Positions 1 to 64,000 of a stretch of DNA of 64,000 nucleotides are shown one piece after another. The stretch is from Gammaproteobacteria bacterium (GTDB lineage Bacteria > Pseudomonadota > Gammaproteobacteria > Pseudomonadales > IMCC2047). The notes beneath the pieces are model-generated. The model made no database searches and was not told where the DNA came from. It saw nothing but the letters and a program-made list of their open reading frames with translations. Position 1 is the stretch's first letter. Every line of letters starts with the position of its first letter. A program made the translations under genes and the position numbers. Location: assembly GCA_021773395.1 (NCBI GenBank), contig JAJFKB010000011.1, positions 248,001 through 312,000 on the forward strand, given 5' to 3'.

Positions 1-98
1 CGAAAGGAAAGCACCAGAGTCAGTATACTTACCAGAGCTGCGGGGCTAAAAATATAGAAGAACGATGAGCTTTTTTTGTTATCGTTAGTATGCTGCAT
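1..98 (-). CDS. Partial N-terminus of a possible membrane protein
   Basis: An ATG at 98-96 on the minus strand opens a frame that stays open to the window edge. It encodes about 32 residues: a polar start (MQHTNDNKKSSS) followed by a hydrophobic stretch (PAALVSILTLVLSF) that looks like a first transmembrane helix. It lies directly downstream of the LysM-FecR gene in the same direction. FecR-domain genes are often followed by CHASE2-domain cyclase or kinase genes, whose proteins start this way, so that is the likeliest identity. This is inference from context. The fragment is short and its ribosome binding site is weak. Confidence 0.4.
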   Translation of the reverse strand, partial: MQHTNDNKKSSSFFYIFSPAALVSILTLVLSF

Positions 99-144
99 GA
101 TTAATAATGGTCAGCTCATCCTCAATGAGAGTATTAGCAATCGA

Positions 145-1563
145 CTAAAGCAGAATTATCCCTAGCACAACAGCTGCCAATCCCGCCCAGGGCTGCCAAT
201 TATAAGGCTGTGGAACGAGCCAAACTGCATCGCTGTAATCACCCGCCATACCGGAGAGAGAGATTGCTGTTACCCGCACGTATCCGCCTGCTCTGTTACT
301 GAAACTGTAAGCAGTTTCTTCCGTACTATCAGTCAGTAATATTTGATTAAATTCTGGATCCGTCGCCACCTCTATACGATATCCTGACGCTGCCACAACA
401 AGCGACCAACTCACTTCAACGAATGCCTTACCAGCACGCTTAATGCTACCGGCGGACAGCTGTGGGGCAGGCAACGGATTCTCTACCCTAAGTAATTGCT
501 CAGCATCCAGCCCTTGAAGGCCCAGCTGATCAACACCACGCACCAGCAAGCTGTACTTACCATTATCAAGCTCTGTATTTTTCCAAAAGTTCTTTTCCGT
601 TTTCCAACTTGCGCTCAACCCCTTGCTATCATAAAGATCCACCAGATAATACTGTGCACCGGTTAATGACTTCCAGCTAATCTCAAAGGGGATGACAAGA
701 ATATCTTGATTGGTACTCTCCCATTCTACCGCTGGCAGCAATTGTAGTGGTGGGGGTATCGGCTGGCCCTGCTCACTGCGAACCCCGTAGCCACCTGGTA
801 CCTGTTGCGATGATTGAGCACGAGCGTCACTGACAATAACATCACCTTGCAGCACTTCACTGCGCATGACCGCCTTTTCTGCGGCTTGCAGATTTACGCG
901 AAACTCGGTTCCTCTAACCGCTGCAACACCCGCAGGAGTATCTACTCTATAACGGGAAAGCCCTTTTTTACCCTGAATGTTGTAATCTGTTGCTCCTCGT
1001 TTTAATACCAGCAAGGTATCAACAAAACCTTTACCGTCCTTTATTGAGATGCGATCAAAGGTGATATCAGAACCGGCTCGAATCAACATTTGTGAACCGT
1101 CAGCAAAAAGAATGCTGACATTTCCCTGTCCTGTAATTATTCGATCACCCATGTGAATTTTGTGATCCTCAGGCAAAGGCTGAAGAGCAATACCTGCCGC
1201 CACCAAAGCCGGATAACTGCTTAACTGGTTTAGTTTTTTCCAGGGTGATTTTGCTGAATCAGCGGCGGGGATATAGTTCACTTCTCCGCGGCTATCCGAG
1301 ATAGTAGCGGGCTGAGGAGGATATTTCAGCCAGGCATAAGGAATTTTGAGAATCCGTCCCGGCTTAATCAAATCAGAATTGGGGAGCGCGTTATAGCGGC
1401 CGAGTTCCAGCCAACAAAGCGGCTTGGCAACGTAGGTTTGGCAAATTTCCCAAAGATTGTCATCGGTTCTTACTGAATAAAGCCAGTCTTGCGCTTGAAC
1501 CCGCGCAAACCCCATTGAAACAAGGTAGATGACTATCAGAAATCCAAGTCTGATGGCGCCCAT
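145..1563 (-). CDS. LysM and FecR domain periplasmic protein
   Basis: The 472-residue product has a signal peptide ending near residue 24 (VQAQ), then a LysM-like domain at about 28-78 (YSVRTDDNLWEIC through IKPGRILKIP) that would bind peptidoglycan. A FecR domain follows at about 137-235 (GDRIITGQGNVSILFADGSQ). The second half looks like fibronectin-type beta domains, and the protein ends in a hydrophobic segment (GLAAVVLGIILL). It is a standalone FecR protein, not part of an iron sigma/anti-sigma pair: no ECF sigma gene is near. It lies 14 bp downstream of a response-regulator gene and is probably co-transcribed, suggesting envelope sensing linked to two-component signalling. Confidence 0.75.
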   Translation of the reverse strand: MGAIRLGFLIVIYLVSMGFARVQAQDWLYSVRTDDNLWEICQTYVAKPLCWLELGRYNALPNSDLIKPGRILKIPYAWLKYPPQPATISDSRGEVNYIPAADSAKSPWKKLNQLSSYPALVAAGIALQPLPEDHKIHMGDRIITGQGNVSILFADGSQMLIRAGSDITFDRISIKDGKGFVDTLLVLKRGATDYNIQGKKGLSRYRVDTPAGVAAVRGTEFRVNLQAAEKAVMRSEVLQGDVIVSDARAQSSQQVPGGYGVRSEQGQPIPPPLQLLPAVEWESTNQDILVIPFEISWKSLTGAQYYLVDLYDSKGLSASWKTEKNFWKNTELDNGKYSLLVRGVDQLGLQGLDAEQLLRVENPLPAPQLSAGSIKRAGKAFVEVSWSLVVAASGYRIEVATDPEFNQILLTDSTEETAYSFSNRAGGYVRVTAISLSGMAGDYSDAVWLVPQPYNWQPWAGLAAVVLGIILL

Positions 1564-1577
1564 ACTCTGCTCACTTC

Positions 1578-2258
1578 CTAAAGTTTTTCAAGCCTATATC
1601 CATGTTGATAAATAGTTTTTAAACAAAGACCAACACTCGAGTTAATACCCAGTTTACGGCGAATTCTGCTGATATGGACATCAACAGTACGTGTACTGAT
1701 ATCCGCACTCAGTCCCCATACAGACTTGAGCAAATATTCACGGGACAGGATTTTTCCGACATTTGACAACACAAAGGTTGCCAGCTCAAAATCTTTGTTG
1801 GTTAGTTTGATCTCCTCACCATCGACTTTGGCACTGTGTTGCGTGAGATCCAGCACAATAGGCCCCAGCTTAATTATCTTTTGTTCTTCCTCAGCCCCGG
1901 CACGCCGCAGCAACGCCTTGATTCGAGCGACCAGCTCAGCCTTGCGTAAGGGTTTCACCAGGTAATCATCGGCTCCCGCTTCCAGGGCTGAGACAATATC
2001 CTCTTCCTGATCACGCTGCGTGGTAAACAGTACCGGTGTATCCAGCGTTAATATCTGGCGCAACTGTTTCAGAATTTCAAAGCCTGTGGTATCAGGCAAC
2101 TCCCAGTCTAGAATGAATGCATCGAAGGGCCGGCTTTTAACCATCTGAATAAACTGTATACCTGTGGTCGCCGCTATCACTGAGTAGCCCTCCTCTTGTA
2201 GCCATTCGCTTACCATGGCTGCCTGAGGCTCGTCGTCTTCCAACAATCCAATTTCCAA
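1578..2258 (-). CDS. OmpR-family response regulator
   Basis: The 226-residue protein has a receiver domain (about 1-115) with acidic residues EDDE at 7-10, phospho-acceptor D51 (FILDWELPD) and conserved lysine K102 (DDYLVKP). A C-terminal winged-helix DNA-binding domain of OmpR/PhoB type (about 128-225) contains SREYLLKSVWG and RTVDVHISRIRRKLG. No histidine kinase is adjacent within the window, so its partner is elsewhere or past the left edge. It leads the cluster with the LysM-FecR gene 14 bp downstream and could regulate that gene. Confidence 0.88.
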   Translation of the reverse strand: MEIGLLEDDEPQAAMVSEWLQEEGYSVIAATTGIQFIQMVKSRPFDAFILDWELPDTTGFEILKQLRQILTLDTPVLFTTQRDQEEDIVSALEAGADDYLVKPLRKAELVARIKALLRRAGAEEEQKIIKLGPIVLDLTQHSAKVDGEEIKLTNKDFELATFVLSNVGKILSREYLLKSVWGLSADISTRTVDVHISRIRRKLGINSSVGLCLKTIYQHGYRLEKL

Positions 2259-2453
2259 TTTAAGACCCTCTTCCTAGGGACAACTTGAATTCTGAGTATA
2301 CCTTGTCAAACCAACTCATGACTATTTTATCCTCAACCCCGTTTCGTACAATAGCCGCTTTTGCAGATTTACATTTGTTTACCGATGCAGGGTTTTTGAT
2401 TCATATCCAGAACGATATCATTGTTTCCATCTACCAACCATTGAAGGCATAAA

Positions 2454-2777
2454 ATGACCTTATTAAATCAATCGCTATTAGATGATAGTACTGTGGAAAA
2501 ACAAAACAGAGCGCACTCCCGCGTTAAGGTGAAGCTTGATGTGATGGTAAATTTGAACGATGGTCACTTTGTCCGCAGCCAGACAATTAATGTTTCGGAA
2601 GGGGGTATTCTATTGAATCGCACTCGCGACCTTGTGGTTTCAGCAGGATGTAAAATTCAAGTTTATATACCGGGGATTATTAGTGATACTGACCCGCAAA
2701 GCCACCGTATTTCCCACATCTTTACGATGCAACTCATTCGTCAGACTGACGACAGTTTAGGGCTGCAATTTCTTTAG
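2454..2777 (+). CDS. PilZ-domain protein, probable c-di-GMP receptor
   Basis: This 107-residue protein is almost entirely one PilZ domain. The ligand-binding signature is present: RAHSR (residues 19-23, the RxxxR motif) followed by NVSEGG (46-51, the D/NxSxxG motif). Such stand-alone PilZ proteins bind cyclic-di-GMP and act by protein contact. There is no output domain. It is a single gene reading toward the convergent HerA-like gene. What it controls cannot be read from the sequence. Confidence 0.85.
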   Translation: MTLLNQSLLDDSTVEKQNRAHSRVKVKLDVMVNLNDGHFVRSQTINVSEGGILLNRTRDLVVSAGCKIQVYIPGIISDTDPQSHRISHIFTMQLIRQTDDSLGLQFL

Positions 2778-2804
2778 AGATTGCGAATCGGGAAAACTTG
2801 CAAC

Positions 2805-4259
2805 CTATCGTCCACCAAGTAAAGACCCGAGCAACCCTCTGACTATTCGTCTGCCTATGCCGCTGCCAATACTACGAGCAACACTTTTCAGAAAAGCCTC
2901 TCCAGCAGACTGCCGGGAGCGTCCACGACGCTTTGGCTGCACGTCAGTTTGTTCAGCGTCAAGCCGTTGTTGTTCGAGTTTTTCTTTCGCTCTGGCCTGC
3001 AGCACTTCATGCGCAGATTCACGGTCCACCGTCTTCTGATACTTGATAAACAGCAAGTCCTGCTTCACCTTCATTTCGCACTCATGGTCAGCAATAGGCC
3101 CAATACGTGAACAGGGTGGCCGGATAAGCGTGCGCTGTACGATAGACGGGATCCCCTTGTCCTGCAGCACCGACACCAGCGCCTCACCCACACCCAGCTC
3201 GCTGATCACCTGCTCCGTATCCAAATCCGGATTGGGACGAAATGACTGCGCTGCAACTTTCACAGCTTTCCTGTCCTTTGGCGTGTAGGCACGCAGTGCA
3301 TGCTGAATACGATTGCCGAGTTGCGACAAAACTGAATCGGGTATATCGCCAGGGCTCTGTGAAATAAAATAGATACCGACGCCCTTCGAACGAATGAGTC
3401 TGACCACCTGCTCAATTTTCTCTAAAAAAACTTTTGGAGCGCCACGGAACAACAGATGTGCTTCATCAAAGAAAAACACCATTTTTGGCTTGTCCTGATC
3501 ACCAACTTCCGGAAGATTTTCAAATAACTCTGAGAGCAACCACAATAGAAATGACGTATAGGTACGAGGGTGCCGTATCAATTTTTGTGCCTGCAAAATA
3601 TTGACAATCCCCCGGCCCTGCGCGTCCACCCGCATTAAATCACTCAACTCAAGGGCTGGCTCTCCAAAATAGGTTTCTCCGCCATCTCTTTCAAGCATTA
3701 GCAGACGCCTGAGAATGGCATTGATTGAGGCTTTTGACAGAGTCCCGTATTCCGCTTTCAGGCCTGAGGTATTTTGAGACAAATGTTCAAGGGTTGACTG
3801 GAGATCCTTCATATCCAACATGAGCATGCCTTCATCGTCGGCAAACTCAAAGGCAAGGGTCAAGATACTCTCCTGAGTTTCATTCAGACTCATCAGTCGA
3901 GTCAGTAATTGAGGCCCCATTTCAGATATGGTAGTACGTATTGGAATACCTTTCTCACCCAGCACATCCCAAAATCGTACCGAGCAGGCTTCAAAGGTAA
4001 ATCCCTCGATACCGATACTTGAAACTCTCTGCTCGACTTTAGGATGAGGTTTACCGGCAACAGCCATTCCGGACAGATCACCCTTCACATCGGCCAGAAA
4101 TACAGGGACACCAGAGTTAGCAAACCCTTCAGCCAGTATCTGCATCGTGACTGTCTTTCCCGTCCCGGTAGCTCCCGCAATTAGTCCATGTCTATTGGCG
4201 TATTTGAGATTAAGGGCAACCTGATTGGTAGCCCCGCCAATTAACAACCCTGTATCCAT
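2805..4259 (-). CDS. yjgR: HerA-like (DUF853/YjgR family) ATPase
   Basis: The 484-residue protein has Walker A GATGTGKT at 29-36, a Walker B FFFDEAHLLF segment and the arginine-rich C-terminal half typical of HerA/FtsK-type motor ATPases of the DUF853 family, E. coli YjgR type. The C-terminus is basic (QPKRRGRSRQ). The cellular role of the family is not well defined; DNA- or protein-translocation ATPase is the usual prediction. The length matches E. coli YjgR (about 500). It converges with the PilZ gene and appears monocistronic. Confidence 0.85.
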   Translation of the reverse strand: MDTGLLIGGATNQVALNLKYANRHGLIAGATGTGKTVTMQILAEGFANSGVPVFLADVKGDLSGMAVAGKPHPKVEQRVSSIGIEGFTFEACSVRFWDVLGEKGIPIRTTISEMGPQLLTRLMSLNETQESILTLAFEFADDEGMLMLDMKDLQSTLEHLSQNTSGLKAEYGTLSKASINAILRRLLMLERDGGETYFGEPALELSDLMRVDAQGRGIVNILQAQKLIRHPRTYTSFLLWLLSELFENLPEVGDQDKPKMVFFFDEAHLLFRGAPKVFLEKIEQVVRLIRSKGVGIYFISQSPGDIPDSVLSQLGNRIQHALRAYTPKDRKAVKVAAQSFRPNPDLDTEQVISELGVGEALVSVLQDKGIPSIVQRTLIRPPCSRIGPIADHECEMKVKQDLLFIKYQKTVDRESAHEVLQARAKEKLEQQRLDAEQTDVQPKRRGRSRQSAGEAFLKSVARSIGSGIGRRIVRGLLGSLLGGR

Positions 4260-4336
4260 AAGACTCCCCTTAGCATGCAGTGTCGTGAAATGTCTTAACG
4301 GGTGATTATCGCACTTGGCGCCGCTAATACAAATGA

Positions 4337-4361
4337 AAAGAGGAGCGCCAAGCTCCTCTTT
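4337..4361 (-). terminator. Intrinsic terminator of the mechanosensitive channel gene
   Basis: A 10-bp perfect stem (AAAGAGGAGC 4337-4346, GCTCCTCTTT 4352-4361) with a 5-nt loop gives a hairpin followed by a short T run on the minus strand. It lies about 195 bp beyond the stop of the channel gene. The MITE at 4410-4549 now sits between gene and terminator. Confidence 0.65.
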
Positions 4362-4409
4362 CCTAAATCATCCCTAATCCGCTTTATAGCAGCAACGGAA
4401 AACCATAAA

Positions 4410-4549
4410 GAGACCTTTGCATAATGTAGCGAGCGAAGGTAAGACAAGGCAAAAATCGGCAAAAAAGCGGAGTTTATGTATTATAAATGAGCATTCTGAG
4501 TCGATTTTTAATGCCGTATTACCTTGCGCAGTAATTATACAAAGGTCTC
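4410..4549. mobile_element. 140-bp MITE with 16-bp terminal inverted repeats
   Basis: The left end GAGACCTTTGCATAAT (4410-4425) and right end ATTATACAAAGGTCTC (4534-4549) are inverted repeats with one mismatch in 16. The element is flanked by an exact 5-bp direct repeat ATAAA (4405-4409 and 4550-4554), a target-site duplication. There is no coding capacity, so it must be mobilised by a transposase in trans. GAGACCTTTGCA ends resemble those of IS5-like groups, from memory. It landed 2 bp beyond the stop of the channel gene. Confidence 0.85.
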
Positions 4550-4555
4550 ATAAAG

Positions 4556-6010
4556 CTACTTGCGCATACGTTCAATAAGCAACTCAACCTCACGCCCGGC
4601 GATATCCCTGCTACCGAAACCGATAGCAATGGCTGCCGCAATCGCCAATGCACCGAGCAAGATACCAAATGCCAGGTTAATAATATCTTCAGCAAGTCCA
4701 ATCTGGCGTAAAGCCATCGCTGTAGCAAGCACCAAAATTGCAATGCGGGCCAGATTTCCAGTCACTGCAGCGGCACCAGACTGACAAACCAGCTCATCCA
4801 CTTTGTTGCCCAGCGCAATCCCGATACCCAGTATAATGGCACCTAGGACAACCTGCATCGTAAAGTTAATCATATTGTTCACTATATTGCTTAGCGGGGC
4901 AAAGCCAAGTAGTTCGGTTGCACCCAGGATAGCGAACAAAATCACGGCAAACAAAATAATGGATCCCACATATTCACTGGGCGTACGCTGCATAGTCAGG
5001 GAGATACCTAATTTTTCAGTGAGCCCATCAAAGCCAGCCGCGGTAAGCACGTCACTGACCAAACCGGCCAATAGCTTCCCTATATAGTAGGAAATAGCTA
5101 ATACCAGAGCGGCCGACACCATACCAGGCACTGCCGAAAATATCATATCAATCATGCGTTGCGCGGGAGCGGAGATCGCTGCAACTTGCAATGCATCCAG
5201 CGACTGGACAATGACCAACAGCAGTATAAAGGTAAACGCCAGAGTTCCGACCAGCGCCGACACGGGCTGAGACAGGCCCACCTTATCACTGATCTGATCG
5301 GCACCAGCTGCTACCAACAGACTGACTAGTATCTTTCGAACCACCCGGGCTACAAAACTCCCGACAATAAAAATCAGCGCAGCCGACAATAAATTTGGCA
5401 AATAAGTAAAGAGTTTGCTAAACATGTTCTGCAGCGGACTCACCAGACTCTGCATGTCCAGCGCCCCCAGGACCATAGGTAGAAATAATAAGAAAACCAA
5501 CCAGTATCCCGCCGTGGCCAGTGAGTTACCTACCGTGATTTCTTTGCCGCCGCTCTCATCCAGGCTATTTAGCCGTTGATCAATTTGAAATAACCCAGCA
5601 CCTTTTTCGATAACTATTTTAACCAAACTTGCCAACACCCAGGCTAACAACAGCAAGCCAATTGCCGCACCAATTTTAGGCAAGTAAGCAAATATCACAG
5701 TAAGCAGCGTATTTATTGGTTGAGCTACAACCTCAAGATTCAGCTTCTCAAGAAAGGTAACAAAACCAAAGATCAAAATAATCCAGTACACCGTTCCCGC
5801 GACAACACCTTCTATTGGGAACTCGTCCCTTAGCCCCACTGTCTGCGTAAAGCGGTTGTCTATTTTGGTCCGGTGCAATGCCTTCCTGATCAAGGCCCGT
5901 ACAATTTTGGCAACTATATAGAAGCCGATCAAGTAAAGCAGTGCAATACCAAAACCCAGTACCGAACCACCATAGTCATTCCACAGTTTATTAACGTAAT
6001 CCATATCCAT
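4556..6010 (-). CDS. Mechanosensitive ion channel family membrane protein
   Basis: The 484-residue protein has around ten hydrophobic segments arranged as repeated units with the conserved TM-helix motif (for example LPKIGAAIGLLLLAWVLASL, LPNLLSAALIFIVGSFVARV and VPGMVSAALVLAISYYIGKL). This is the repeat seen in the mechanosensitive-channel-related family with the conserved TM helix (PF05552). It lacks an obvious large cytosolic MscS beta domain, ending shortly after GFGSRDIAGREVELLIERMRK, whose GFGSRD motif is MscS-like. Likely role: osmotic pressure relief in the inner membrane. A MITE abuts the stop codon. Confidence 0.8.
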   Translation of the reverse strand: MDMDYVNKLWNDYGGSVLGFGIALLYLIGFYIVAKIVRALIRKALHRTKIDNRFTQTVGLRDEFPIEGVVAGTVYWIILIFGFVTFLEKLNLEVVAQPINTLLTVIFAYLPKIGAAIGLLLLAWVLASLVKIVIEKGAGLFQIDQRLNSLDESGGKEITVGNSLATAGYWLVFLLFLPMVLGALDMQSLVSPLQNMFSKLFTYLPNLLSAALIFIVGSFVARVVRKILVSLLVAAGADQISDKVGLSQPVSALVGTLAFTFILLLVIVQSLDALQVAAISAPAQRMIDMIFSAVPGMVSAALVLAISYYIGKLLAGLVSDVLTAAGFDGLTEKLGISLTMQRTPSEYVGSIILFAVILFAILGATELLGFAPLSNIVNNMINFTMQVVLGAIILGIGIALGNKVDELVCQSGAAAVTGNLARIAILVLATAMALRQIGLAEDIINLAFGILLGALAIAAAIAIGFGSRDIAGREVELLIERMRK

Positions 6011-6151
6011 TCCCTCAAGGTGATGCGTCAGGTTAATTCATCAAACAACCGAACGCTCGTTTGCTATTCAGAGGAACTCGGTGACACGCTTACCGCCTCT
6101 CAAGGTTTAACAACAAACACCTTGACCAAAGAACACCGAACACTTCAGCTA

Positions 6152-6556
6152 TTAATAGTGAATTTTTCGCCCCAGTGTTTTGGCCGACGAAACCCAGTTG
6201 GCAATCGTAGTGGCTGAGGGTAATTTCCTCACAAGACTCTTTTCATCGTTCAGCTGACTCATTTTCAAGTGAAGATTGTCTGCGTTGCGGTTAGCCAATT
6301 CCGGTACTGTATCAACGCCGGCACACTCCAGAAGGTCAGCATATTCACTACCAATACCTTTGACTCGCGCTAAATCAGCTCGATTCGTCCATTTAAGAAT
6401 CAAAGTCCCAGAAATCCCGGTTTGATCTGCCAAGCGTTTACGGTCGCCAGGCTTGGCGCAAACATCCAGCAGCTGTTCCTGGGTTGCAACTCCAGCTTCT
6501 ACCAGTTTCCCGGCATACACTTTTCCGATTCCTTCAACTTCAGTTACTCTAGTCAT
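6152..6556 (-). CDS. DUF4332 helix-hairpin-helix protein
   Basis: The 134-residue protein has two helix-hairpin-helix-like units: VEGIGKVYAGKLVEAGV near the N-terminus and VKGIGSEYADLLECAGV in the middle. This doublet with the following NLHLKM segment is characteristic of DUF4332 proteins. HhH units usually bind DNA non-specifically, so nucleic-acid binding is plausible, but no function is established. It is soluble and monocistronic. Confidence 0.75.
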   Translation of the reverse strand: MTRVTEVEGIGKVYAGKLVEAGVATQEQLLDVCAKPGDRKRLADQTGISGTLILKWTNRADLARVKGIGSEYADLLECAGVDTVPELANRNADNLHLKMSQLNDEKSLVRKLPSATTIANWVSSAKTLGRKIHY

Positions 6557-7218
6557 TTTTAATCTCCTAAAAACGGCAATGGTTAGTTAGACAGGTTGCA
6601 TACAAAACTCAAAAAGCAAAGCTATATGCGATGCTGTCCAATCTATCAGGAACGCTTGGAAATGTTTGTAAAAGGTTGTAAACAGTGGCCAACAGAGGAG
6701 TAACCTGCCGTTTCGGTGTATTGCCAGAAGAAAGAGCCGTTATCGCGAAGAGAGAAATCGTGCTTTATACTTTTCTTGGCTTCTGGCCAGATCTGGCATT
6801 GAAGCTATTCCATACAGCTTTGAAAAACCAAAGATTGGGTGACTACGTGTAAAGTCTCGGCTCCTCGGCCGAAAGTCCGGTTTATTCCGCACGATACGTT
6901 AACATCTCAACTTAGTCGAAGACTGGAAAATTCTCATTATGCCTGCCAACAATAGCTGGTGTACAGCCAGCCGGGTTGATCTTGAGAAATCCCTCCGCAT
7001 ATAATCTTGCGGCATTAAGTCTAGCGGTTTCAATTCATAGGACAAACAACACTTATCCGTCTACCGATAGCGCAACGAGCCTTCGTCTTAGTGTGTGGCT
7101 ATTGACTTGAAGATTGGTAGTTATAGAATGGAATTCGATCAGATAACAACTAAACTAATAAGATATTCGCCAGCAACTGACACGCAGTTTACGGCCCCCA
7201 ATAACCTAAAGGAGAAAA
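6557..7218. other. Non-coding stretch, 662 bp
   Basis: I find no supported gene, RNA or clear repeat. It holds the upstream region of the leftward DUF4332 gene and the promoter region of the rightward CsgG-like gene. Short open stretches around 6720-6860 have no start codon or recognisable family. Confidence 0.5.
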
Positions 7219-8184
7219 ATGATGGCTAAAAATGGACTATTGATAAGGCTTCTTGTCTGTTTTCTAAGTATTTCAATGTTATCCGGCTTTGGCCTTTTTA
7301 AAGGGAAAACGAAAAAAGGTGAAGGTAGTACCGAAATCACCGGGTCCGGAGGTGGAGCCGGTGCACAAGGACAGGCCGGAGATTTAATCCGCTGTGCCAA
7401 ACCGATCGGAACTGCTGCACTTCTTGAATCCGATTTTCCCGGCCATGCTCAATATGGCCTGACCAGCCCGATCCCTCTGGTAAAAGTACTGATGGCACAG
7501 AGCGGGTGCTTTAGAGTAGTCGACCGCGGCGCTTCGTCTGCCGCCTTAAAACAGGAACGCGCTTTGGCCAGAGAAGGTGAAATGCAAAAGGGAAGTAATA
7601 TGGGTGGCGGACAAATGGTTGCCGCAGACTACATCATCACGCCTCAAGTCGTGCACAAAGACGCTAATGCAGGCGGAGGTGCCGGAGGTCTGGGTAGCTT
7701 GCTTCCTGGAAGAATCGGCGCTATTGCCGGCGGTATAAAAATTAAAAAGCTTGAATCTCAAGTTATGCTAACGGTAACGAATGTCAGAACCAGCGTGCAG
7801 GAAGCAATTGCGACAGGCAGCGCCAAGAAGTCTGACATTGGCTTTGGCGGTTTTCTCTGGGTTGGTGGTGCAGCAGGTGGTGGCGGTGTTTATGAAAGCA
7901 CTGATATCGGTAAAATCACAGCCGCCGCATTCCTTGATGCTCACAACAAACTCGTAACACAACTGGGAGCAATTCCCGCGGGGTCTGGCAATTCAGATCA
8001 CGCTGGTTATGTCACCGCCTCACAGGTGAATTTCAGATCCGGCCCCTCTTCTAACGCACCGGTCATTGGACCATTATACGAAGGTACCAATATTTCTCCT
8101 ACAGGCATCAAAAATGGCCCTTGGTGGGAAGTCGAAGCCATGGGCAAAACCGGCTGGGTGCATTCTGATTATATAACTCGATAA
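7219..8184 (+). CDS. CsgG-like lipoprotein-type protein with C-terminal SH3 domain
   Basis: The 321-residue protein has an N-terminal signal sequence (about 1-24) without a lipobox cysteine. A CsgG/curli-assembly-like domain follows (about 55-250: conserved pattern LVKVLMAQSGCFRVVDRG, an arginine/glutamate-rich helix, then ADYIITPQVV). A bacterial SH3 domain occupies about 265-321 (VNFRSGPSSNAPVIGPLYEG, PWWEVEAMGKTGWVHSDYI). CsgG-fold proteins form or regulate outer-membrane assemblies, and SH3 domains bind cell-wall peptides. No csg genes accompany it. AGGAG lies just upstream; the ATGs at 7219 and 7222 both fit. Confidence 0.72.
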   Translation: MMAKNGLLIRLLVCFLSISMLSGFGLFKGKTKKGEGSTEITGSGGGAGAQGQAGDLIRCAKPIGTAALLESDFPGHAQYGLTSPIPLVKVLMAQSGCFRVVDRGASSAALKQERALAREGEMQKGSNMGGGQMVAADYIITPQVVHKDANAGGGAGGLGSLLPGRIGAIAGGIKIKKLESQVMLTVTNVRTSVQEAIATGSAKKSDIGFGGFLWVGGAAGGGGVYESTDIGKITAAAFLDAHNKLVTQLGAIPAGSGNSDHAGYVTASQVNFRSGPSSNAPVIGPLYEGTNISPTGIKNGPWWEVEAMGKTGWVHSDYITR

Positions 8185-8205
8185 CCCAGGTAAATCAGAA
8201 CGATA

Positions 8206-8233
8206 ACCGCCCTTTTACCAAGGGCGGTTTTTT
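8206..8233 (+). terminator. Rho-independent terminator of the CsgG/SH3 gene
   Basis: A 9-bp perfect stem ACCGCCCTT (8206-8214) / AAGGGCGGT (8220-8228) with a 5-nt loop is followed by a six-T run (8228-8233), about 20 bp after the stop. The T run overlaps the stop codon of the convergent gene. Confidence 0.9.
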
Positions 8234-8885
8234 ATAGGTAGCGCAGCGCCATTTCATTAAACAGTTTAGACAGGCGTTGCATATGTGTAGACCCTGCTGC
8301 ACAGCCGCGATCAACGGTCAAAAGCAATAATCCATCCTCTTGCTGTAGTGGTCGTCTTGCAATTGTTTTTGCGATTAACCCATCTTCGGTTTTATACACC
8401 CGGTACACTTTATTCTCATCGAGCGCCATAAACACTGACGAACCGTAGCGCGCGCCAACCAGCAAACTTTCTTGCTCAAAACTATGAGATAACCATTCAA
8501 AATAGATTTCGGGAGAAATATTGTAGGAGGTTTGAGGTATTTTTATTTCGCTCTGTATTGCACTAAACCGACCGGAGAGACGATCCAGCTGATATAAGGA
8601 TGGCACCCCTAAAAATTCAAGCCAGGGCTTCCACTTTAGAAAATAAGCATCAAGTTGCCATTGATCTCCCGCCAATTGATACTCACTAAAATCACACAGA
8701 TCACCACTAGCAATAAAAGCGCTATACAGCTGGTCAGCCTGCTTTTCAAAATAAAGCTCTGCCACCGCAGTCTCATTATTAAACTGATGGTATAACGAAA
8801 ATGGAGATAAGAGGAAAAGCGCAAGGACAAACGCGGCAGCAAAAAAAATAGTCCACCTTATCAGCTTGAATGGCCACAAAATCAA
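8232..8885 (-). CDS. Membrane-anchored protein of unknown function
   Basis: The 217-residue protein has one N-terminal transmembrane helix (about 11-31, TIFFAAAFVLALFLLSPFSL) and a soluble domain predicted to face the periplasm. I recognise no family. Two cysteines (DLCDF, RGCAAG) could form a disulfide. It converges on the CsgG/SH3 gene and is monocistronic. Confidence 0.6.
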   Translation of the reverse strand: MILWPFKLIRWTIFFAAAFVLALFLLSPFSLYHQFNNETAVAELYFEKQADQLYSAFIASGDLCDFSEYQLAGDQWQLDAYFLKWKPWLEFLGVPSLYQLDRLSGRFSAIQSEIKIPQTSYNISPEIYFEWLSHSFEQESLLVGARYGSSVFMALDENKVYRVYKTEDGLIAKTIARRPLQQEDGLLLLTVDRGCAAGSTHMQRLSKLFNEMALRYL

Positions 8886-9469
8886 AGACTAACGCATCCC
8901 GGAAATACAAAGGGTGTCATACGCTACAACCCATCCTTAACATTAGATAGGAATTTACAAGATAGGTGCTTACAAGATAGACAGTTGCAAGATAAGCACT
9001 CAGGTTTCCACTAAGAAAGGTTAAAAAAACCAACACCGTTTAGCTACATTTGGAGACTGACTACCAGCCCCTATTCAGACTAAATGGAATGGCTAATTAT
9101 ATCCTTTGACGAAATGGGTGTTCTCCTCTTCAAACCTGGTTTTATGGCGCATGGAAGCAAAATTGTTATAGCCAATCAACATTTTCTTTGCCTTACCACG
9201 ATGATAGAAGGTCGGATGAGGATCCTCTATGCTTTTTTTAGTACTGCTTTTGGTATTTCTTTGATTCTGGAGAAATAAGTGCATGACGACTCCTCTTAAA
9301 CTCGAAAAAATAAACCAGGCACCTTAAAATAGTATTAGTCAAAAACTTCTTAAACGCCAGAAAAATAAGCAGTTAGCCAATATATTTTAACTATTTATTT
9401 CAATTATCGTCTAAAGCACTGTAATTATACGTTATTTGCCAATCAATTTTCACCCACTTATTAGCAAAT
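8886..9469. other. Non-coding stretch, 584 bp
   Basis: AT-rich, with no gene I can support. Overlapping short frames on both strands at 9084-9284 have no ribosome binding sites or family resemblance. A small tandem repeat lies at 8954-8995, listed separately. Confidence 0.5.
8954..8995. repeat. Three short tandem repeats TTRCAAGATAR
   Basis: The 11-mer TTACAAGATAG occurs at 8954-8964 and 8970-8980, followed by the variant TTGCAAGATAA at 8985-8995. Spacing is 15-16 bp. Function unknown; it could be a slipped repeat or protein-binding sites. Confidence 0.6.
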
Positions 9470-9934
9470 TCAAATCATCGACTGCTGGTAGTTTTCTATT
9501 CCAACCTTATCTATTAACCCTAACTGCGTCTCCAGCCAATCTATATGCTCTTCTTCGCTTTCGAGAATTGCTTCAAATAACTCTCTGGATACGTACTCAG
9601 AAATGGATTCACAGTATTCAATCGCTTCGCGCAATAAAGGAACAGCCTCCATCTCCAGCTTGAGGTCGCATCCCAACATTTCCTTGGTATTCTGACCAAT
9701 GTAAAGCTTACCCAGGTCCTGCAAATTCGGCAGACCTTCCAGGAAAAGTATTCGCTTGATTAACTCATCAGCATGCTTCATTTCGTCAATGGATTCGTGA
9801 TACTCATGATCATTGAGTTTCTCCAACCCCCAGTCCTTATACATGCGCGCATGCAGAAAATACTGATTAATGGCCGTCAATTCGTTTCTTAGCGCTTTAT
9901 TTAGATACTCAATAACTTTTTTGTCGCCTTTCAT
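9470..9934 (-). CDS. bfr: Bacterioferritin
   Basis: The 154-residue protein is a full-length bacterioferritin: ferroxidase-type residues E18, E51 and H54 (NELTAIN, DEMKHAD), the heme-axial methionine M52, and the later [12 protein letters not shown] helix. It oxidises Fe(II) and stores Fe(III) in a 24-mer with interface heme. The start at 9934 is chosen because GGAG sits 6-8 bp before it and homologues begin MKGDK; an upstream in-frame ATG adds 19 residues without a family match. bfd is adjacent upstream. Confidence 0.93.
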
Positions 9935-10066
9935 CGTAATCTCCTTACAGCTAAATAAATGAAGAACAGATAAAGTGTACCGCTGGGGCACTTTAAATAG
10001 AATAGAATCCGGTTTATTTAGTAGGACGCTTATACGTTTGGTAGGACGTTTATAACTGGAAAATTC

Positions 10067-10267
10067 TTAGGCTGCCTGGTAGGCCAATGAGAAATTATCC
10101 GCTGTATGACGGTAATCGTTAATCAATTCCTTGGTTGCTGCACAACAACTTCCGCACTGGGATCCTACACCCAACCGTTTATTTAGATCTTTTAGGTTAC
10201 GGGCGCCCTGATCCAGCTCCTGAATAATATCCTGATCAGTGATACCCTTACAAAGACAGACGTACAT
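10067..10267 (-). CDS. bfd: Bacterioferritin-associated ferredoxin
   Basis: The 66-residue [2Fe-2S] protein has the Bfd ligand set C4, C6, C38 and C41 (MYVCLCKGIT, SQCGSCC). Bfd reduces the bacterioferritin heme to release stored iron. The start at 10267 follows a GAGGGA ribosome site. An upstream in-frame ATG at 10327 lies inside the Fur-like operator and is unlikely. It is upstream of bfr on the same strand with a 132-bp gap, so the two may have separate promoters. Confidence 0.92.
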   Translation of the reverse strand: MYVCLCKGITDQDIIQELDQGARNLKDLNKRLGVGSQCGSCCAATKELINDYRHTADNFSLAYQAA

Positions 10268-10306
10268 CTTACTTCCCTCTATTGGATGGCGACAATCAAC
10301 AATAAA

Positions 10307-10325
10307 GCGAATGATAACGATTCCC
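10307..10325 (-). promoter_or_regulatory. Fur box upstream of bfd
   Basis: On the minus strand GGGAATCGTTATCATTCGC matches 12 of 19 positions of the Fur consensus, including the core ATCATT. It lies about 40 bp upstream of the bfd start, consistent with induction of bfd under iron starvation. Confidence 0.6.
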
Positions 10326-10343
10326 ATTTAGATTGTAAAGAGG

Positions 10344-11741
10344 TTATTGTACTCCCGGAAGATATATTTCCACCTCCAGTCCGGCCCCTTCCGCGTTCTT
10401 TGCCACTATACTGCCACCATGCAGCTGGATTGCCCGTTTAGCGATTGCCAACCCCAAACCATAACCGCCGCTAGTTCGGTCTCGCGCATCAGCCTCCCGA
10501 TAAAAGGGCTCAAATAAGTGGCTCAGCGCGTCCTCTGATACCCCTGGCCCAAAGTCGCGAACACAAATCTTCACCACAGAATCAGCTCGCTTGGTCACAC
10601 TGATTTCCACGCTAGAGTTTTCCGGCGTATAGAGAATTGCATTTCTCACCACGTTTTCCAGTGCGCTGTGTAACAGCTCCGGATCCGCTGCCAGCGTGCC
10701 GCAAGTGCTTTTAGTCAATCGTACCTTTTTTCCCTGTGATCCCGCCTCAAAGCCCGCATCTTCTGCTATTTGTTGAACCAGCCCTTCAATCTCTACCTCT
10801 TCCTTTACCAACTTCGAACCATTGGTACTTAATCTAACCAAGGACAAAACCTGACCAATAAGCTCGTCCAAACGGTTGGCTTCCTTTTCAATGCGGTCAT
10901 GCTCTTTTTTACCTGAGTCTCCCACCGATTTACGTGCCAGCTCCAAAGCCACCTGCAATCTCGCCAGGGGCGAGCGCAACTCATGGGACACATCACGCAG
11001 CATGCGCTTTTGCGCGGACATAAGTTCTTCAATATGCTCCGCCATCCGATCAAATTCGCGCCCCAGCTCCCCTATCTCATCTTTCCTGAGCGCGACTTCA
11101 GGCGCCACTCTGGAACTTAGATCACCACTGGAAATCTGTTGGGTCGCTCTCTGCAACTGGCGAATCGGCGATGTAATATTACGTGCCAGCCAATAACTGA
11201 TCAAACCCGTCACGACTATCGCTAAAAGGAAGATGCCCCCCCTTAAAGATTCTGGCCCCGAGTGCCAAAACCCAGGTCGGCCCCCAGGCTGGGGATGCGC
11301 GGACATTCTCACATACCTATAGCGGCCGCCATCACTGGCCGTCACCATCTGTACAACACCATGTCGACGTTTCTGGTTCATTCCCGGTTTGTCTGGGTCA
11401 TCTTGCAGCAGTCTCACCACTGGCGGGGGAAGGGGCCGACCCAGCACATCTTCCCCCTGACTATTCACAAGAAATGTAAGTCTGCCATTTAACCTGTGGT
11501 GCTGCTTCAGCCATCTTCTTAGGGCTTTAGAACCTCCTGTCTCATAAAGCGAAATTGCGGTAGACGCCTGGTGACTATCAATCAATTGCCGCCGACTTTT
11601 GACATGGTCACGATCCATTAACAGGCCTACGGTAAAAGTCGTCACCGCCATAATCAGAATCATGGAAGTCCAGATGGACAGGAATATCTTCCAGAATATG
11701 GCATTCGGCTTAATTCGACTGAGAAATCCTTTCATTAACAT
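10344..11741 (-). CDS. cpxA: CpxA-type envelope-stress sensor histidine kinase
   Basis: The 465-residue protein has a first transmembrane helix (about 19-42), a periplasmic domain (about 43-165), a second helix (about 166-186), a HAMP domain (about 187-240), a HisKA dimerisation domain with phospho-acceptor H253 (RDVSHELRSPLARLQ), and an HATPase domain with the N box (NVVRNAILYT) and G boxes (DFGPGV, GGYGLGLAI). It is encoded directly after cpxR. Periplasmic sensing of envelope stress leads to phosphorylation of CpxR. The CpxA assignment rests on pairing with CpxR, the nearby CpxR box and the divergent CpxP homologue. Confidence 0.88.
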   Translation of the reverse strand: MLMKGFLSRIKPNAIFWKIFLSIWTSMILIMAVTTFTVGLLMDRDHVKSRRQLIDSHQASTAISLYETGGSKALRRWLKQHHRLNGRLTFLVNSQGEDVLGRPLPPPVVRLLQDDPDKPGMNQKRRHGVVQMVTASDGGRYRYVRMSAHPQPGGRPGFWHSGPESLRGGIFLLAIVVTGLISYWLARNITSPIRQLQRATQQISSGDLSSRVAPEVALRKDEIGELGREFDRMAEHIEELMSAQKRMLRDVSHELRSPLARLQVALELARKSVGDSGKKEHDRIEKEANRLDELIGQVLSLVRLSTNGSKLVKEEVEIEGLVQQIAEDAGFEAGSQGKKVRLTKSTCGTLAADPELLHSALENVVRNAILYTPENSSVEISVTKRADSVVKICVRDFGPGVSEDALSHLFEPFYREADARDRTSGGYGLGLAIAKRAIQLHGGSIVAKNAEGAGLEVEIYLPGVQ

Positions 11742-12452
11742 TTACCCGGATTGCTTTTCTGAGGTGGGCAGAATGTAAATATAGCCCGCACCACGAACCG
11801 TTTTTATACGAGACTCTCCATCCGGGTAGGCACCAAGCTTCTTGCGTATATTACTGACATGCATATCCATACTTCGGTCATACTGAGTAAGTTTTCGTTC
11901 CAGAACTACTTCCGTCAGCTCCTTTTTACTGACCACTTCACCCGCTCGGGATAATAATTCCCTGAGCACATTAAATTCAGTCCCGGTCAAATTGACCGTC
12001 ACGTTATTGCACAATATTTTTCGTGAGGCGGGCTGCAATTCTATATCGACTACCTTTAATGGGGTCTCAACAGAAACGCCCTTCACCTGGGTACTGGATC
12101 GACGCAATACAGCGCGAATTCGTGCCACTAATTCTCTTGGATTACAGGGCTTTGGCAGGTAATCATCTGCACCCATCTCCAAACCGACAATTCTATCGAC
12201 ATCATCTCCTCTCGCAGTCAACATCAGAACCGGTGTTTGATGCTGTTTTCTGACCTCACGCAAAGCCTCGAAACCATTCATTTTAGGCATCATGACATCC
12301 AGTATCATTAGTTCATAATCACCCGTAAGAATTTGCTGTACCGCTGCATCTCCGTCATGAACGGCATCCACAGTAAAACCTTCCGTACTCAGATACTCGG
12401 TCAATAATTCACACCATTCAATATCGTCATCTGCCAGCAAGAGTGCCGTCAT
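11742..12452 (-). CDS. cpxR: CpxR response regulator
   Basis: The 236-residue OmpR-family regulator has acidic pocket DDD (8-10), phospho-acceptor D52 (MILDVMMPKMNG) and conserved lysine in DDYLPKP. A winged-helix C-terminus (RSMDMHVSNIRKKLG) follows. It abuts cpxA and is divergent from a CpxP/Spy homologue with a perfect CpxR box between them, which strongly supports the identity and autoregulation. Confidence 0.9.
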   Translation of the reverse strand: MTALLLADDDIEWCELLTEYLSTEGFTVDAVHDGDAAVQQILTGDYELMILDVMMPKMNGFEALREVRKQHQTPVLMLTARGDDVDRIVGLEMGADDYLPKPCNPRELVARIRAVLRRSSTQVKGVSVETPLKVVDIELQPASRKILCNNVTVNLTGTEFNVLRELLSRAGEVVSKKELTEVVLERKLTQYDRSMDMHVSNIRKKLGAYPDGESRIKTVRGAGYIYILPTSEKQSG

Positions 12453-12515
12453 ACCTGATCACCTGTCTTGTTACAAAGATGATTTAAGCCGTTTCATGAA
12501 TCAATGAAAAGATTA

Positions 12516-12530
12516 TTTACACAACTTTAC
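12516..12530. promoter_or_regulatory. CpxR box
   Basis: TTTAC-ACAAC-TTTAC is the exact reverse complement of the CpxR consensus GTAAA-N5-GTAAA. It sits in the 165-bp cpxR-cpxP divergent intergenic region, 64 bp from the cpxR start and about 88 bp from the cpxP-like start, so it could control both directions. Confidence 0.88.
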
Positions 12531-12617
12531 ACTGCCTTGACCCAACTTTGCATTGCGATCATTAAACTATCTCCTCATCAATGTTCGACTTTTTAAACAT
12601 CAATGGAGCATCACACA

Positions 12618-13097
12618 ATGAAAAAAATCGGCTATTTAAGTACTTTATCCATCCTGGCTATCAGCTTGCTAATAGTTAACCCCGCTTCTGCTCACTCAGG
12701 TGGCAAGGGATTTGACTCTGAACGCCCCCAGGGTCAAGGCATGTTTCGAGACAAGCACCATCGAGGAGGTCCACTGGGATATGTGAAGCACATAATGAGA
12801 GACCTCGATTTGTCTGACGAACAGAAAGAGCAAATCGATCATATTGTAGAGAACGCTCAACCGGCAATGAGCGAAACCATCGAAGAGATGCGGCTACAAC
12901 GCCAAAAAATACATGCACTAGTCAGTGCTGAGACTTTTGATCGGGAGCAAATTGAAGCTGCCGCCGAAGCCCAGAGCCAGCTTATGAAACGAATGATCGT
13001 TGAAGGTGCCGAGATCAAAGCCAGTATTTTTGAAATCCTGACATCTGAACAACGCGACCAGATTCGCCAGAAAATGGAAAAACGCAGAGGTTTTTAA
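12618..13097 (+). CDS. cpxP: CpxP/Spy-family periplasmic chaperone
   Basis: The 159-residue protein has a signal peptide (about 1-25, cut after ASA) and a helical mature part with two LTxxQ-type motifs: LDLSDEQKEQI and LTSEQRDQI. These define the CpxP/Spy fold, a periplasmic chaperone and, for CpxP, inhibitor of CpxA. The start at 12618 is chosen because it begins the signal peptide (MKKIGYLS) and has GGAG upstream; an in-frame ATG at 12603 adds 5 residues. It is divergent from cpxR. Confidence 0.85.
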   Translation: MKKIGYLSTLSILAISLLIVNPASAHSGGKGFDSERPQGQGMFRDKHHRGGPLGYVKHIMRDLDLSDEQKEQIDHIVENAQPAMSETIEEMRLQRQKIHALVSAETFDREQIEAAAEAQSQLMKRMIVEGAEIKASIFEILTSEQRDQIRQKMEKRRGF

Positions 13098-13106
13098 TAT
13101 TCGGAT

Positions 13107-13130
13107 GGGCGCTCTTTTCTAAGAGCGCCC
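13107..13130 (+). terminator. Hairpin after cpxP
   Basis: A 10-bp perfect stem GGGCGCTCTT (13107-13116) / AAGAGCGCCC (13121-13130) with a 4-nt loop lies 10 bp after the cpxP stop. There is no T run, so it may stabilise the transcript end or terminate weakly. Confidence 0.55.
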
Positions 13131-13169
13131 CACTCAATCAAACCCAAAGACTGCCTATGGAGTCACTTC

Positions 13170-13646
13170 GTGATCAATTTTCCTTTTTCATTTCTAGATA
13201 TTCGTTTGACGACCATTATTATTTCACTAACTACAATACTGAGCTGTTCAAGTAACCCTCCCAAAAAAATGCACGCAAAACCAGATTTTAGTGAGTCGTT
13301 TGCGACAGAAATTACCGCGGATGGCACGAAGCTTTTTACTTACCGGATCGAAATATCGAGACCTCATGGCTCCGAAAGGCCACCTAAGCAAAAGAGAAAA
13401 GGAGGTAAACCTGACCGATCCAGAGATCAACCAGGCGTTTCTGGCCAGAAGAAAAGGAGTCTACAAAACCTCGAGAAAAGACTGGACTCAGGTTTAAACA
13501 GTAAATTGGAGCAATCACAGTTTTGCCTCAAAGGGCACCTGGTCCTGGATCGCTATATTGGCAATGCTACGGCCCTGATAAGAGGCGAATGTCGTGAGGG
13601 TGCAAACGATAGCGAAAGCACTGATACTTTATCGCAGCATAACTAA
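13170..13646 (+). CDS. Putative lipoprotein, unknown function
   Basis: The 158-residue product has an N-terminal hydrophobic segment ending in a lipobox-like ILSC (cysteine near residue 26), so it may be an outer-membrane lipoprotein. The middle is rich in basic and polar residues (RPPKQKRKGGKPDRSRDQ) and looks disordered. The last third, with two cysteines (FCLKGH, GECREG), may be folded. I recognise no family. It is on the same strand as cpxP and sixA, but with a hairpin between it and cpxP. Confidence 0.55.
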   Translation: MINFPFSFLDIRLTTIIISLTTILSCSSNPPKKMHAKPDFSESFATEITADGTKLFTYRIEISRPHGSERPPKQKRKGGKPDRSRDQPGVSGQKKRSLQNLEKRLDSGLNSKLEQSQFCLKGHLVLDRYIGNATALIRGECREGANDSESTDTLSQHN

Positions 13647-13727
13647 CCGAACATATCAGCGGTCGTCTCTATTTGCTAAACTGCTGAAAAGTCGACCCTA
13701 TTGTAGAGCATCACTCTCCAACTCATT

Positions 13728-14228
13728 ATGAAAAGACTAACCCTTATCCGCCACGCTAACTCCGCTCAGACAATCGGGCAATCCGACTTTGACCGCACCC
13801 TCAGCGAAACAGGAAATCAGGAGGCTTTATTAATGGGGCAGTGGCTTAAAACAAATCAGGTCACTTTTGATCAGGTTTATTGCAGCGCTGCCCAACGTGC
13901 CATGGAAACAGCTAAAACACTGTGCCTTGCAATGGACTACCCAAAGCACAAAATTATTACCAAACTAGAACTTTACGATTTTGATATGAATTCGATTTAT
14001 CATTATATTGAGGCGATCGATGATCGCTACCACAATGTTGCAATCATTGGGCATAACCCGGCCTTGAGTGATTTGTCTGCTTATCTGTGCTCATCCTTTG
14101 CCAGAAATTTGCCTACCTGCTCGATCATACAGTTTGATCTGGATATTTCTGAGTGGGTTCAGATCAGTGCCCTCTGTGCAAAGCTGAGTTTCTTTAAACA
14201 CCCAGGGAACCTGTTAACAAACGAATAG
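13728..14228 (+). CDS. sixA: SixA-like phosphohistidine phosphatase
   Basis: The 166-residue histidine-phosphatase-superfamily protein carries the RHANSA form of the catalytic motif (R8, H9), typical of the SixA branch instead of RHG. The second histidine motif IIGHNPALSDL is in the middle. SixA dephosphorylates phosphohistidine proteins such as ArcB or the nitrogen PTS NPr. Family placement is confident; substrate is not. Confidence 0.82.
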   Translation: MKRLTLIRHANSAQTIGQSDFDRTLSETGNQEALLMGQWLKTNQVTFDQVYCSAAQRAMETAKTLCLAMDYPKHKIITKLELYDFDMNSIYHYIEAIDDRYHNVAIIGHNPALSDLSAYLCSSFARNLPTCSIIQFDLDISEWVQISALCAKLSFFKHPGNLLTNE

Positions 14229-14299
14229 TTCATCACTCCTCCAGCGCAGCTTTAGCCAAATACTGATTTCGATCAAGGAAAGGGTAACTCCAATACAAT

Positions 14300-14318
14300 C
14301 TAATTGATAATCATTTGC
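14300..14318. promoter_or_regulatory. Fur box upstream of the TonB receptor
   Basis: CTAATTGATAATCATTTGC matches the Fur 19-mer at 13 positions with an unbroken 10-bp core GATAATCATT, about 90 bp before the receptor start. It implies iron-repressed expression. Confidence 0.75.
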
Positions 14319-14405
14319 ATTCGCATTAATATACCCATCCTATTTTGACCTTGCCGGAATATCGAGCATCCGGCGGATTTCATTTATAAGTTGGAGTATT
14401 GAGCA

Positions 14406-16559
14406 ATGATCTACAAACTGATGTTGGCAGGTGCGGTTATTCTGGCCAACCAGGCATTAGCCAGCAATGAACGTCTGGAAGAAGTCACCATTATCGGAAG
14501 CCCGGAAGACGCCAAGAACCTGCCGGGATCTGCATACGTGGTCAGTGAAACGGAGCTGGAAAAATTTCAATACACGGATATCAATCGCATGGTACGTCAG
14601 GTTCCTGGTGTCTATTTGCAGGAAGAAGACGGCTTTGGGTTACGACCTAATATCGGTATTCGTGGTACCGGCTCAGAGCGTTCCGACAAAATAACACTGC
14701 TGGAAGATGGTGTATTGATTGCTCCAGCGCCCTACGCGGCACCCGCCGCATACTACTTCCCTACAGCCGGTCGAATGAGCAGCGTCGAAGTTTTGAAAGG
14801 TGCAAGCATTCTGCATCAGGGACCGGCTACCGTCGGCGGAATTATCAATTTGATCTCCACCCGTATTCCGGATCAGTCCAGCGGCGCTGTCAGTCTTGAA
14901 GCTGGTGAATATGGTAGTTACCGGGTTAGCGCCCATTACGGTAGCAGTGCTGAAAACTGGGGCTGGCTGGTAGAATCTCACCAACAGGAAAGCGAGGGAT
15001 TTAAGAATATTGATAACAGCAGTAAAGACAGTGGCTTTGATATTGAAGACTATGTCATTAAAGCGCGGCTTAACACAAACAGCGATGCCAATGTTTATCA
15101 ACAACTCGATTTTAAGTTTCAGTATTCTGAAGAGCTCTCCGACGAAACCTATGTCGGGCTGACAGATGCTGATTTCAGTCAGAATGAAAACCGCCGCTAT
15201 GGTTTAACCGAACTGGATCAAATGCAAAACCGACATTCGGGAGCTAATTTAAGGCACACAGCACGTTTTAATGAAACCCTGAGTCTCACAACAACCGCAT
15301 ACTACAATCGTTTCAAGAGAGACTGGTTTAAAGTAGACAAGGTTAACGGCACCGGTTTTAACAATGTGATCAGCGCCGCAAATGGCGGTGACGCACTGGC
15401 ACAATCCATTCTGGATGGATTGACAGACACCGAAGTCAAAATAAAGCACAACAATCGAGAGTATTTGAGTAAAGGCCTACAGTTTGTCGCCGAGTGGTTG
15501 ATCAAAGATCATCAATTGGAAGCAGGTATTCGTTACCACGAAGACGATGTCGACCGATTCCAACCGACAGAAGTTTTTCAACAAACAAATGGGAAGTTGG
15601 TTTTTGATCAGGTAAATGCGCCAAGCTCGAGTAATAATCGTGTCGAGCAGGCCGAGGCCGTTTCGCTGCACCTGATGGATCAATGGCAGGTAAATGACGC
15701 ACTTGAGTTAACCCTGGGGGTGCGCCACGAAGACATTGAAACCCAACAAAAAAGATACTCAGACCCGATTCGGACATCCAGTGCCGTAACAGCCAAAAAT
15801 CAGGTTAACGAAACACTGTGGAGCCTGGGCGCCACTTATGATCTAAATGATCAATGGCAGCTACTGGCTGGTGTACACTCCGGGTTTGCGCCAGCTTCTG
15901 CAGGCTCAATGGAAAATGTCGACCCGGAAAAAAGCACCAATTATGAAGCAGGATTTCGTTTTCAAAACGACCGACTAAATGCCTCCATGATCGCCTTTTA
16001 TAGCGACTATGAGAGCACCGTACTAAATTGCTCTGCGGCCTTTCCCTGTGGCGACCAGACCAGTGGTTCACAAAGCCTGGGGCAATCTGAAATTAAAGGC
16101 CTTGAACTGACACTTAACGCCAACCTTTACTCAGGCAGCCGCTTTAACTTGCCACTGACCGTAAGTTATACCTATACCGATGCCGAAATAACGAATGCGG
16201 ATGATAATGGCTCTTTACAGGATGGTGATGTGCTTCGCTACGTACCGGAGAATGTGCTCAATGCTCAGCTTGGTCTGGAAATGCATTCCGGTTGGAATAC
16301 CTATTTGAGCGCCAGTTATATCGATGCAATGTGCCATGATAATAGCTGTGATCGCTCTGGAGTAGATAGCACTTTAGTGGAAACCGATGATTTGCTGGTG
16401 TTCGACCTGGTTAGCCAGTACCCACTCAATGAAATGACCTCCGTGTATTTTAAAATAGATAACCTGCTAGACGATCAAAAAGTTGTTGCTCGCAGCCCTG
16501 GAGGCGTGCGCCCCAACAAACTCAGAACGGCTATTGTTGGCGTCAAATTCAGTTTTTAA
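14406..16559 (+). CDS. TonB-dependent outer-membrane receptor, FecA-like
   Basis: The 717-residue protein has a signal peptide (about 1-19, ends ALAS), a TonB-box-like stretch (EEVTIIGS), a plug domain (about 35-155: LPGSAYVVSETELEKF, VPGVYLQEEDGFGLRPNIGIRG) and a beta barrel ending in phenylalanine (GVKFSF). The plug segment GSERSDKITLLEDG followed by APAPYAAPAAYYFP is strongly like FecA and related ferric-carboxylate receptors. No N-terminal signalling domain and no FecIR genes are nearby, so it is a transport-only receptor. A Fur box lies upstream. Confidence 0.87.
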   Translation: MIYKLMLAGAVILANQALASNERLEEVTIIGSPEDAKNLPGSAYVVSETELEKFQYTDINRMVRQVPGVYLQEEDGFGLRPNIGIRGTGSERSDKITLLEDGVLIAPAPYAAPAAYYFPTAGRMSSVEVLKGASILHQGPATVGGIINLISTRIPDQSSGAVSLEAGEYGSYRVSAHYGSSAENWGWLVESHQQESEGFKNIDNSSKDSGFDIEDYVIKARLNTNSDANVYQQLDFKFQYSEELSDETYVGLTDADFSQNENRRYGLTELDQMQNRHSGANLRHTARFNETLSLTTTAYYNRFKRDWFKVDKVNGTGFNNVISAANGGDALAQSILDGLTDTEVKIKHNNREYLSKGLQFVAEWLIKDHQLEAGIRYHEDDVDRFQPTEVFQQTNGKLVFDQVNAPSSSNNRVEQAEAVSLHLMDQWQVNDALELTLGVRHEDIETQQKRYSDPIRTSSAVTAKNQVNETLWSLGATYDLNDQWQLLAGVHSGFAPASAGSMENVDPEKSTNYEAGFRFQNDRLNASMIAFYSDYESTVLNCSAAFPCGDQTSGSQSLGQSEIKGLELTLNANLYSGSRFNLPLTVSYTYTDAEITNADDNGSLQDGDVLRYVPENVLNAQLGLEMHSGWNTYLSASYIDAMCHDNSCDRSGVDSTLVETDDLLVFDLVSQYPLNEMTSVYFKIDNLLDDQKVVARSPGGVRPNKLRTAIVGVKFSF

Positions 16560-16606
16560 CCTAGCCAGGATTTTTCACCAGGAGCCAGAATTATAACGCG
16601 GGGCTA

Positions 16607-16681
16607 TGTTGAGTTGAGCGTACTCGCGACCGCAAGTGCAGTTATTCTGGGGTGTAGGGAGCATGTGCGTTCAACTCAGCA
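16607..16681. repeat. Imperfect inverted repeat
   Basis: TGTTGAGTTGAGCG (16607-16620) pairs with CGTTCAACTCAGCA (16668-16681) with 12 of 14 matches and a 47-nt loop. There is no T run. It could be an RNA stem downstream of the receptor gene or a remnant of an inserted palindromic element. Confidence 0.55.
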
Positions 16682-16869
16682 CAGAGCTAGTTAAAAACTG
16701 GCCAGCCACATGCCGATGACAAACCGTCACCCAGGCGATTTTAGATCAAAACCAATATGCATAGAGATAGGGGCTTCAGAGCTATTTTAGGCGTACTGGT
16801 GAAATATTCAGGCTATAGAACTAGCAATAGATGGAGCCTGGCGTCTACCAGATTCCATCTATTTCAAGC

Positions 16870-16897
16870 AAAAAAAACGACCGGCATTGCCGATCGT
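16870..16897 (-). terminator. Rho-independent terminator, leftward
   Basis: On the minus strand a 9-bp stem with one mismatch (16889-16897 with 16877-16885) and a 3-nt loop is followed by eight T (complement of the A run 16870-16877). It ends the small gene and possibly the biotin operon. Confidence 0.8.
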
Positions 16898-16939
16898 AAA
16901 TTTCGAGGAGGGGAGGAAAACCCTTTGTTGCATAATTGG

Positions 16940-17185
16940 TCAGGCTTTAACATCCAGCAAAGTTCCTAAAACTTCCTCAGCCGTCGCTACCACTTTGGCG
17001 GAGGCCTGCGTCGCCAACTTTTGCTGCTGTAAATCCACCACAGACTGAGTTAAATCAATGGTTGTTTTTTGGTCTTCAGGATCTACGGTTCCCACCTGAG
17101 CGATATCAGAGGCAATTTCCTGGATATTTTCCAGTCCCCGGCTAACACCGGACAGGCCTGTCTGTATAACTGATGGTAGGTTCAT
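16940..17185 (-). CDS. Small flagellar-rod-like orphan protein downstream of bioD
   Basis: The 81-residue protein has a C-terminal half (LTQSVVDLQQQKLATQASAKV) resembling the C-terminal helix of flagellar rod/hook proteins, but no flagellar gene is nearby. It is 112 bp downstream of bioD on the same strand and ends just before a terminator. Similar small orphans occur near biotin genes in pseudomonads, from memory. Function unknown. Confidence 0.65.
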   Translation of the reverse strand: MNLPSVIQTGLSGVSRGLENIQEIASDIAQVGTVDPEDQKTTIDLTQSVVDLQQQKLATQASAKVVATAEEVLGTLLDVKA

Positions 17186-17297
17186 AATATCCTTAAATTA
17201 AGCTTAAATTTTCCTTTGGGGTAAAATAAAGTCTAGTCGAGATTTTCAAATTAGCAATTATTTAACCCTATAAAATATCAGATCCAGTGCCAGCCCA

Positions 17298-18002
17298 TTA
17301 CAAATAGCTGATTTCCAGATATGGCGCGACTTTCATAGGATCAGCATTATCGAAATAGGGCAGGTAGCCAAGAAATGGTGCATTCATCCGATCTCGCAGA
17401 GCCAGTAAATTGTCACCCATGCTAGGCATAATTTCCTCACTGGTGGTATTACCCACCCACCCCGCAATCTGCAAACCATCAGCTCTGATCGCCTCAGCGG
17501 TAAGTAGCGCATGATTAATACATCCCAGTCTCAACGCCACCACCAGAATGACCGGCGCATTCATTGCAATCGCCAGATCCGCCAACGTTTCTGAATCATT
17601 CAACGGCACTCGCCAACCACCGGCCCCCTCAATCAGAAGTACATCAGCCTTTTTTGCCACCGAGCGGCAATGTTCAGCAAGATCATCCACACTAATGTTT
17701 ATATCAGCTTCCGCGGCGGCAATATGCGGAGCGATCGCCGGCTCCAACGCTATCGGGTTGATCTCGTCGTAGGTCAGTTCGAGCGACATGTGCTCTTGTA
17801 AAAACATCGCATCTTCGTTGCGCAGCCCCTCTTCAAGCTGAACACATCCTGCAGCAACCGGTTTGATGGCTGCACTTTCCAGCCCAGCGCTATTAACCGC
17901 CTGGAGCAAAGCACTGGTAACCAGCGTCTTGCCGACCCCGGTGTCTGTACCCGTAATAAAATAGGTTCGAGTCAGTTGCTCCTTACGCTTAAAGAATCCC
18001 AT
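17298..18002 (-). CDS. bioD: Dethiobiotin synthetase
   Basis: The 234-residue ATPase has the P-loop GTDTGVGKT at 18-26, the IKPVAAGC segment that binds diaminopelargonate, and LLIEGAGGWRVPL, all diagnostic for BioD. It forms the ureido ring of dethiobiotin from DAPA, CO2 and ATP. A basic N-terminal lead (MGFFKRKEQLTR) precedes the domain. It is last in bioBFHCD, 9 bp after bioC. Confidence 0.95.
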   Translation of the reverse strand: MGFFKRKEQLTRTYFITGTDTGVGKTLVTSALLQAVNSAGLESAAIKPVAAGCVQLEEGLRNEDAMFLQEHMSLELTYDEINPIALEPAIAPHIAAAEADINISVDDLAEHCRSVAKKADVLLIEGAGGWRVPLNDSETLADLAIAMNAPVILVVALRLGCINHALLTAEAIRADGLQIAGWVGNTTSEEIMPSMGDNLLALRDRMNAPFLGYLPYFDNADPMKVAPYLEISYL

Positions 18003-18011
18003 ATTCCCCCC

Positions 18012-18791
18012 TTATTTCATCTTTCGCAGCAAAAAATAGTAGGCCTCATAGGTCGCTGGAAGTATACCCTTTTCATCACGATAACTTTCATAATGTTGCA
18101 GCATTTTCTGTACGCTACGTTTGCCCATCAATCCTTTGCGGCGCCCATGGTTCATATTGCCAGCCCCCAGAGATTTAAGCGTTGCACTCAGGTCTCTAAC
18201 CTGGCGGTAGCCCATCACAATCTTTTCACTCTGGCTTTGACAATCAAATCCGGCTTCCTCGGCAGCTATTACTATCTCTTCTTTGGCCGCAAATTGATTC
18301 ACATGGACATAATCATCCGCCTGTTGCCATGAGCATTTTAATTCAAATAAAGTATCTGGGCCCAGACTTGAAAAAACGAACCAGCCATTGTCTGCCAACA
18401 CCCTGCTGGCCTCATCAAACACCCGCGAAAGATCGTTACACCACTGCAATACCAGATTTGAGAAAATTAACGAACAAGCGCCATCTTTCAAAGGTAAATA
18501 TTCCGCATCCGCGCAACACCAACTCGCTGTCAGACTGCTCTTTGTCCGTTTCGCAGCGCCAATCATTCCTTCCGCAAGATCTAGTCCTAACAGCTGTCCC
18601 GGCTCCAATTGCTCTTGCAATAATGCGTTAAAGTAACCAGTTCCACAGCCCAGATCCAGTACCGTTGAGTAGCGTCCCTCCGGCACCAAAGAGAGCAAAC
18701 GAGTGCCCATCTCGCGCTGCAAATTGGCAACTTTATCGTAGCTTACTGCTGCCTGGCTAAATGATTGTGAAATGACTGATTTGCTAAACAT
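18012..18791 (-). CDS. bioC: Malonyl-ACP O-methyltransferase
   Basis: The 259-residue class I methyltransferase has SAM motif I LDLGCGTGYF and the BioC-type segments FSNLVLQWC and FSSLGPDTLFEL. It methylates malonyl-ACP to disguise it as a fatty-acid primer for pimelate synthesis. It overlaps the end of bioH by 8 bp, indicating translational coupling. Confidence 0.93.
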   Translation of the reverse strand: MFSKSVISQSFSQAAVSYDKVANLQREMGTRLLSLVPEGRYSTVLDLGCGTGYFNALLQEQLEPGQLLGLDLAEGMIGAAKRTKSSLTASWCCADAEYLPLKDGACSLIFSNLVLQWCNDLSRVFDEASRVLADNGWFVFSSLGPDTLFELKCSWQQADDYVHVNQFAAKEEIVIAAEEAGFDCQSQSEKIVMGYRQVRDLSATLKSLGAGNMNHGRRKGLMGKRSVQKMLQHYESYRDEKGILPATYEAYYFLLRKMK

Positions 18792-19611
18792 CGCAATCCA
18801 ACTGTAGCAGGTTATGCTCGCGACAGAACCGTTTCATCTGATTCAGTACCGGCTGTGGTTGCGACAGCCAGGGAATATGAGAAGCGCCCTCTAACACCTC
18901 AACTTCCAGCGAGGGATTCAGTGCCGCGACCGCCGCTGCGGCCTCAACCGGAACCAGCGCGTCATGCTGGGCATACATCATTAACGCTGGCATGCTCATT
19001 TGGCTTAAAGCAGCACGAAGATCAATTGCTCCCAATAGATTAAGGCTGACAATCAGTGAGGTTTTATCTGGTAATGGGCAGGAGGAACACAGGTCTCGAT
19101 AAGCCTTCAAATCACTTAGCGCATTAACTGACCCTTGACTTACCAAAGCAGAAAAACGTTTCAGCGCTTTCTCGGTGTCCGTTTCAACCTCGGCCAGAAA
19201 GCCGTGAAAGGTATCCGGTTGCATACCCCAGCGCCAATCAGAATTCGCTACAAATAACGGATTACTGCAAATTGTAACCACTCCCTTTACCCGTGCCGGG
19301 CAGGCGTTGGCGTAAGCCAGAGCGAGCATGCCGCCCAACGAAAAGCCACACCATATCGCCGTCTCCGGCAACTGCTTTGCAAACTTTTCGATCAACCAGT
19401 CCGGATCCCAAACCCGACAAACAAGTTGCGGGTCTGCGAGGGAAAAAGGCAAATCCAGCAAGTGCAGATAAAAGTGTTTCTGCATCTCACAGAGCAGAGG
19501 TTCCCAAACCGCTGAACAACTCCCCCAACCATGCAGCAGCACCAGATCGGGCCGCTGTGGATCGCCCAGCTGATGGATACGTAAAACCGAGGACGACTGA
19601 TCTATCGGCAT
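18784..19611 (-). CDS. bioH: Pimeloyl-ACP methyl ester carboxylesterase
   Basis: The 275-residue alpha/beta hydrolase has the oxyanion segment [12 protein letters not shown], nucleophile S91 in GFSLGG, an aspartate in YAQHDALVP and the catalytic histidine in GASHIPW. It cleaves the methyl ester made by BioC once the pimeloyl chain is complete. It overlaps both bioF (10 bp) and bioC (8 bp). Confidence 0.93.
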
Positions 19612-20774
19612 GAATGACTCATCACCTGCTCCAATTCCTGCAGCAAACGATTAACCTGAGACTCGCTATGTGCCGCACTAAGGGTAACTCTCAGTCTTGC
19701 CGTGCCCTTGGGTACCGTCGGCGGGCGAATCGCAGTCACCAGCACGCCTCTTTCCTTTAGCCCTTCACTAATGCGCAAAGCTTCCTCCGCCGACCCTGCG
19801 AGCATGGGCTGAATAGGCGTCCGGGAACTGAGCAACTTAAGCCCAAGTTGTTCAGCACCTTTGCGAAACTGTTGTATTAGCTTAATCAGGTGGTCGCGCC
19901 TCCAGCTCTCTTCCTGTACCAGCTTCAAACTCGCCAGAGTCGCAGCCGCTATGGCTGGGGGCATCGCTGTTGTATAGATATAGGTGCGCGCTTTTTGAAT
20001 GAGCATCTCAATCATCTCTTCACTGCCAGCAACAAATGCCCCTGCTGTTCCAAACCCTTTACCCAGTGTCCCTACCAGCACTTGCACGGATGTCGGTTTT
20101 AGAGCAAACACCTCCATAACTCCACGACCGGTAGCGCCGACACAAGCCAGGCCGTGTGCATCATCAACCATTAGCCAGGCTCCTTGCCGGGAAGTCACTT
20201 CGACGAGCCTATCCAGCGGCGCCATATCGCCATCCATACTAAAGACACCATCAGTCAATACCAGGCGATTGCCTTTATCTGCCCGCTCCAAACGTCGCTC
20301 TAAATCTTCCACATCGGCATGGTGATAACGCTGAAAGCGAGCACCGCTTAGGATACCGGCATCAAGCAGAGACGCGTGATTCAAGCGATCCTCAAATACC
20401 GCATCACCTTTGCCCAGCAAAGCGCTAACGGCACCTAGATTTGCCATGTATCCCGTTGAAAAAAGCAGTGCCCTTGGCCGGCCAGTAAAGTCAGCCAGGG
20501 CTTCCTCAAGTTGGTGATGGTAGTAACTGTGGCCGTTCACCAAATGAGAGGCCCCGCTTCCCACGCCAAACTCTTGCGCCGCCTGTTGAAAAGCACAAAT
20601 TACATCAGGGTGGTTGGCTAGTCCCAGATAATCATTACTGCAAAAATTAAGATACGGTTTCCCTGACAGCTGGATTTCCGACCCTTGAGGTCCCTCAACC
20701 ACCAGTCGCGAACGGTAAAGATGCTGTTTTCGTCGAGCGACTAAATCATCGCTTAACGATTCAAAATCTGTCAT
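19602..20774 (-). CDS. bioF: 8-amino-7-oxononanoate synthase
   Basis: The 390-residue PLP enzyme of the alpha-oxoamine synthase family has the PLP lysine K239 (GTLGKGFGT), D204-H207 (VDDAHG) and the [10 protein letters not shown] loop. It condenses pimeloyl-ACP with alanine. It lies 11 bp after bioB. Confidence 0.95.
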
Positions 20775-20785
20775 TTAGGGGGCAC

Positions 20786-21844
20786 TCAACCAGCTGCATC
20801 GTAGAACAAAGGGGTTTGCTCTGAGTTACGTAAAGAGGCGAGTAAATCTGCCTCCCGGGTTTGTTCCACGCAGGACTGCTCATGCTGTTCCGGATTGATA
20901 CCCAGCTTACGGAACAGCATGCGATCCCTATCTGCCTCAGGGTTGCCCGTGGTTAAAAGCTTCTCACCATAGAAAATAGAGTTTGCACCCGCTAAAAAGC
21001 AAAGCGACTGCATCTGCTCGTTCATCTGCTCTCTTCCAGCAGATAGGCGAACATGAGACTGTGGCATAACAATACGCGCAACCGCTACGGTACGAACAAA
21101 GTCAAAAGGTTCGAGGTCTTCCTCGGCATCCAGCGGCGTACCCTCCACTTTTACCAGCATATTGATAGGCACACTTTCGGGATGTTGCTCGAGATTGGCC
21201 AACTGCTGTAGCAGACCAATGCGGTCTTTCAACGCCTCGCCCATTCCGACGATACCACCGCAGCACACTTTCATGCCCGCCTGGCGCACATTTTCCAGGG
21301 TATCCAAACGGTCCTGGTAAGTTCGCGTCGTGACAATATCACCATAGAACTCAGGTGAAGTATCGAGATTATGATTATAGTAGTCCAAACCCACATCCGA
21401 CAATTGCTGCGCCTGGGCACCACTCAGCATACCCAGCGTCATACAAGTTTCCAAACCTAATGCCTTGACCTGTTGAATCATGTCCAACACATAGCACATG
21501 TCTTTATCTGAAGGAGATCGCCAGGCAGCACCCATACAAAAACGTGACGCGCCTTTTTCTTTTGCCTGTTTCGCTTCGGCTACGACTTTTTGAACTTCAA
21601 GCAACTTTTCCTTATCAAGACCGGTATTGTAATGACCACTTTGTGGACAGTACTTGCAGTCCTCCGGGCATGCTCCAGTTTTGATGGAAAGCAGAGTACT
21701 AACCTGTACCTGGTTTGGATCAAAATTCTGCCTGTGAATCGATTGCGCCAGAAACATCAGGTCATTAAACGGCATCTCAAAGAAGGTCTTAATTTCCTCT
21801 TTAGTCCAGTCATGGCGCAGTGTGGCAAGCTGCTTGGCATTCAT
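20786..21844 (-). CDS. bioB: Biotin synthase
   Basis: The 352-residue radical-SAM enzyme has the cluster motif C59-x3-C63-x2-C66 (ACPEDCKYC), the segment CMGAAWRSP, and the [2Fe-2S] arginine region (HVRLSAGR). It inserts sulfur into dethiobiotin. It is the first gene of the operon, with GAGGA upstream of the ATG and a BirA-controlled promoter. Confidence 0.96.
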
Positions 21845-21887
21845 TATTATTCCTCAATCTTGCTCTTGATCGGCATAAAGGTGCACA

Positions 21888-21941
21888 ATAGTAGCAGCAC
21901 AGACACTTCTGTCAACCACCAAGGATGGATATGGTTTACTA
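21888..21941. promoter_or_regulatory. BirA operator overlapping bioB promoter
   Basis: CTGTCAACC (21909-21917), a 15-bp spacer, then GGTTTACTA (21933-21941) is a good match to the TTGTNAACC/GGTTNACAA BirA palindrome. On the minus strand the left half-site overlaps a TTGACA -35 (21910-21915), with TACTAT -10 at 21888-21893 and a 16-bp spacer. The right half covers the first codons of comF. Confidence 0.88.
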
Positions 21942-22635
21942 CTGCTCAATATTTCACCAATTCTCACAAAGTTGCCCTCTATGCGGCGAAAAAATTTCGT
22001 GTCCACAAATGAGCTTTTGCGTTGGATGCTACCGACAGCTTCCCTGGTTAATCAATAGTTGCCGCTTCTGCGCTAACCCGTTGCCAGGAGACAGCCAGGA
22101 GGTATGCGGTAGCTGTTTAATAAACCCACCACCCTACCAAAGTTACTGCCTGTTCCACTACCGGCATCCCGTCGATAAACTGGTCAGCCTGCTTAAATAC
22201 CATCACCAACTGTTTTACGGCCGTATATTGGGATACCTGCTGGCCGAGCACCTCCAGAATCAGGGGTTATTCTTCCGCACACCTCAGGTCATTATCCCGG
22301 TGCCACTACATCCGAAACGTCTTAAAAAGAGGGGTTACAACCAATCTCACGAGATCGCTCGTTACTGTGCGAAACGATTAAACATTCCCCTGCTCCATGA
22401 TTCTTGTCGACGCACAATAAACAGTCCCCCTCAATCTGACCTTGATGCAAAAACCCGGCGTCGAAATTTACGAGGTGCGTTTAGCGCTAAAATCCACCCT
22501 AATATCAAGTCCGTTGCCATTGTCGACGATGTTATGACAACCGGCACAACCGCAACAGAACTAAGCAAAACGCTTCTGAATGAGGGCGTTAATGACATAC
22601 AAATATGGTGTATCGCTCGGACAAGCATTGAATAG
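21925..22635 (+). CDS. comF: ComF-family phosphoribosyltransferase-like protein
   Basis: The protein (up to 236 residues) has an N-terminal zinc ribbon with four CxxC pairs (CPLCGEK, CVGC, CRFC, CGSC) and a C-terminal PRTase fold with the PRPP loop VAIVDDVMTTGTT. ComF supports DNA uptake or processing in naturally competent bacteria; its biochemistry is unresolved. The start could be ATG 21925 or 21931. Both lie inside the BirA operator, so BirA occupancy may also lower comF expression. Confidence 0.88.
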   Translation: MDMVYYCSIFHQFSQSCPLCGEKISCPQMSFCVGCYRQLPWLINSCRFCANPLPGDSQEVCGSCLINPPPYQSYCLFHYRHPVDKLVSLLKYHHQLFYGRILGYLLAEHLQNQGLFFRTPQVIIPVPLHPKRLKKRGYNQSHEIARYCAKRLNIPLLHDSCRRTINSPPQSDLDAKTRRRNLRGAFSAKIHPNIKSVAIVDDVMTTGTTATELSKTLLNEGVNDIQIWCIARTSIE

Positions 22636-22691
22636 TGCTGGTTTTTAACCATAATAGAGACGCTACCCTAAAAACCAGACGGAAAAATAAC

Positions 22692-23075
22692 ATGAATAGC
22701 GAAAAGGTGGTTTTTGCTTTTTTTATTGTATTGGCACTCACCCTTAACTTTGGTTTTTTTCTCGGCGATATAGACAACCCCGATCACCACAATGTCTATG
22801 AATTGTATGCCGCCATCGTGGTGAGCTTAATTGCCACCATTATGAAGTTCGGAGACCGTACTCACGTGGGTGCGGTGTTGCTCGCGACCAGTTTTGTGGC
22901 CGATTTACAGCTTGTAATAGCCGCTATCATCTGGGCCTTCGCCAATAATTTCAGCGACATAGGACTTAGCTCTGCCGTCATGGCCAGTATCGTATCCCTG
23001 TCCGCAGGGGCTCTGTTGGCAAACATCACTTCCGTCATTTTGCTAATACTCGAAACTATCATGGTGCGTCATTAG
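22692..23075 (+). CDS. DUF6394 small membrane protein
   Basis: The 127-residue protein has four hydrophobic segments (for example FAFFIVLALTLNFGFFLG and SAVMASIVSLSAGALLANI). Small proteins of this type are found directly before TrkA-type K+ channel genes, as here (30 bp gap). I chose the internal ATG at 22692 (MNSEKVVFAFF) because the 19 extra residues of the longer frame are polar and overlap the comF end. A channel-accessory role is inferred only from position. Confidence 0.68.
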   Translation: MNSEKVVFAFFIVLALTLNFGFFLGDIDNPDHHNVYELYAAIVVSLIATIMKFGDRTHVGAVLLATSFVADLQLVIAAIIWAFANNFSDIGLSSAVMASIVSLSAGALLANITSVILLILETIMVRH

Positions 23076-23105
23076 TAAACAGGCAACGACCGGGGCGCGG
23101 GTCTG

Positions 23106-24800
23106 ATGCAACACGTATTCTATCTCCTATTAAGGCGCCTGCGTGCGCCCATAATTACCCTGATTGTTGTATATTCAATCTCGATTTTAGGGTTTGTACT
23201 CATTCCCGGACAGGATGACCATGGTAACGCCTGGCGCATGGATTTCTTTCATGCCTTCTATTTTGTCAGCTTTATGGGCTCCACTATTGGCTTCGGTGAA
23301 ATACCTTACCCCTTTACTCCCGGTCAGAGAGCCTGGACCATGGTCACCATTTATGCGACCGTCATTTCCTGGCTTTATGGGATAGGTACTATTTTTTCGC
23401 TGTTCCAAGACTCCAGCTATCACCGTCTGATAAAAAGAACCTCTTTTGCCCGACGGGTAAATCACATTCACGAGCCATTTTTCCTGGTATGCGGCTATGG
23501 TGTAACAGGAAACCGCCTGGTGCACCAGTTGGATTCAACAGGCATTAAAGCCGTCGTTATAGACCACGATCAACGTCTGATCGACGAACTGGCCGCCGAC
23601 GAGGTGGCGCTGTCCGTTCCGTCGCTGTGCGCCGATGCTTCCGATCCTGACATATTAAATCTCGCTGGCATCCAGAATGCTTTGTGCGTAGGCGTATTAG
23701 CATTAACCAACGATGACCATGCCAACCTGCAGATTGCAATTGACAGCAAGCTGATCCGCCCACAACGCATGGTAATCAGTCGCACCCAATCGAAGGAAAC
23801 GACGGCCAACCTGGATTCATTTGGCACGGACTATATCATTGATCCATTTAGCACCTTTGCCGACCATTTAATCCTCACGCTGAAAGACCCCTATAAACAT
23901 CTCATTCATGATCTTATTGTAAACCCGCACCATAAGGTGCTTACTGTGCCCAATCAAGACACATCAGGTAGCTGGGTTATCTGCGGTTATGGAAGATTTG
24001 GACGTGCTCTCGAAGAGATGTTTCGTGAACACAAAATCGATATGACTTTTATTGATGTTAATCCGGGTCAGAGAAATGCGCCAGAAGGAACGATTTTGGG
24101 GACCGGAACAGAAGCTGATACGCTTCGCGAGGCAGGCATCGAGTCCGCAGTTGGTATTGTTGCCGGCACCCAGGATGATGCCGACAATCTATCCATTATT
24201 ATCACTGCGCGCGATATCAAACCGGATCTCATTACCATTGCCCGACAGAATAGCGGCGCTAACAAGCCTATTTTCAGGGCAGCTGACGTTAACATGATTA
24301 TGGAACCCGGTCATATTATTGCCAACGAGATCTTCATGCTGATCTTAACGCCGCTGCTAATGGAATTTTTTAAGCTTGCGCGTAGCTACGACGAAGAATG
24401 GGCCAGATCGCTGTTCATGCGTATCGCCAATACTCTCGATGGGCACCAAATGAGCGCGTGGACTTTTCCGATCACAAAGGAGGAGAGTCCCGCTCCTTTC
24501 GAACTGATTAGCCAAAAACAATCTATGAAAGTTGCTTATCTATGCCGCGACCCACGCGAACGCGAACAGTCGCTTCCCGCCATTCCTTTACTCATCAAAC
24601 GAAAAAACCAGTCAATCATTCTACCTGATCCCTCCGTCGACCTGGAAAAGGATGATGAGATTCTGTTTTGTGGACAGCCACGGGGCAAAACTTTTATGAC
24701 GTGGACCGTTTCAAACCACAACACGCTCCGTTACATTAAAACTGGCAAAGAGGGTCCCGATGGCCTGGTATGGCGTTGGCTGAGCAAGAGCCGTCCTTAA
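23106..24800 (+). CDS. K+ channel with two RCK (TrkA-N/C) modules
   Basis: The 564-residue protein has two transmembrane helices (about 15-33 and 75-95) framing a pore with filter-like STIGFGE (59-65). Two TrkA-N Rossmann domains follow (FLVCGYGVTGNRL and WVICGYGRFGRAL). The C-terminal part is TrkA-C-like (DDEILFCG). It is a ligand-gated K+ channel. The filter deviates from TVGYGD (tyrosine to phenylalanine, aspartate to glutamate). It pairs with the DUF6394 gene. Confidence 0.85.
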   Translation: MQHVFYLLLRRLRAPIITLIVVYSISILGFVLIPGQDDHGNAWRMDFFHAFYFVSFMGSTIGFGEIPYPFTPGQRAWTMVTIYATVISWLYGIGTIFSLFQDSSYHRLIKRTSFARRVNHIHEPFFLVCGYGVTGNRLVHQLDSTGIKAVVIDHDQRLIDELAADEVALSVPSLCADASDPDILNLAGIQNALCVGVLALTNDDHANLQIAIDSKLIRPQRMVISRTQSKETTANLDSFGTDYIIDPFSTFADHLILTLKDPYKHLIHDLIVNPHHKVLTVPNQDTSGSWVICGYGRFGRALEEMFREHKIDMTFIDVNPGQRNAPEGTILGTGTEADTLREAGIESAVGIVAGTQDDADNLSIIITARDIKPDLITIARQNSGANKPIFRAADVNMIMEPGHIIANEIFMLILTPLLMEFFKLARSYDEEWARSLFMRIANTLDGHQMSAWTFPITKEESPAPFELISQKQSMKVAYLCRDPREREQSLPAIPLLIKRKNQSIILPDPSVDLEKDDEILFCGQPRGKTFMTWTVSNHNTLRYIKTGKEGPDGLVWRWLSKSRP

Positions 24801-24925
24801 ATATGACTATAAGCAGTGCAATAATTAATATATTTTAACAATAACTTTTATTTAAATGTTTAATTTTAACAATTCAAAAATCTCTGTCATAGTTAACACT
24901 CGAACTCAAAAGATTAAGGAGATAT

Positions 24926-25660
24926 ATGATGTTGGCGACAAAAGAAGGCCAAAATGTACCTGAGGTTACCTTTAGGACACGCACTGCGGATAATTGGCAG
25001 GATATAACCAGCGATCAGCTGTTCAAGGGTAAAACTGTAGTGGTGTTTTCCCTGCCTGGCGCATTTACGCCCACCTGCTCAGCAACCCATTTACCTCGAT
25101 ACAACGAACTGGCAAAAACCTTCCACGATAACGGCGTCGATGACATTATTTGTATTTCCGTAAACGATGGCTTCGTTATGCAAGCCTGGCAACAGGATCA
25201 GCACGCGGAGAATGTACGACTGATTCCGGATGGCAATGGCGAGTTTACCGAGGGCATGGGCATGCTGGTTGAAAAAAATGATCTGGGATTTGGCAATCGC
25301 TCCTGGCGCTACTCCATGCTGGTCAAGGATGGCGTCATTGAAAAAATGTTCATTGAGCCCGATGAACCCGGTGACCCTTTTCATGTGTCAGACGCTGACA
25401 CCATGCTCGAATATATTAATTGTGAAGCGCAAAAACCAGAGTTTGTCACACTCTTTACCAAGACCGGTTGTTCACACTGCACTCGTGCCAAAGAGCTTCT
25501 GACAAAGGCAGGAATGGACTTTGAAGAAGTGCTGCTGAGCAACAGTGTCACCACCAGGACGCTCAGGGCCGTATCCGGCAATGCCACCACACCGCAGGTG
25601 TTTATTGGAGGCCGCCTAATTGGCAGTGCCGATGATTTAAATCAGTACCTGAATAGCTGA
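24926..25660 (+). CDS. Peroxiredoxin-glutaredoxin fusion
   Basis: The 244-residue hybrid has an N-terminal Prx5-type peroxiredoxin (about 1-165, peroxidatic C51 in PGAFTPTCS) and a C-terminal glutaredoxin (about 172-244, C182-x2-C185 in GCSHC, then TTPQVFIGG). It reduces peroxides with glutathione, the glutaredoxin recycling the peroxiredoxin. AAGGAG precedes tandem ATGs at 24926/24929. It is followed by its own terminator. Confidence 0.93.
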   Translation: MMLATKEGQNVPEVTFRTRTADNWQDITSDQLFKGKTVVVFSLPGAFTPTCSATHLPRYNELAKTFHDNGVDDIICISVNDGFVMQAWQQDQHAENVRLIPDGNGEFTEGMGMLVEKNDLGFGNRSWRYSMLVKDGVIEKMFIEPDEPGDPFHVSDADTMLEYINCEAQKPEFVTLFTKTGCSHCTRAKELLTKAGMDFEEVLLSNSVTTRTLRAVSGNATTPQVFIGGRLIGSADDLNQYLNS

Positions 25661-25678
25661 ACACAGTAAGCTTCCCAA

Positions 25679-25712
25679 AAAAGGGTGCATTTACGGCACC
25701 CTTTTATTTATT
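25679..25712 (+). terminator. Rho-independent terminator of the Prx-Grx gene
   Basis: A 10-bp perfect stem AAAAGGGTGC (25679-25688) / GCACCCTTTT (25696-25705) with a 7-nt loop is followed by a T-rich tail (TTTTATTTATT), 18 bp after the stop. Confidence 0.88.
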
Positions 25713-25938
25713 ATTGCGTAACGATCAGCGAGCTTGTTTCTTTACGTAAACGATTAGCACAAACCATTAGCTCAACACCGGACACAAGAGACTCTATGCT
25801 TTTATTGATTCAACGGCCAGGAAAACGCACATATATTGAAACTGCAACAGTCCCGCCACTGCCTTTTCACACAGCTCCAGATTGAGCACAATCATGCTAC
25901 GCATAACCGCTTTCAAAGATAGTTTTGCGAGCTGATGA

Positions 25939-27297
25939 ATGGTTGCTATAGAGAAGTATTTATCCGTCTACGCTGAACCGGAAACAGCTTCATTCGCACA
26001 AAATTTTGTTGTCGAAAAACGCTATCGGCATCTGCTTGTCATCCCGGTCTATGACGAACCCTGGAGTTTCCTCGAAAATACTTTCGGCGCCGTTGAAACC
26101 GGGGACTCGATGCTGGTGATTCTTGTTATTAACATTCCCAGGACTGAGAAACCTGATACCGAACACGCTGCAGCCAAACAAAATACCCTCGCCCTACTCA
26201 ATCGATTGCATACCGAATTCCCTATAAAATGGGGGCTCGCCAACAAGCAAATCATCCTCCAGGAATATTCTAAACAGACCGATTTACTGGTCATCGATCG
26301 TTGCACAGAAGGTCGAGAAATCCCCCGCCGTCAAGGTGTTGGAATCGCTCGTAAGCTAGGCTGTGATATCGGCTGCTGGCTTATTCAAAACCAGTATGTT
26401 TGCTCAGAATGGATACATAGCACTGATGCCGACACCCAGCTTCCCGTTAACTACCTTTCGGCTAATTTAGATACTAGCTGCTCGGCAATGCTCTATCCCT
26501 ATCAGCATCACTGCCAGGATAAAGATATTGAGCTGGCCATGTCTTTGTATGAACTTTCATTACACTATTACGTGGCGGGTCTAAACTGGGCGGCATCTCC
26601 CTACAGTTTTCATACGCTGGGCAGCATTATTGCAATCAACTACCGGCATTATGCGCAAGCTCGCGGATTTCCAAAAAAAAGCGCAGCTGAAGACTTTTAT
26701 CTGCTCAACAAGCTATCTAAAATTTCACCTGTCCGCCAACTGGAAGAACCAAGCATTACTATTTTAGGCCGCAGCTCTTCCCGCGTACCTTTCGGAACCG
26801 GACCCGCTCTCAATAAAATAAAGGCACAACCGAATCCTACCGAAGAGTTCCTGTACTATAACCCCGCCGTTTTCTCATTACTGCGACAGTGGTTAGCTCT
26901 TTTTCCACACTTCTGGCAGGCCCGAAAGGATTTGAATGAAACCACCCTGTGGCCCTTTATAAGCAAACAGCTCGGCCTACAAAACATTGAAAACGAACAG
27001 TCCACCATTCTGGCAAGTACGTTGAAAAACTTAAATCCGCAGCAGGCTATACTGCAGGCACTAACCCAGAGCAAGTCGGAAAAAGCTTTTTTAAGGCATA
27101 TGCACGTCTGGTTTGATGCACTGCGCACGTTGAAATTTATTCATCATGCGAGGGATAGTGGCCTATTTTCAAGGCCATTAAAGGATTCAGTTATGCGTGC
27201 TGAATTTATCGTTGAGAGCGACCCACAGCATTTTGGCTGGCAACGAGACAGAATTGCAGCCCTGACGCAGACCATTATGGACGACCATCATCGCTAG
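25939..27297 (+). CDS. Cytosolic family-2 glycosyltransferase-like protein
   Basis: The 452-residue protein has a GT-A-like N-terminal half: VIPVYDEP near residue 35, RRQGVGIARKLG around 130, then the nucleotide-sugar motif STDADTQLP near 155. There is no membrane segment. The C-terminal 180 residues are helical and not recognised. No polysaccharide locus is near. GT2-like fold is fairly sure; substrate unknown. The stop is 1 bp from the convergent HDOD gene's stop. Confidence 0.7.
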   Translation: MVAIEKYLSVYAEPETASFAQNFVVEKRYRHLLVIPVYDEPWSFLENTFGAVETGDSMLVILVINIPRTEKPDTEHAAAKQNTLALLNRLHTEFPIKWGLANKQIILQEYSKQTDLLVIDRCTEGREIPRRQGVGIARKLGCDIGCWLIQNQYVCSEWIHSTDADTQLPVNYLSANLDTSCSAMLYPYQHHCQDKDIELAMSLYELSLHYYVAGLNWAASPYSFHTLGSIIAINYRHYAQARGFPKKSAAEDFYLLNKLSKISPVRQLEEPSITILGRSSSRVPFGTGPALNKIKAQPNPTEEFLYYNPAVFSLLRQWLALFPHFWQARKDLNETTLWPFISKQLGLQNIENEQSTILASTLKNLNPQQAILQALTQSKSEKAFLRHMHVWFDALRTLKFIHHARDSGLFSRPLKDSVMRAEFIVESDPQHFGWQRDRIAALTQTIMDDHHR

Positions 27298-27298
27298 C

Positions 27299-28153
27299 CT
27301 AGTGGACTGAAGAGGTTATCAAACCCAGTATATTCCAAGCCTCTATCTGCGCAAACTCGATCGCTTCATCCATATCATTTAATTCAAGGCCGGTACGATC
27401 CCAAACCCAGGGATCAATCAGCTGGAAAAAATCCAGCTGCTCTTCCTCTTTCGTTTCCTGATCCATCCAACTGGCAGCCCGGCTCGCAATGTGCAGCAGC
27501 GCTGCTACTGAATCGTCCACCTCTGCGTTGCTGGGCTCATGCTGCCAGCGTACCGCATCAATCATTGTATTAGGCAATTGCCATAGTTTGATCAATTCAG
27601 CGCCACATTCAGCAAATGTAAAACCAAGGATCGCCTGTTCGCGTAACCAGGGTAGCTGGTCAAGCCCACCTTCCAGCACCTGCTTTGCCTTCTCCGGGTA
27701 TTCACTGAGTACCATTAACTTACCAATATTGTGCAGCAACCCAATCACAAACAGGCGCTCCACGTCGGCCTGTTTAGCTGCCTTACCTAATTGCCTGGCA
27801 ACCAACCCTGTATCCACATTATGTCGCCAAAAACTATCCATATCGATCAGTTCTGGGGAAATACCGCAAAACGAAGATGCAACGGAAGTTGCTAATACCA
27901 GGCTGCTAAGTTCCTCTGAACCTATCAACATAATCGCTCTGGGAATAGTTTCAATGTTTGCGGGGAAGTTGTAAAAAGAGCTATTGGCGATTTTTAACAA
28001 TCGCGCGGTTAACGCAGCATCCAGCGCGATCAACTCTGCCATCTGGTCAACCGTTGAATTATCGTCGTTTAACAAACGCGACAATCTTAGATAGATATCA
28101 GGCAATGAAAACAAACGGCTTGATTTCATTGCAAGTTCCACTGCACTGTTCAT
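27299..28153 (-). CDS. HDOD domain signalling protein
   Basis: The 284-residue protein is one HDOD domain: LPDIYLRLSRLLND, ALTARLLKIANSSFYNFP, IPRAIMLIG, then RLFVIGLLHNIGKLMVLS, where the catalytic HD pair is degenerate (LLHNIG), as usual in HDOD proteins. These are non-catalytic scaffolds in regulation of motility, cell cycle or biofilm. It is monocistronic. Confidence 0.85.
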   Translation of the reverse strand: MNSAVELAMKSSRLFSLPDIYLRLSRLLNDDNSTVDQMAELIALDAALTARLLKIANSSFYNFPANIETIPRAIMLIGSEELSSLVLATSVASSFCGISPELIDMDSFWRHNVDTGLVARQLGKAAKQADVERLFVIGLLHNIGKLMVLSEYPEKAKQVLEGGLDQLPWLREQAILGFTFAECGAELIKLWQLPNTMIDAVRWQHEPSNAEVDDSVAALLHIASRAASWMDQETKEEEQLDFFQLIDPWVWDRTGLELNDMDEAIEFAQIEAWNILGLITSSVH

Positions 28154-28266
28154 ACTCTAATCCTTTGTAAACAACCTTTTATATTAGCGGCAAAGCCCAT
28201 TCAAACATTAAGCAACTTCCGGTAAATTTCTTAATATAACACATATAAAAAGCATAGCAGAATAAG

Positions 28267-29340
28267 TCAGTCATGGTAGTAACGAGGTACTCTTTGAGTC
28301 ACATTACAGAGTAATTCATAAGAAATGGTATTGGCTCCTGCAGCAAGCTCCTCCACCGGCAACCCTTTACCCCATAAAATCACCCGATCACCAAGCTGAA
28401 CCTGATCCTGATCCGACAGGTTGATCGCCAGACTATCCATCGACACGCGCCCCACCAGAGGCGCTCGCTGTCCATTCAGCAGAACCTGAGCCTTTCCCCC
28501 TAAACACCTGGGATAACCATCACCATACCCTATTGCTACAATCGCAATCCGCCCTTCCGTTTCGGCTGTCCAGCTAGCGCCATAGCCGACAGTATCACCC
28601 GGCCGTAGTTGCTTTATTGCAATAATACTGGACTCCAACGTCATCACCGGTTTAAGCCCTTCATGCTGCGCGGTTGAACCCTGCAGGGGCGACGCGCCAT
28701 ATAGCATAATCCCGGGCCTGACCCAATCTCGGTGAGTCTCAGGTTTTGTTATAATCGCAGCGGAATTAGCCAGACTGCAAACAGCGCTGCTGTTGCCCGT
28801 CATTTCCTGGAATAGATGAAACTGATCAGAGGTCACGCTGCTCTCTAGTTCATCCGCGCAAGCAAAATGAGTCATAAATCGAATTTCCGCCACCTGCGCT
28901 AACGCTTTCAAACGCGCCAGCAAGGGTACAAATTCATCGCTGGAAATTCCGGCCCGATGCATACCCGTTTCCAGTTTCATCCAAACCACCAAGGGCGCTA
29001 TATTGCAGCTCTCCAATAACTCAACCTGTGCAGCCTGGTGAATCACAATCTGCAGGCCCAAACTCGCCGCCAGTTCAAGTTCACTGCGCTCGTACACTCC
29101 CTGTAGCACCACAATAGGCTGCTTGATTCCCGATTCCCTCAGCGCTACCGCCTCATCAATAAAAGCAACAGCAAAACCATCCGCCTGGGGCAATGCACTG
29201 GCTATCGTAAGCGCACCATGCCCATAGGCGTCGGCTTTAATCACCGGCATAACCTTACTGTGAGGGGCATATTTTTTGACCTGATTGAAATTATGACGCA
29301 ATGCATTCAGATCAATATGGGCCACGGTCGGTCGAGTCAC
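28267..29340 (-). CDS. alr: Alanine racemase
   Basis: The 357-residue fold-III PLP enzyme has PLP-lysine K35 (PVIKADAYGHG) and the second catalytic tyrosine in VGYGASW. It interconverts L- and D-alanine for peptidoglycan. The start is GTG with weak AGG upstream. It is downstream of dnaB, as in E. coli and pseudomonads. Confidence 0.95.
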   Translation of the reverse strand: MTRPTVAHIDLNALRHNFNQVKKYAPHSKVMPVIKADAYGHGALTIASALPQADGFAVAFIDEAVALRESGIKQPIVVLQGVYERSELELAASLGLQIVIHQAAQVELLESCNIAPLVVWMKLETGMHRAGISSDEFVPLLARLKALAQVAEIRFMTHFACADELESSVTSDQFHLFQEMTGNSSAVCSLANSAAIITKPETHRDWVRPGIMLYGASPLQGSTAQHEGLKPVMTLESSIIAIKQLRPGDTVGYGASWTAETEGRIAIVAIGYGDGYPRCLGGKAQVLLNGQRAPLVGRVSMDSLAINLSDQDQVQLGDRVILWGKGLPVEELAAGANTISYELLCNVTQRVPRYYHD

Positions 29341-29426
29341 GTGAAGTGATACCTGAGGGCCATCTTGGAGATGATATTAGCGGTTAATCCAGCAAAGTTA
29401 ATGATAAGTCCCAACCCTCGCCAGCA

Positions 29427-30803
29427 TCAGTAATCATCATAATTTTCATGCGCAAGATCTTCAAACCTTGTGTATTTGCCAATAAAGGCCAGGCGGCGGG
29501 TGCCTATCGGACCATTCCGCTGTTTGCCGATAATGATTTCAGCAATACCTTTGTCGGGGCTCTCTTCATTATAAACTTCATCTCGATATATAAAGGCAAT
29601 CACATCAGCATCCTGCTCGATTGAACCGGACTCTCTGAGATCTGACATAATGGGGCGCTTATTAGGACGCTGCTCAAGACCACGGTTAAGCTGTGACAAT
29701 GCGATCACGGGGACATTCAGCTCCTTCGCCAGGGCTTTGAGTGATCGGGATATTTCTGAAATTTCTCCCACCCGGTTCTCACTCTTTCCCTTGACCTGCA
29801 TGAGCTGCAGATAATCAATCATAATGAGTGCAGGCTGGCCATGCTCTCGTGCAATGCGGCGTGCTCTTGATCTCACTTCTGTCGGTGACAGAGAGGCAGA
29901 ATCGTCGATAAAAAGCTTATTATCCTTGAGCAGACTTACCGCTGAGGTCAGCCGTGGCCAATCATCATCTCCCAGCTGTCCGGTACGTATTTTGGTTTGG
30001 TCAATTCTCCCCAATGATGACAGCATACGCATTACCAGCGACTCTCCAGGCATTTCCATACTGAAGACGATCACAGGCCGGTCATCCTGAATGACTGCAT
30101 GCTCCACAATATTCATCGCGAAAGTGGTTTTACCCATGGAGGGACGGCCAGCAATAATAATCAGATCGGAAGGCTGCAAACCTGCCGTCATGGCGTCGAG
30201 ATCCTTATACCCGGTACTTAAACCAGTAATGGCATTGTCCGAATGAAACAGCTCATCAATGCGCTCAATCGTATTAGTTAACAGTTGATTCACATCCTTG
30301 GGACCGACCAGGTTAGGTCGATTTTCAGCAATTTGAAAAACCAACCTTTCGGCGTCATCAAGTACTTCGCTGCTGCCACGCCCCCCAGTATCGAATGCAT
30401 CGTTTGCAATCTCATTCGCAACATTGATCAGTTGACGTAGAATGGAGCGCTCCCTGACAATCTCGGCATAGGCTCCCACGTTCGACACACTCGGTGTATT
30501 TTTAGCTAACTCCCCCAGGTAAGCCAGACCCCCTACGGTTTCCAACTCGTTTACCTTAGCCAACTCTTCAGAAAGCGTAATCACGTCCAGCGGACTATCG
30601 GTAGTAATCAGCTTAAACATCGTTTTAAAAATCAGGCGGTGTTCGTGACGATAAAAGTCTGTATCAATGAGCGACTCCGAAATGGAGTCCCATGCTTGAT
30701 TATCGAGCATTAGCCCTCCCAAAACCGATTGCTCGGCTTCAACGGAGTGCGGCGGTACTTTTAGCGCAGTAGTTTCCTGGTCAATCAGAGCAGCTTGAAT
30801 CAT
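29427..30803 (-). CDS. dnaB: Replicative DNA helicase
   Basis: The 458-residue protein has the N-terminal DnaB domain (HSVEAEQSVLGGLMLDN), Walker A GRPSMGKTT, Walker B MIDYLQLM and DLRESGSIEQDAD near the C-terminus. It is the hexameric replication-fork helicase. No intein is present. It lies between rplI and alr. Confidence 0.97.
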   Translation of the reverse strand: MIQAALIDQETTALKVPPHSVEAEQSVLGGLMLDNQAWDSISESLIDTDFYRHEHRLIFKTMFKLITTDSPLDVITLSEELAKVNELETVGGLAYLGELAKNTPSVSNVGAYAEIVRERSILRQLINVANEIANDAFDTGGRGSSEVLDDAERLVFQIAENRPNLVGPKDVNQLLTNTIERIDELFHSDNAITGLSTGYKDLDAMTAGLQPSDLIIIAGRPSMGKTTFAMNIVEHAVIQDDRPVIVFSMEMPGESLVMRMLSSLGRIDQTKIRTGQLGDDDWPRLTSAVSLLKDNKLFIDDSASLSPTEVRSRARRIAREHGQPALIMIDYLQLMQVKGKSENRVGEISEISRSLKALAKELNVPVIALSQLNRGLEQRPNKRPIMSDLRESGSIEQDADVIAFIYRDEVYNEESPDKGIAEIIIGKQRNGPIGTRRLAFIGKYTRFEDLAHENYDDY

Positions 30804-31041
30804 TTATTTATTACAAAATTATAGAAAAAATCAGAAGGCTTGCAAAAGTCTCCTGCACGATACCCAGCCAGTTATTTTCCATTAATGTATAGGCCGGCGC
30901 AATCTTTTGCCACTAATTAGCATAGACAGATTTGCGGAACAGGTAAAAACAGAAGCTTGGCTTCAATAAGGGGAGGGAAATAAAGGGGAGAGAAATAAAA
31001 CGGAGTACCGTTAATTTTGATGTCAATCCTGACAATCACCC

Positions 31042-31065
31042 CTGGCTCTGGCCAGGGGTAATACT
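31042..31065 (-). terminator. Hairpin between rplI and dnaB
   Basis: A GC-rich stem (CCCCTGG pairing with CCAGGGG, CCTGGCTCTGGCCAGG core) lies about 25 bp after the rplI stop on the minus strand. No T run follows, so it may be an attenuating or mRNA-end structure, leaving partial read-through to dnaB. Confidence 0.45.
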
Positions 31066-31088
31066 ATCGCGATTACAGCATTAACTAT

Positions 31089-31535
31089 TTATTCGGGCTG
31101 GACCAACAGCTTAACTGACACCATTACTTCACTATGAAACTGTAATGAAATTTCATACTCTCCAGTCTGACGAATTGCCCCTTCAGGCAATTTAACTTCG
31201 CTTTTCGAAACCTCCGTGCCTGCAACAGTAATAAGTTCTGCAATGTCACGAGTACCCACAGAGCCAAATAGTTTGCCCTCCTCACCCGCTTTTGCGACAA
31301 AAGTAAACTCTTTGCCTTCCAAAGCTTCAGCACGAGCGTCAGCCAAAATTTTCGACTCTGCGGCTGCTTTTTCAAGTTCAGCGCGTCGTGATTCGAACTC
31401 CGCCAGACTCTTCTCCGAAGCAAAAACTGCTTTTCCGTAAGGGATGAGATAATTGCGGCCATAACCACGCTTCACAGAAACCTTATCGCCCAGGTTGCCC
31501 AATCTACCGATATTTTCTAACAATATAACTTCCAT
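31089..31535 (-). CDS. rplI: 50S ribosomal protein L9
   Basis: The 148-residue protein begins [13 protein letters not shown], and the N-domain [11 protein letters not shown] is diagnostic of L9. I chose 31535 over an in-frame ATG 42 bp upstream because GAGGAA lies just before it and L9 always starts this way. It is the last gene of the rpsF-rpsR cluster. Confidence 0.97.
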
Positions 31536-31600
31536 CTTACTTTCCTCTATAAGCCTGTTACTCCAGCCACCAGCCAATCAATTGCGGGTAACCGGTAATA

Positions 31601-32461
31601 CTACTCAATTTGCGCTCGTATTCGACCACGAAAATCCAGCACACTATCCAAAAAGGCCATTACAATTAACAACATGTAAAAGTACGGGCCCAATAAAAAA
31701 ACCATTAAATAGAAAGCAAACAGCCATTGTACTGATAGCTTTCTAAGACTGACTACGCCATGCACCAGAGCAATCGCAGCGATCACAAAAGGCACCGTCA
31801 TTACCGGAATCCAACCAAGCATTAACGGGTGTAAACCACCACCAAATACCATCAGTAACAGTAATGGCACAGCAATACGTCTGGGCAATATCAGCTGCCG
31901 AAACTCCTCGCCAAATCCTCCCGGATTATACAGGGCGGATTGCCACCAGCGCGCCAGAACCAAACAACCCACGACGACTAAAAGGTGGATACTTCCCAAT
32001 ATTCCCGCAAAAAGGCTACTCAGCCACTCATCCAGCTGACGTCCTGTTTTAGCACTGATTTCAGCAGTGACTTCCGCCAAAACCTGCTTGCTAATCCTGA
32101 TCGTCTCCGCCACCACTTCCGGCAACAGCAAGGGCATTAACCAGGTTAACAGTACCCCCAGAAAGAGACCGGCTAACAGGGTATGCACCCAGGATACGGT
32201 AGTACGTAACACCATACTCAACAATCCGCTACCCGTTACCACCACCAGAGGTGTCGGATCATCCCGCATCACCAGCCAGACCCCAGCAGGGAGACTGGCC
32301 CAGAGCAGCAGGTTTAAACCCTCTGCCACCCCTTTCCTCAAAGTAGCCAATGCAACGGTCGCTGCACTGAGCCAGAACAACAGTGGCAAAGCTGCAGTCA
32401 GCATTACTACTGTAACGGCCTGCGTGCGACCACGCATCGCATATTCAGCTAGTGCGCGCAC
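31601..32461 (-). CDS. DUF2232-like polytopic membrane protein
   Basis: The 286-residue protein has seven or eight hydrophobic helices (for example VTVVMLTAALPLLFWLSAAT, LHPLMLGWIPVMTVPF). Its position between rpsR and rplI is where pseudomonads and relatives carry a DUF2232/YybS-type protein, and the helix pattern agrees. Function unknown. It is co-transcribed with the ribosomal protein genes. Confidence 0.75.
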   Translation of the reverse strand: MRALAEYAMRGRTQAVTVVMLTAALPLLFWLSAATVALATLRKGVAEGLNLLLWASLPAGVWLVMRDDPTPLVVVTGSGLLSMVLRTTVSWVHTLLAGLFLGVLLTWLMPLLLPEVVAETIRISKQVLAEVTAEISAKTGRQLDEWLSSLFAGILGSIHLLVVVGCLVLARWWQSALYNPGGFGEEFRQLILPRRIAVPLLLLMVFGGGLHPLMLGWIPVMTVPFVIAAIALVHGVVSLRKLSVQWLFAFYLMVFLLGPYFYMLLIVMAFLDSVLDFRGRIRAQIE

Positions 32462-32482
32462 TACCCTGAGGTATCTCTAAAT

Positions 32483-32710
32483 CTATTTATGTGCGTCCGT
32501 ATATGGCAACAAAGCCAAATACCGAGCGCGCTTGATCGCAGTTGCGAGTTGACGCTGATAACGGGCATTGGTGCCGGTGATACGACTGGGTACTATTTTG
32601 CCAGTCTCTGTCACGAACGCTTTCAGCGTATCCAAATCTTTATAATCAATCTCTTTGATACCTTCCGCAGTAAAGCGGCAGTATTTACGGCGACGAAAAT
32701 AACGAGCCAT
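32483..32710 (-). CDS. rpsR: 30S ribosomal protein S18
   Basis: The 75-residue protein carries the S18 core ([36 protein letters not shown]). It pairs with S6 in the small-subunit platform. It is 69 bp after rpsF. Confidence 0.97.
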
Positions 32711-32779
32711 CTGTATTCTCCTGAAACTTAATCTATCTGATTCAAACTGTACGTTAGCCGTTCCAAAACCGAAACGTGC

Positions 32780-33322
32780 TTAACTTTTCTCTTCTTCGGC
32801 AACTTCCGACTCAGCACCTTCAACGGCGGCTTCATCAGCAACTGCGGTTTCATCAGTGTTGGTACTTGGCGCTTCCTCAACTTCAGTCTCAACCTTAGCC
32901 TCAACCTCAACCTTAGCCTCACTACCAGAGTTTTCAGTATCCGCTGGCGCTGTTCGTGGTGCGGGTTTACGATCATCAGTTCGGGTCGGCCGCTCTTCAC
33001 GCCCTTCATTTGCCTTGATCGGAGAAACGCTGGAAACTGCTTCTTTACAGGTGATTATCAGATTACGAATAACAGCATCGTTAAATTTGAATGAGTAGTT
33101 GAGCTCATCCAATGCTTCCGTATTACATTCGATATTCATCAGCACATAGTGCGCTTTATGAATCTTATTGATAGGGTAAGCCAGATGACGCCTGCCCCAG
33201 TCTTCCAGGCGGTGAACCTGACCGCCACTGTCTTTAACGATCGAAGTATAACGTTCGATCATAGCCGGAACCTGGTCACTTTGATCAGGATGCACGAGAA
33301 ATACTACTTCGTAGTGTCGCAT
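32780..33322 (-). CDS. rpsF: 30S ribosomal protein S6 with long acidic tail
   Basis: The 180-residue protein has a normal S6 domain in residues 1-100 ([30 protein letters not shown]). An 80-residue tail follows that turns strongly acidic, rich in E, A and V, after about residue 130 and ends in EEEKS. E. coli S6 is about 131-135 residues, and RimK adds glutamates to its C-terminus. The tail DNA contains short tandem repeats (around 32880-32925), suggesting growth by slippage. AGGAG precedes the ATG. Confidence 0.95.
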
Positions 33323-33504
33323 TGCCTCTCCTTACGGATTAAACAGCCCCCCGCATCAGTCGAGCGGTGAGGCAAGGAGTTAATAGAGTATATTTTTTGG
33401 AACGGCGCATTCTAGTCAACAGGGCAACCAGATGCAAGTCCTTGAAACAATTTATCTTCAACCAACTTAACTCATAGTACGGCCGCCTCCTCTTGCGAGG
33501 TTAG

Positions 33505-34275
33505 TTATTCAGTTCGCTTGTGCAGTGCTTCTCTTTGGCGTAGCGCCTCAAACAGACAGACACCAGTGGCCACCGATACATTCAGACTGCTAACTTCACC
33601 AGCCATGGGTATATACAGCAGATCATCACAATGCTCCTTTGTTAACCTGCGCATTCCCTTCCCCTCTGAACCCATAATCACCACGCGGGCGCCGGTCAGA
33701 TCCGCCTGATGCAATGGCCGAGCACTTTCTTCTACCGCTGCACCGGTTATCCATAATCCTCTTCCCTGCAACCAGCGCAGGGTTCTCGCTAGATTTGTCA
33801 CCTGCACAAAAGGCAGGGTTTCCGCCGCACCAGAAGACACCTTACTGACAGTCGGCGTAATCGCCGCACTATTATCCCTGGGTACAATCACTGCATCAAC
33901 ACCCGCCGCATCAGCCGTGCGCAAACAGGCACCAAGGTTATGCGGATCCGTCACACCATCGAGCACCAGCAGCAGCGGCGTCCGCCCTGTACGATCCAGC
34001 AACTCCTCAAGATCACCTTCATCCAACTCCTTTCGAGCGGAGCATCGTGCCACCACACCCTGATGATTGCCCTGAATCAGCCTGTCGATTTCATCTCTTC
34101 CGACCTGTGTTACCCCAACCTTTTGCTGGCCAGCATCTTTTACCAATTGCCTCACACGCGCATTCATCTTTTCCCGCTGCACCAGCAGCTCTTCAATTCG
34201 CTGCGGGTTTCGCCGCAACAGCGCCTGCACTGCGTGAATACCAAACACCAGATTCTCTGCGCCACCATTTACCAT
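33505..34275 (-). CDS. rlmB: 23S rRNA 2'-O-methyltransferase RlmB
   Basis: The 256-residue SPOUT methyltransferase has an N-terminal L30e-like substrate domain (VFGIHAVQALLRRNP) and the knot motifs LVLDGVTDPHNLGACLRTADA, IMGSEGKGMR and IPMAGEVSSLNVSVATG. It methylates G2251 of 23S rRNA. I chose the ATG at 34275 (MVNGGAENLVFGIHAV): it lies 7 bp after the rnr stop and matches family starts. The longer frame overlaps rnr by 56 bp. Confidence 0.93.
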   Translation of the reverse strand: MVNGGAENLVFGIHAVQALLRRNPQRIEELLVQREKMNARVRQLVKDAGQQKVGVTQVGRDEIDRLIQGNHQGVVARCSARKELDEGDLEELLDRTGRTPLLLVLDGVTDPHNLGACLRTADAAGVDAVIVPRDNSAAITPTVSKVSSGAAETLPFVQVTNLARTLRWLQGRGLWITGAAVEESARPLHQADLTGARVVIMGSEGKGMRRLTKEHCDDLLYIPMAGEVSSLNVSVATGVCLFEALRQREALHKRTE

Positions 34276-34282
34276 ATATATC

Positions 34283-36604
34283 TCATCGCCCTTTCTTTTT
34301 ACCTTTATAGCGTTTGCCCTTGGCTGGCTTTTTGCCACCTTTTTTCGTTTTTGGTGACACGCTTCCTTCTCTTAGCGGCAATTCAAAATCAATTTTTCTC
34401 TCATCCAGGTCAACCCTTGCAACACGGATTTCAACGCTGTCTCCCAGACGGTAACTAAAATGTGTGCGCTCACCGGTCAGTCGATGCTTAACTGAATCAA
34501 AATGATAATAATCGTTATCCAGTGCACTTACATGCAACAAACCCTCGACATAGATATCCTTCAGCTCAATAAACAGCCCAAAAGCGGTTACCCCACTGAT
34601 AACGCCGGTAAAGCTGTCGCCCACATGATCCAGCATGTACTCACATTTAAGCCAGAGCACCACATCACGCACCGCATCATCAGCACGACGTTCAGCCATT
34701 GAGCAATGCTCACCGAGCAGCACCATCTCTTCTGATTGATAGGGATAAATATGCGAACGCTGCATCACTTTGACACCAGCAACCCGGCGCACATACTGCG
34801 ATGCCTTGTTACTTCTTATCACCGAGCGAATAGCCCGGTGCACCAGCAAATCGGGATAGCGACGAATCGGCGAGGTAAAGTGCGCGTATGCCTCATAGGC
34901 CAGCCCGAAATGACCCGCATTATTGGGACTATAAACTGCCTGCATCATCGATCGCAGCATCACCGTTTGAATCAAATGCGCGTCAGGACGCTCGGCTACT
35001 TGCCAGGTTAGCTGCTGATAATCCTTGGCGCTCGGCTTATCTGCTCCGGTTAGACTCAAACCCAACTCACCGAGAAACTCCCTCAGGTTCGCCTGCTTTT
35101 CCGGGGTGGGGGTTTCATGAATTCGATACAGCGCGGGCAACTCATGCTGCTCCAGGAAATCTGCCGCCGCGACATTGGCCGCCAGCATGCATTCCTCGAT
35201 CAGTTTGTGCGCTTCATTCCTTTCAACTGGTACTATACGCTCAATTTTACGCCCTTCGCCAAAAATAATGCGCTGTTCAATACTATCAAAATCAATCGCG
35301 CCGCGCTGCTCACGCGCTTTACGCAGTGCCTTGTACAAACGATACAAAGACTCCAGACAGGGTGTCAGCGGTTCATGCTTGGCGCGCAAGTCCTGGCCGG
35401 TTTTGCTGCGTTTTTTCTGGAGCATCCAGTGAACCTGGGTATAGGTCAGGCGGGCATGAGACCGAATCAACCCCTCATAAAAACAATACTTCAGCCTTTC
35501 CCCCTGACGGTTTATAGTCATCTCGCAAACCATCACCGGACGATCAACCTCAGGATTTAGCGAACACAGATCATTGGACAGCAACTCCGGCAACATTGGG
35601 ATCACCTGTTCCGGAAAATACACCGAAGTTCCCCTCTGATGCGCCTCAGCATCCAGCTCAGAGCCGACCGTCACATAATGAGAAACATCGGCTATCGCCA
35701 CATAAAGTGTCCAGCCATCTCCCCGCTCTTGACAATACACAGCATCATCAAAATCCCGCGCATCTTCGCCATCGATCGTCACAAAAGGTAGCGTACGCAA
35801 ATCAATTCGCTGCTTGATTTCCGGTCCAGATAGTTTCCTGGGAATCTTTTTCAGCGATGCTATGACCGCATCCGGCCATTCAAAAGGAATGGTATGGCTG
35901 CGCAATGCCACATCAATCTCCATACCCGGCGCCATGTGCTCGCCCAGTATTTCAACCACTCTTCCCACGGCATTGTTTCGGCGACTCGGATAAACCACGA
36001 TCTCCATGCTGACCATTTGTCCACGTCTAGCCTTACAGGGTGAATCCTCCGCCACCAGGATATCCTGATTAATCCGAGGGTTCTCCGGCACCACAAAACC
36101 GACCCCATTTTCATCAAAGTAGCGCCCCACCAGATGAGTATGCGCCCGTTCCAGCACCTCAACGATCACCGCCTCCTTTTTGCCACGATGCTCGTGCTCG
36201 GAAGGACGTATTAATACACGGTCACCATCCAGCACCTTGCTCATCTGCCGACTGCTGATATACAGGTCTTCTCCACCCCCATCAGGAATAAAGAAACCAT
36301 ACCCATCCTTCATGCCTTGCACCCGGCCTTTCAGCAGATTCATCTTGTCAATCAGCCCAAAAGCACCACGCCGGTTCTGCATTAACTGCCCATCACGTTG
36401 CATGGCCCGCAAACGACGCCGCAACGCATCTACCGATGCATCATCAGTCAAACCCAGTTCCGCACAAAGTAGCTCATGTGATACAGGCCCGGCACACCCC
36501 TTCAGGTGCTCTAAAATGAACTCCCGGCTAGGTATTGGCTTGTCGTACATCATCGCTTCGCGCTCTGCAAAGGGATCCGATGAAGATTTTTTTGATCTGG
36601 ACAT
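34283..36604 (-). CDS. rnr: Ribonuclease R
   Basis: The 773-residue exoribonuclease has an N-terminal winged helix (SREFILEHLKGCAGP), cold-shock domains, the RNB catalytic core with aspartates in TIDGEDARDFDDAV, an S1 domain (GVISGVTAFGLFIELKD) and a basic tail (KTKKGGKKPAKGKRYKGKKK) for structured RNA. Start 36604 (MSRSKKSSSDPF) is preferred over an in-frame ATG 60 bp upstream. It is coupled to rlmB. Confidence 0.95.
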   Translation of the reverse strand: MSRSKKSSSDPFAEREAMMYDKPIPSREFILEHLKGCAGPVSHELLCAELGLTDDASVDALRRRLRAMQRDGQLMQNRRGAFGLIDKMNLLKGRVQGMKDGYGFFIPDGGGEDLYISSRQMSKVLDGDRVLIRPSEHEHRGKKEAVIVEVLERAHTHLVGRYFDENGVGFVVPENPRINQDILVAEDSPCKARRGQMVSMEIVVYPSRRNNAVGRVVEILGEHMAPGMEIDVALRSHTIPFEWPDAVIASLKKIPRKLSGPEIKQRIDLRTLPFVTIDGEDARDFDDAVYCQERGDGWTLYVAIADVSHYVTVGSELDAEAHQRGTSVYFPEQVIPMLPELLSNDLCSLNPEVDRPVMVCEMTINRQGERLKYCFYEGLIRSHARLTYTQVHWMLQKKRSKTGQDLRAKHEPLTPCLESLYRLYKALRKAREQRGAIDFDSIEQRIIFGEGRKIERIVPVERNEAHKLIEECMLAANVAAADFLEQHELPALYRIHETPTPEKQANLREFLGELGLSLTGADKPSAKDYQQLTWQVAERPDAHLIQTVMLRSMMQAVYSPNNAGHFGLAYEAYAHFTSPIRRYPDLLVHRAIRSVIRSNKASQYVRRVAGVKVMQRSHIYPYQSEEMVLLGEHCSMAERRADDAVRDVVLWLKCEYMLDHVGDSFTGVISGVTAFGLFIELKDIYVEGLLHVSALDNDYYHFDSVKHRLTGERTHFSYRLGDSVEIRVARVDLDERKIDFELPLREGSVSPKTKKGGKKPAKGKRYKGKKKGR

Positions 36605-36951
36605 ATTAAGCTCTGCTAATTTAAGGTCTTCATTGTAACGGTAATGCCCCCCTAACAGTAGCAAAACCCATTGACAATTTCTCTTCTCAGCAGTAAAGTG
36701 CGCGCCTCTAGCTACTCCTCGTAATTATTGAGCGAAGCTGGTAAAAAGCAGCGACATGACCCACACCAGCCATCCCAAGGTTTGCAGTCAAACGCCGCTA
36801 AAGGAAAATCAGGTGTTCCACCGACATGCCCAGGTGGTGAAAATGGCAGATGACGGCGCAAGCCCGAATGCCGCATCAGCGGCCACGCTAACCGGCCATG
36901 GGCCGGTATAGAAAAGCAGTAACTAAAAATTTGGTATACCACCATTAATAT
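36605..36951. other. rnr-tRNA intergenic region
   Basis: This 347-bp stretch holds the rnr upstream region and a 40-bp partial duplication of the tRNA-Leu 5' end. A leftward open frame at 36712-36945 has no family resemblance and crosses the duplication, so I treat it as non-coding. Confidence 0.5.
36811..36850 (+). repeat. Partial duplication of the tRNA-Leu 5' end
   Basis: GCCCAGGTGGTGAAAATGG (36828-36846) matches the first 19 bases of tRNA-Leu except one. Flanking bases (TACCACC / TTCCACC and ATATGCCC / ACATGCCC) also align with the real locus. The rest of the cloverleaf is absent. It may be the scar of an older integration or duplication at the same tRNA. Confidence 0.6.
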
Positions 36952-37038
36952 GCCCAGGTGGTGAAATTGGTAGACACGCTAGCTTCAGGTGCTAGTGATC
37001 GCAAGGTCGTGGAGGTTCAAGTCCTCTCCTGGGCACCA
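36952..37038 (+). tRNA. leuV: tRNA-Leu (CAG anticodon)
   Basis: The 87-nt class II tRNA has an encoded CCA. The acceptor arms GCCCAGG/CCTGGGC pair, the anticodon stem CTAGC/GCTAG frames the loop TTCAGGT with anticodon CAG, there is a variable arm (TGATCGCAAGGTCGT), and GGTTCAAGTCC is the T loop. It decodes CUG and is the integration site of the adjacent elements. The symbol is by analogy with E. coli leuPQVT. Confidence 0.96.
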
Positions 37039-37041
37039 TTT
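37014..37041 (+). repeat. attL: tRNA-Leu 3' end
   Basis: The 28 bp GGTTCAAGTCCTCTCC...CACCATTT at the tRNA 3' end recur exactly at 47224-47251. This is the classic footprint of tyrosine-recombinase integration that regenerates the tRNA. Confidence 0.93.
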
Positions 37042-37156
37042 CTTAGTTAACTCTTTGTTTTTCAAGACATTTTAAATCTCGCAGAACATTGTTCAGCCAA
37101 GGTGGTACACCTTGGTGATACACCATGCGCAAAAGCGCGCATCTGCGAGGTGTTTT
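37041..37156 (+). repeat. R1: structured left-end repeat / integrase leader
   Basis: Nested inverted repeats: outer arms CTCGCAGA (37078-37085) / TCTGCGAG (37142-37149), inner CCAAGGT/ACCTTGG (around 37098-37116) and ATGCGC/GCGCAT. A diverged copy lies at 49471-49584 in which stem bases differ but pairing is kept. It ends at the integrase remnant's ATG, with GCGAGG upstream as ribosome site. It may be recombinase arm sites, a leader RNA structure or both. Confidence 0.7.
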
Positions 37157-37297
37157 ATGGCTTCACAAAGCCAATATCTAATCCGCAATCGTCACAGCAA
37201 CCAGTGATACGGTCGAGTAGTCATCCCGACCTTGTTACGCGACCAGTTTAACGGCAAGCGCGAAGTGCGCCGCTCTCTTCAAACCTCAAATTGTTGA
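37157..37297 (+). pseudogene. Integrase (tyrosine recombinase) N-terminal remnant
   Basis: The frame reads MASQSQYLIRNRHSNQ, TGA, then YGRVVIPTLLRDQFNGKREV and RRSLQTSNC, stop. The pattern YLIRNRHSNxWYxRVVIPxxLRxxFxGKREVRRSLxT is the arm-binding N-terminus of many tRNA-targeting phage integrases. The TGA at 37205-37207 stands where tryptophan (TGG) is expected. The gene stops after about 46 codons; the core and catalytic domains are missing. Its place beside attL, reading away from the tRNA, fits an integrase. Confidence 0.72.
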
Positions 37298-37351
37298 TTT
37301 GAAATTAAAACTCTTTATCAATCCAACCTAAAACATGCGATTAAACTATAG

Positions 37352-39733
37352 TTATACCCGTACTTGAGCTTGCGCACGCTCACGAACTTGCTGCTCAATG
37401 TGCAGGGATATTTTCGTGTAAAGCTCTGCCTCTTCATTTTCACGATCAGTAACTGTCACCACTAAAGCGTAATCTTCCAATTCAGCACTGAAATTCAATC
37501 CCCACTCTTTGTCTTGGCGGGTTACGACAACGAACCATTTTTCATTCGTATTAAATTGTTTTTTACGCCATACAGAAGACTGAACCGTTCCTTTACTTCG
37601 CTTGTCTGCGCTTATGTCGCGATTTGGAGTCGGGTCATCATTGCGCGTTTCGGTTTCTCTTTGAGTTTGTTGATTAAAGTGCTGTTGAACCGCTTCCAGT
37701 GTCTCCCCTTTAACCAGTCGATAATGGATCTTCGTAGCGAGATAATCCAGTCTGGTTGTTCTAACTGCTGGCGTATAGGCTAGCGTTACTCTCACTTCCC
37801 TTGCAGCACGATTTGATCTAAGAAAGTCTGCTGGTAATGGCAACTCATAGAAGTGATGCATATCGTTTTCGATGCCATCTTCCGCCATCATAACAACGGC
37901 ATGTTCCGTTGATCTAAATAATTCACTTTCTTCAATTTTGCCGTAGCCTGCGACATCACGTACGATGTCGCTTTTATTCTGCTCTTTGTAGGCCGCTTTG
38001 AATTCATCAGAAAAGGTATCTTCCGTTTCTCTTGGAACATTTGCATGATTAACCAGCATTGCCCTCAACAGATTTGCCGATGCGCGAGGATAGCTGTTTA
38101 GTAGCCTACCTGCTAAATGAGAAACATATGGGGTAGAAAAGCTTGTGCCACTGATTTCGCGAAATATCGTATTTCCAACAAAATTGGCATTACAAGTTAA
38201 AACGCCTAGCCCACGTTCTGTAATTCTATTGGTGTCATGAATGGGTGAGGCAAGATTACCCCCAATAGAGACCAATTCTGGTTTAATTGCGCCCTTAACA
38301 GACGGGCCATGCCGTGTGAATGGAGAAGGCTGATTTTCAGTCGCTGGGGATAGCTGTGCTATATGAGGATAGCGCTGCTGGTCAAAAGTTGCATTATGTT
38401 TTGCGAGGCTGCCAACAGTGATTGAGTTCATAGATGGTGCTGGGTCGATAATCACGCTTTCTGGATCACCAAGATAACTAGGGTATTCATCACGCCAGCT
38501 ATTGGCTGGAACATCTGGGTCTGTCGTCCCATTAAAGTTTCCAGCTGAAACAACAAACAAAACATTAAGCTCTCTCGCGAGTTTATCCAAAATATAAGCT
38601 ATACCTCGTATATGTTTTTGGTCATACGGGGCATTCTTGTTGCCTATAGATAAGTTAAATATGCGGCACTGGTGTTCTTCGACAAAATAGTAGACGGCAT
38701 CAATTAAAGTCTTTTCAATCGTATCTTCATCGTACTCACAATCATCATTCAGTATTTTCCCGTTGAGCAGATAAATTTCAGGTTCCCACGACCCAAGATC
38801 GTTACAGGTTTCAATATCACCGTATAAGGCTATACCCGCTACCGCCGTTCCATGACCGTGATGGTCAGACACATCATCAACCCCTAAAAACTCAGCACTT
38901 TCAGCAATCGCTGGGGCAAGCAGCGGGTGATTAGTGTTAATGCCGCTATCCAGAATACATACTTTTGCCGCCCCCTCTGGAGGTGACTGTATCTGAGCGG
39001 GTAGGTTGTTAATGTCACAGTTTAGTTGCTTGTACTCAATACCAGTGCTTGGTGTTAGGTCTACCAATCGAATATCAGAATGGTTGAGTAGTTGTTCTGC
39101 AATTTGGTTGTTTGCCTTAACTCGGTACATAAGAAGGCTGTCCAGATTAACCTTGTCAATCCGCTCAATCGCATTCTCATTTAGCCAGCCTTCAAAGGAA
39201 TGGCATAAAGCCAGCCTGTCGGGATGGTGAGCTACCGCAATTGGCCACAGCTCAATGTCTAACTGGTATTCTAGTTCAACAGGCAAACCATTTTTATTGA
39301 TAACCCAGCTTTTACGGTCTTCCGCAGTCCAGTTTTCAATACCATCTATAGCTTCAAGAATTTGTTTATAGGTTAGTGCTTCGTCTTCAAGACCCAAACG
39401 GTTGAGATGGTTTTCAAAAACCGTAAGACCTGCTTCAGTTGTGAATACAACGCAGATTTCTTTTTCTTCGTGGCTGATAAATTCAACGCCGTGTCGCTCA
39501 AGGTGAGCAACATCTAAATGACCTGTGTATTTTAGTTTTAGTATGAAGTTGCCAGGTCTTGACGTGAGTTGCAGTCGAGCATTCGTCATTGCCTGTGACA
39601 GGGATTGCTGGAGGCTTCCAGCGTGAGTAGCGATGTTGCCCCGATTAGCGCTAGGGGGCCCGCCTCTTCTTACACGTCTTCTATCGTTTTCTAACGGCTC
39701 TCTTTCGATCCCTAAATGTTCATAGTCAGGCAT
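37352..39733 (-). CDS. Cytoplasmic subtilase (S8 peptidase), last gene of defence operon
   Basis: The 793-residue protein has a subtilisin domain at about 255-590 with catalytic D262 (CILDSGIN), H294 (HGHGTAVAG) and S531 (SGTSFSTPYVS). The oxyanion asparagine lies in VVSAGN. There is no signal peptide or prodomain signature, so it should act inside the cell. The N-terminal 250 residues (KLKYTGHLDVAHLERHGVEF region) and C-terminal 200 residues are not recognised and may be sensing or docking domains. The gap to the AAA+ gene upstream is 14 bp. Likely role: ATPase-controlled proteolysis of host or phage proteins. Confidence 0.85.
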   Translation of the reverse strand: MPDYEHLGIEREPLENDRRRVRRGGPPSANRGNIATHAGSLQQSLSQAMTNARLQLTSRPGNFILKLKYTGHLDVAHLERHGVEFISHEEKEICVVFTTEAGLTVFENHLNRLGLEDEALTYKQILEAIDGIENWTAEDRKSWVINKNGLPVELEYQLDIELWPIAVAHHPDRLALCHSFEGWLNENAIERIDKVNLDSLLMYRVKANNQIAEQLLNHSDIRLVDLTPSTGIEYKQLNCDINNLPAQIQSPPEGAAKVCILDSGINTNHPLLAPAIAESAEFLGVDDVSDHHGHGTAVAGIALYGDIETCNDLGSWEPEIYLLNGKILNDDCEYDEDTIEKTLIDAVYYFVEEHQCRIFNLSIGNKNAPYDQKHIRGIAYILDKLARELNVLFVVSAGNFNGTTDPDVPANSWRDEYPSYLGDPESVIIDPAPSMNSITVGSLAKHNATFDQQRYPHIAQLSPATENQPSPFTRHGPSVKGAIKPELVSIGGNLASPIHDTNRITERGLGVLTCNANFVGNTIFREISGTSFSTPYVSHLAGRLLNSYPRASANLLRAMLVNHANVPRETEDTFSDEFKAAYKEQNKSDIVRDVAGYGKIEESELFRSTEHAVVMMAEDGIENDMHHFYELPLPADFLRSNRAAREVRVTLAYTPAVRTTRLDYLATKIHYRLVKGETLEAVQQHFNQQTQRETETRNDDPTPNRDISADKRSKGTVQSSVWRKKQFNTNEKWFVVVTRQDKEWGLNFSAELEDYALVVTVTDRENEEAELYTKISLHIEQQVRERAQAQVRV

Positions 39734-39747
39734 ATCATTCCCTTAAA

Positions 39748-40731
39748 TTATTTCTTATTTCGCTTATCCTTCACGGCGGCCTGTTTAATATCTTTTATCG
39801 TTAAAAATTCCTGTTCTCTAAGGATCATCCGTTTAATCGCTCGTCTAAGAATTCTTTCTATATCCGCCCCACTTCTATTTCCAAAAGTGGATATCAATGA
39901 TTTGCTCTCAACCTCAAATTGTCTGCGCACACCGCGAAGTTTAAGCGTCAATATTTGTCTGATCTGCTCACTATCTGGCAAAGGGAATTCCATTGCTTCA
40001 TCAAACCTTCTCCAGATTGCGGTATCAAGAATTTGCTCGTGGTTGGTAGCAGCAATAATTATGCTCTTCCCTGCATAAGCATCTATCATTTGAAGAACGG
40101 CATTTACTACACGCCTAAGTTCTCCATGTTCCGCTGAGTCTGCTCTTTCTTTTCCAATTGCATCAAATTCATCAAAAAGAACTACCATTTGATGTTCTGC
40201 TATAAAATCGAAAACCTTCCGAAGGTTCGCCGCAGTTTCACCGAGCAAAGATGAAACAAGCGCATCCAACCGAACAATAGCAATAGGTAAATCAAGCTCA
40301 TAAGCGATTACTTCGGCAGTGAGTGTTTTACCACAACCCGGAGGGCCATAGAAAATAGCTTTCGAAGATGGCCTCATCCCATAACTTTGCAGAACATCAC
40401 AGCGCCTGTTCTCTTCTAAGAACTCTTCGACTGCCAGAAGAGTATCGTCTGGAAGGACAATCTCTTCTATTGAGCGGTGAGGTTGGCGAATATCGAGTAG
40501 CGGCAAACCTCTTTCTCTATCTACAGGCGCTTCGGAAAGAAATTGCAATTCAGTATTTTGAGATGGCTTGGGGCTTTCTCCGTATAATATTTGCTCAAGG
40601 TCATTGGCTAAAAGGTGATGTTGCTTTTGACGCTCCTCAGCTATTACAGCTTCAGATACTTTTCTGAAAGCATTTGTATCGCCCTTAGAACCGGCCTTGA
40701 TAAGCTGTCTTAAAACTTTTCCATTAGCCAT
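39748..40731 (-). CDS. AAA+ ATPase, ClpX/FtsH-like, partner of the subtilase
   Basis: The 327-residue protein has an N-terminal helical region (1-110), then one AAA+ module: Walker A GPPGCGKT (129-136), Walker B VVLFDEFD (183-190), sensor-1 IIAATNHE, an arginine-finger region (WRRFDEAMEFPLPD) and a small helical lid. It is of the FtsH/Vps4 classical clade. It probably remodels a target for the S8 protease 14 bp downstream. It begins 2 bp after the GIY-YIG gene stop. Confidence 0.87.
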   Translation of the reverse strand: MANGKVLRQLIKAGSKGDTNAFRKVSEAVIAEERQKQHHLLANDLEQILYGESPKPSQNTELQFLSEAPVDRERGLPLLDIRQPHRSIEEIVLPDDTLLAVEEFLEENRRCDVLQSYGMRPSSKAIFYGPPGCGKTLTAEVIAYELDLPIAIVRLDALVSSLLGETAANLRKVFDFIAEHQMVVLFDEFDAIGKERADSAEHGELRRVVNAVLQMIDAYAGKSIIIAATNHEQILDTAIWRRFDEAMEFPLPDSEQIRQILTLKLRGVRRQFEVESKSLISTFGNRSGADIERILRRAIKRMILREQEFLTIKDIKQAAVKDKRNKK

Positions 40732-40733
40732 AA

Positions 40734-41939
40734 TTACACCTTTCTTTTAACCAGCGTTGCTGAATCAGTATCATAGACACAATTGCTGATACTTCCATCT
40801 TTTATTCTATCTACAACCTCATCTATCACGGATAAAGGAATTAAAAACCATTCCTTGGGTGAAACTGGGTTTCCAAACCGATCTTTAATCTCGATCTCTA
40901 GCTTTGCATTTTCAAAAAAACGATGTATGAGCTTTTCTAGCTTGGTTCGATTAATGTTATAAAGCTCATAGGTTGCCACTACCTCAACATCTGCCATTAA
41001 ATAGGTCGGATCAAGCTTTGCATTAGCGATGCGCTTTTTTACGTCACCACCTGTCACCCCGATCTTGTGAATGACTGTTCTATTTTCCGCAATCATCGGA
41101 TGTTCCGACTTACTTCTTAAAACGTATATTGTTCCGCTAGCCAGATCATCACCACTCAAGTCATCGTCAAATAGTGGCCCCGCTGACAATCCAACTATCC
41201 TTCTCCCCGCATCATCCTCATATAATGCTTTTTGTAATGACCGTAAAAGCAAATCACTTTCTGTTCCGTTGTCATAGATAACGCGCAAGCGATTGTCCTT
41301 CTTATCAAAACCGTGAGTGCGTTCTTCACTTAATTCAGCGACAAAGGCTTTTTGCCCATTAACGATAAACCAATCTCCCTGTTCGATTTTCGCCATATAG
41401 TCGCGGTCTTTCTGGTCTTTAAGCAGCTTAGCTTCCACTAAACCTAACTTTAAATCGCTTTGAACCTTATCGAAAAGCGGCTTATAATTTTCAAAGTCTT
41501 CACATCGAGTACGGTTCGCAATTTCTTCTGCGGCTTTTACTTCTGCTCTAGGTTTAACGTGTTTCAGGAAAGTAACATCACTCTCCTTTGGCGGCTCAAC
41601 GCCCAAGTCTGCGAGTAGTTCCTTATCGCTCTCATATTCCTTCGACGGTTCTGCTACCCTACCTACAGTTTCTAGTAATCCTTGACCATCCATCTCAGCG
41701 ACCAAACTGTGGCAATCCTCTTGTGCTCGAATTTGATCTAGCCGTGTGGCATAAAGCCGTTCAAAGATGTCTTTGTCTTCCCCATGAGCTGGCTCATGTC
41801 CATGCTCTTCAACAAAGCGCTGAATTTCTTCAAAGCCTGCAATAATGCGCTCTTCGCGTGGCGAATGAGCCACCTTTTTGACGGGTTCTAAATCTACACC
41901 TAGCTCGCCAAGAATATCTTTGTTTGATTTTTCAGCCAT
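40734..41939 (-). CDS. GIY-YIG (T5orf172/Mug113-like) nuclease
   Basis: The 401-residue protein has a C-terminal GIY-YIG-like domain at about 268-370: TIYVLRS, then HKIGVTGGDVKKRI, then the helix KLEKLIHRFF. The N-terminal part repeats a short motif (ILGELGVDLEP at 9-19 and LLADLGVEPPK at 108-118), probably protein docking. Residues 185-250 form a small beta-rich domain. It overlaps the helicase stop by 8 bp. In context it would be the nuclease arm of the system. Confidence 0.8.
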   Translation of the reverse strand: MAEKSNKDILGELGVDLEPVKKVAHSPREERIIAGFEEIQRFVEEHGHEPAHGEDKDIFERLYATRLDQIRAQEDCHSLVAEMDGQGLLETVGRVAEPSKEYESDKELLADLGVEPPKESDVTFLKHVKPRAEVKAAEEIANRTRCEDFENYKPLFDKVQSDLKLGLVEAKLLKDQKDRDYMAKIEQGDWFIVNGQKAFVAELSEERTHGFDKKDNRLRVIYDNGTESDLLLRSLQKALYEDDAGRRIVGLSAGPLFDDDLSGDDLASGTIYVLRSKSEHPMIAENRTVIHKIGVTGGDVKKRIANAKLDPTYLMADVEVVATYELYNINRTKLEKLIHRFFENAKLEIEIKDRFGNPVSPKEWFLIPLSVIDEVVDRIKDGSISNCVYDTDSATLVKRKV

Positions 41940-43983
41940 TGCTTTCCTCCGCTACCTTGCGTTGTAAGAAAGCAATGCCTTCTGCCATGCGCTTTTCCCA
42001 AGGGTCGGAAGAAGTTAACTCAGGCAAACGACCTCGATCCTTTTTAAACTTCACCGCACGGATCGCCAATTCTCTCGCTTCATCTTCTGTGAGATTGACT
42101 TTCTTTGCTGAAATAACAGCGGCTACCTGCTTCAAACTTTCCTCAGTCATAGCTTTGGCGAGTATTGCGTAAGCTTCGCTGAAAGGATTGATACGGTCGA
42201 TTAGATCAATATCCAGATCAGTCACATTCATCGCATATTTTCTTACCCCATCGATAAACGCTGTACTGCCTCCTTGAAGAGTATCATCGTCTTCGGTGAT
42301 GACCTCTTTTGCCTTTTGAGTAAGGTTAAGGGCGGCTATTGCGTGTTGCCGAACAGCTTCCTGATCTTCGTCATCCAGTTCGGGGTATTTGTCTTTAACG
42401 ATCTTTCCCATGCGAACCTGCGTTAGTTCTTCAGGTATCATTTCTTCATCAAAAAGGCCGCGCTCTAATGCAGTTTTATCCTGCACAAAAGCGGTAATCA
42501 CTTCGTTTAGGTCTTCCTGACAAATGCGCTGTGCATCTTTGCTTTTTGGTTCAGCTAACCCGTTAATCTCTATCTGAAATTGCCCAGTAGCTTCGTTAAA
42601 ACCTACATTTGTACCATTGGGGTCATAACCGTCCTCACCATAATCAAAGCCTTCTACTGGTGCGCTTTGGCTGTTCTTTGGCGTGAAGTTGAACTTAGGG
42701 GCAAGTACCTGTTCCATCAAAAGACTGGCGGCAATGGCTTTTAACGTATCGTTAACGGCATCAACGACCGCTTCTTCAGATGCGTCTGGCTCAGCAATCA
42801 GGTTAGTAAATCGTGCATGGGTTTTGCCTTCGGCATCACGGGTAGCGCGACCAATAATCTGGATAATTTCAGTAAGGCTGGAACGATAACCTACTGTCAA
42901 AGCATGTTCGCACCATATCCAATCGAAGCCTTCTTTTGCCATGCCAAGCGCGATGATGATGTCTACATGATCGCGGTCATTCTTAGCTTCAGGTCGTTTC
43001 AATGATGCAGATACCTTATCTCGCTTGGTAGTGTCATCATCTACCAAGTCAGCAATTTTGATAATCTTGCCGTTCTCTGCTTCGACTAGATGAAAGCCCG
43101 TATCAGGATCAGTCCCGCGCCATTCGCCAAACTCTTCAATGATATGCTCGACTTCTTTAATTTTGTCCTTGGTACTTTCCCGTGAATTTACATTGGGTAT
43201 ATGGATGATGGTTTTTTCATTCGGGTCTAAGACGCTCAAAATATCTTCCGCGTAAGAACCAGAATAGAAGTAATAGCCTATATCGAGGGTTTTTAGATAT
43301 TCATAGCCATTGAGCTGTTCATAATAGGTATAAGTAACAGTATCAAAGTTGGCCTCATCCTCTGGCAAAAGAACCGCTTCAGCATCCCCCCTGAAATATG
43401 ATCCTGTCATAGCGACAACATGTACTTTGTCACGGGCAATAAATTGTCCGAGATGAGCGCCTAGTTTATTGTCTGGGTTGGCGCTGACATGGTGAAATTC
43501 ATCGACTGCAATCAGGCAGTTATCGAAAGTTGGCACCCCAAATTTATCAACAGCGAACCGAAAAGTCGCATGGGTGCAGACCAATACTTGATCGTCACTA
43601 TCCATGAACGCTTTAACGGAGTTAACCTTGCCGCCATCCTCTCCGGGTGCGTTGCACAAATTCCATTTGGGGGGTACTTCCCAATCCCAATAAAAGCCAT
43701 TTTCTTTTAATGGCTCGTTATTGAAACTCGCACCAATAGATTTTTCAGGAACAACAATAATGGCTTTTTTTACGCCTTGATTGTTCAGCTTGTCAAGTGC
43801 AACAAACATCAATGCACGGCTTTTACCCGATGCAGGGGGTGATTTGATTAGAAGGTATTGCTCACCACGTTTCTCGTAGGCTCGCTCCTGCATAACACGC
43901 ATTCCCAATTCGTTAGATTTCTTTGAACTGCCATTGCAGGCATAGTTAACTGAAACTGATGGTATAGCTTTATGTTCCGTCAT
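41932..43983 (-). CDS. SF2 DEAD/DEAH-type helicase
   Basis: The 683-residue helicase has motif I SPPASGKS (48-55), motif II DEFH (161-164), motif III TGS (193-195) and motif VI QIIGRATRD (375-383), the arrangement of type I/III restriction-like translocases. The C-terminal 250 residues are helical and not recognised. The ATG overlaps the methyltransferase stop (TAATG) by 1 bp, showing coupling. Confidence 0.87.
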   Translation of the reverse strand: MTEHKAIPSVSVNYACNGSSKKSNELGMRVMQERAYEKRGEQYLLIKSPPASGKSRALMFVALDKLNNQGVKKAIIVVPEKSIGASFNNEPLKENGFYWDWEVPPKWNLCNAPGEDGGKVNSVKAFMDSDDQVLVCTHATFRFAVDKFGVPTFDNCLIAVDEFHHVSANPDNKLGAHLGQFIARDKVHVVAMTGSYFRGDAEAVLLPEDEANFDTVTYTYYEQLNGYEYLKTLDIGYYFYSGSYAEDILSVLDPNEKTIIHIPNVNSRESTKDKIKEVEHIIEEFGEWRGTDPDTGFHLVEAENGKIIKIADLVDDDTTKRDKVSASLKRPEAKNDRDHVDIIIALGMAKEGFDWIWCEHALTVGYRSSLTEIIQIIGRATRDAEGKTHARFTNLIAEPDASEEAVVDAVNDTLKAIAASLLMEQVLAPKFNFTPKNSQSAPVEGFDYGEDGYDPNGTNVGFNEATGQFQIEINGLAEPKSKDAQRICQEDLNEVITAFVQDKTALERGLFDEEMIPEELTQVRMGKIVKDKYPELDDEDQEAVRQHAIAALNLTQKAKEVITEDDDTLQGGSTAFIDGVRKYAMNVTDLDIDLIDRINPFSEAYAILAKAMTEESLKQVAAVISAKKVNLTEDEARELAIRAVKFKKDRGRLPELTSSDPWEKRMAEGIAFLQRKVAEESNG

Positions 43984-46742
43984 TATTGGGATACCTTCTT
44001 CTTACTCGTTTTGTTATCTGGGCTTGTCATCTTGGTGTATAGATCAAAGAGCTTTTCCAATCGCTCAGTGTCGTTTTTAAAACGGCGACCAATATAGATA
44101 CGTTCTAATACTTCATCATTGCGCTCATGAGCATGGCGTAGGTCTTCTGGCATATCTTCTGGATTATAAAGGTCAGCAATTGTGGCGGGAAAATGTGCTT
44201 CACGCGCGAGAAGGATATCCTCGGCACAGCGCGTTAAATCTTCTTTGTTTTTTTTAGTAAGTTTCGGGATAGGAAAAGTATTCCAACCTAAAGTATTCGA
44301 GTAACGAAAATCCGTTCTCAATTTTCCGCAAACGGTTGTGACCCAAACAATATGTAATTTTGAACCGACTAACGCCAAAACATATAATGGGCCGTCGTAT
44401 ATTGCGAAAGCTGTATTTGGAAAAACAACGTTTTTAGTTTCAAGAGATACTGGAAGGTAAGGTCTGTTTATTGATGAAACATTCGGAATTGCAATAGACC
44501 ACTCATTCGCACTATGCATCTCACGAAATTGATGAGGCCTTTCCGCCATTGATATTGCCATTGAATCAGGTGATGCAAGCCTAGATGTCCTTACATTCAC
44601 CACTCTTTGATTGATCTCTTCAATGCTGGTTGCACTTATAGGAAGTTCGTCATCAGGAAACCATAGGCAGGCACGAAGTGTACCTTTAACGATTTCTGCA
44701 CCTCCTTTAAAAGTTCTAAGGTTTTGAACGCTCAGCCCTTTCTTTATAAAGAGCTCTTTTTCAGAAAACTTCATTAGAAGCCCTTCTGACAACCCATAAT
44801 AGTTACCCTTTTGCATTTTCGGAAGGCCAGCCAATTGTTTAGTAGACTTATCTACAAAAACGTCATCGCCGGGAACAAGGTAAGGATTAATATTTTCAAC
44901 TACGTAGGCTTGATCTCCATCATTTATGTATTTCTTATTATTGTTTGATAAGGAACAACCAATTATTACAACTGTTACACCCGCATTATTTGTTGCTAAA
45001 TTTCTCCACAAAAAAGATTTTTCGGCAAATTGAATTTGAACTCCTTCTGTTAAAAACTCTTTCCAAAAAAAGGAAATGTTTTGCCCCTGTGAAATCGAGT
45101 TGGTGCTAACAAAAGCAAATTGAGACTTGCAATGGCTAAGATAATCTCTGGCCTTCCAGAACCATCCGCAAATATAGTCTAATGACTTCCATTTCACGCA
45201 ACTATCGCTGAAACATTCTTTGATATCCGACTTTTGTGCTTTAGTCTGATCTGCGTTCCCTTTATAAGGCGGATTTCCACATATATAGGTTTCCCCACCC
45301 TCATTCTCAAAATCAATCTGCGCTTGATCTAGCGGCGAACTGAATAGATCATCGCCATGCAATTTAACGGCTACACCGGTGGGAGGGCATATAGATAACC
45401 AATCCAGCCGAAGAGCATTACCACAAGTAATCCAGTTTTTCGCATCCAATGGCAAAAATTCAGCAAGCGCGAGCTTTTGGCCTCGATATAGCAAATCGCA
45501 TTGGTACTCGGCGATGATTAACGCTAGCCTTGCAATTTCTGCTGGAAAGTCCCGTAACTCTATACCTCTAAAATTAGTTAGCGGTATATCTGATGGGCGA
45601 CCTTCTTCACCGCGCCTAACATTAACCTCCGCCTCAATCTCTCGCATTTGCTTATAGGCAATGACAAGGAAATTACCCGAACCGCAGGCGGGATCAAATA
45701 CACGAATGTTAGACATGCGTTTGCGTAGGTTTAAAAGCTTTCTCGAGTTGTCTCCCGATTGCTCTAATTGCTCACGCAGGTCGTCCAGAAACAGGGGGTT
45801 TAATACTTTGAGGATATTTGGCACGCTTGTGTAATGCATACCCAATGCACCGCGCTCTTCGTCATCAGCTACGGCCTGAATCATCGAACCAAAAATATCA
45901 GGGTTGATTTGTTTCCAATCCAGTGTGCCGACATGCAGCAGGTAAGATCGGGCAATCTTTGTGAAGCGTGGTGCTTCTGTACTGCCAGAGAACAACCCCC
46001 CATTCACATAGGGGAAACCATCTGCCCAAGAACGAATGCCTTCATCCTCACGATCTGAATATTGTGTATTCATCGAACGGAAGATTTCACCAATTACCTC
46101 ATGTGTGTTTGATGAATCTTTCGCGCTCATTTGCTCAATGGTGGCAGTAAACAGATTGTCACCATTGAATATGTCCGTATCCTCTGCAAAGAAACAAAAA
46201 ATCAGCCGCGCCATAAAGTGGTTCATGTCATGGCGACGATCTGATGTACCCCATTCAGGGTTGGTTCTTAGCAGTTCCACATACAGGCGGTTTAAGCGGC
46301 TGGTGGCACGTATGTCAAAGGTATTATCGCGGATTTGCTTAACTGTGGTTATGCCCGCCAAAGGCAAGAAAAAACCAAAGTGGTTAGGAAAGTCTCTGTA
46401 ATCACAGGCAACGGTTTCACCAGAGATCAGGTCTTCGGCTTCGAGGCTGATACCATCAGTCGCCAGAATAAATTTGGCCTTTGCTTTGCTGGTTGCGGGG
46501 CTGGCTTTCAGATTGTTTAAGGTTGTAGTGACTTCGCCTTCAGTGCATACAGCAATATGAATATTGCTACGCTGTAATACGCCACCTTCAATATCTGACG
46601 CATTGGTGGAACCACTTTTTAGGCGTTTAATGGTGGTTGCCTTGTTGCCAAATGCCTCTAGGAAAGCGTAGGGGAAGCTTGCCGCATCAAATTCTTGCTC
46701 GGCGAGATTGCTAATGGCTTCTTCAATTTCTACAGCATTCAA
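43983..46742 (-). CDS. MmeI-like DNA methyltransferase lacking visible nuclease motif
   Basis: The 919-residue protein follows the MmeI layout: N-terminal domain (1-150), helical spacer (150-330), N6-adenine methylase core with motif I FDPACGSGNF (349-358) and motif IV NPPY (490-493), a target-recognition domain, then a helical C-terminus. In MmeI the N-domain carries D...ExK endonuclease residues; here the matching stretch (GGVLQRSNIHIAVC) lacks ExK, so the protein probably methylates only. The start is TTG with AAGGA 9 bp upstream. It likely marks host DNA for the helicase/nuclease downstream. Confidence 0.82.
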   Translation of the reverse strand: MNAVEIEEAISNLAEQEFDAASFPYAFLEAFGNKATTIKRLKSGSTNASDIEGGVLQRSNIHIAVCTEGEVTTTLNNLKASPATSKAKAKFILATDGISLEAEDLISGETVACDYRDFPNHFGFFLPLAGITTVKQIRDNTFDIRATSRLNRLYVELLRTNPEWGTSDRRHDMNHFMARLIFCFFAEDTDIFNGDNLFTATIEQMSAKDSSNTHEVIGEIFRSMNTQYSDREDEGIRSWADGFPYVNGGLFSGSTEAPRFTKIARSYLLHVGTLDWKQINPDIFGSMIQAVADDEERGALGMHYTSVPNILKVLNPLFLDDLREQLEQSGDNSRKLLNLRKRMSNIRVFDPACGSGNFLVIAYKQMREIEAEVNVRRGEEGRPSDIPLTNFRGIELRDFPAEIARLALIIAEYQCDLLYRGQKLALAEFLPLDAKNWITCGNALRLDWLSICPPTGVAVKLHGDDLFSSPLDQAQIDFENEGGETYICGNPPYKGNADQTKAQKSDIKECFSDSCVKWKSLDYICGWFWKARDYLSHCKSQFAFVSTNSISQGQNISFFWKEFLTEGVQIQFAEKSFLWRNLATNNAGVTVVIIGCSLSNNNKKYINDGDQAYVVENINPYLVPGDDVFVDKSTKQLAGLPKMQKGNYYGLSEGLLMKFSEKELFIKKGLSVQNLRTFKGGAEIVKGTLRACLWFPDDELPISATSIEEINQRVVNVRTSRLASPDSMAISMAERPHQFREMHSANEWSIAIPNVSSINRPYLPVSLETKNVVFPNTAFAIYDGPLYVLALVGSKLHIVWVTTVCGKLRTDFRYSNTLGWNTFPIPKLTKKNKEDLTRCAEDILLAREAHFPATIADLYNPEDMPEDLRHAHERNDEVLERIYIGRRFKNDTERLEKLFDLYTKMTSPDNKTSKKKVSQ

Positions 46743-46754
46743 CGATTATTTTCC

Positions 46755-46946
46755 TTATTCATCATTGTCTTTGTTGCTTGTTTTCTTGTCTTCAATCCAG
46801 CTTTCGATATCAGTCTGTTTAAATCGCCAACTACCGCCTACCTTAAAGCCCGGTAATTTCCCATCTGCGGCTAATCTGTAAGCTGTTTTCTCAGCCAACT
46901 TCAGGTACTCAGCGACTTCTTTCAAAGTCAAAATTTCATCATTCAT
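46755..46946 (-). CDS. Excisionase-like HTH regulator (MerR/AlpA-type HTH_17)
   Basis: The 63-residue protein is a single winged-helix excisionase fold: ILTLKEVAEYLKLAEKTAYR, then the wing KVGGSWRFKQTDIESWI. Such proteins are recombination directionality factors or operon regulators. It is first in the operon, 12 bp before the methyltransferase. With no integrase left it most likely regulates the operon. The start at 46946 is chosen from the domain boundary. Confidence 0.82.
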   Translation of the reverse strand: MNDEILTLKEVAEYLKLAEKTAYRLAADGKLPGFKVGGSWRFKQTDIESWIEDKKTSNKDNDE

Positions 46947-47040
46947 AGCGTAATCCGATGAATCATATACATGAGAGAATAAGGGAAAATTGAGCAAGCG
47001 ACAATGCACTTATAGTTTTCGGGGTTATAAACCCTGTTCA

Positions 47041-47087
47041 TCGGATGGAATTGGATGGATAAATGGCGATGGATATATAATGGCGAT
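47041..47087. promoter_or_regulatory. Direct repeats upstream of the HTH gene, possible operator
   Basis: AATGGCGAT occurs at 47062-47070 and 47079-47087 (17-bp spacing), and YGGATGG at 47042-47048 and 47052-47058 (10-bp spacing). They lie about 95-140 bp upstream of the HTH regulator start, where its operator or the operon promoter is expected. Confidence 0.4.
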
Positions 47088-47106
47088 ATGATACGCCCGC
47101 CTAAAT

Positions 47107-47196
47107 GAGTCGCATGAGCAACATTAGGGTGGTACACTTGGGTTCTACCTTGAACGTCAGATAGATTTTTTATTTTAAGGTTATCAATAAGTTACG
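47107..47196. repeat. R2: right-end repeat of island 1
   Basis: The first 22 bases (GAGTCGCATGAGCAACATTAGG) are identical to 49739-49760. Similarity continues through TCTACCTTGAACGTCAG for about 90 bp. It also carries GGTGGTACACTTGG, like GGTGGTACACCTTGG in R1, so both island ends may share recombinase or Xis sites. Confidence 0.75.
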
Positions 47197-47223
47197 GGCG
47201 CTCCGCAAGATTTAAAACACGAT

Positions 47224-47251
47224 GGTTCAAGTCCTCTCCTGGGCACCATTT
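47224..47251 (+). repeat. attR: exact copy of tRNA-Leu 3' end
   Basis: A 28-bp perfect repeat of 37014-37041. It marks the right boundary of island 1 and the left boundary of the HNH-Fic segment. Confidence 0.92.
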
Positions 47252-47371
47252 TGAAAACGTCCACAGATTACGAGAGACCATCCAGGACGCAGGTTCTTAG
47301 GTAGATTTTTTTGTTTCTGCCTTTCAGCACGCCTGTCTCTTCTAACTTTCTCAGCAATAAAAACTCACTAT

Positions 47372-47932
47372 CTATGACAAAAAAATATTTTCACGATGAT
47401 ATTCAAGAAAATCCAATGCTGGCTGAAATTTATCAGGACGCCCAATTTCTCTACCTTCATACGTTTTTATAGTGGCTTCATAGAAGCGATCCAGTGAAGC
47501 AATGGTTTTTGAAGTTTTGATAGTCATATCATCTTGAATAGTAATCATTCCTATATCAAATGCTTTATCATGAAGTACTGATAAGCAAAGGCCATTGCTT
47601 GGATTCAAACGATTTGAAGCATCAATTCTCCATGGGACGATATGGCTTGCCACAAGTAGTTTAGGGATTGATAGGCCGCTGATGCAGCAAGTGTTGTTGT
47701 ACGAACTTAGCACTGATTTTCTAAAAAAGTTTTGACCAATACGCACTTTTACCTTCACGGCTCTCGTTTCTCCGACATAATTTTCTGTATCTGGCAAATC
47801 ACCCGTTTCATCCGTTAGTGCTTGATTCAAAGCTTTGGAAGCCTCAATTGTAAAATCTTCCCAATTACTGCGCATTTCTTCCCACATTTTTTTATCTGCA
47901 TTTGATGCACCCGACAGACCTTTCCGTCCCAT
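47372..47932 (-). CDS. HNH endonuclease, N-terminally truncated
   Basis: The 186-residue product has an HNH_2-type nuclease domain in the C-terminal half: CCISGLSIPKLLVASHIVPW, then RLNPSNGLCLSVLHDKAFD. It begins MGRKGLSGASNADKKMWEEM, which in homologues I remember sits about 80-90 residues into the protein after a conserved N-terminal domain. That domain is absent here. The frame is closed by a stop a few codons upstream, and the fic gene ends 13 bp before. The nuclease core is intact, but function is doubtful. Confidence 0.75.
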   Translation of the reverse strand: MGRKGLSGASNADKKMWEEMRSNWEDFTIEASKALNQALTDETGDLPDTENYVGETRAVKVKVRIGQNFFRKSVLSSYNNTCCISGLSIPKLLVASHIVPWRIDASNRLNPSNGLCLSVLHDKAFDIGMITIQDDMTIKTSKTIASLDRFYEATIKTYEGREIGRPDKFQPALDFLEYHRENIFLS

Positions 47933-47945
47933 ACCCAGAACTCAT

Positions 47946-49028
47946 TTACCGGATCATCTTGTATCTCGTACTGCGGCCTTGCCCGACTCGTTCGAGGCGT
48001 TTCAGATCAACCAGTTTTTTAATAATAGCTTCCACGGTGCGGGGCGGAAAACCCAGCACCTCAATAGCATCTTTACGGCTAAAGGTTGTCTCTTTGCGGG
48101 TTTGTGCCCACTGCCAGAGAGCCAGCTGTTTTTCTGAAAGCAGTGTTTCAATGTTGTCTTTCTCTATCAGTTCTAAGGCGCTTTCTGCCTGTGCTTTTAC
48201 GATAGACAGAAAACAGAATAACCAGGGGTAGAGGTCTTCGGCTTCCGATTTCCAGCCACTTTGGGAGCGGCTCAGTGCAAGGTAGTAATCTGCTTTGCGT
48301 GCTTCTATTAATTTTTCGTGGGAGACCAGGCCAGTAAAAGCATAGCCTTGTTGAAGCAGTAATAAGTTGGTCAGTAACCGACTGGTGCGTCCGTTACCAT
48401 CCTGAAAGGGATGAATGGCTAGATATTCAAAAATAAAATTACCCATGCGGATAAGCGGGTGTTTGAATTTCTTCTCATCTGCCCATTGATACCAGCCCAC
48501 CAGCTCTTGCATTTCTTTTGGTGTCAGGTGTGGTGGTGTTGGGTCAAAGATAACGCCAAGTATATTGCCGCTTTGGTCTTTTGCTTCAACGCGGTTGGAA
48601 CCAAACTTATAGACGCCGCGTTGCCGTTGATCTTTATCCGAATATTGCAGCATGTCGTGGTGAAACTGCAAAATCAGTGATTCACTCAGTGCCATGTCTG
48701 CGAAGGATTCCAGAACGCGCTCAAGCATTTCCAGATACCCGGCCACCTCTTGCTCATCCCGGGATTTAAATTTGCGAATATGTAAGTTGCGGTAAAGCGC
48801 CTCAACCTGGTCATCACTGAGCCGGTTCCCTTCAATACGGTTGGAAGCCCCCGTTGAGGTAATAATGACTGACTGCGTAAGACGGCTGATGGTTTGTGGC
48901 AGGAATTTGCCTGTTAGACGAAAAGCGGTTTTAATCGCATCAATTTCCGACAATAGCGTAAAAAGTGCTTCAGTCTTCTCCGGGCTGAAGGTTAACCTTT
49001 TACTCAATCGTTCATTTTGCCAATCCAT
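47946..49028 (-). CDS. Fic-domain AMP-transferase, class II (SoFic-like)
   Basis: The 360-residue protein has the catalytic motif HPFQDGNGRTSR (H206), and the inhibitory helix STGASNRIEGN (E66) N-terminal to it, so it is class II. A C-terminal winged helix (FSRKDAIEVLGFPPRTVEAI) follows. It would transfer AMP from ATP to target hydroxyls. This architecture matches Shewanella SoFic-type proteins, some reported as anti-phage. The start at 49028 (MDWQNERL) is chosen; a longer frame adds 8 residues inside the TGTGA repeats. Confidence 0.87.
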   Translation of the reverse strand: MDWQNERLSKRLTFSPEKTEALFTLLSEIDAIKTAFRLTGKFLPQTISRLTQSVIITSTGASNRIEGNRLSDDQVEALYRNLHIRKFKSRDEQEVAGYLEMLERVLESFADMALSESLILQFHHDMLQYSDKDQRQRGVYKFGSNRVEAKDQSGNILGVIFDPTPPHLTPKEMQELVGWYQWADEKKFKHPLIRMGNFIFEYLAIHPFQDGNGRTSRLLTNLLLLQQGYAFTGLVSHEKLIEARKADYYLALSRSQSGWKSEAEDLYPWLFCFLSIVKAQAESALELIEKDNIETLLSEKQLALWQWAQTRKETTFSRKDAIEVLGFPPRTVEAIIKKLVDLKRLERVGQGRSTRYKMIR

Positions 49029-49052
49029 CTTATACTCACACACTAAAAACAA

Positions 49053-49077
49053 TGTGATATTGTGTGATTTAATGTGA
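49053..49077. promoter_or_regulatory. Three TGTGA repeats on a 10-bp period upstream of fic
   Basis: TGTGA occurs at 49053, 49063 and 49073, exactly one helical turn apart, with an inverted TCACA at 49036-49040. They lie 25-49 bp upstream of the fic start, where a repressor site would block transcription. The Fic C-terminal winged helix is a candidate ligand. Confidence 0.55.
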
Positions 49078-49448
49078 GAAAAGACAAGTGTTTCTCGTAC
49101 GGTTCTAGATTTTGAAATTCCGGTTTTATAGACACATGAAGCGGTTTTCCGCCTATAAATACAATCTTTGACAAGGTCGGCAGTTTGATATGTATATTAT
49201 GTTTTGTTTTCTATACATATTTTGACTTTGTACATAGAAAATCACCCTATTCTCGCCGACATTAATATCGGCTGATTGACTACTAAGTTTCCGTCTGATT
49301 GCCTGTTTTGATACCGAATAGCTCAAATACCCTGTCGAAAAGAGGGGTATTTCAGTATAAACGGTAGTTTATGCAACACTGAAAGTAACACGGGAATTTA
49401 CAAAATTCTGTTATTTATATTAAATACAAATAGTTATAAATATTCCTT
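49078..49448. other. AT-rich non-coding stretch upstream of fic
   Basis: Strongly AT-rich, with no gene, tRNA or clear repeat. Base composition differs from the flanking core genes, consistent with acquired DNA. Confidence 0.5.
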
Positions 49449-49471
49449 GAGTCCTCTCCTGGCACTATTTC
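49449..49471 (+). repeat. Degenerate third copy of the tRNA-Leu 3' end
   Basis: GAGTCCTCTCCTGGCACTATTT compares with AAGTCCTCTCCTGGGCACCATTT: one base deleted and two changed. It is followed by an R1-like sequence exactly as at the real tRNA, so it is the left end of a second element. Confidence 0.8.
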
Positions 49472-49584
49472 TTATCTAACCACTTGTTTCAAAATAAGTT
49501 TTAAATCTCGCAGAACATACTTCAGCTAAGGTGGTACACCTTGGTGATAAACTATGCGTTGGATGCGCATCTGCGAGGTGTTTC
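49471..49584 (+). repeat. R1': second copy of the structured left end
   Basis: Outer arms CTCGCAGA (49507-49514) / TCTGCGAG (49570-49577) and the core GGTGGTACACCTTGG (49530-49544) are kept. The inner ATGCG/CGCAT hairpin has different loop bases. It ends at an ATG (49585) like the first copy. Confidence 0.75.
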
Positions 49585-49704
49585 ATGATTTCACAATACC
49601 GAAGCTAGCCTAAAGTGAAGGACTACCCCTCTCATAAGCAGAAAGGTTTAGATAAATGGATGCTTGAAGATGCGTCGATAAAAGCTAACTATTTCGACAG
49701 ATAG
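49585..49704 (+). pseudogene. Second integrase remnant with internal deletion
   Basis: The ATG has the same position relative to R1' as the first remnant and starts MISQYRS, stop. The same frame continues open as PKVKDYPSHKQKGLDKWMLE and DASIKANYFDR to a stop at 49702. The simplest reading is an integrase reduced to its first few codons joined to its C-terminal tail. Identity of the tail is inferred from frame and position, not from a recognised domain. Confidence 0.5.
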
Positions 49705-49738
49705 GGCTGACATGTCGATAGCGTGAACATATGAATTA

Positions 49739-49830
49739 GAGTCGCATGAGCAACATTAGGTCAGCACACTTGGACTCTACCTTGAACGTCAGGTAGCTTT
49801 GTATTTTTAACATTATCATAAAGTCAGCGA
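49739..49830. repeat. R2': second copy of the right-end repeat
   Basis: The 22 bases GAGTCGCATGAGCAACATTAGG are identical to 47107-47128, with about 75 percent similarity for the next 70 bp by eye. It begins 35 bp after the integrase remnant and ends beside the stop of the hydrolase gene, marking the right edge of the accessory region. Confidence 0.75.
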
Positions 49831-49835
49831 AGCAA

Positions 49836-51068
49836 CTATACCACCAATTCCAGTGCCGCCTGCAGTAGTACATTGCAGCCTTTTTCGACATCATGCCAGT
49901 GGCTCCACTCATCCGGGGCATGGCTGATGCCGCCAACACTGGGGATAAACATCAGACCAGTGGGAGTGATGTCTGCGAAGAATTGCGCGTCATGGCCAGC
50001 GCCACTGGGCATTATCAACGTTTTATAACCTAGCTTTTTAGCATGTTTCTCCAGCAATTCGATCATTACCGGTGTGCAGGGCTTGGGTTCCAGCCAGCTC
50101 ATCTGGTCGTATTCAAACATTAATTTATGTCTGCGGGCGATGGAAGAACACACTTTACGACAGGAATTAGCAATATTAAGCATGACCTCTTCGGACATAT
50201 CCCTGCCCACCAGCGTGAAATCCACCTCGCCGGGCACGGTATGTGCAAAACCCGGTTTCAGTTCAACGCTGCCGATGGTAAGCCGGGTTTTATCGGTGCC
50301 TTCTTCGTCAATGATGCGGGGGATCTCATGGGCAAAATCCGCCAGTCCCATGAAAGCGTCGCTGCGAAGATCCATGGGTGCCGTGCCCGCATGATCCGCC
50401 TTGCCAATAAACTTGATAAGCCACTTGAATACACCAGAAATACCCTCCACCACGCCAATGGTGTTATGGGTTTGCTCCAGTACCGGACCTTGTTCGATAT
50501 GCAGCTCCAGGAAACCCATCAGACTGTCTGGGTCACGAGCCGCCTCCATGGCCAGATGATAGGGTAGTTGGCAGCTACCCATGGCCTCCCGTAAAAGCAG
50601 TCCGCCATGGTCTTTCGCTCGCTCCAGCCAATCAAGCTTTAGATTGCCAGTTAATGCCTGAGCCCCCAACATGCCGCCAAAGCGACCTTCCTCCTCGCTG
50701 GTGGCAACCACCTCCAAAGCATGTCGTAATTTAATATTATTTTCCTTAATGACCCGGATACACTCCAGACCGGCGACTACACCCAGGACTCCATCGAACA
50801 TACCCCCGGCAGGTACAGAGTCCAGATGGGAGCCAATTAGCAGTGCCTTTTGTTCCGCTCCGCCCAGTCTTCCGACAACATTACCGGCCCCATCCATGTA
50901 CACCTGTAATTCCAGCTCCTCCATCTGTTGCATCAGCCAGTAGCGGGCTTTCATGTCTTCTTCGCTAAAGCCCTGGCGGTAAATGCCCTGATCCTCCGCG
51001 TTATAACCAAACCGGCCCAGGGTGTAGATATCCTGTTTGACTCGCTCCAAATTGATGACAGGGTTCAC
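49836..51068 (-). CDS. M20-family N-carbamoyl-L-amino-acid hydrolase
   Basis: The 410-residue zinc hydrolase has metal-ligand motifs GSHLDSVPAGGMFDG, SEEEGRFGG, LELHIEQGPVLE and SGAGHDAQF near the C-terminus: the amidase/hydantoinase/carbamoylase branch (allantoate amidohydrolase, beta-ureidopropionase, L-carbamoylase). It releases CO2 and ammonia from a ureido amino acid. It is the last gene of the carbamoyl/amide operon, 21 bp after the asparagine synthase-like gene. Confidence 0.88.
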   Translation of the reverse strand: MNPVINLERVKQDIYTLGRFGYNAEDQGIYRQGFSEEDMKARYWLMQQMEELELQVYMDGAGNVVGRLGGAEQKALLIGSHLDSVPAGGMFDGVLGVVAGLECIRVIKENNIKLRHALEVVATSEEEGRFGGMLGAQALTGNLKLDWLERAKDHGGLLLREAMGSCQLPYHLAMEAARDPDSLMGFLELHIEQGPVLEQTHNTIGVVEGISGVFKWLIKFIGKADHAGTAPMDLRSDAFMGLADFAHEIPRIIDEEGTDKTRLTIGSVELKPGFAHTVPGEVDFTLVGRDMSEEVMLNIANSCRKVCSSIARRHKLMFEYDQMSWLEPKPCTPVMIELLEKHAKKLGYKTLIMPSGAGHDAQFFADITPTGLMFIPSVGGISHAPDEWSHWHDVEKGCNVLLQAALELVV

Positions 51069-51089
51069 TGTATCAGATACCTCGCCGAT

Positions 51090-53099
51090 TCAGGCTGCCC
51101 AGCCGAGCTGTTCGGCGCGGTTACGGGCCAGCTCAGGAATGTCAGCGTCGATAAAATGCTGATGCATAACCTGTACTCCAATAAGGTGGTTGATTACCGC
51201 GTCAATCTGCACTTTGTCAGCAGTAGTGCTAGCGGGATCGTCATGACGCTCGAACAGCGCATTTATGCCCTCGAATGATAGCAGGCCTGCGGCCTCCACT
51301 CGCTCTTTGGACAGGTGTTTGTCGGCAAGTTTTTTCATTTGCTGCCACTTGGTCTGATCAGTGTGTGCCGGGGGCGCCATAAAGGCAAATTTCTCGCGCT
51401 TGTACAGTACTTCAGGCAGTATGCCTTTCATGGCCTCCCGCAGCACATATTTTTCGATACGCCCCTTGATGCGGTACTGGGGGGGGATCTGTACGGCAAA
51501 TTCTGCCAGGTGGTGGTCCAAGAAAGCCGGACGAGCTTCCATGGAATTGGCCATATCGACCCGATCACCACCCCAGGTGAGAATCTGGCCCTCCAGCATC
51601 GTTTTGCACCAGACATACTGGGCCTTGTCCAGGGCGTGTCGGCCCTGCAGCTGATCCGTATCCAGAGTGTCGGCGATAGCGGCGCCGGGCTGGTAATCCT
51701 TGAGAGTTTCACGCAGATCCGCTGCAAGTAGATCAGGTACCAGCGGCGCACAGGCAAGCCAGGGTTGCAGGCAGCTTGGGGTAAAGCCTACCGTAAAGTG
51801 CAAAGCGGGATCATCCACCTGTGTTTGCGCCAACATGGAGCCGGTGAACAGTGCATTACTCTCACTGAGCATGGATTGCCAATGTGCTTTTTCTTCAGCA
51901 TTCAGTGAATCCAGGCCGTGCAAAAACATATCACGGCGAAAAGCCGGGTAGCCACCAAACAGTTCATCAGAGCCTTCGCCGGTCATAACCACCTTGTATT
52001 TATTGGCGTTGACGTGTCGACTCATCAGCAGTTTCGCTACGGCCAATGTGTTGTATATTGTGCGCTCGGTATGCCAGATTGTTTCTTCGAAATGCCCGTA
52101 TAGTTCATTGCCCGAGAGACGCATAATATCCTGTTCGGCACCGCACCTTTCCGCCATTTGCGTAGCGATACTACTTTCATCGTACTTGTCATCGTCAAAT
52201 CCGATGGTAAAAGCCCGAACCGGGCCCTGGCTGCAAGCCGAGGCAAGGCCGATAATCGCGCATGAGTCGATGCCGCCAGAAAGATAGCTGCCAACCGGCA
52301 CGTCGGCTTCCAGGCGCAGAGCAACCGCATTAAGAAGCTCTTCACGGGTACGTTCGATTGCCGTCTCTTCCGACATTGGCTCGCGCTCTGACTCCCGGGG
52401 GAAATCAAGATCCCAATATTTACGATCGCTTATCAGCAATTTGTCGTCTGATCGCTGAATGCGCACTACGTGTCCGGGTTTTACCTGCTGTATTCCTTTA
52501 AACGCTGTGGTGCCCGGCACCATGGTCTGGATAAGCTGATGGTAAAGGCCTTCGGGTGTAAATTCGGGTTTTACTTGCGGATGCGCAAATATGACTTTTA
52601 GCTCCGAACCGAACACCAGGGTGTTGCCAACCTGGGTCCAGTACAACGGCTTGACGCCAAAGCGATCCCGCACCAGGTAAAGTGCTTCTTCCTGCTTGTC
52701 ATAAAGGGAAAAAGCGAACTCTCCCCGTAATTGCTCTAGTGTTTGCTCCATCCCTACCCTGGGATAAAGGTGAAGGATAATTTCGGAATCGCTTTTGGTC
52801 GCGAAACGTGCATCCTGCGCCGTCAGGCGGGCACGAATTCGTTGATAGTCGTAAAACTCTCCGTTATGCGCCAGTAGCAGCGTACCGTCAGCACTGACAA
52901 AAGGTTGACGGCCACGATCTTCATCCAGATCAATAATGGACAAGCGCGCGTGACTGAAGCCGACTCCATGATCGTCAAATATTTTGCAGCCAAAGCCATC
53001 CGGCCCGCGATGATGTTGAATAGCTGCCATATTGACCAGTAATTGTGGATCAATTGTGTCCTGGGCTTGAGCATGTAATATACCGGCGATTCCGCACAT
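51090..53099 (-). CDS. asnB: Asparagine synthase-like amidotransferase
   Basis: The 669-residue protein has an N-terminal class II glutaminase (catalytic C2 in MCGIAG, RGPDGFG, AHNGEFYDY) and a C-terminal ATP-pyrophosphatase synthetase domain (SYLSGGIDS, MTGEGSDELFGGY). The residue order is right for activity. It is longer than E. coli AsnB (554) and closer to the AsnB3/secondary-metabolism type, so the substrate may be a modified aspartate. It lies 41 bp after the ATCase-like gene. Confidence 0.87.
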   Translation of the reverse strand: MCGIAGILHAQAQDTIDPQLLVNMAAIQHHRGPDGFGCKIFDDHGVGFSHARLSIIDLDEDRGRQPFVSADGTLLLAHNGEFYDYQRIRARLTAQDARFATKSDSEIILHLYPRVGMEQTLEQLRGEFAFSLYDKQEEALYLVRDRFGVKPLYWTQVGNTLVFGSELKVIFAHPQVKPEFTPEGLYHQLIQTMVPGTTAFKGIQQVKPGHVVRIQRSDDKLLISDRKYWDLDFPRESEREPMSEETAIERTREELLNAVALRLEADVPVGSYLSGGIDSCAIIGLASACSQGPVRAFTIGFDDDKYDESSIATQMAERCGAEQDIMRLSGNELYGHFEETIWHTERTIYNTLAVAKLLMSRHVNANKYKVVMTGEGSDELFGGYPAFRRDMFLHGLDSLNAEEKAHWQSMLSESNALFTGSMLAQTQVDDPALHFTVGFTPSCLQPWLACAPLVPDLLAADLRETLKDYQPGAAIADTLDTDQLQGRHALDKAQYVWCKTMLEGQILTWGGDRVDMANSMEARPAFLDHHLAEFAVQIPPQYRIKGRIEKYVLREAMKGILPEVLYKREKFAFMAPPAHTDQTKWQQMKKLADKHLSKERVEAAGLLSFEGINALFERHDDPASTTADKVQIDAVINHLIGVQVMHQHFIDADIPELARNRAEQLGWAA

Positions 53100-53140
53100 A
53101 AGCTGATGATTAATTCCTTGTTGTTAAGCGATTAAAAGGT

Positions 53141-54205
53141 TCAGACGACGTCGAGCACTCGCCCTTTACGGTGAACCAGACAGGTGAGCAGCGCCATACG
53201 CACGAATACTGCACCGCGAGCCTGGGAGAAGTACCAGTTAAATGGCGTATGGTCCAGCTCGGTAGAAAGTTCTTCGCCGCGGGCCAGCGGGTGAAGCACG
53301 ATGGCGTTTTCTTTGAAGGGAGTGTTATTGTCCAACTGGAACGACTTACCAAAGGTCAGAAAGTCATCTCCCGTCCATGCGATAGTATTGATATACACCA
53401 CATCAAGAGTGGGCACTAGTTCATCAAAGCTGCTTCCGGCCTGGATGATATTGAGACCACTCTCTTTAAAGTCCTGTAAACTTTCGTCGTCATTCCCATC
53501 CTTTTCGTCATTGAATAAATAGACCGCTTCAAAGGCATGGGAGAATACTGAAAAAATCTTTAGCAGGCTGCGCACGGTGCGCATCTTGTCCGGCACACCT
53601 ATAATGCCTACCCGGATACGCTGGTCTTCAGGCAAATCTTTTTTTATCAGTTCCGGTCGCCATTTAAAGATGGTGTAAATATCGGCCATAGCCTGAGTTG
53701 GATGCTCGTCCATACCGTTGCCCGCATTGATAATAGGAATGCGTAATGTATCGCGCATCTCATAAAGAGATTCCTCCCGGGTATCACGCAACACCACACA
53801 GTCGGCGTAGTTATTAAACATTTCTCCCACATCAGACAGCGACTCTCCCTTGGCAATCCCGGTGGTGGACCGATCTGTAATCGACATAATGTCGCCGCCG
53901 AGCCGATGCCAGGCGCTTTCGAACGAGAGGCGCGTTCGAGTACTGGGCTCGTAAAAGGCACTTATCAGAATTTTACCTTGTAACGGCGTGCTGAAGCGAT
54001 CCGGGTTGGACTCATATTTAGCGGCCAGCCGAAACAGCTGCAATAGGGTTTGCGCATCAAATTGATCCGCTTTGAGTATGTGCTGGTGCTCCAGGGGCCT
54101 CAGATAGTCGCCATCTTCGACAATAGTTCGTAACAACGCCTTCGGGTGAGCATCACCCTGCACGTCAGGTTTGTTCCGAGAGCGAATATGAACCTGTTCT
54201 TCCAT
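53141..54205 (-). CDS. Aspartate/ornithine carbamoyltransferase-family enzyme
   Basis: The 354-residue protein has carbamoyl-phosphate motif STRTR (88-92), the second motif NGMDEHPTQAMAD and HPLARGEEL where ATCase has HPLPR. It has an extra 40 residues at the N-terminus. No pyrI or pyrC is nearby, so it is likely a paralogue serving the operon, carbamoylating aspartate or another amino acid. GAGGAG precedes the ATG. A 39-residue microprotein gene lies 19 bp upstream. Confidence 0.83.
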   Translation of the reverse strand: MEEQVHIRSRNKPDVQGDAHPKALLRTIVEDGDYLRPLEHQHILKADQFDAQTLLQLFRLAAKYESNPDRFSTPLQGKILISAFYEPSTRTRLSFESAWHRLGGDIMSITDRSTTGIAKGESLSDVGEMFNNYADCVVLRDTREESLYEMRDTLRIPIINAGNGMDEHPTQAMADIYTIFKWRPELIKKDLPEDQRIRVGIIGVPDKMRTVRSLLKIFSVFSHAFEAVYLFNDEKDGNDDESLQDFKESGLNIIQAGSSFDELVPTLDVVYINTIAWTGDDFLTFGKSFQLDNNTPFKENAIVLHPLARGEELSTELDHTPFNWYFSQARGAVFVRMALLTCLVHRKGRVLDVV

Positions 54206-54224
54206 TGAGAAAATTCTCCTCTAT

Positions 54225-54344
54225 TTACCAAAGGTTGCCACGTAGCCAATCCCGAACCAATAGGGTCATCAGAATCAGCGGAGTAGCACTGGTCATGACC
54301 AGTGCTACCCATACGAGAGTGGAAAGGGCGGAAAGTGAGATCAT
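54225..54344 (-). CDS. 39-residue membrane microprotein overlapping the symporter stop
   Basis: An ATG at 54344 overlaps the symporter TGA by 4 bp (ATGA). AGGAG lies 10 bp upstream inside the symporter gene. The product starts MISLSALSTLVWVALVMTSA and ends RDWLRGNLW: one transmembrane helix and a short basic tail. The 4-bp overlap, ribosome site and position 19 bp before the next gene argue for a real, coupled gene. It may be a small subunit of the symporter. No family is recognised. Confidence 0.72.
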   Translation of the reverse strand: MISLSALSTLVWVALVMTSATPLILMTLLVRDWLRGNLW

Positions 54345-55765
54345 AGTTGTCTCGCTCCTGAGCCGAGAGTTGCAAAATCAAACTGCCTTTTATCAAGGCA
54401 ACTTACCACCACGATCACAGCCAGCGACGCTGCACAGGATACAAGGGCAGCGACGTAGAAGCCTATCTGGAAGTAAGCAATCAAACCACAAGCGGTACCG
54501 GCCAGCATCGCCAGGGCGGCCGCCAAACCTGTGGTCCAGCGAAAATAAAGTCCGAATACAATTGGCCAGATAGCACTGGCGACAAACGCCCCGGTAAAAT
54601 AGAGCAACGAGGCCAGAGTGGTGAGCCGGGGTACGCACAGCAGCCAGGTTATCACTCCCAAACCGACAATAACGAAGCGACCAATACGCAAGCACTGTTC
54701 ATCTGTCGCTCCCCGGTTAAGGTGGCCACGATAGAGATCCTGGGTAATCAGATCGGCGGTAGCGGCCAGTAGTGAATCCAGGCTGGAAGCCAGCGCGGAG
54801 AACACCACAATAAAGACTACCACGGCGCCGGTCGCCCCCAGGATTTGACCGGCTACCAACGGCCCGACCATATCTGCCGTCGGCACATTGATACCCAGGG
54901 ACGGAGCGGCCAGGGCGACAAACCCGGCAACGATAGGAATGGGCAGCCAGAACATTCCGGCAATAAAGTAGGCTCGCGCACCAGTGTCTTGTCGAAAAGC
55001 GAAGGCGCGAGACCACCATACATTGGAATGAAAAATTTCACCCACACCAAACAGCAGGTTATTAAACAGAAACATGATCGCTGCGGGAAACAACAAACTC
55101 AGCAGCATGGGATGATCACGACTGAGATCGGTGTGCATCGTGTCAAAGCCGATGTTTTTTATCACCAGTACGGCGATAAAGATCAGCCCCAGCAGAATAA
55201 TAATAGTTTGGACAAAATCGGTAGCAATTACGGCCCGTAATCCTCCCAGAAGGGTATACGAAACACATACCAGGAGAATAACGCTCATCCCCACGTGGTA
55301 GGGGACACCACTAAGCGCGTGCACCAGGATTCCTCCTGCCATACCAAGACTGATCAGCCAGCCGAAGGCATAAAACAGGGATATCATTAAAAATATACGC
55401 CACGCCAAAATCCCGTAGCGCTCACGGATGAAATCGCCGGAAGTAAAGCCATGGGGTAGTAAAGCCTTGATGCGCTTTGCCAGTGGAGCGAACATCAGCA
55501 AACCCACCGCTCCAAGTGAGTAGCCCACCATTCCCCATACACCGAGCTGATAAGTAACCTGTGGCGCGGTCATGGTGGTATTGCTGGTGACCCAGGTAGC
55601 CATCGCAGTCGCCGCCGCAAATGCAAGCCCGACGTTACGTCCCGCAAGCATGTAATCATCTAGCGTTTTGTTTTTACGGCCCAGGTAATAGCCAAACGCG
55701 ATCCAAATCAATCCGAATACAAGCAGTATGAACAGTGCCATGCCGGGCGCTAGTGCAGTATCCAT
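54341..55765 (-). CDS. Sodium:solute symporter (SSS family)
   Basis: The 474-residue protein has 12-13 transmembrane helices, including GYYLGRKNKTLDDYMLAGRN, the SSS signature near the N-terminus, and SALASSLDSLLAATADLITQ, the sodium-site helix. Substrate unknown; in this operon it probably imports a ureido or amide compound. It is 5 bp after the small anchored protein gene and overlaps the microprotein gene by 4 bp. Confidence 0.88.
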   Translation of the reverse strand: MDTALAPGMALFILLVFGLIWIAFGYYLGRKNKTLDDYMLAGRNVGLAFAAATAMATWVTSNTTMTAPQVTYQLGVWGMVGYSLGAVGLLMFAPLAKRIKALLPHGFTSGDFIRERYGILAWRIFLMISLFYAFGWLISLGMAGGILVHALSGVPYHVGMSVILLVCVSYTLLGGLRAVIATDFVQTIIILLGLIFIAVLVIKNIGFDTMHTDLSRDHPMLLSLLFPAAIMFLFNNLLFGVGEIFHSNVWWSRAFAFRQDTGARAYFIAGMFWLPIPIVAGFVALAAPSLGINVPTADMVGPLVAGQILGATGAVVVFIVVFSALASSLDSLLAATADLITQDLYRGHLNRGATDEQCLRIGRFVIVGLGVITWLLCVPRLTTLASLLYFTGAFVASAIWPIVFGLYFRWTTGLAAALAMLAGTACGLIAYFQIGFYVAALVSCAASLAVIVVVSCLDKRQFDFATLGSGARQL

Positions 55766-55770
55766 AGCAG

Positions 55771-56166
55771 CTACTCCCGGCCTCTTTTACCGATCAATAT
55801 TGTAGCCACCAGGGTAGTAAACAGCAGCAATCCAAGGCCGAATACCAAGCCTGCCCGTTCCAGGCTATGGTGTTGGACACGGACTAACAAAGGTTGCGTG
55901 GAAGGCTCGGTATCGTTGACCAAACGAAAGTAATAATCGCCATCACGGAGGCCTGTGATGGTTATGCTGCCTATTGCATTTATCGAACGTGACAGCGGTT
56001 TTTTGAAATCGGGAGTTTGCGACTGTTGCAGTGCGAGATTGGTAGCTGGAGTGCTTAATTCCCAGTTAAGAACGAAGTAACCTTCAGAGGAAAGCGTTGT
56101 ATCGGCAGTCAGTGTATTAGCAGAGAGCCATGCAGGGGAGAATATTGCGATCGTCAGCAACCACAA
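55771..56166 (-). CDS. Periplasmic beta-domain protein with C-terminal membrane anchor
   Basis: The 131-residue protein has a TTG start, a signal-peptide-like N-terminus (LLTIAIFSPAWLSA), a fibronectin-III-like domain (about 25-95, ITITGLRDGDYYFRLVND) and a C-terminal transmembrane helix (LVFGLGLLLFTTLVATILI). It is first in the operon, before the symporter, and may be a substrate-presenting or accessory protein. Not recognised as a named family. Confidence 0.65.
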   Translation of the reverse strand: MWLLTIAIFSPAWLSANTLTADTTLSSEGYFVLNWELSTPATNLALQQSQTPDFKKPLSRSINAIGSITITGLRDGDYYFRLVNDTEPSTQPLLVRVQHHSLERAGLVFGLGLLLFTTLVATILIGKRGRE

Positions 56167-56978
56167 GTTGACGCGTACCCTTTGTGCTCTTTCGCCAGAG
56201 CAGATATCTCCCCCCTATTCCGCGTACCTTACCTGAATCTAATGACTCAAAATTAGCTAGAATAGCCAGTATGGCCACGGACTCTGTCTAAAGCTTACAA
56301 ATGCTAACGCTTTTGCCTGTAAATGTCCAAGCCTGCAGGGCAGCTATTGATGTTTGCATAGGCGAATTCAGGTTGTACCGGTTAATTGTCTATTAAGTTA
56401 ACGCCCATTGGCTTGATATAATCATTACGAGCAAATTTTTTGAAAAGAGCATTAAGAATTTCGGGCTAATCAGGAGTCTGGCGTATAAGGACCACTATCA
56501 CGACGAGGTTGTCACCAATGGATATATAGGCCAGATAGAGCACCCAAACAAGACAAATACTCAATTCATCCGTAACGAAAAAGTGCCCGATAGGGGAAAA
56601 ACACTTAGGACTCTGGGAAAAGCTCTCGGGATATTCGTGCAGGTCAGCAAAACACTGCCAGGTTAGCCCCTTGCCCCGACCGGGATAAAGACCGCTGCCG
56701 TGCTGCCCTGAATCACATTCGGCTGTTTCAGTCAGAATGCAGTGTCAGGAGTTTCCTTGCTACGAGAGTCAATCTCCTTCTGCTATATCATGAATATATT
56801 TATCGAAGAAGCGGCCACGGGCTAGATCATCCAACCCACTCATCACATGTGTGACGAACATTTGAGCTTCCATATCAAGGCGAATTAAATCTCGGTGATA
56901 TTCACTGGAAGAGTCATAGGAACCACTTTCCGCCTTTGTTTTTATAAGGCTTTTTGAGTTCCGCTGTTGATGATTGAT
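56167..56978. other. Non-coding stretch, 812 bp, with antitoxin remnant
   Basis: This holds the promoter region of the carbamoyl operon and a ParD-like fragment (56769-56978). A rightward frame at about 56399-56668 stays open for some 85 codons but has no start codon or known family. No RNA gene is seen. Confidence 0.5.
56769..56978 (-). pseudogene. ParD-like antitoxin fragment
   Basis: The open frame reads KTKAESGSYDSSSEYHRDLI, then RLDMEAQMFVTHVMSGLDDL and a short tail. This matches the second half of ribbon-helix-helix ParD antitoxins (VxSGRYxSxSEYxRDLIRRD). The N-terminal strand and any start codon are missing, and no ParE toxin follows. It is a relic of a toxin-antitoxin pair. Confidence 0.5.
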
Positions 56979-57647
56979 CTAATCCTGATCAAGCCCCAAC
57001 TCCTTAAGCAAAGCCGCAACCTGCCCTTCCAGCGCCGTAACCCTCGCCTCCAAATCATCCCGCGACTGTGTCGTCCGGCTTAGTGACTGATGAGCCATCG
57101 GCTCCGGCTCACCGCATAGCAGGTGCATATAACGATCTTCACGCATACCTGACTGACGTGGCATTTTCTGAACCAGCGGTTTCAATCGACCCAGCAACTT
57201 ATCCAGCAGCTCTTCGACATCATTCAGGCTTTCAAACTCAACCATGCGTTGGGTACGCGAATAAAGCTCGGACACCGTCTGCGGGCCACGTAAAATCATC
57301 ACTGCAAAAATCGCATGCTCAGCTTTACTCTGATGCAACGTTCGACTCAAACGCTGCTTAAAACGATCTGTCCGCGAACCAAACTCAACTTCCACCAAGG
57401 ACCTGTCACGTAACTGATTCAGACAGTGCTGCACCGCACCGTTTTCAAGTTTCATTATCGGCTCACGGCTGGTTTTTTGGTTACAGGCCGTCACCAGGCT
57501 ATTCAGCGTTAACGGGTAGGCATCCGGTGTGGTCAATTGCTTTTCCATCAAAGCACCCAGCACGCGGGCCTCGATCGCGGTTAACATAGGCCCGGCGTCT
57601 TCCGCAGCAGCCAGTTCATTTTCCTCGGTAAAATCGTTATCTTCCAT
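56979..57647 (-). CDS. yceH: DUF480 (YceH family) winged-helix protein
   Basis: The 222-residue protein has the family signature LTAIEARVLGALMEKQLTTP, followed by DAYPLTLNSLVTACNQKTSR. Two winged-helix domains make up residues about 20-180, with a coiled coil at the end (DLEARVTALEGQVAALLKEL). Function is poorly defined. It is monocistronic. Confidence 0.9.
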   Translation of the reverse strand: MEDNDFTEENELAAAEDAGPMLTAIEARVLGALMEKQLTTPDAYPLTLNSLVTACNQKTSREPIMKLENGAVQHCLNQLRDRSLVEVEFGSRTDRFKQRLSRTLHQSKAEHAIFAVMILRGPQTVSELYSRTQRMVEFESLNDVEELLDKLLGRLKPLVQKMPRQSGMREDRYMHLLCGEPEPMAHQSLSRTTQSRDDLEARVTALEGQVAALLKELGLDQD

Positions 57648-57752
57648 TCTCTAATCTCGTTGGTTATCGTTTTATAGTCGTCTTAACAGGCCCTAGTTTA
57701 AACCAATAATGTTCTCACCGATTCCTCATCTCGCTCGAATAAGCATCACTAA

Positions 57753-58424
57753 CTAAAACGGGCAGGGACAAAACCCCTTAATCCTTTCCGCAGTCATCGG
57801 ATGATCAAATTCAAGGGTAGTGGCATGCAACATCAAACGCGGCGCCATCAAGAATGCCTCATCTGTCGCATAGAGATCGCAGCCTAAAATGGGGTGGCCT
57901 ATTTCTCGACTGTGAATACGCAATTGGTGGGTGCGGCCTGAAACCGGTGTAAAGCTTACCTTCGTCGCAAAGGGCTCTGACAATCGCTCAAGCACCTGAT
58001 AGTTTGTCACCGCCTGCTTGCCGGTGTCATAACAGATTTTTTGCAATGGGAAGTTCGGCCGATCTTTCGCAATCGGAAATTCAATACTGCCCTCATCACT
58101 AGCCAGATGACCATACAACAGCGCCGTATAACGCTTATCCACATTACGCGCCTGAAACTGCTTACCAAGGCGACCATTCACCTGCCTATTTAATGCCACC
58201 AGCATCAATCCCGACGTACCAAAATCAAGGCGATGCACCATCGTCGCCGAAGGAAAATCCTTAACCAACCGAAAATGAACAGAATCTCTATTCTCGGGGT
58301 GCTTCCCCGACAGGCTCAACAAGCCTCCCGGCTTATTGATGAGTAACAGGTGTTCATCCTGATACAGAATCTCAATCTGCTCGTGGCACACAGGCACAAT
58401 AAAAGGGTCCGCTTGCGGTTGCAT
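57753..58424 (-). CDS. RluA-family pseudouridine synthase
   Basis: The 223-residue synthase has catalytic aspartate motif HRLDFGTSG, NKPGGLLS and GRTHQLRIH. There is no S4 domain, so it is a compact RluA/TruC-like enzyme; the RNA target is not deducible. Start 58424 is chosen because the longer frame (to 58568) reads through the small gene at 58447 in another frame and adds a non-family arginine-rich stretch. Confidence 0.87.
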   Translation of the reverse strand: MQPQADPFIVPVCHEQIEILYQDEHLLLINKPGGLLSLSGKHPENRDSVHFRLVKDFPSATMVHRLDFGTSGLMLVALNRQVNGRLGKQFQARNVDKRYTALLYGHLASDEGSIEFPIAKDRPNFPLQKICYDTGKQAVTNYQVLERLSEPFATKVSFTPVSGRTHQLRIHSREIGHPILGCDLYATDEAFLMAPRLMLHATTLEFDHPMTAERIKGFCPCPF

Positions 58425-58446
58425 CTTGGCTTGATCAGGTCGGCGG

Positions 58447-58617
58447 TTAATCTTTTTTATCAATGGTGAGCTCAAGCGTCTTACAGTCACCGGCAAACCA
58501 CTTTTGCACATACAACGTACCCACAATCGGCGCCTTACCCTCCTCCGACTCCTCTTTGTAGCGCACACTATTTTTGGTTTCTTTATCGTAACTAAACTTT
58601 ACAGATACCTTTGACAT
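58447..58617 (-). CDS. Small conserved-type protein, unknown function
   Basis: The 56-residue protein (MSKVSVKFSYDKETKNSVRY through CKTLELTIDKKD) looks like a single small beta domain. Proteins of this size and pattern recur beside RluA-type genes, from memory, but have no assigned role. The ATG at 58617 is preferred over 58659 from the domain boundary. It lies 22 bp upstream of the synthase and is probably co-transcribed. Confidence 0.62.
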   Translation of the reverse strand: MSKVSVKFSYDKETKNSVRYKEESEEGKAPIVGTLYVQKWFAGDCKTLELTIDKKD

Positions 58618-59054
58618 CTTTGCTCTTTTCTCTGGGTTGGTAGCATTTGGAGAGGCCAATCAAATCAAATCGTTCAGAAAAAGGCAACCTCATATAGGTA
58701 TCTGTTCCCGGAAAGCCGAAAATCCATCGTGTTCGACAGTGTGAACGCTTATTCGCCAGTGGATAGCTGATAACACCCCTCCAATCCACCGGATACAAAC
58801 CGCCCATCGAATGCATTACGCCAAATGCAGAAATCCCCGCGGCCTGAAACTGAGGTTTTATTCCGATTGAGCTCACCTCACCATGAGCACCGTTCCAGTT
58901 CCGGCGTAGGTGCGAAGGTAAACCAGCATTGAGTGGGAACTTTTGCAGCCTTGCAGGAGCCCTTTCAATTTGTGGGCGCCCATTATTTACTATTTACTGC
59001 TATTTACGGCCCCTTGACGCGCTTTTTAACACAGGAATGGCTCAAGAATCCTCA
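58618..59054. other. Non-coding stretch, 437 bp
   Basis: It contains the promoter region of the small gene/synthase pair and the region after the AEC carrier stop. A leftward frame at 58592-58876 overlaps the small gene start and resembles nothing known. No RNA or repeat is seen. Confidence 0.5.
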
Positions 59055-60005
59055 TTAACCAACCCAATAAAGCACATCCCTCATCAACCAAAAAATGATG
59101 CTGATAGTGAAAAAAGAGAGCCACGTAGTCATCAGCAATGCGGCAGCGCAGAACCCTTGAAGCTGATACTTTTGAGCCAGAATCGGATAAATGCCCAACA
59201 TGGGCATACAGGCAAAACCGATGGCCGCAGCGTGGAAGACCGGATCGGTGGGCGGAAGTAACCACAGCATCAACCCCACCACTAATGGATGGAGGAGCAG
59301 TTTGCCCACCGCCACAACGGCGACATCCCGCATCATTCCCCAAATCTTCAGACCGACCAACGATCCGCCTATGACAAAAAGTGCGACGGGTACGGAGGCA
59401 GCTGCGAGCATATCAACCGGACGCGAAACCGGTTCCGGCAACCGAATCCCGATGAAGGAAAAACCAAACCCGACCACGATCGCAATAATTAGCGGGTTTT
59501 TTATCAGGTTGCGAAGCGAGCGAAATGCGACACGCCACCTCTGAGTGTCTGAGTCCCGATTGCTTTCCGCCAGCACCAGCATTAACGGCAATAACAACAG
59601 ATTCTCAACCAACATACACAGCGCCAAGGCAACAGCAGCTTTCGGCCCCAGCCACTGAGAGAGAATCGGATATCCGATAAACGCGGTATTGGAAAACGCC
59701 GTTCCCATGCCACACAATGCGTGGAAAGGGTTTTCCCCTTTGCGACGCATACGGCCAAGAAAGAAAGCCGCGAAAAACACCAGCAGCGAGCCAACTCCAT
59801 AAGCAGCGAGAAAACTCAGATCAAAAATCTCTGAAAAGGATCGCTGCGACAGCGTTTTAAGAAGCAGCGCTGGCAGCGCAAAGTTGAGGACAAACTTTCC
59901 GAGCCGGGCAGAATCCTCCTTTGTGAATACTCCCCACCGGACGGCAAAAAATCCAACGGCAATTAAAATATAGATCGGCGTAGTGATAGACAGTATGTTT
60001 AACAT
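59055..60005 (-). CDS. AEC-family (auxin efflux carrier) transporter
   Basis: The 316-residue protein has about ten hydrophobic helices in two inverted halves, with the family motifs LGKFVLNFALPALLLKTLS and FSNTAFIGYPI. Bacterial AEC proteins export or import malate, amino acids or other anions. It precedes no operon partner, with 19 bp between its start and the stop of rlmL. Confidence 0.85.
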   Translation of the reverse strand: MLNILSITTPIYILIAVGFFAVRWGVFTKEDSARLGKFVLNFALPALLLKTLSQRSFSEIFDLSFLAAYGVGSLLVFFAAFFLGRMRRKGENPFHALCGMGTAFSNTAFIGYPILSQWLGPKAAVALALCMLVENLLLLPLMLVLAESNRDSDTQRWRVAFRSLRNLIKNPLIIAIVVGFGFSFIGIRLPEPVSRPVDMLAAASVPVALFVIGGSLVGLKIWGMMRDVAVVAVGKLLLHPLVVGLMLWLLPPTDPVFHAAAIGFACMPMLGIYPILAQKYQLQGFCAAALLMTTWLSFFTISIIFWLMRDVLYWVG

Positions 60006-60023
60006 TAAGTGTTTCTCTTACGC

Positions 60024-62198
60024 TTATTTTACAAGGTGCTCGATTCTCCACACATTGTGTATTCGCTGATTACGTGCGAAATCCGGATCAAAGGTCTGTC
60101 CGGTGATATTGCGTATGACAAACTCATCACTGAGATCCGGATCCATCTTGAATTTGCGGAAATTATTGGAAAAAAGCAGGGTGCCACCTAAGGAAAGCTT
60201 TTGCATCGCGCCACGAATCATTTCCGGATGGTCGCGCTGCACATCCAGCACAGCCTGCATTTTTTTTGAGTTAGAGAAGGTCGGTGGGTCGAGAAAAATC
60301 AGGTCAAACTCGCCTATGCCTCGCTTCAGCCATTCCAGACAATCGGCGCGCATCAGTGGGTTTTGTTTTTCACTCAGGCCGTTTAGTTCGAAATTCCGCC
60401 GCGCCCAGTCCAGATAGGTATTGGACATATCTATACTCAGGGTTTTTTCGGCACCACCCAGTGCAGCATGGATCGATGCGGCTGCCGTATAACAAAACAG
60501 GTTCAGGAAGCGTTTTCCTTTCGCCATTTGCCTGATCATATTCCGTACAGGCCGATGATCAATAAACAGCCCTGTATCGAGATAATCCGATAAATTCACT
60601 TCCAGTGCCGCCGGGCTCTCATGTACGGTAAACACCTTCGAGTTCAGCGCCATTTGTTTGCTGTACTGATTGCTGCCTTTTTGTTTTCGGCGTTCTTTAA
60701 AAAAAATCTGTGCACCAGGCCGGTATGCTTTTAGCGCTTGTCTGACTTCGGTAAAACGTTGTCGCGCGAGGTTTTCTGGAATGGTATTCGGGGCCGCGTA
60801 TTCCTGCACATGCAATGCCTCACCATAAAGATCAACGGCCACCGCATATTCGGGTATATCGGCATCATACAAACGGTAGCATCTTATATCAGACTGCTTA
60901 AGCCAGTTAGCAAGGCGACGCTGATTTTTCTTTAGCCGATTGAGCAACATTTGAGCGCCTTCGCTCAGTTCCTGTTTTGGTGGCGCGGTTTTCAGCCGCT
61001 GTTCGATAAGTGCAGATTTGGAACGCAAATCATCGAAAATAAGCAGTTTGCAAGGGACTGTGCCATTGAATAGCTTATATTGCTTACTCGGTGACAGGTC
61101 CATTTCCCGCGCAAGCTCAGTATTGCCGGTGAACACCGCGGCTCGCCAATGGTCGAAATTTTTCTGTAAAACCTGACCCAGTTTTGTATAAAGCGGCTCA
61201 AGGTTTCTCTGCTCACCGGGACGTTCAAAGTAGGGTGGACTGGTGAGCAGCAGGCCCTTTTCTGCGGTTGGCTTGCCGAATTGCTGTAATGGTTTGTGAG
61301 CGATTCGGATATGTCCATCCAGCCCAGCATTCTGTATATTTTGCAGTGCCAGCTGCACTACTCTCGGGTTGGCTTCGTAACCGCAAATATCCAATCGTAA
61401 CGCTTCCAGACCGTCCTGCTTCTTCTTTTGCGCTTCTTTTTCCAGGGTTTCCCACAACTCGCTTTCATGCTGCTTCCAGACAAGAAAGCCGTAATGATGC
61501 TCAGTGCGCGCGGTTCCGGGCGCTATATCTGCGGCCAGCATAGCTCCCTCAATCAAAATCGTCGCATCACCACACAGTGGATCAAGCAGGGCGCACCCCT
61601 GCTTACTCAGTTCTGGCCAACCGGATCGCAGCAATAGTGCGGCCGCCAGATTTTCTTTGATGGAGGTACGGCTCTGCTCGCTACGATAACCGCGCCGGTG
61701 CAGACTTTCGCCAGATAGATCCAGCGACACAGTGAGCACACCCTTATGCAGTCGCGCCTGAATACGCAGATCAGGATTGTGTAAATCCACGTTGGGCCGC
61801 TCGCCCTCGACTTTACGAATCCGGTCAACGAGCGCATCTTTAACTCGCTGCGCACCAAAAGTGGTGTGATCAATCAGCCTCGAGGTACCGATAAAATCGA
61901 CCACAATGCTATTCGCCGCAGACAGATGTTCCTCCCAGGGAACCTCCATACATTGGTTATAAATATCGTCAGCGCTATGCAGTTCGAATCGGGTCAGCGG
62001 CAATAACACACGATTTGCCAGCCGCGACCAAAGGCAGGCACGATAAGCCAGCGCCAATGGACCGCTGAAATGTACCGCAGCAACGGTTTGCTTAATCTGC
62101 TCAGCACCAAGAGCCGACAGCTCATCAGCAAGCAGTGCTTCCAGGCCTTTAGGGCAAGTGGCCAGCCACGCCTGTTGATGGCTAATTTTATCAAGCAT
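60024..62198 (-). CDS. rlmL: Bifunctional 23S rRNA methyltransferase RlmKL
   Basis: The 724-residue protein has a THUMP domain and a first methyltransferase (RlmL, m2G2445; SPPYFERPG), then the second RlmK half (m7G2069; FLNLFCYTAAASIHAALGGA, DLIFLDPPTFSNSKKM). The length matches E. coli RlmKL (702), and both halves carry catalytic motifs. Confidence 0.95.
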   Translation of the reverse strand: MLDKISHQQAWLATCPKGLEALLADELSALGAEQIKQTVAAVHFSGPLALAYRACLWSRLANRVLLPLTRFELHSADDIYNQCMEVPWEEHLSAANSIVVDFIGTSRLIDHTTFGAQRVKDALVDRIRKVEGERPNVDLHNPDLRIQARLHKGVLTVSLDLSGESLHRRGYRSEQSRTSIKENLAAALLLRSGWPELSKQGCALLDPLCGDATILIEGAMLAADIAPGTARTEHHYGFLVWKQHESELWETLEKEAQKKKQDGLEALRLDICGYEANPRVVQLALQNIQNAGLDGHIRIAHKPLQQFGKPTAEKGLLLTSPPYFERPGEQRNLEPLYTKLGQVLQKNFDHWRAAVFTGNTELAREMDLSPSKQYKLFNGTVPCKLLIFDDLRSKSALIEQRLKTAPPKQELSEGAQMLLNRLKKNQRRLANWLKQSDIRCYRLYDADIPEYAVAVDLYGEALHVQEYAAPNTIPENLARQRFTEVRQALKAYRPGAQIFFKERRKQKGSNQYSKQMALNSKVFTVHESPAALEVNLSDYLDTGLFIDHRPVRNMIRQMAKGKRFLNLFCYTAAASIHAALGGAEKTLSIDMSNTYLDWARRNFELNGLSEKQNPLMRADCLEWLKRGIGEFDLIFLDPPTFSNSKKMQAVLDVQRDHPEMIRGAMQKLSLGGTLLFSNNFRKFKMDPDLSDEFVIRNITGQTFDPDFARNQRIHNVWRIEHLVK

Positions 62199-62351
62199 GT
62201 CACTACCCCTGATTAAAAGCGCCTATCATATAGTTCTTTTGATAATTGTGTAGTGAAAAAAACGTTGCCCAAAGATAGCCGCAAGTGAATAGTGCTGGTT
62301 TTTTTGCGACACACTCAAAGAATCTTTAAAGTATGCTGCCTTTAAACGACG

Positions 62352-62819
62352 TCACTCGATCACTTTACCGCGCAACGTTTTGGTACGACTATGCTTGGTT
62401 TTTCTGTCCATTCTCTTATTCTGTGAAGCTTTGCTTGGCCGTGTTGCGCGGCGTGGTTTTTGAGTGACCGTCGTACCCTGTAAAATCACCTTCAATCGCA
62501 GCAACGCATCCTCACGATTTTTCTCCTGCGTGCGAAATCGCTGCGCTTTGATGACAATAACACCTTCGCTGCTGATGCGCCGATCCCGCATTTGCAGAAG
62601 AGTTTGCTTGATACTTTCTGGCAGAGAGGAAGCATGAATATCGAAGCGCAGATGAATCGCCGACGAAACTTTATTTACGTTCTGGCCTCCGGCTCCCTGC
62701 GCACGGATAGCGGTGAGTTCAATCTCATCTTCGTCTAGGGATAGGTTCGAGGTTATCTGTAGCAAGTTATCAATCCATATTAAAATTGGCGAGGATACAC
62801 TCAAGCCATTTGATGGCAT
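62352..62819 (-). CDS. arfB: Alternative ribosome-rescue factor B (YaeJ)
   Basis: The 155-residue protein has the peptidyl-tRNA hydrolase GGQ at 44-46 (AQGAGGQNVNKV) and a basic C-terminal tail (KRMDRKTKHSRTKTLRGKV) that enters the mRNA channel. It frees ribosomes stalled without a stop codon. Family proteins start close to LQITSNLSL, so a start near 62762 is possible and the first 19 residues may be extra. Confidence 0.9.
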   Translation of the reverse strand: MPSNGLSVSSPILIWIDNLLQITSNLSLDEDEIELTAIRAQGAGGQNVNKVSSAIHLRFDIHASSLPESIKQTLLQMRDRRISSEGVIVIKAQRFRTQEKNREDALLRLKVILQGTTVTQKPRRATRPSKASQNKRMDRKTKHSRTKTLRGKVIE

Positions 62820-62868
62820 AGTTGAACAATCACTATTTCACAACAGCATCCCGACAGCCTGAGAAAAT

Positions 62869-64000
62869 CTAGTCCAACTCAAGACTTTCATCCACACACT
62901 GGAAGACGAAACCACAGGGAACATCCAGGCCTTTGGCAATATCCTTGATGACCGTCATTTCATCCTTTGAAGTGTCCTCTCCGGCTTGAGCAACCAGACA
63001 TATATCCCTGAGTACCTGCATGCGCTGGGTCATACTGGCCTGTTCTCGAGTTGCTTTAATTCGATTAGGCAGCTCTCTGTGTATTTTTCGTATATTGAGA
63101 TTATCCACGGAAAATTTATCCCCAAAAAAACCCTTCAGAACAGACAGCTCTCCCTCACTAATGCCATCACGCGCGTCAGCAACCGCAACAGCTCCAGCGA
63201 ATAACAAACGACGCATGGTTTCAGCGGTATCTGTACGTGCATCCATATAGCTGGGCTCCATTAGACTCATGACCCCCTGCACCTTCATTTCCAACTCCAT
63301 TTTCCCACTTTCACCTGACCGCAACATATCACTTTCATCAAACAGCTTGAGCGCTTTGACACGCAGCGGGCTGAACGGATGCGTTGAAAACCAGTCCTGC
63401 ATCGGTGCACCCTGCCCAGGTTCCGCATCCTCTTCCATCATATCGTCCAGTTGTCGCAAAAAGTCATCGAGACTGAATGAAACCACTTTATCGCTGGTAA
63501 GCCCGGAGGCCAATTTAAACAGCGCCCGCGCAATCGCATCCAGATCTTCCGAGCAAAAAGCCCCCGCTCGATCCGCAGAAATTTCCGCATATCGAGACCA
63601 GGCAAAAAGCTCCAGTGCAAGACTGGCGCTCGGTCGCTCTTTTCCCCGTAACAGATAGCCTACCGGAATATCATGGTGCTGGTATACATGGTGCCCCAGT
63701 TCATGCCCCATCACAAACAGCAGTTCTTTCTCCACAAAAGCCTCCAGCAAACTGGAGGAAAACATGATAAAAAGGCGGCCTTCTTCGGGTTTAAAACAAG
63801 CCGCATTAAACTGGGGACTGGAATAGGCATAGAGTTCCAATGGAATATTCAGCTCCAGGCGCTCAGTGCAATGGTCTGCCATTGCGTGGAGCCTGGGTGC
63901 CATACTGCGGCTCAAGCGAACCGAGGTAGAAAGCAGGTGTCTGCGAGTACCCAACGGCCCTTTTTCTTCCTGTCGGCTTATCCATTCTCTGACCTGCTTA
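62869..64000 (-). CDS. M48 zinc metallopeptidase with TerB-like tail (5' end beyond window)
   Basis: The frame runs from 62869 to the right edge with no stop, so the N-terminus lies outside. A TTG near 63954 is not the true start: upstream codons (KQVREWISRQEEKGPLGTRR) remain open and look like real protein. It has HELGHH in FVMGHELGHHVYQHH, and the third ligand in AEISADRAG. The C-terminal 110 residues are helical with acidic motifs (DARDGISEGELSVLKGFFGD), like a TerB domain. It is a cytosolic or membrane-anchored protease of unknown target. Confidence 0.83.
   Translation of the reverse strand, partial: KQVREWISRQEEKGPLGTRRHLLSTSVRLSRSMAPRLHAMADHCTERLELNIPLELYAYSSPQFNAACFKPEEGRLFIMFSSSLLEAFVEKELLFVMGHELGHHVYQHHDIPVGYLLRGKERPSASLALELFAWSRYAEISADRAGAFCSEDLDAIARALFKLASGLTSDKVVSFSLDDFLRQLDDMMEEDAEPGQGAPMQDWFSTHPFSPLRVKALKLFDESDMLRSGESGKMELEMKVQGVMSLMEPSYMDARTDTAETMRRLLFAGAVAVADARDGISEGELSVLKGFFGDKFSVDNLNIRKIHRELPNRIKATREQASMTQRMQVLRDICLVAQAGEDTSKDEMTVIKDIAKGLDVPCGFVFQCVDESLELD

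What the first reader, a model, noticed from the sequence alone, without database searches (positions are those of the whole stretch)
37352..46946. Six-gene composite defence candidate: HTH, MmeI-like methylase, SF2 helicase, GIY-YIG nuclease, AAA+ ATPase, subtilase
All six genes are on one strand with gaps of 2-14 bp or overlaps of 1 and 8 bp, so they form one transcription and translation unit. The first four supply control, self-marking, DNA translocation and DNA cleavage; the last two supply regulated proteolysis. Restriction-type modules are known, and so is AAA plus protease logic. I do not recognise this fused combination under a standard name (not BREX, DISARM, Dnd, Druantin or type I R-M). 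Hypothesis: DNA sensing by the helicase/methylase arm both cuts DNA and licenses the AAA-subtilase arm for abortive proteolysis.
Basis: partly seen in the sequence, partly recalled or inferred. Interest (0 to 1): 0.88.

Follow-up and report, generated by a model that had tools for sequence, protein, structure and literature searches.

The report
Restriction-like operon carrying the IetAS protease pair
Six bacterial genes that looked like one new anti-phage system are two known systems joined in one operon, a DNA-methylating restriction-like trio and a toxin-type protease pair, and relatives suggest that both halves repeatedly pair up with other defence genes in this way.

Summary
The operon is real: six minus-strand genes (37352-46946), gaps 2-14 nt, overlaps 1 and 8 nt. 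It is two known modules in tandem. Genes 1-4 are an HTH plus DnmA-YeeB-YeeC, the MmeI-like methylase, SF2 helicase and GIY-YIG nuclease described in Bacillus subtilis. Genes 5-6 are IetA-IetS, an AAA plus subtilase pair listed as antiphage.

Their union was found only here: none of 116 other trio loci with at least 300 nt held after yeeC has IetAS, and none of 29 other IetAS loci shows the trio. But both modules dock elsewhere. DRT3, SIR2-HerA and Gabija follow yeeC in other loci. IetAS sits inside type I operons (hsdM-hsdM-ietA-ietS-hsdS, 4 loci) or near type III-like mod/res (5 loci), scattered over the IetS tree.

Best reading: two autonomous defences stacked behind one promoter. A guard over, or control of, motor-driven restriction by IetAS is not excluded and is the interesting case. 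Exact 28-nt tRNA-Leu repeats bracket the operon.

The parts
46755..46946 (-). HTH_17 excisionase-type DNA-binding protein, 63 aa, likely operon regulator
   Evidence: Pfam HTH_17 2.6e-18; NCBIfam MAD1 HTH model 85.5 bits over cut-off 80; a homologue precedes dnmA in 11 of 80 named trio loci
43983..46742 (-). DnmA (YeeA)-like MmeI-family methyltransferase, 919 aa; methylase motifs kept, no conserved ExK nuclease motif
   Evidence: five MmeI Pfam domains; PADLOC type IIG 890 bits; MmeI 5hr4 7.1e-125, aligned only from residue 89 on; conserved columns of a 104-row alignment
41932..43983 (-). YeeB-like SF2 helicase/translocase, 683 aa
   Evidence: DEAD/ResIII weak matches; SPPASGKS, DEFHH, TGS, QIIGRATR invariant in 12 rows and nearly so in 22; Foldseek matches include HsdR and type ISP motors among many SF2 proteins
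40734..41939 (-). YeeC-like GIY-YIG (T5orf172/MUG113) nuclease, 401 aa
   Evidence: Pfam; G269, Y272, K292-I293-G294, R303, E335, H339 and E363-W364-F365 at 95% or more in 120 rows
39748..40731 (-). IetA, AAA+ ATPase (antitoxin side of the pair), 327 aa
   Evidence: PADLOC IetA PDLC02196 358 bits; NCBIfam IteA 267 bits, below its cut-off 510
37352..39733 (-). IetS, subtilisin-like S8 protease (toxin side of the pair), 793 aa
   Evidence: PADLOC IetS PDLC02198 1214.6 bits over residues 2-792; Peptidase_S8 1.7e-44; NCBIfam IteS 143 bits, below its cut-off 900
40729..40745 (-). junction of the two modules: SD-like AAAGGTG, yeeC stop, 2 nt, ietA ATG
   Evidence: sequence; no minus-strand promoter-like or terminator-like match here
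36952..37038 (+). tRNA-Leu(CAG), probable integration target
   Evidence: ARAGORN
37014..37041 (+). 28-nt direct repeat, copy 1 (tRNA 3' end), left attachment-like site
   Evidence: 100% identical to 47224-47251
47224..47251 (+). 28-nt direct repeat, copy 2, right attachment-like site
   Evidence: also found by a search of the own genome

Best explanation
The six genes are two autonomous defence modules stacked in one horizontally acquired operon. Module 1 (HTH-DnmA-YeeB-YeeC) works like a split, motor-driven restriction-modification system: DnmA marks host DNA by adenine methylation at an asymmetric site and has lost its own nuclease, YeeB translocates on unmarked DNA, and YeeC cuts. Module 2 (IetA-IetS) is a protease toxin held by its AAA+ partner and released by infection as a second, abortive layer. 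IetAS was captured just behind yeeC and now shares the operon's promoter and translation. Shown: gene content, conserved motifs, spacing, repeated docking of both modules. Inferred: enzymatic roles, co-regulation, order of action.
For: Module identity. Separability: 0 of 116 trio loci with at least 300 nt held after yeeC carry IetA or IetS, 0 of 20 further phylum loci show it in their shorter flanks, and 0 of 29 IetAS loci show the trio (16 checked, all 29 within 4 kb on the same strand). Interchangeable neighbours after yeeC: Drt3a-Drt3b by PADLOC in L041 and, on a viral contig with a 48% YeeB, in L161, and by homology in L052 and (with another gene between the two) L051; SIR2-HerA in L037 and L063; GajA-GajB in L029 (73 nt away) and L139, GajA in L048; a short-Argonaute type gene in L044 (54 nt away); AbiD in L062 (25 nt away). 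The first three systems are known (recalled) to act alone. Coupled ORFs of 250 aa or more follow yeeC in 24 of 112 loci against 69 of 606 other ORFs in the same DNA. Of 16 other IetAS loci, 15 have an upstream ORF called, 21-432 nt before ietA, against 2 nt here; of the later ones L203 has 11 nt.
Against: IetAS sits in R-M operons often: 9 of 29 loci by hits of 150 bits or more, in four of them between hsdM and hsdS with a 4-nt ietS/hsdS overlap. That favours a functional link over mere stacking. The B. subtilis trio did not protect against three phages (PMC9973331), so restriction by the trio is not certain, although the same passages say that Vibrio crassostreae dnmA and yeeB deletions raised sensitivity to some phages. 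Not every coupled gene after yeeC is a defence match: L023, L028, L039, L061 and L098 have none in PADLOC.
Confidence: 0.6

Rival explanations
1. Guardian: IetAS watches the restriction arm, as PrrC watches EcoprrI. While the DnmA-YeeB-YeeC complex is intact IetS is restrained; a phage anti-restriction protein that blocks the motor or methylase releases IetS, which kills the cell.
For: PrrC is encoded inside a type IC operon and fires when the enzyme is inhibited (PMC12707154 passages; PMC3874165 passages). IetAS lies between hsdM and hsdS in 4 loci and next to or near mod/res in 5, on separate branches of the IetS tree (type I needs 4 changes, at least 3 by well-supported branches; type III-like 4). 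A related pair acts as toxin/antitoxin (SGI1 S025/S026, PMC5006074 passages).
Against: Close IetAS relatives stand alone on plasmids, so they need no R-M partner. The R-M classes that host IetAS are unrelated, so a specific contact would have to be re-invented. The Gabija comparison is too small to exclude general defence-island clustering (1 of 10 against 11 of 29, p = 0.13).
Confidence: 0.2
2. Restriction-control protease: IetAS is a dedicated restriction-alleviation machine that destroys the translocating motor (YeeB, HsdR or Res) when it runs on the host's own unmodified DNA, as ClpXP does for HsdR.
For: ClpXP degrades translocation-competent EcoKI restriction complexes (PMC11109961 abstract; PMC12707154 and PMC3874165 passages). 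Where the R-M set next to IetAS is held whole it contains a helicase-type motor: HsdR, Res or YeeB. AAA+ plus protease is the same logic.
Against: Standalone IetAS exists. A relative behaves as a toxin on its own. The 116 trio loci examined do without it.
Confidence: 0.1
3. One reading: one dedicated six-gene machine in which DNA engagement by the methylase-helicase arm licenses abortive proteolysis.
For: Tight spacing across the whole operon.
Against: The combination was seen only in this window, and both modules occur elsewhere without each other.
Confidence: 0.05
4. Passive cargo: the pair is an addiction module (toxin-antitoxin) that stabilises the 10-kb island, with no share in phage defence.
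For: Such pairs are reported to maintain SGI1 and the plasmid pTiC58 (PMC5006074 title, passages and its reference list); the island is bracketed by tRNA repeats, and I recognised no integrase among the listed ORFs.
Against: The PADLOC family is listed as antiphage; the same docking place holds other defence systems in other trio loci.
Confidence: 0.05

Closest known systems
DnmA-YeeB-YeeC (yeeABC) of Bacillus subtilis
   Same: MmeI-like m6A methylase without a nuclease motif, SF2 helicase, T5orf172/GIY-YIG protein, in the same order
   Different: HTH gene in front; IetAS appended; B. subtilis YeeB and YeeC are said to lack C-terminal stretches found in Vibrio
IetAS / IteAS (pTiC58, SGI1 S026-S025, PADLOC IetAS)
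   Same: AAA ATPase followed by S8 protease, 358 and 1214.6 bits to PADLOC models
   Different: below the NCBIfam equivalog cut-offs; sits 2 nt behind yeeC, while 15 of 16 relatives first examined have 21-432 nt to an upstream ORF
PrrC embedded in EcoprrI; PARIS
   Same: an abortive module carried in or beside a restriction system
   Different: protease instead of a tRNA nuclease; appended, not embedded, here; no evidence of sequestration
ClpXP control of EcoKI
   Same: AAA+ protease acting on a translocating restriction motor
   Different: ClpXP is a host housekeeping machine, IetAS is operon-encoded and a subtilase; no action on YeeB shown
MADS (methylation-associated defence system)
   Same: HTH passes the NCBIfam MAD1 cut-off
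   Different: mad2 similarity of the methylase is only 35 bits; the only other mad match is a weak AAA hit to mad8, 21 bits

Membership tests
DnmA-YeeB-YeeC | MmeI-family methylase without REase motif, then SF2 helicase, then T5orf172/GIY-YIG, same strand | tested here: met
   order matches PMC9973331. D50 is 95% conserved but no E-x-K column pair is, in 104 rows; 11 rows were looked at directly (motif position recalled)
DnmA-YeeB-YeeC | m6A at a non-palindromic site; antiphage activity | not testable with these tools
   needs methylome and plaque assays
IetAS | ietA directly followed by ietS, PADLOC models | tested here: met
   PDLC02196 358 bits, PDLC02198 1214.6 bits
IetAS | NCBIfam equivalog cut-offs for IteA and IteS | tested here: not met
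   267 of 510 and 143 of 900 bits; a subfamily outside that narrow definition
IetAS | Walker A/B in IetA and Asp-His-Ser triad in IetS (motifs recalled) | tested here: met
   GPPGCGKT, LFDEFD; LDSGIN, HGHGT, GTSFSTP
IetAS | toxin-antitoxin or antiphage activity | not testable with these tools
   needs expression and plaque assays
Type IIG/IIL (MmeI) | fused PD-(D/E)xK nuclease in the N-terminal domain | tested here: not met
   the MmeI structure aligns only from residue 89
MADS | mad1-mad8 gene set | tested here: not met
   only the HTH matches well
DISARM / BREX | drmA/drmB/drmC or pglZ/brxC core genes (recalled) | tested here: not met
   only methylase-domain matches (DrmMI 86.5 bits, PglX up to 25 bits), no core gene among the listed matches of the eight proteins
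Type I R-M | HsdM, HsdS, HsdR | tested here: not met
   no HsdS or HsdR match among the eight window proteins; N6_Mtase only as a weak match of DnmA

The most novel reading that the evidence does not exclude
IetAS is a recurrent partner of motor-driven restriction systems (type I, type III-like and DnmA-YeeB-YeeC) and either guards them against anti-restriction proteins or proteolytically controls their motors. The operon here is an independent instance, and DnmA-YeeB-YeeC is a general chassis that docks one interchangeable abortive module (IetAS, DRT3, SIR2-HerA, Gabija) behind yeeC.
Probability: 0.3. Interest if true: 0.75.

Novelty: new variant of a known kind. Interest (0 to 1): 0.5.

Why it matters
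If the docking is functional, one operon grammar links restriction to abortive proteolysis and would show what triggers IetS, for which I found no answer in the passages read. It also gives a test bed: the same core (DnmA-YeeB-YeeC) with several different attached modules, and the same module (IetAS) in three R-M classes. If it is only stacking, it still shows how complete defence systems are assembled under shared translation, and that the PADLOC models used here, which name the methylase type IIG and the pair IetAS but have no good model for YeeB or YeeC, do not show the operon as one.

Tried and rejected
MADS was considered because the HTH passes the MAD1 model; rejected, as no other mad gene matches well. 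MmeI-type self-cutting by DnmA was rejected from conserved columns. Mobility: the end motifs near the tRNA repeats were sought in 38 genomes (own plus relatives) and found only in this one; the empty site could not be shown, because the neighbouring gene 49836-51068 had no match in five relatives. The YeeB model (mean pLDDT 68) gave only generic SF2 matches, HsdR and type ISP among them; the YeeC model (pTM 0.38) was not searched. The Gabija control was too small to be significant. The IetS tree shows R-M context not clustered, i.e. repeated gain or loss. A paper search for the Vibrio crassostreae study found nothing held. Searches for prior reports of the combination, of nested modules or of IetAS in R-M operons listed none that says so in title or start of abstract; of the listed papers only five were opened (PMC9973331, PMC5006074, PMC11109961, PMC12707154, PMC3874165), by passages, one section or abstract. 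The library holds open-licence papers only. PMC12629846 (defence hotspots in Pseudomonas islands, holds the word IetAS) was listed and not read.

The 127 distinct loci were found by YeeB; 112 of them have all three genes held. Looked at were 3 of 264 plasmid records with YeeB, 1 of 99 E. coli records, and 4 of 531 plasmid records with IetS. R-M probes came from IetAS loci themselves, so that count is partly circular; Pfam was run on R-M genes of L131, L127 and the mod gene of L134 only, the rest are named by similarity to these. L117 (same place as L024) and L172 (identical YeeB to L153) were dropped as duplicates; L207 was dropped from the tree as too short; the gene caller missed L048, which has a coupled GajA ORF. 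L121 was left out of the PADLOC scan after a strand error; L066 (contains N) was not scanned. L202 and L203 come from one genus. Some IetS copies carry stops or are split (L188, L191, L192, L193/L198). The output was cut in the middle (end of L136, start of L137). Gene starts are those of a simple caller, so overlaps rest on them.
Full report
Observation. Pfam confirms the domains. G+C is 42-44% in the 2-kb blocks from 38001 to 50000 against 46-53% in most others, which fits horizontal gain.

Module 1. tblastn of the helicase against plasmids met 264 records, 154 with a place covering at least 80%; one of the 30 listed is annotated as YeeB. PMC9973331 (passages and section 8 seen) describes dnmA-yeeB-yeeC in B. 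subtilis: an MmeI-like methylase without REase motif, an SF2 helicase and a T5orf172/GIY-YIG protein, conserved in that order. It reports no effect of single deletions on three phages in B. subtilis, and cites a Vibrio crassostreae study (not seen here) in which dnmA and yeeB deletions raised sensitivity to some phages. In our alignments the methylase motifs (DPACGSGNF, GNPP) are kept at 95% or more in 104 rows, and no ExK pair is conserved in the N-terminal domain; YeeC keeps the GIY-YIG residues in 120 rows; YeeB keeps the helicase motifs. So the methylase has probably lost its blade and the neighbours supply motor and nuclease. All three genes were detected in 77 of 80 named loci (the other three loci begin close to yeeB).

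Module 2. The AAA-S8 pair matches PADLOC IetA/IetS with 358 and 1214.6 bits but lies below the NCBIfam equivalog cut-offs. The related SGI1 pair S026-S025 is a working toxin-antitoxin with the protease as toxin (PMC5006074, passages). Four close plasmid relatives stand without the trio or other R-M genes of the probe set.

Is the union conserved? Not in what was examined. Of 127 distinct loci found by YeeB (80 named genomes, 34 viral contigs, 9 class genomes, 4 plasmid/E. coli), 112 have all three trio genes held, 116 have at least 300 nt held after yeeC, and none of the 127 shows IetA or IetS. Twenty more phylum loci show none in their shorter flanks: 17 have 175-326 nt after yeeC and 3 lack its end. 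Of 29 IetAS loci (4 plasmid, 12 class, 13 phylum) none shows the trio (16; all 29 within 4 kb, same strand). In the class sample 13 of 369 genomes matched YeeB and 13 of 369 IetS, the own genome counted in both; the only other genome in both lists, G203, has a short YeeB fragment on a different contig.

What lies at the same place elsewhere? An ORF of 250 aa or more starts within -40 to +10 nt of the yeeC stop in 24 of 112 loci, against 69 of 606 other ORFs in the same DNA (p = 0.006; loci are related, so the p-value is only a guide). Scanned occupants of this region include Drt3a+Drt3b (L041; L161 on a viral contig with a 48% identical YeeB; L051 and L052 by homology, L051 with another gene between the two), SIR2+HerA (L037, L063), GajA+GajB (L029 at +73 nt; L139), GajA (L048), a short-Argonaute type gene (L044 at +54), AbiD (L062 at +25), PDC-M68A (L021), PDC-S06 (L072), HEC-08 (L162) and, more weakly, HEC-05-like (L069 at +42), PDC-S60-like (L155) and PRTase_III-A-like (L165). 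No PADLOC match: L023, L028, L039 (a MazG protein), L061, L074, L098 and the second gene of L165; L046 had only 29 bits. A second slot lies between dnmA and yeeB: 38 of 72 loci have more than 400 nt there. Of ten insert representatives scanned with Pfam, four had a match (RhuM, AlbA_2 ATPase, YhcG nuclease, CoiA_N) and six had none.

What lies around IetAS elsewhere? In four loci it is inside a type I operon, hsdM-hsdM-ietA-ietS-hsdS (L131, L202, L203, L204; hsdR follows in three, the L202 contig ends before it), each with a 4-nt ietS/hsdS overlap. In five it is next to (L127, L133, L134) or near (L129, L130) a type III-like mod gene, with res held in four (not L129). By hits of 150 bits or more that is 9 of 29; at 80 bits 11 of 29, against 1 of 10 Gabija loci (p = 0.13, not significant). 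On the IetS tree of 29 rows the type I and type III-like labels each need four changes and are not clustered, so these unions arose or broke up repeatedly. The window's IetS groups with five copies without R-M probes hits and one type III-like copy, so its union with the trio looks like a separate event.

Mechanism. Most likely the operon stacks two autonomous defences. The repeated entry of IetAS into operons of three unrelated restriction classes, each with a helicase-type motor, leaves two bolder readings: a guardian like PrrC in EcoprrI, or a built-in restriction-control protease like ClpXP for HsdR (precedents: PMC12707154 and PMC3874165 passages; PMC11109961 abstract). Nothing here shows contact between the modules.

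Island. The 28 nt at the 3' end of tRNA-Leu (37014-37041) recur exactly at 47224-47251; a degenerate copy is visible near 49449, beyond HNH and Fic genes. A homologous end motif follows copies 1 and 3, and another precedes copy 2 and the end of the region. I recognised no integrase among the listed ORFs, by eye only. None of the relatives has the end motifs.

Verdict. Real operon, known modules, a union seen only here, but an instance of a docking pattern that I did not find described in titles or abstract starts listed.

Noticed in passing
window 37014-37041, 47224-47251, about 49449-49470: Three attachment-like copies of the tRNA-Leu 3' end in tandem (two exact, one degenerate) with homologous end motifs (37032-37168 like 49461-49596; 47107-47192 like 49739-49824). 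The last unit, 49461-49824, looks empty of cargo. No integrase recognised.
   Followed up: partly
window 47372-49052: Second segment between repeats 2 and 3 carries an HNH endonuclease (PADLOC HNH 266 bits) and a SoFic-like Fic protein (145 bits), so two defence-type cargos sit side by side.
   Followed up: partly
L131, L202, L203, L204: All four type I operons found to host IetAS carry two consecutive hsdM genes before ietA and a 4-nt ietS/hsdS overlap.
   Followed up: partly
L161, L041, L051, L052: DRT3 (Drt3a-Drt3b) follows yeeC in two distant branches of the trio, one on a viral contig; L051 has an extra gene between Drt3a and Drt3b.
   Followed up: partly
trio loci, between dnmA and yeeB: 38 of 72 loci have more than 400 nt there; homology clusters include a RhuM group of 7, an AlbA_2 group of 5 and a YhcG group of 5, named from one scanned member each: a second cargo slot.
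   Followed up: partly
window 46755-46946: The NCBIfam MAD1 model labels this HTH above its cut-off although no MADS system is present, so the label alone could mislead annotation.
   Followed up: yes
E. coli genomes: 99 of 5426 complete E. coli genomes carry DNA 60-80% identical to part of the methylase-helicase region (none over 80% of the query), 99 places on chromosomes and 1 on a plasmid.
   Followed up: partly
phages collection: Named phages hardly carry YeeB: 3 of 50,697 records match, none over 80% of the query, whereas 34 distinct viral contigs do.
   Followed up: no
L127, L133, L135: An SNF2-type helicase lies upstream of IetAS in the type III-like setting, a possible further partner.
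   Followed up: no
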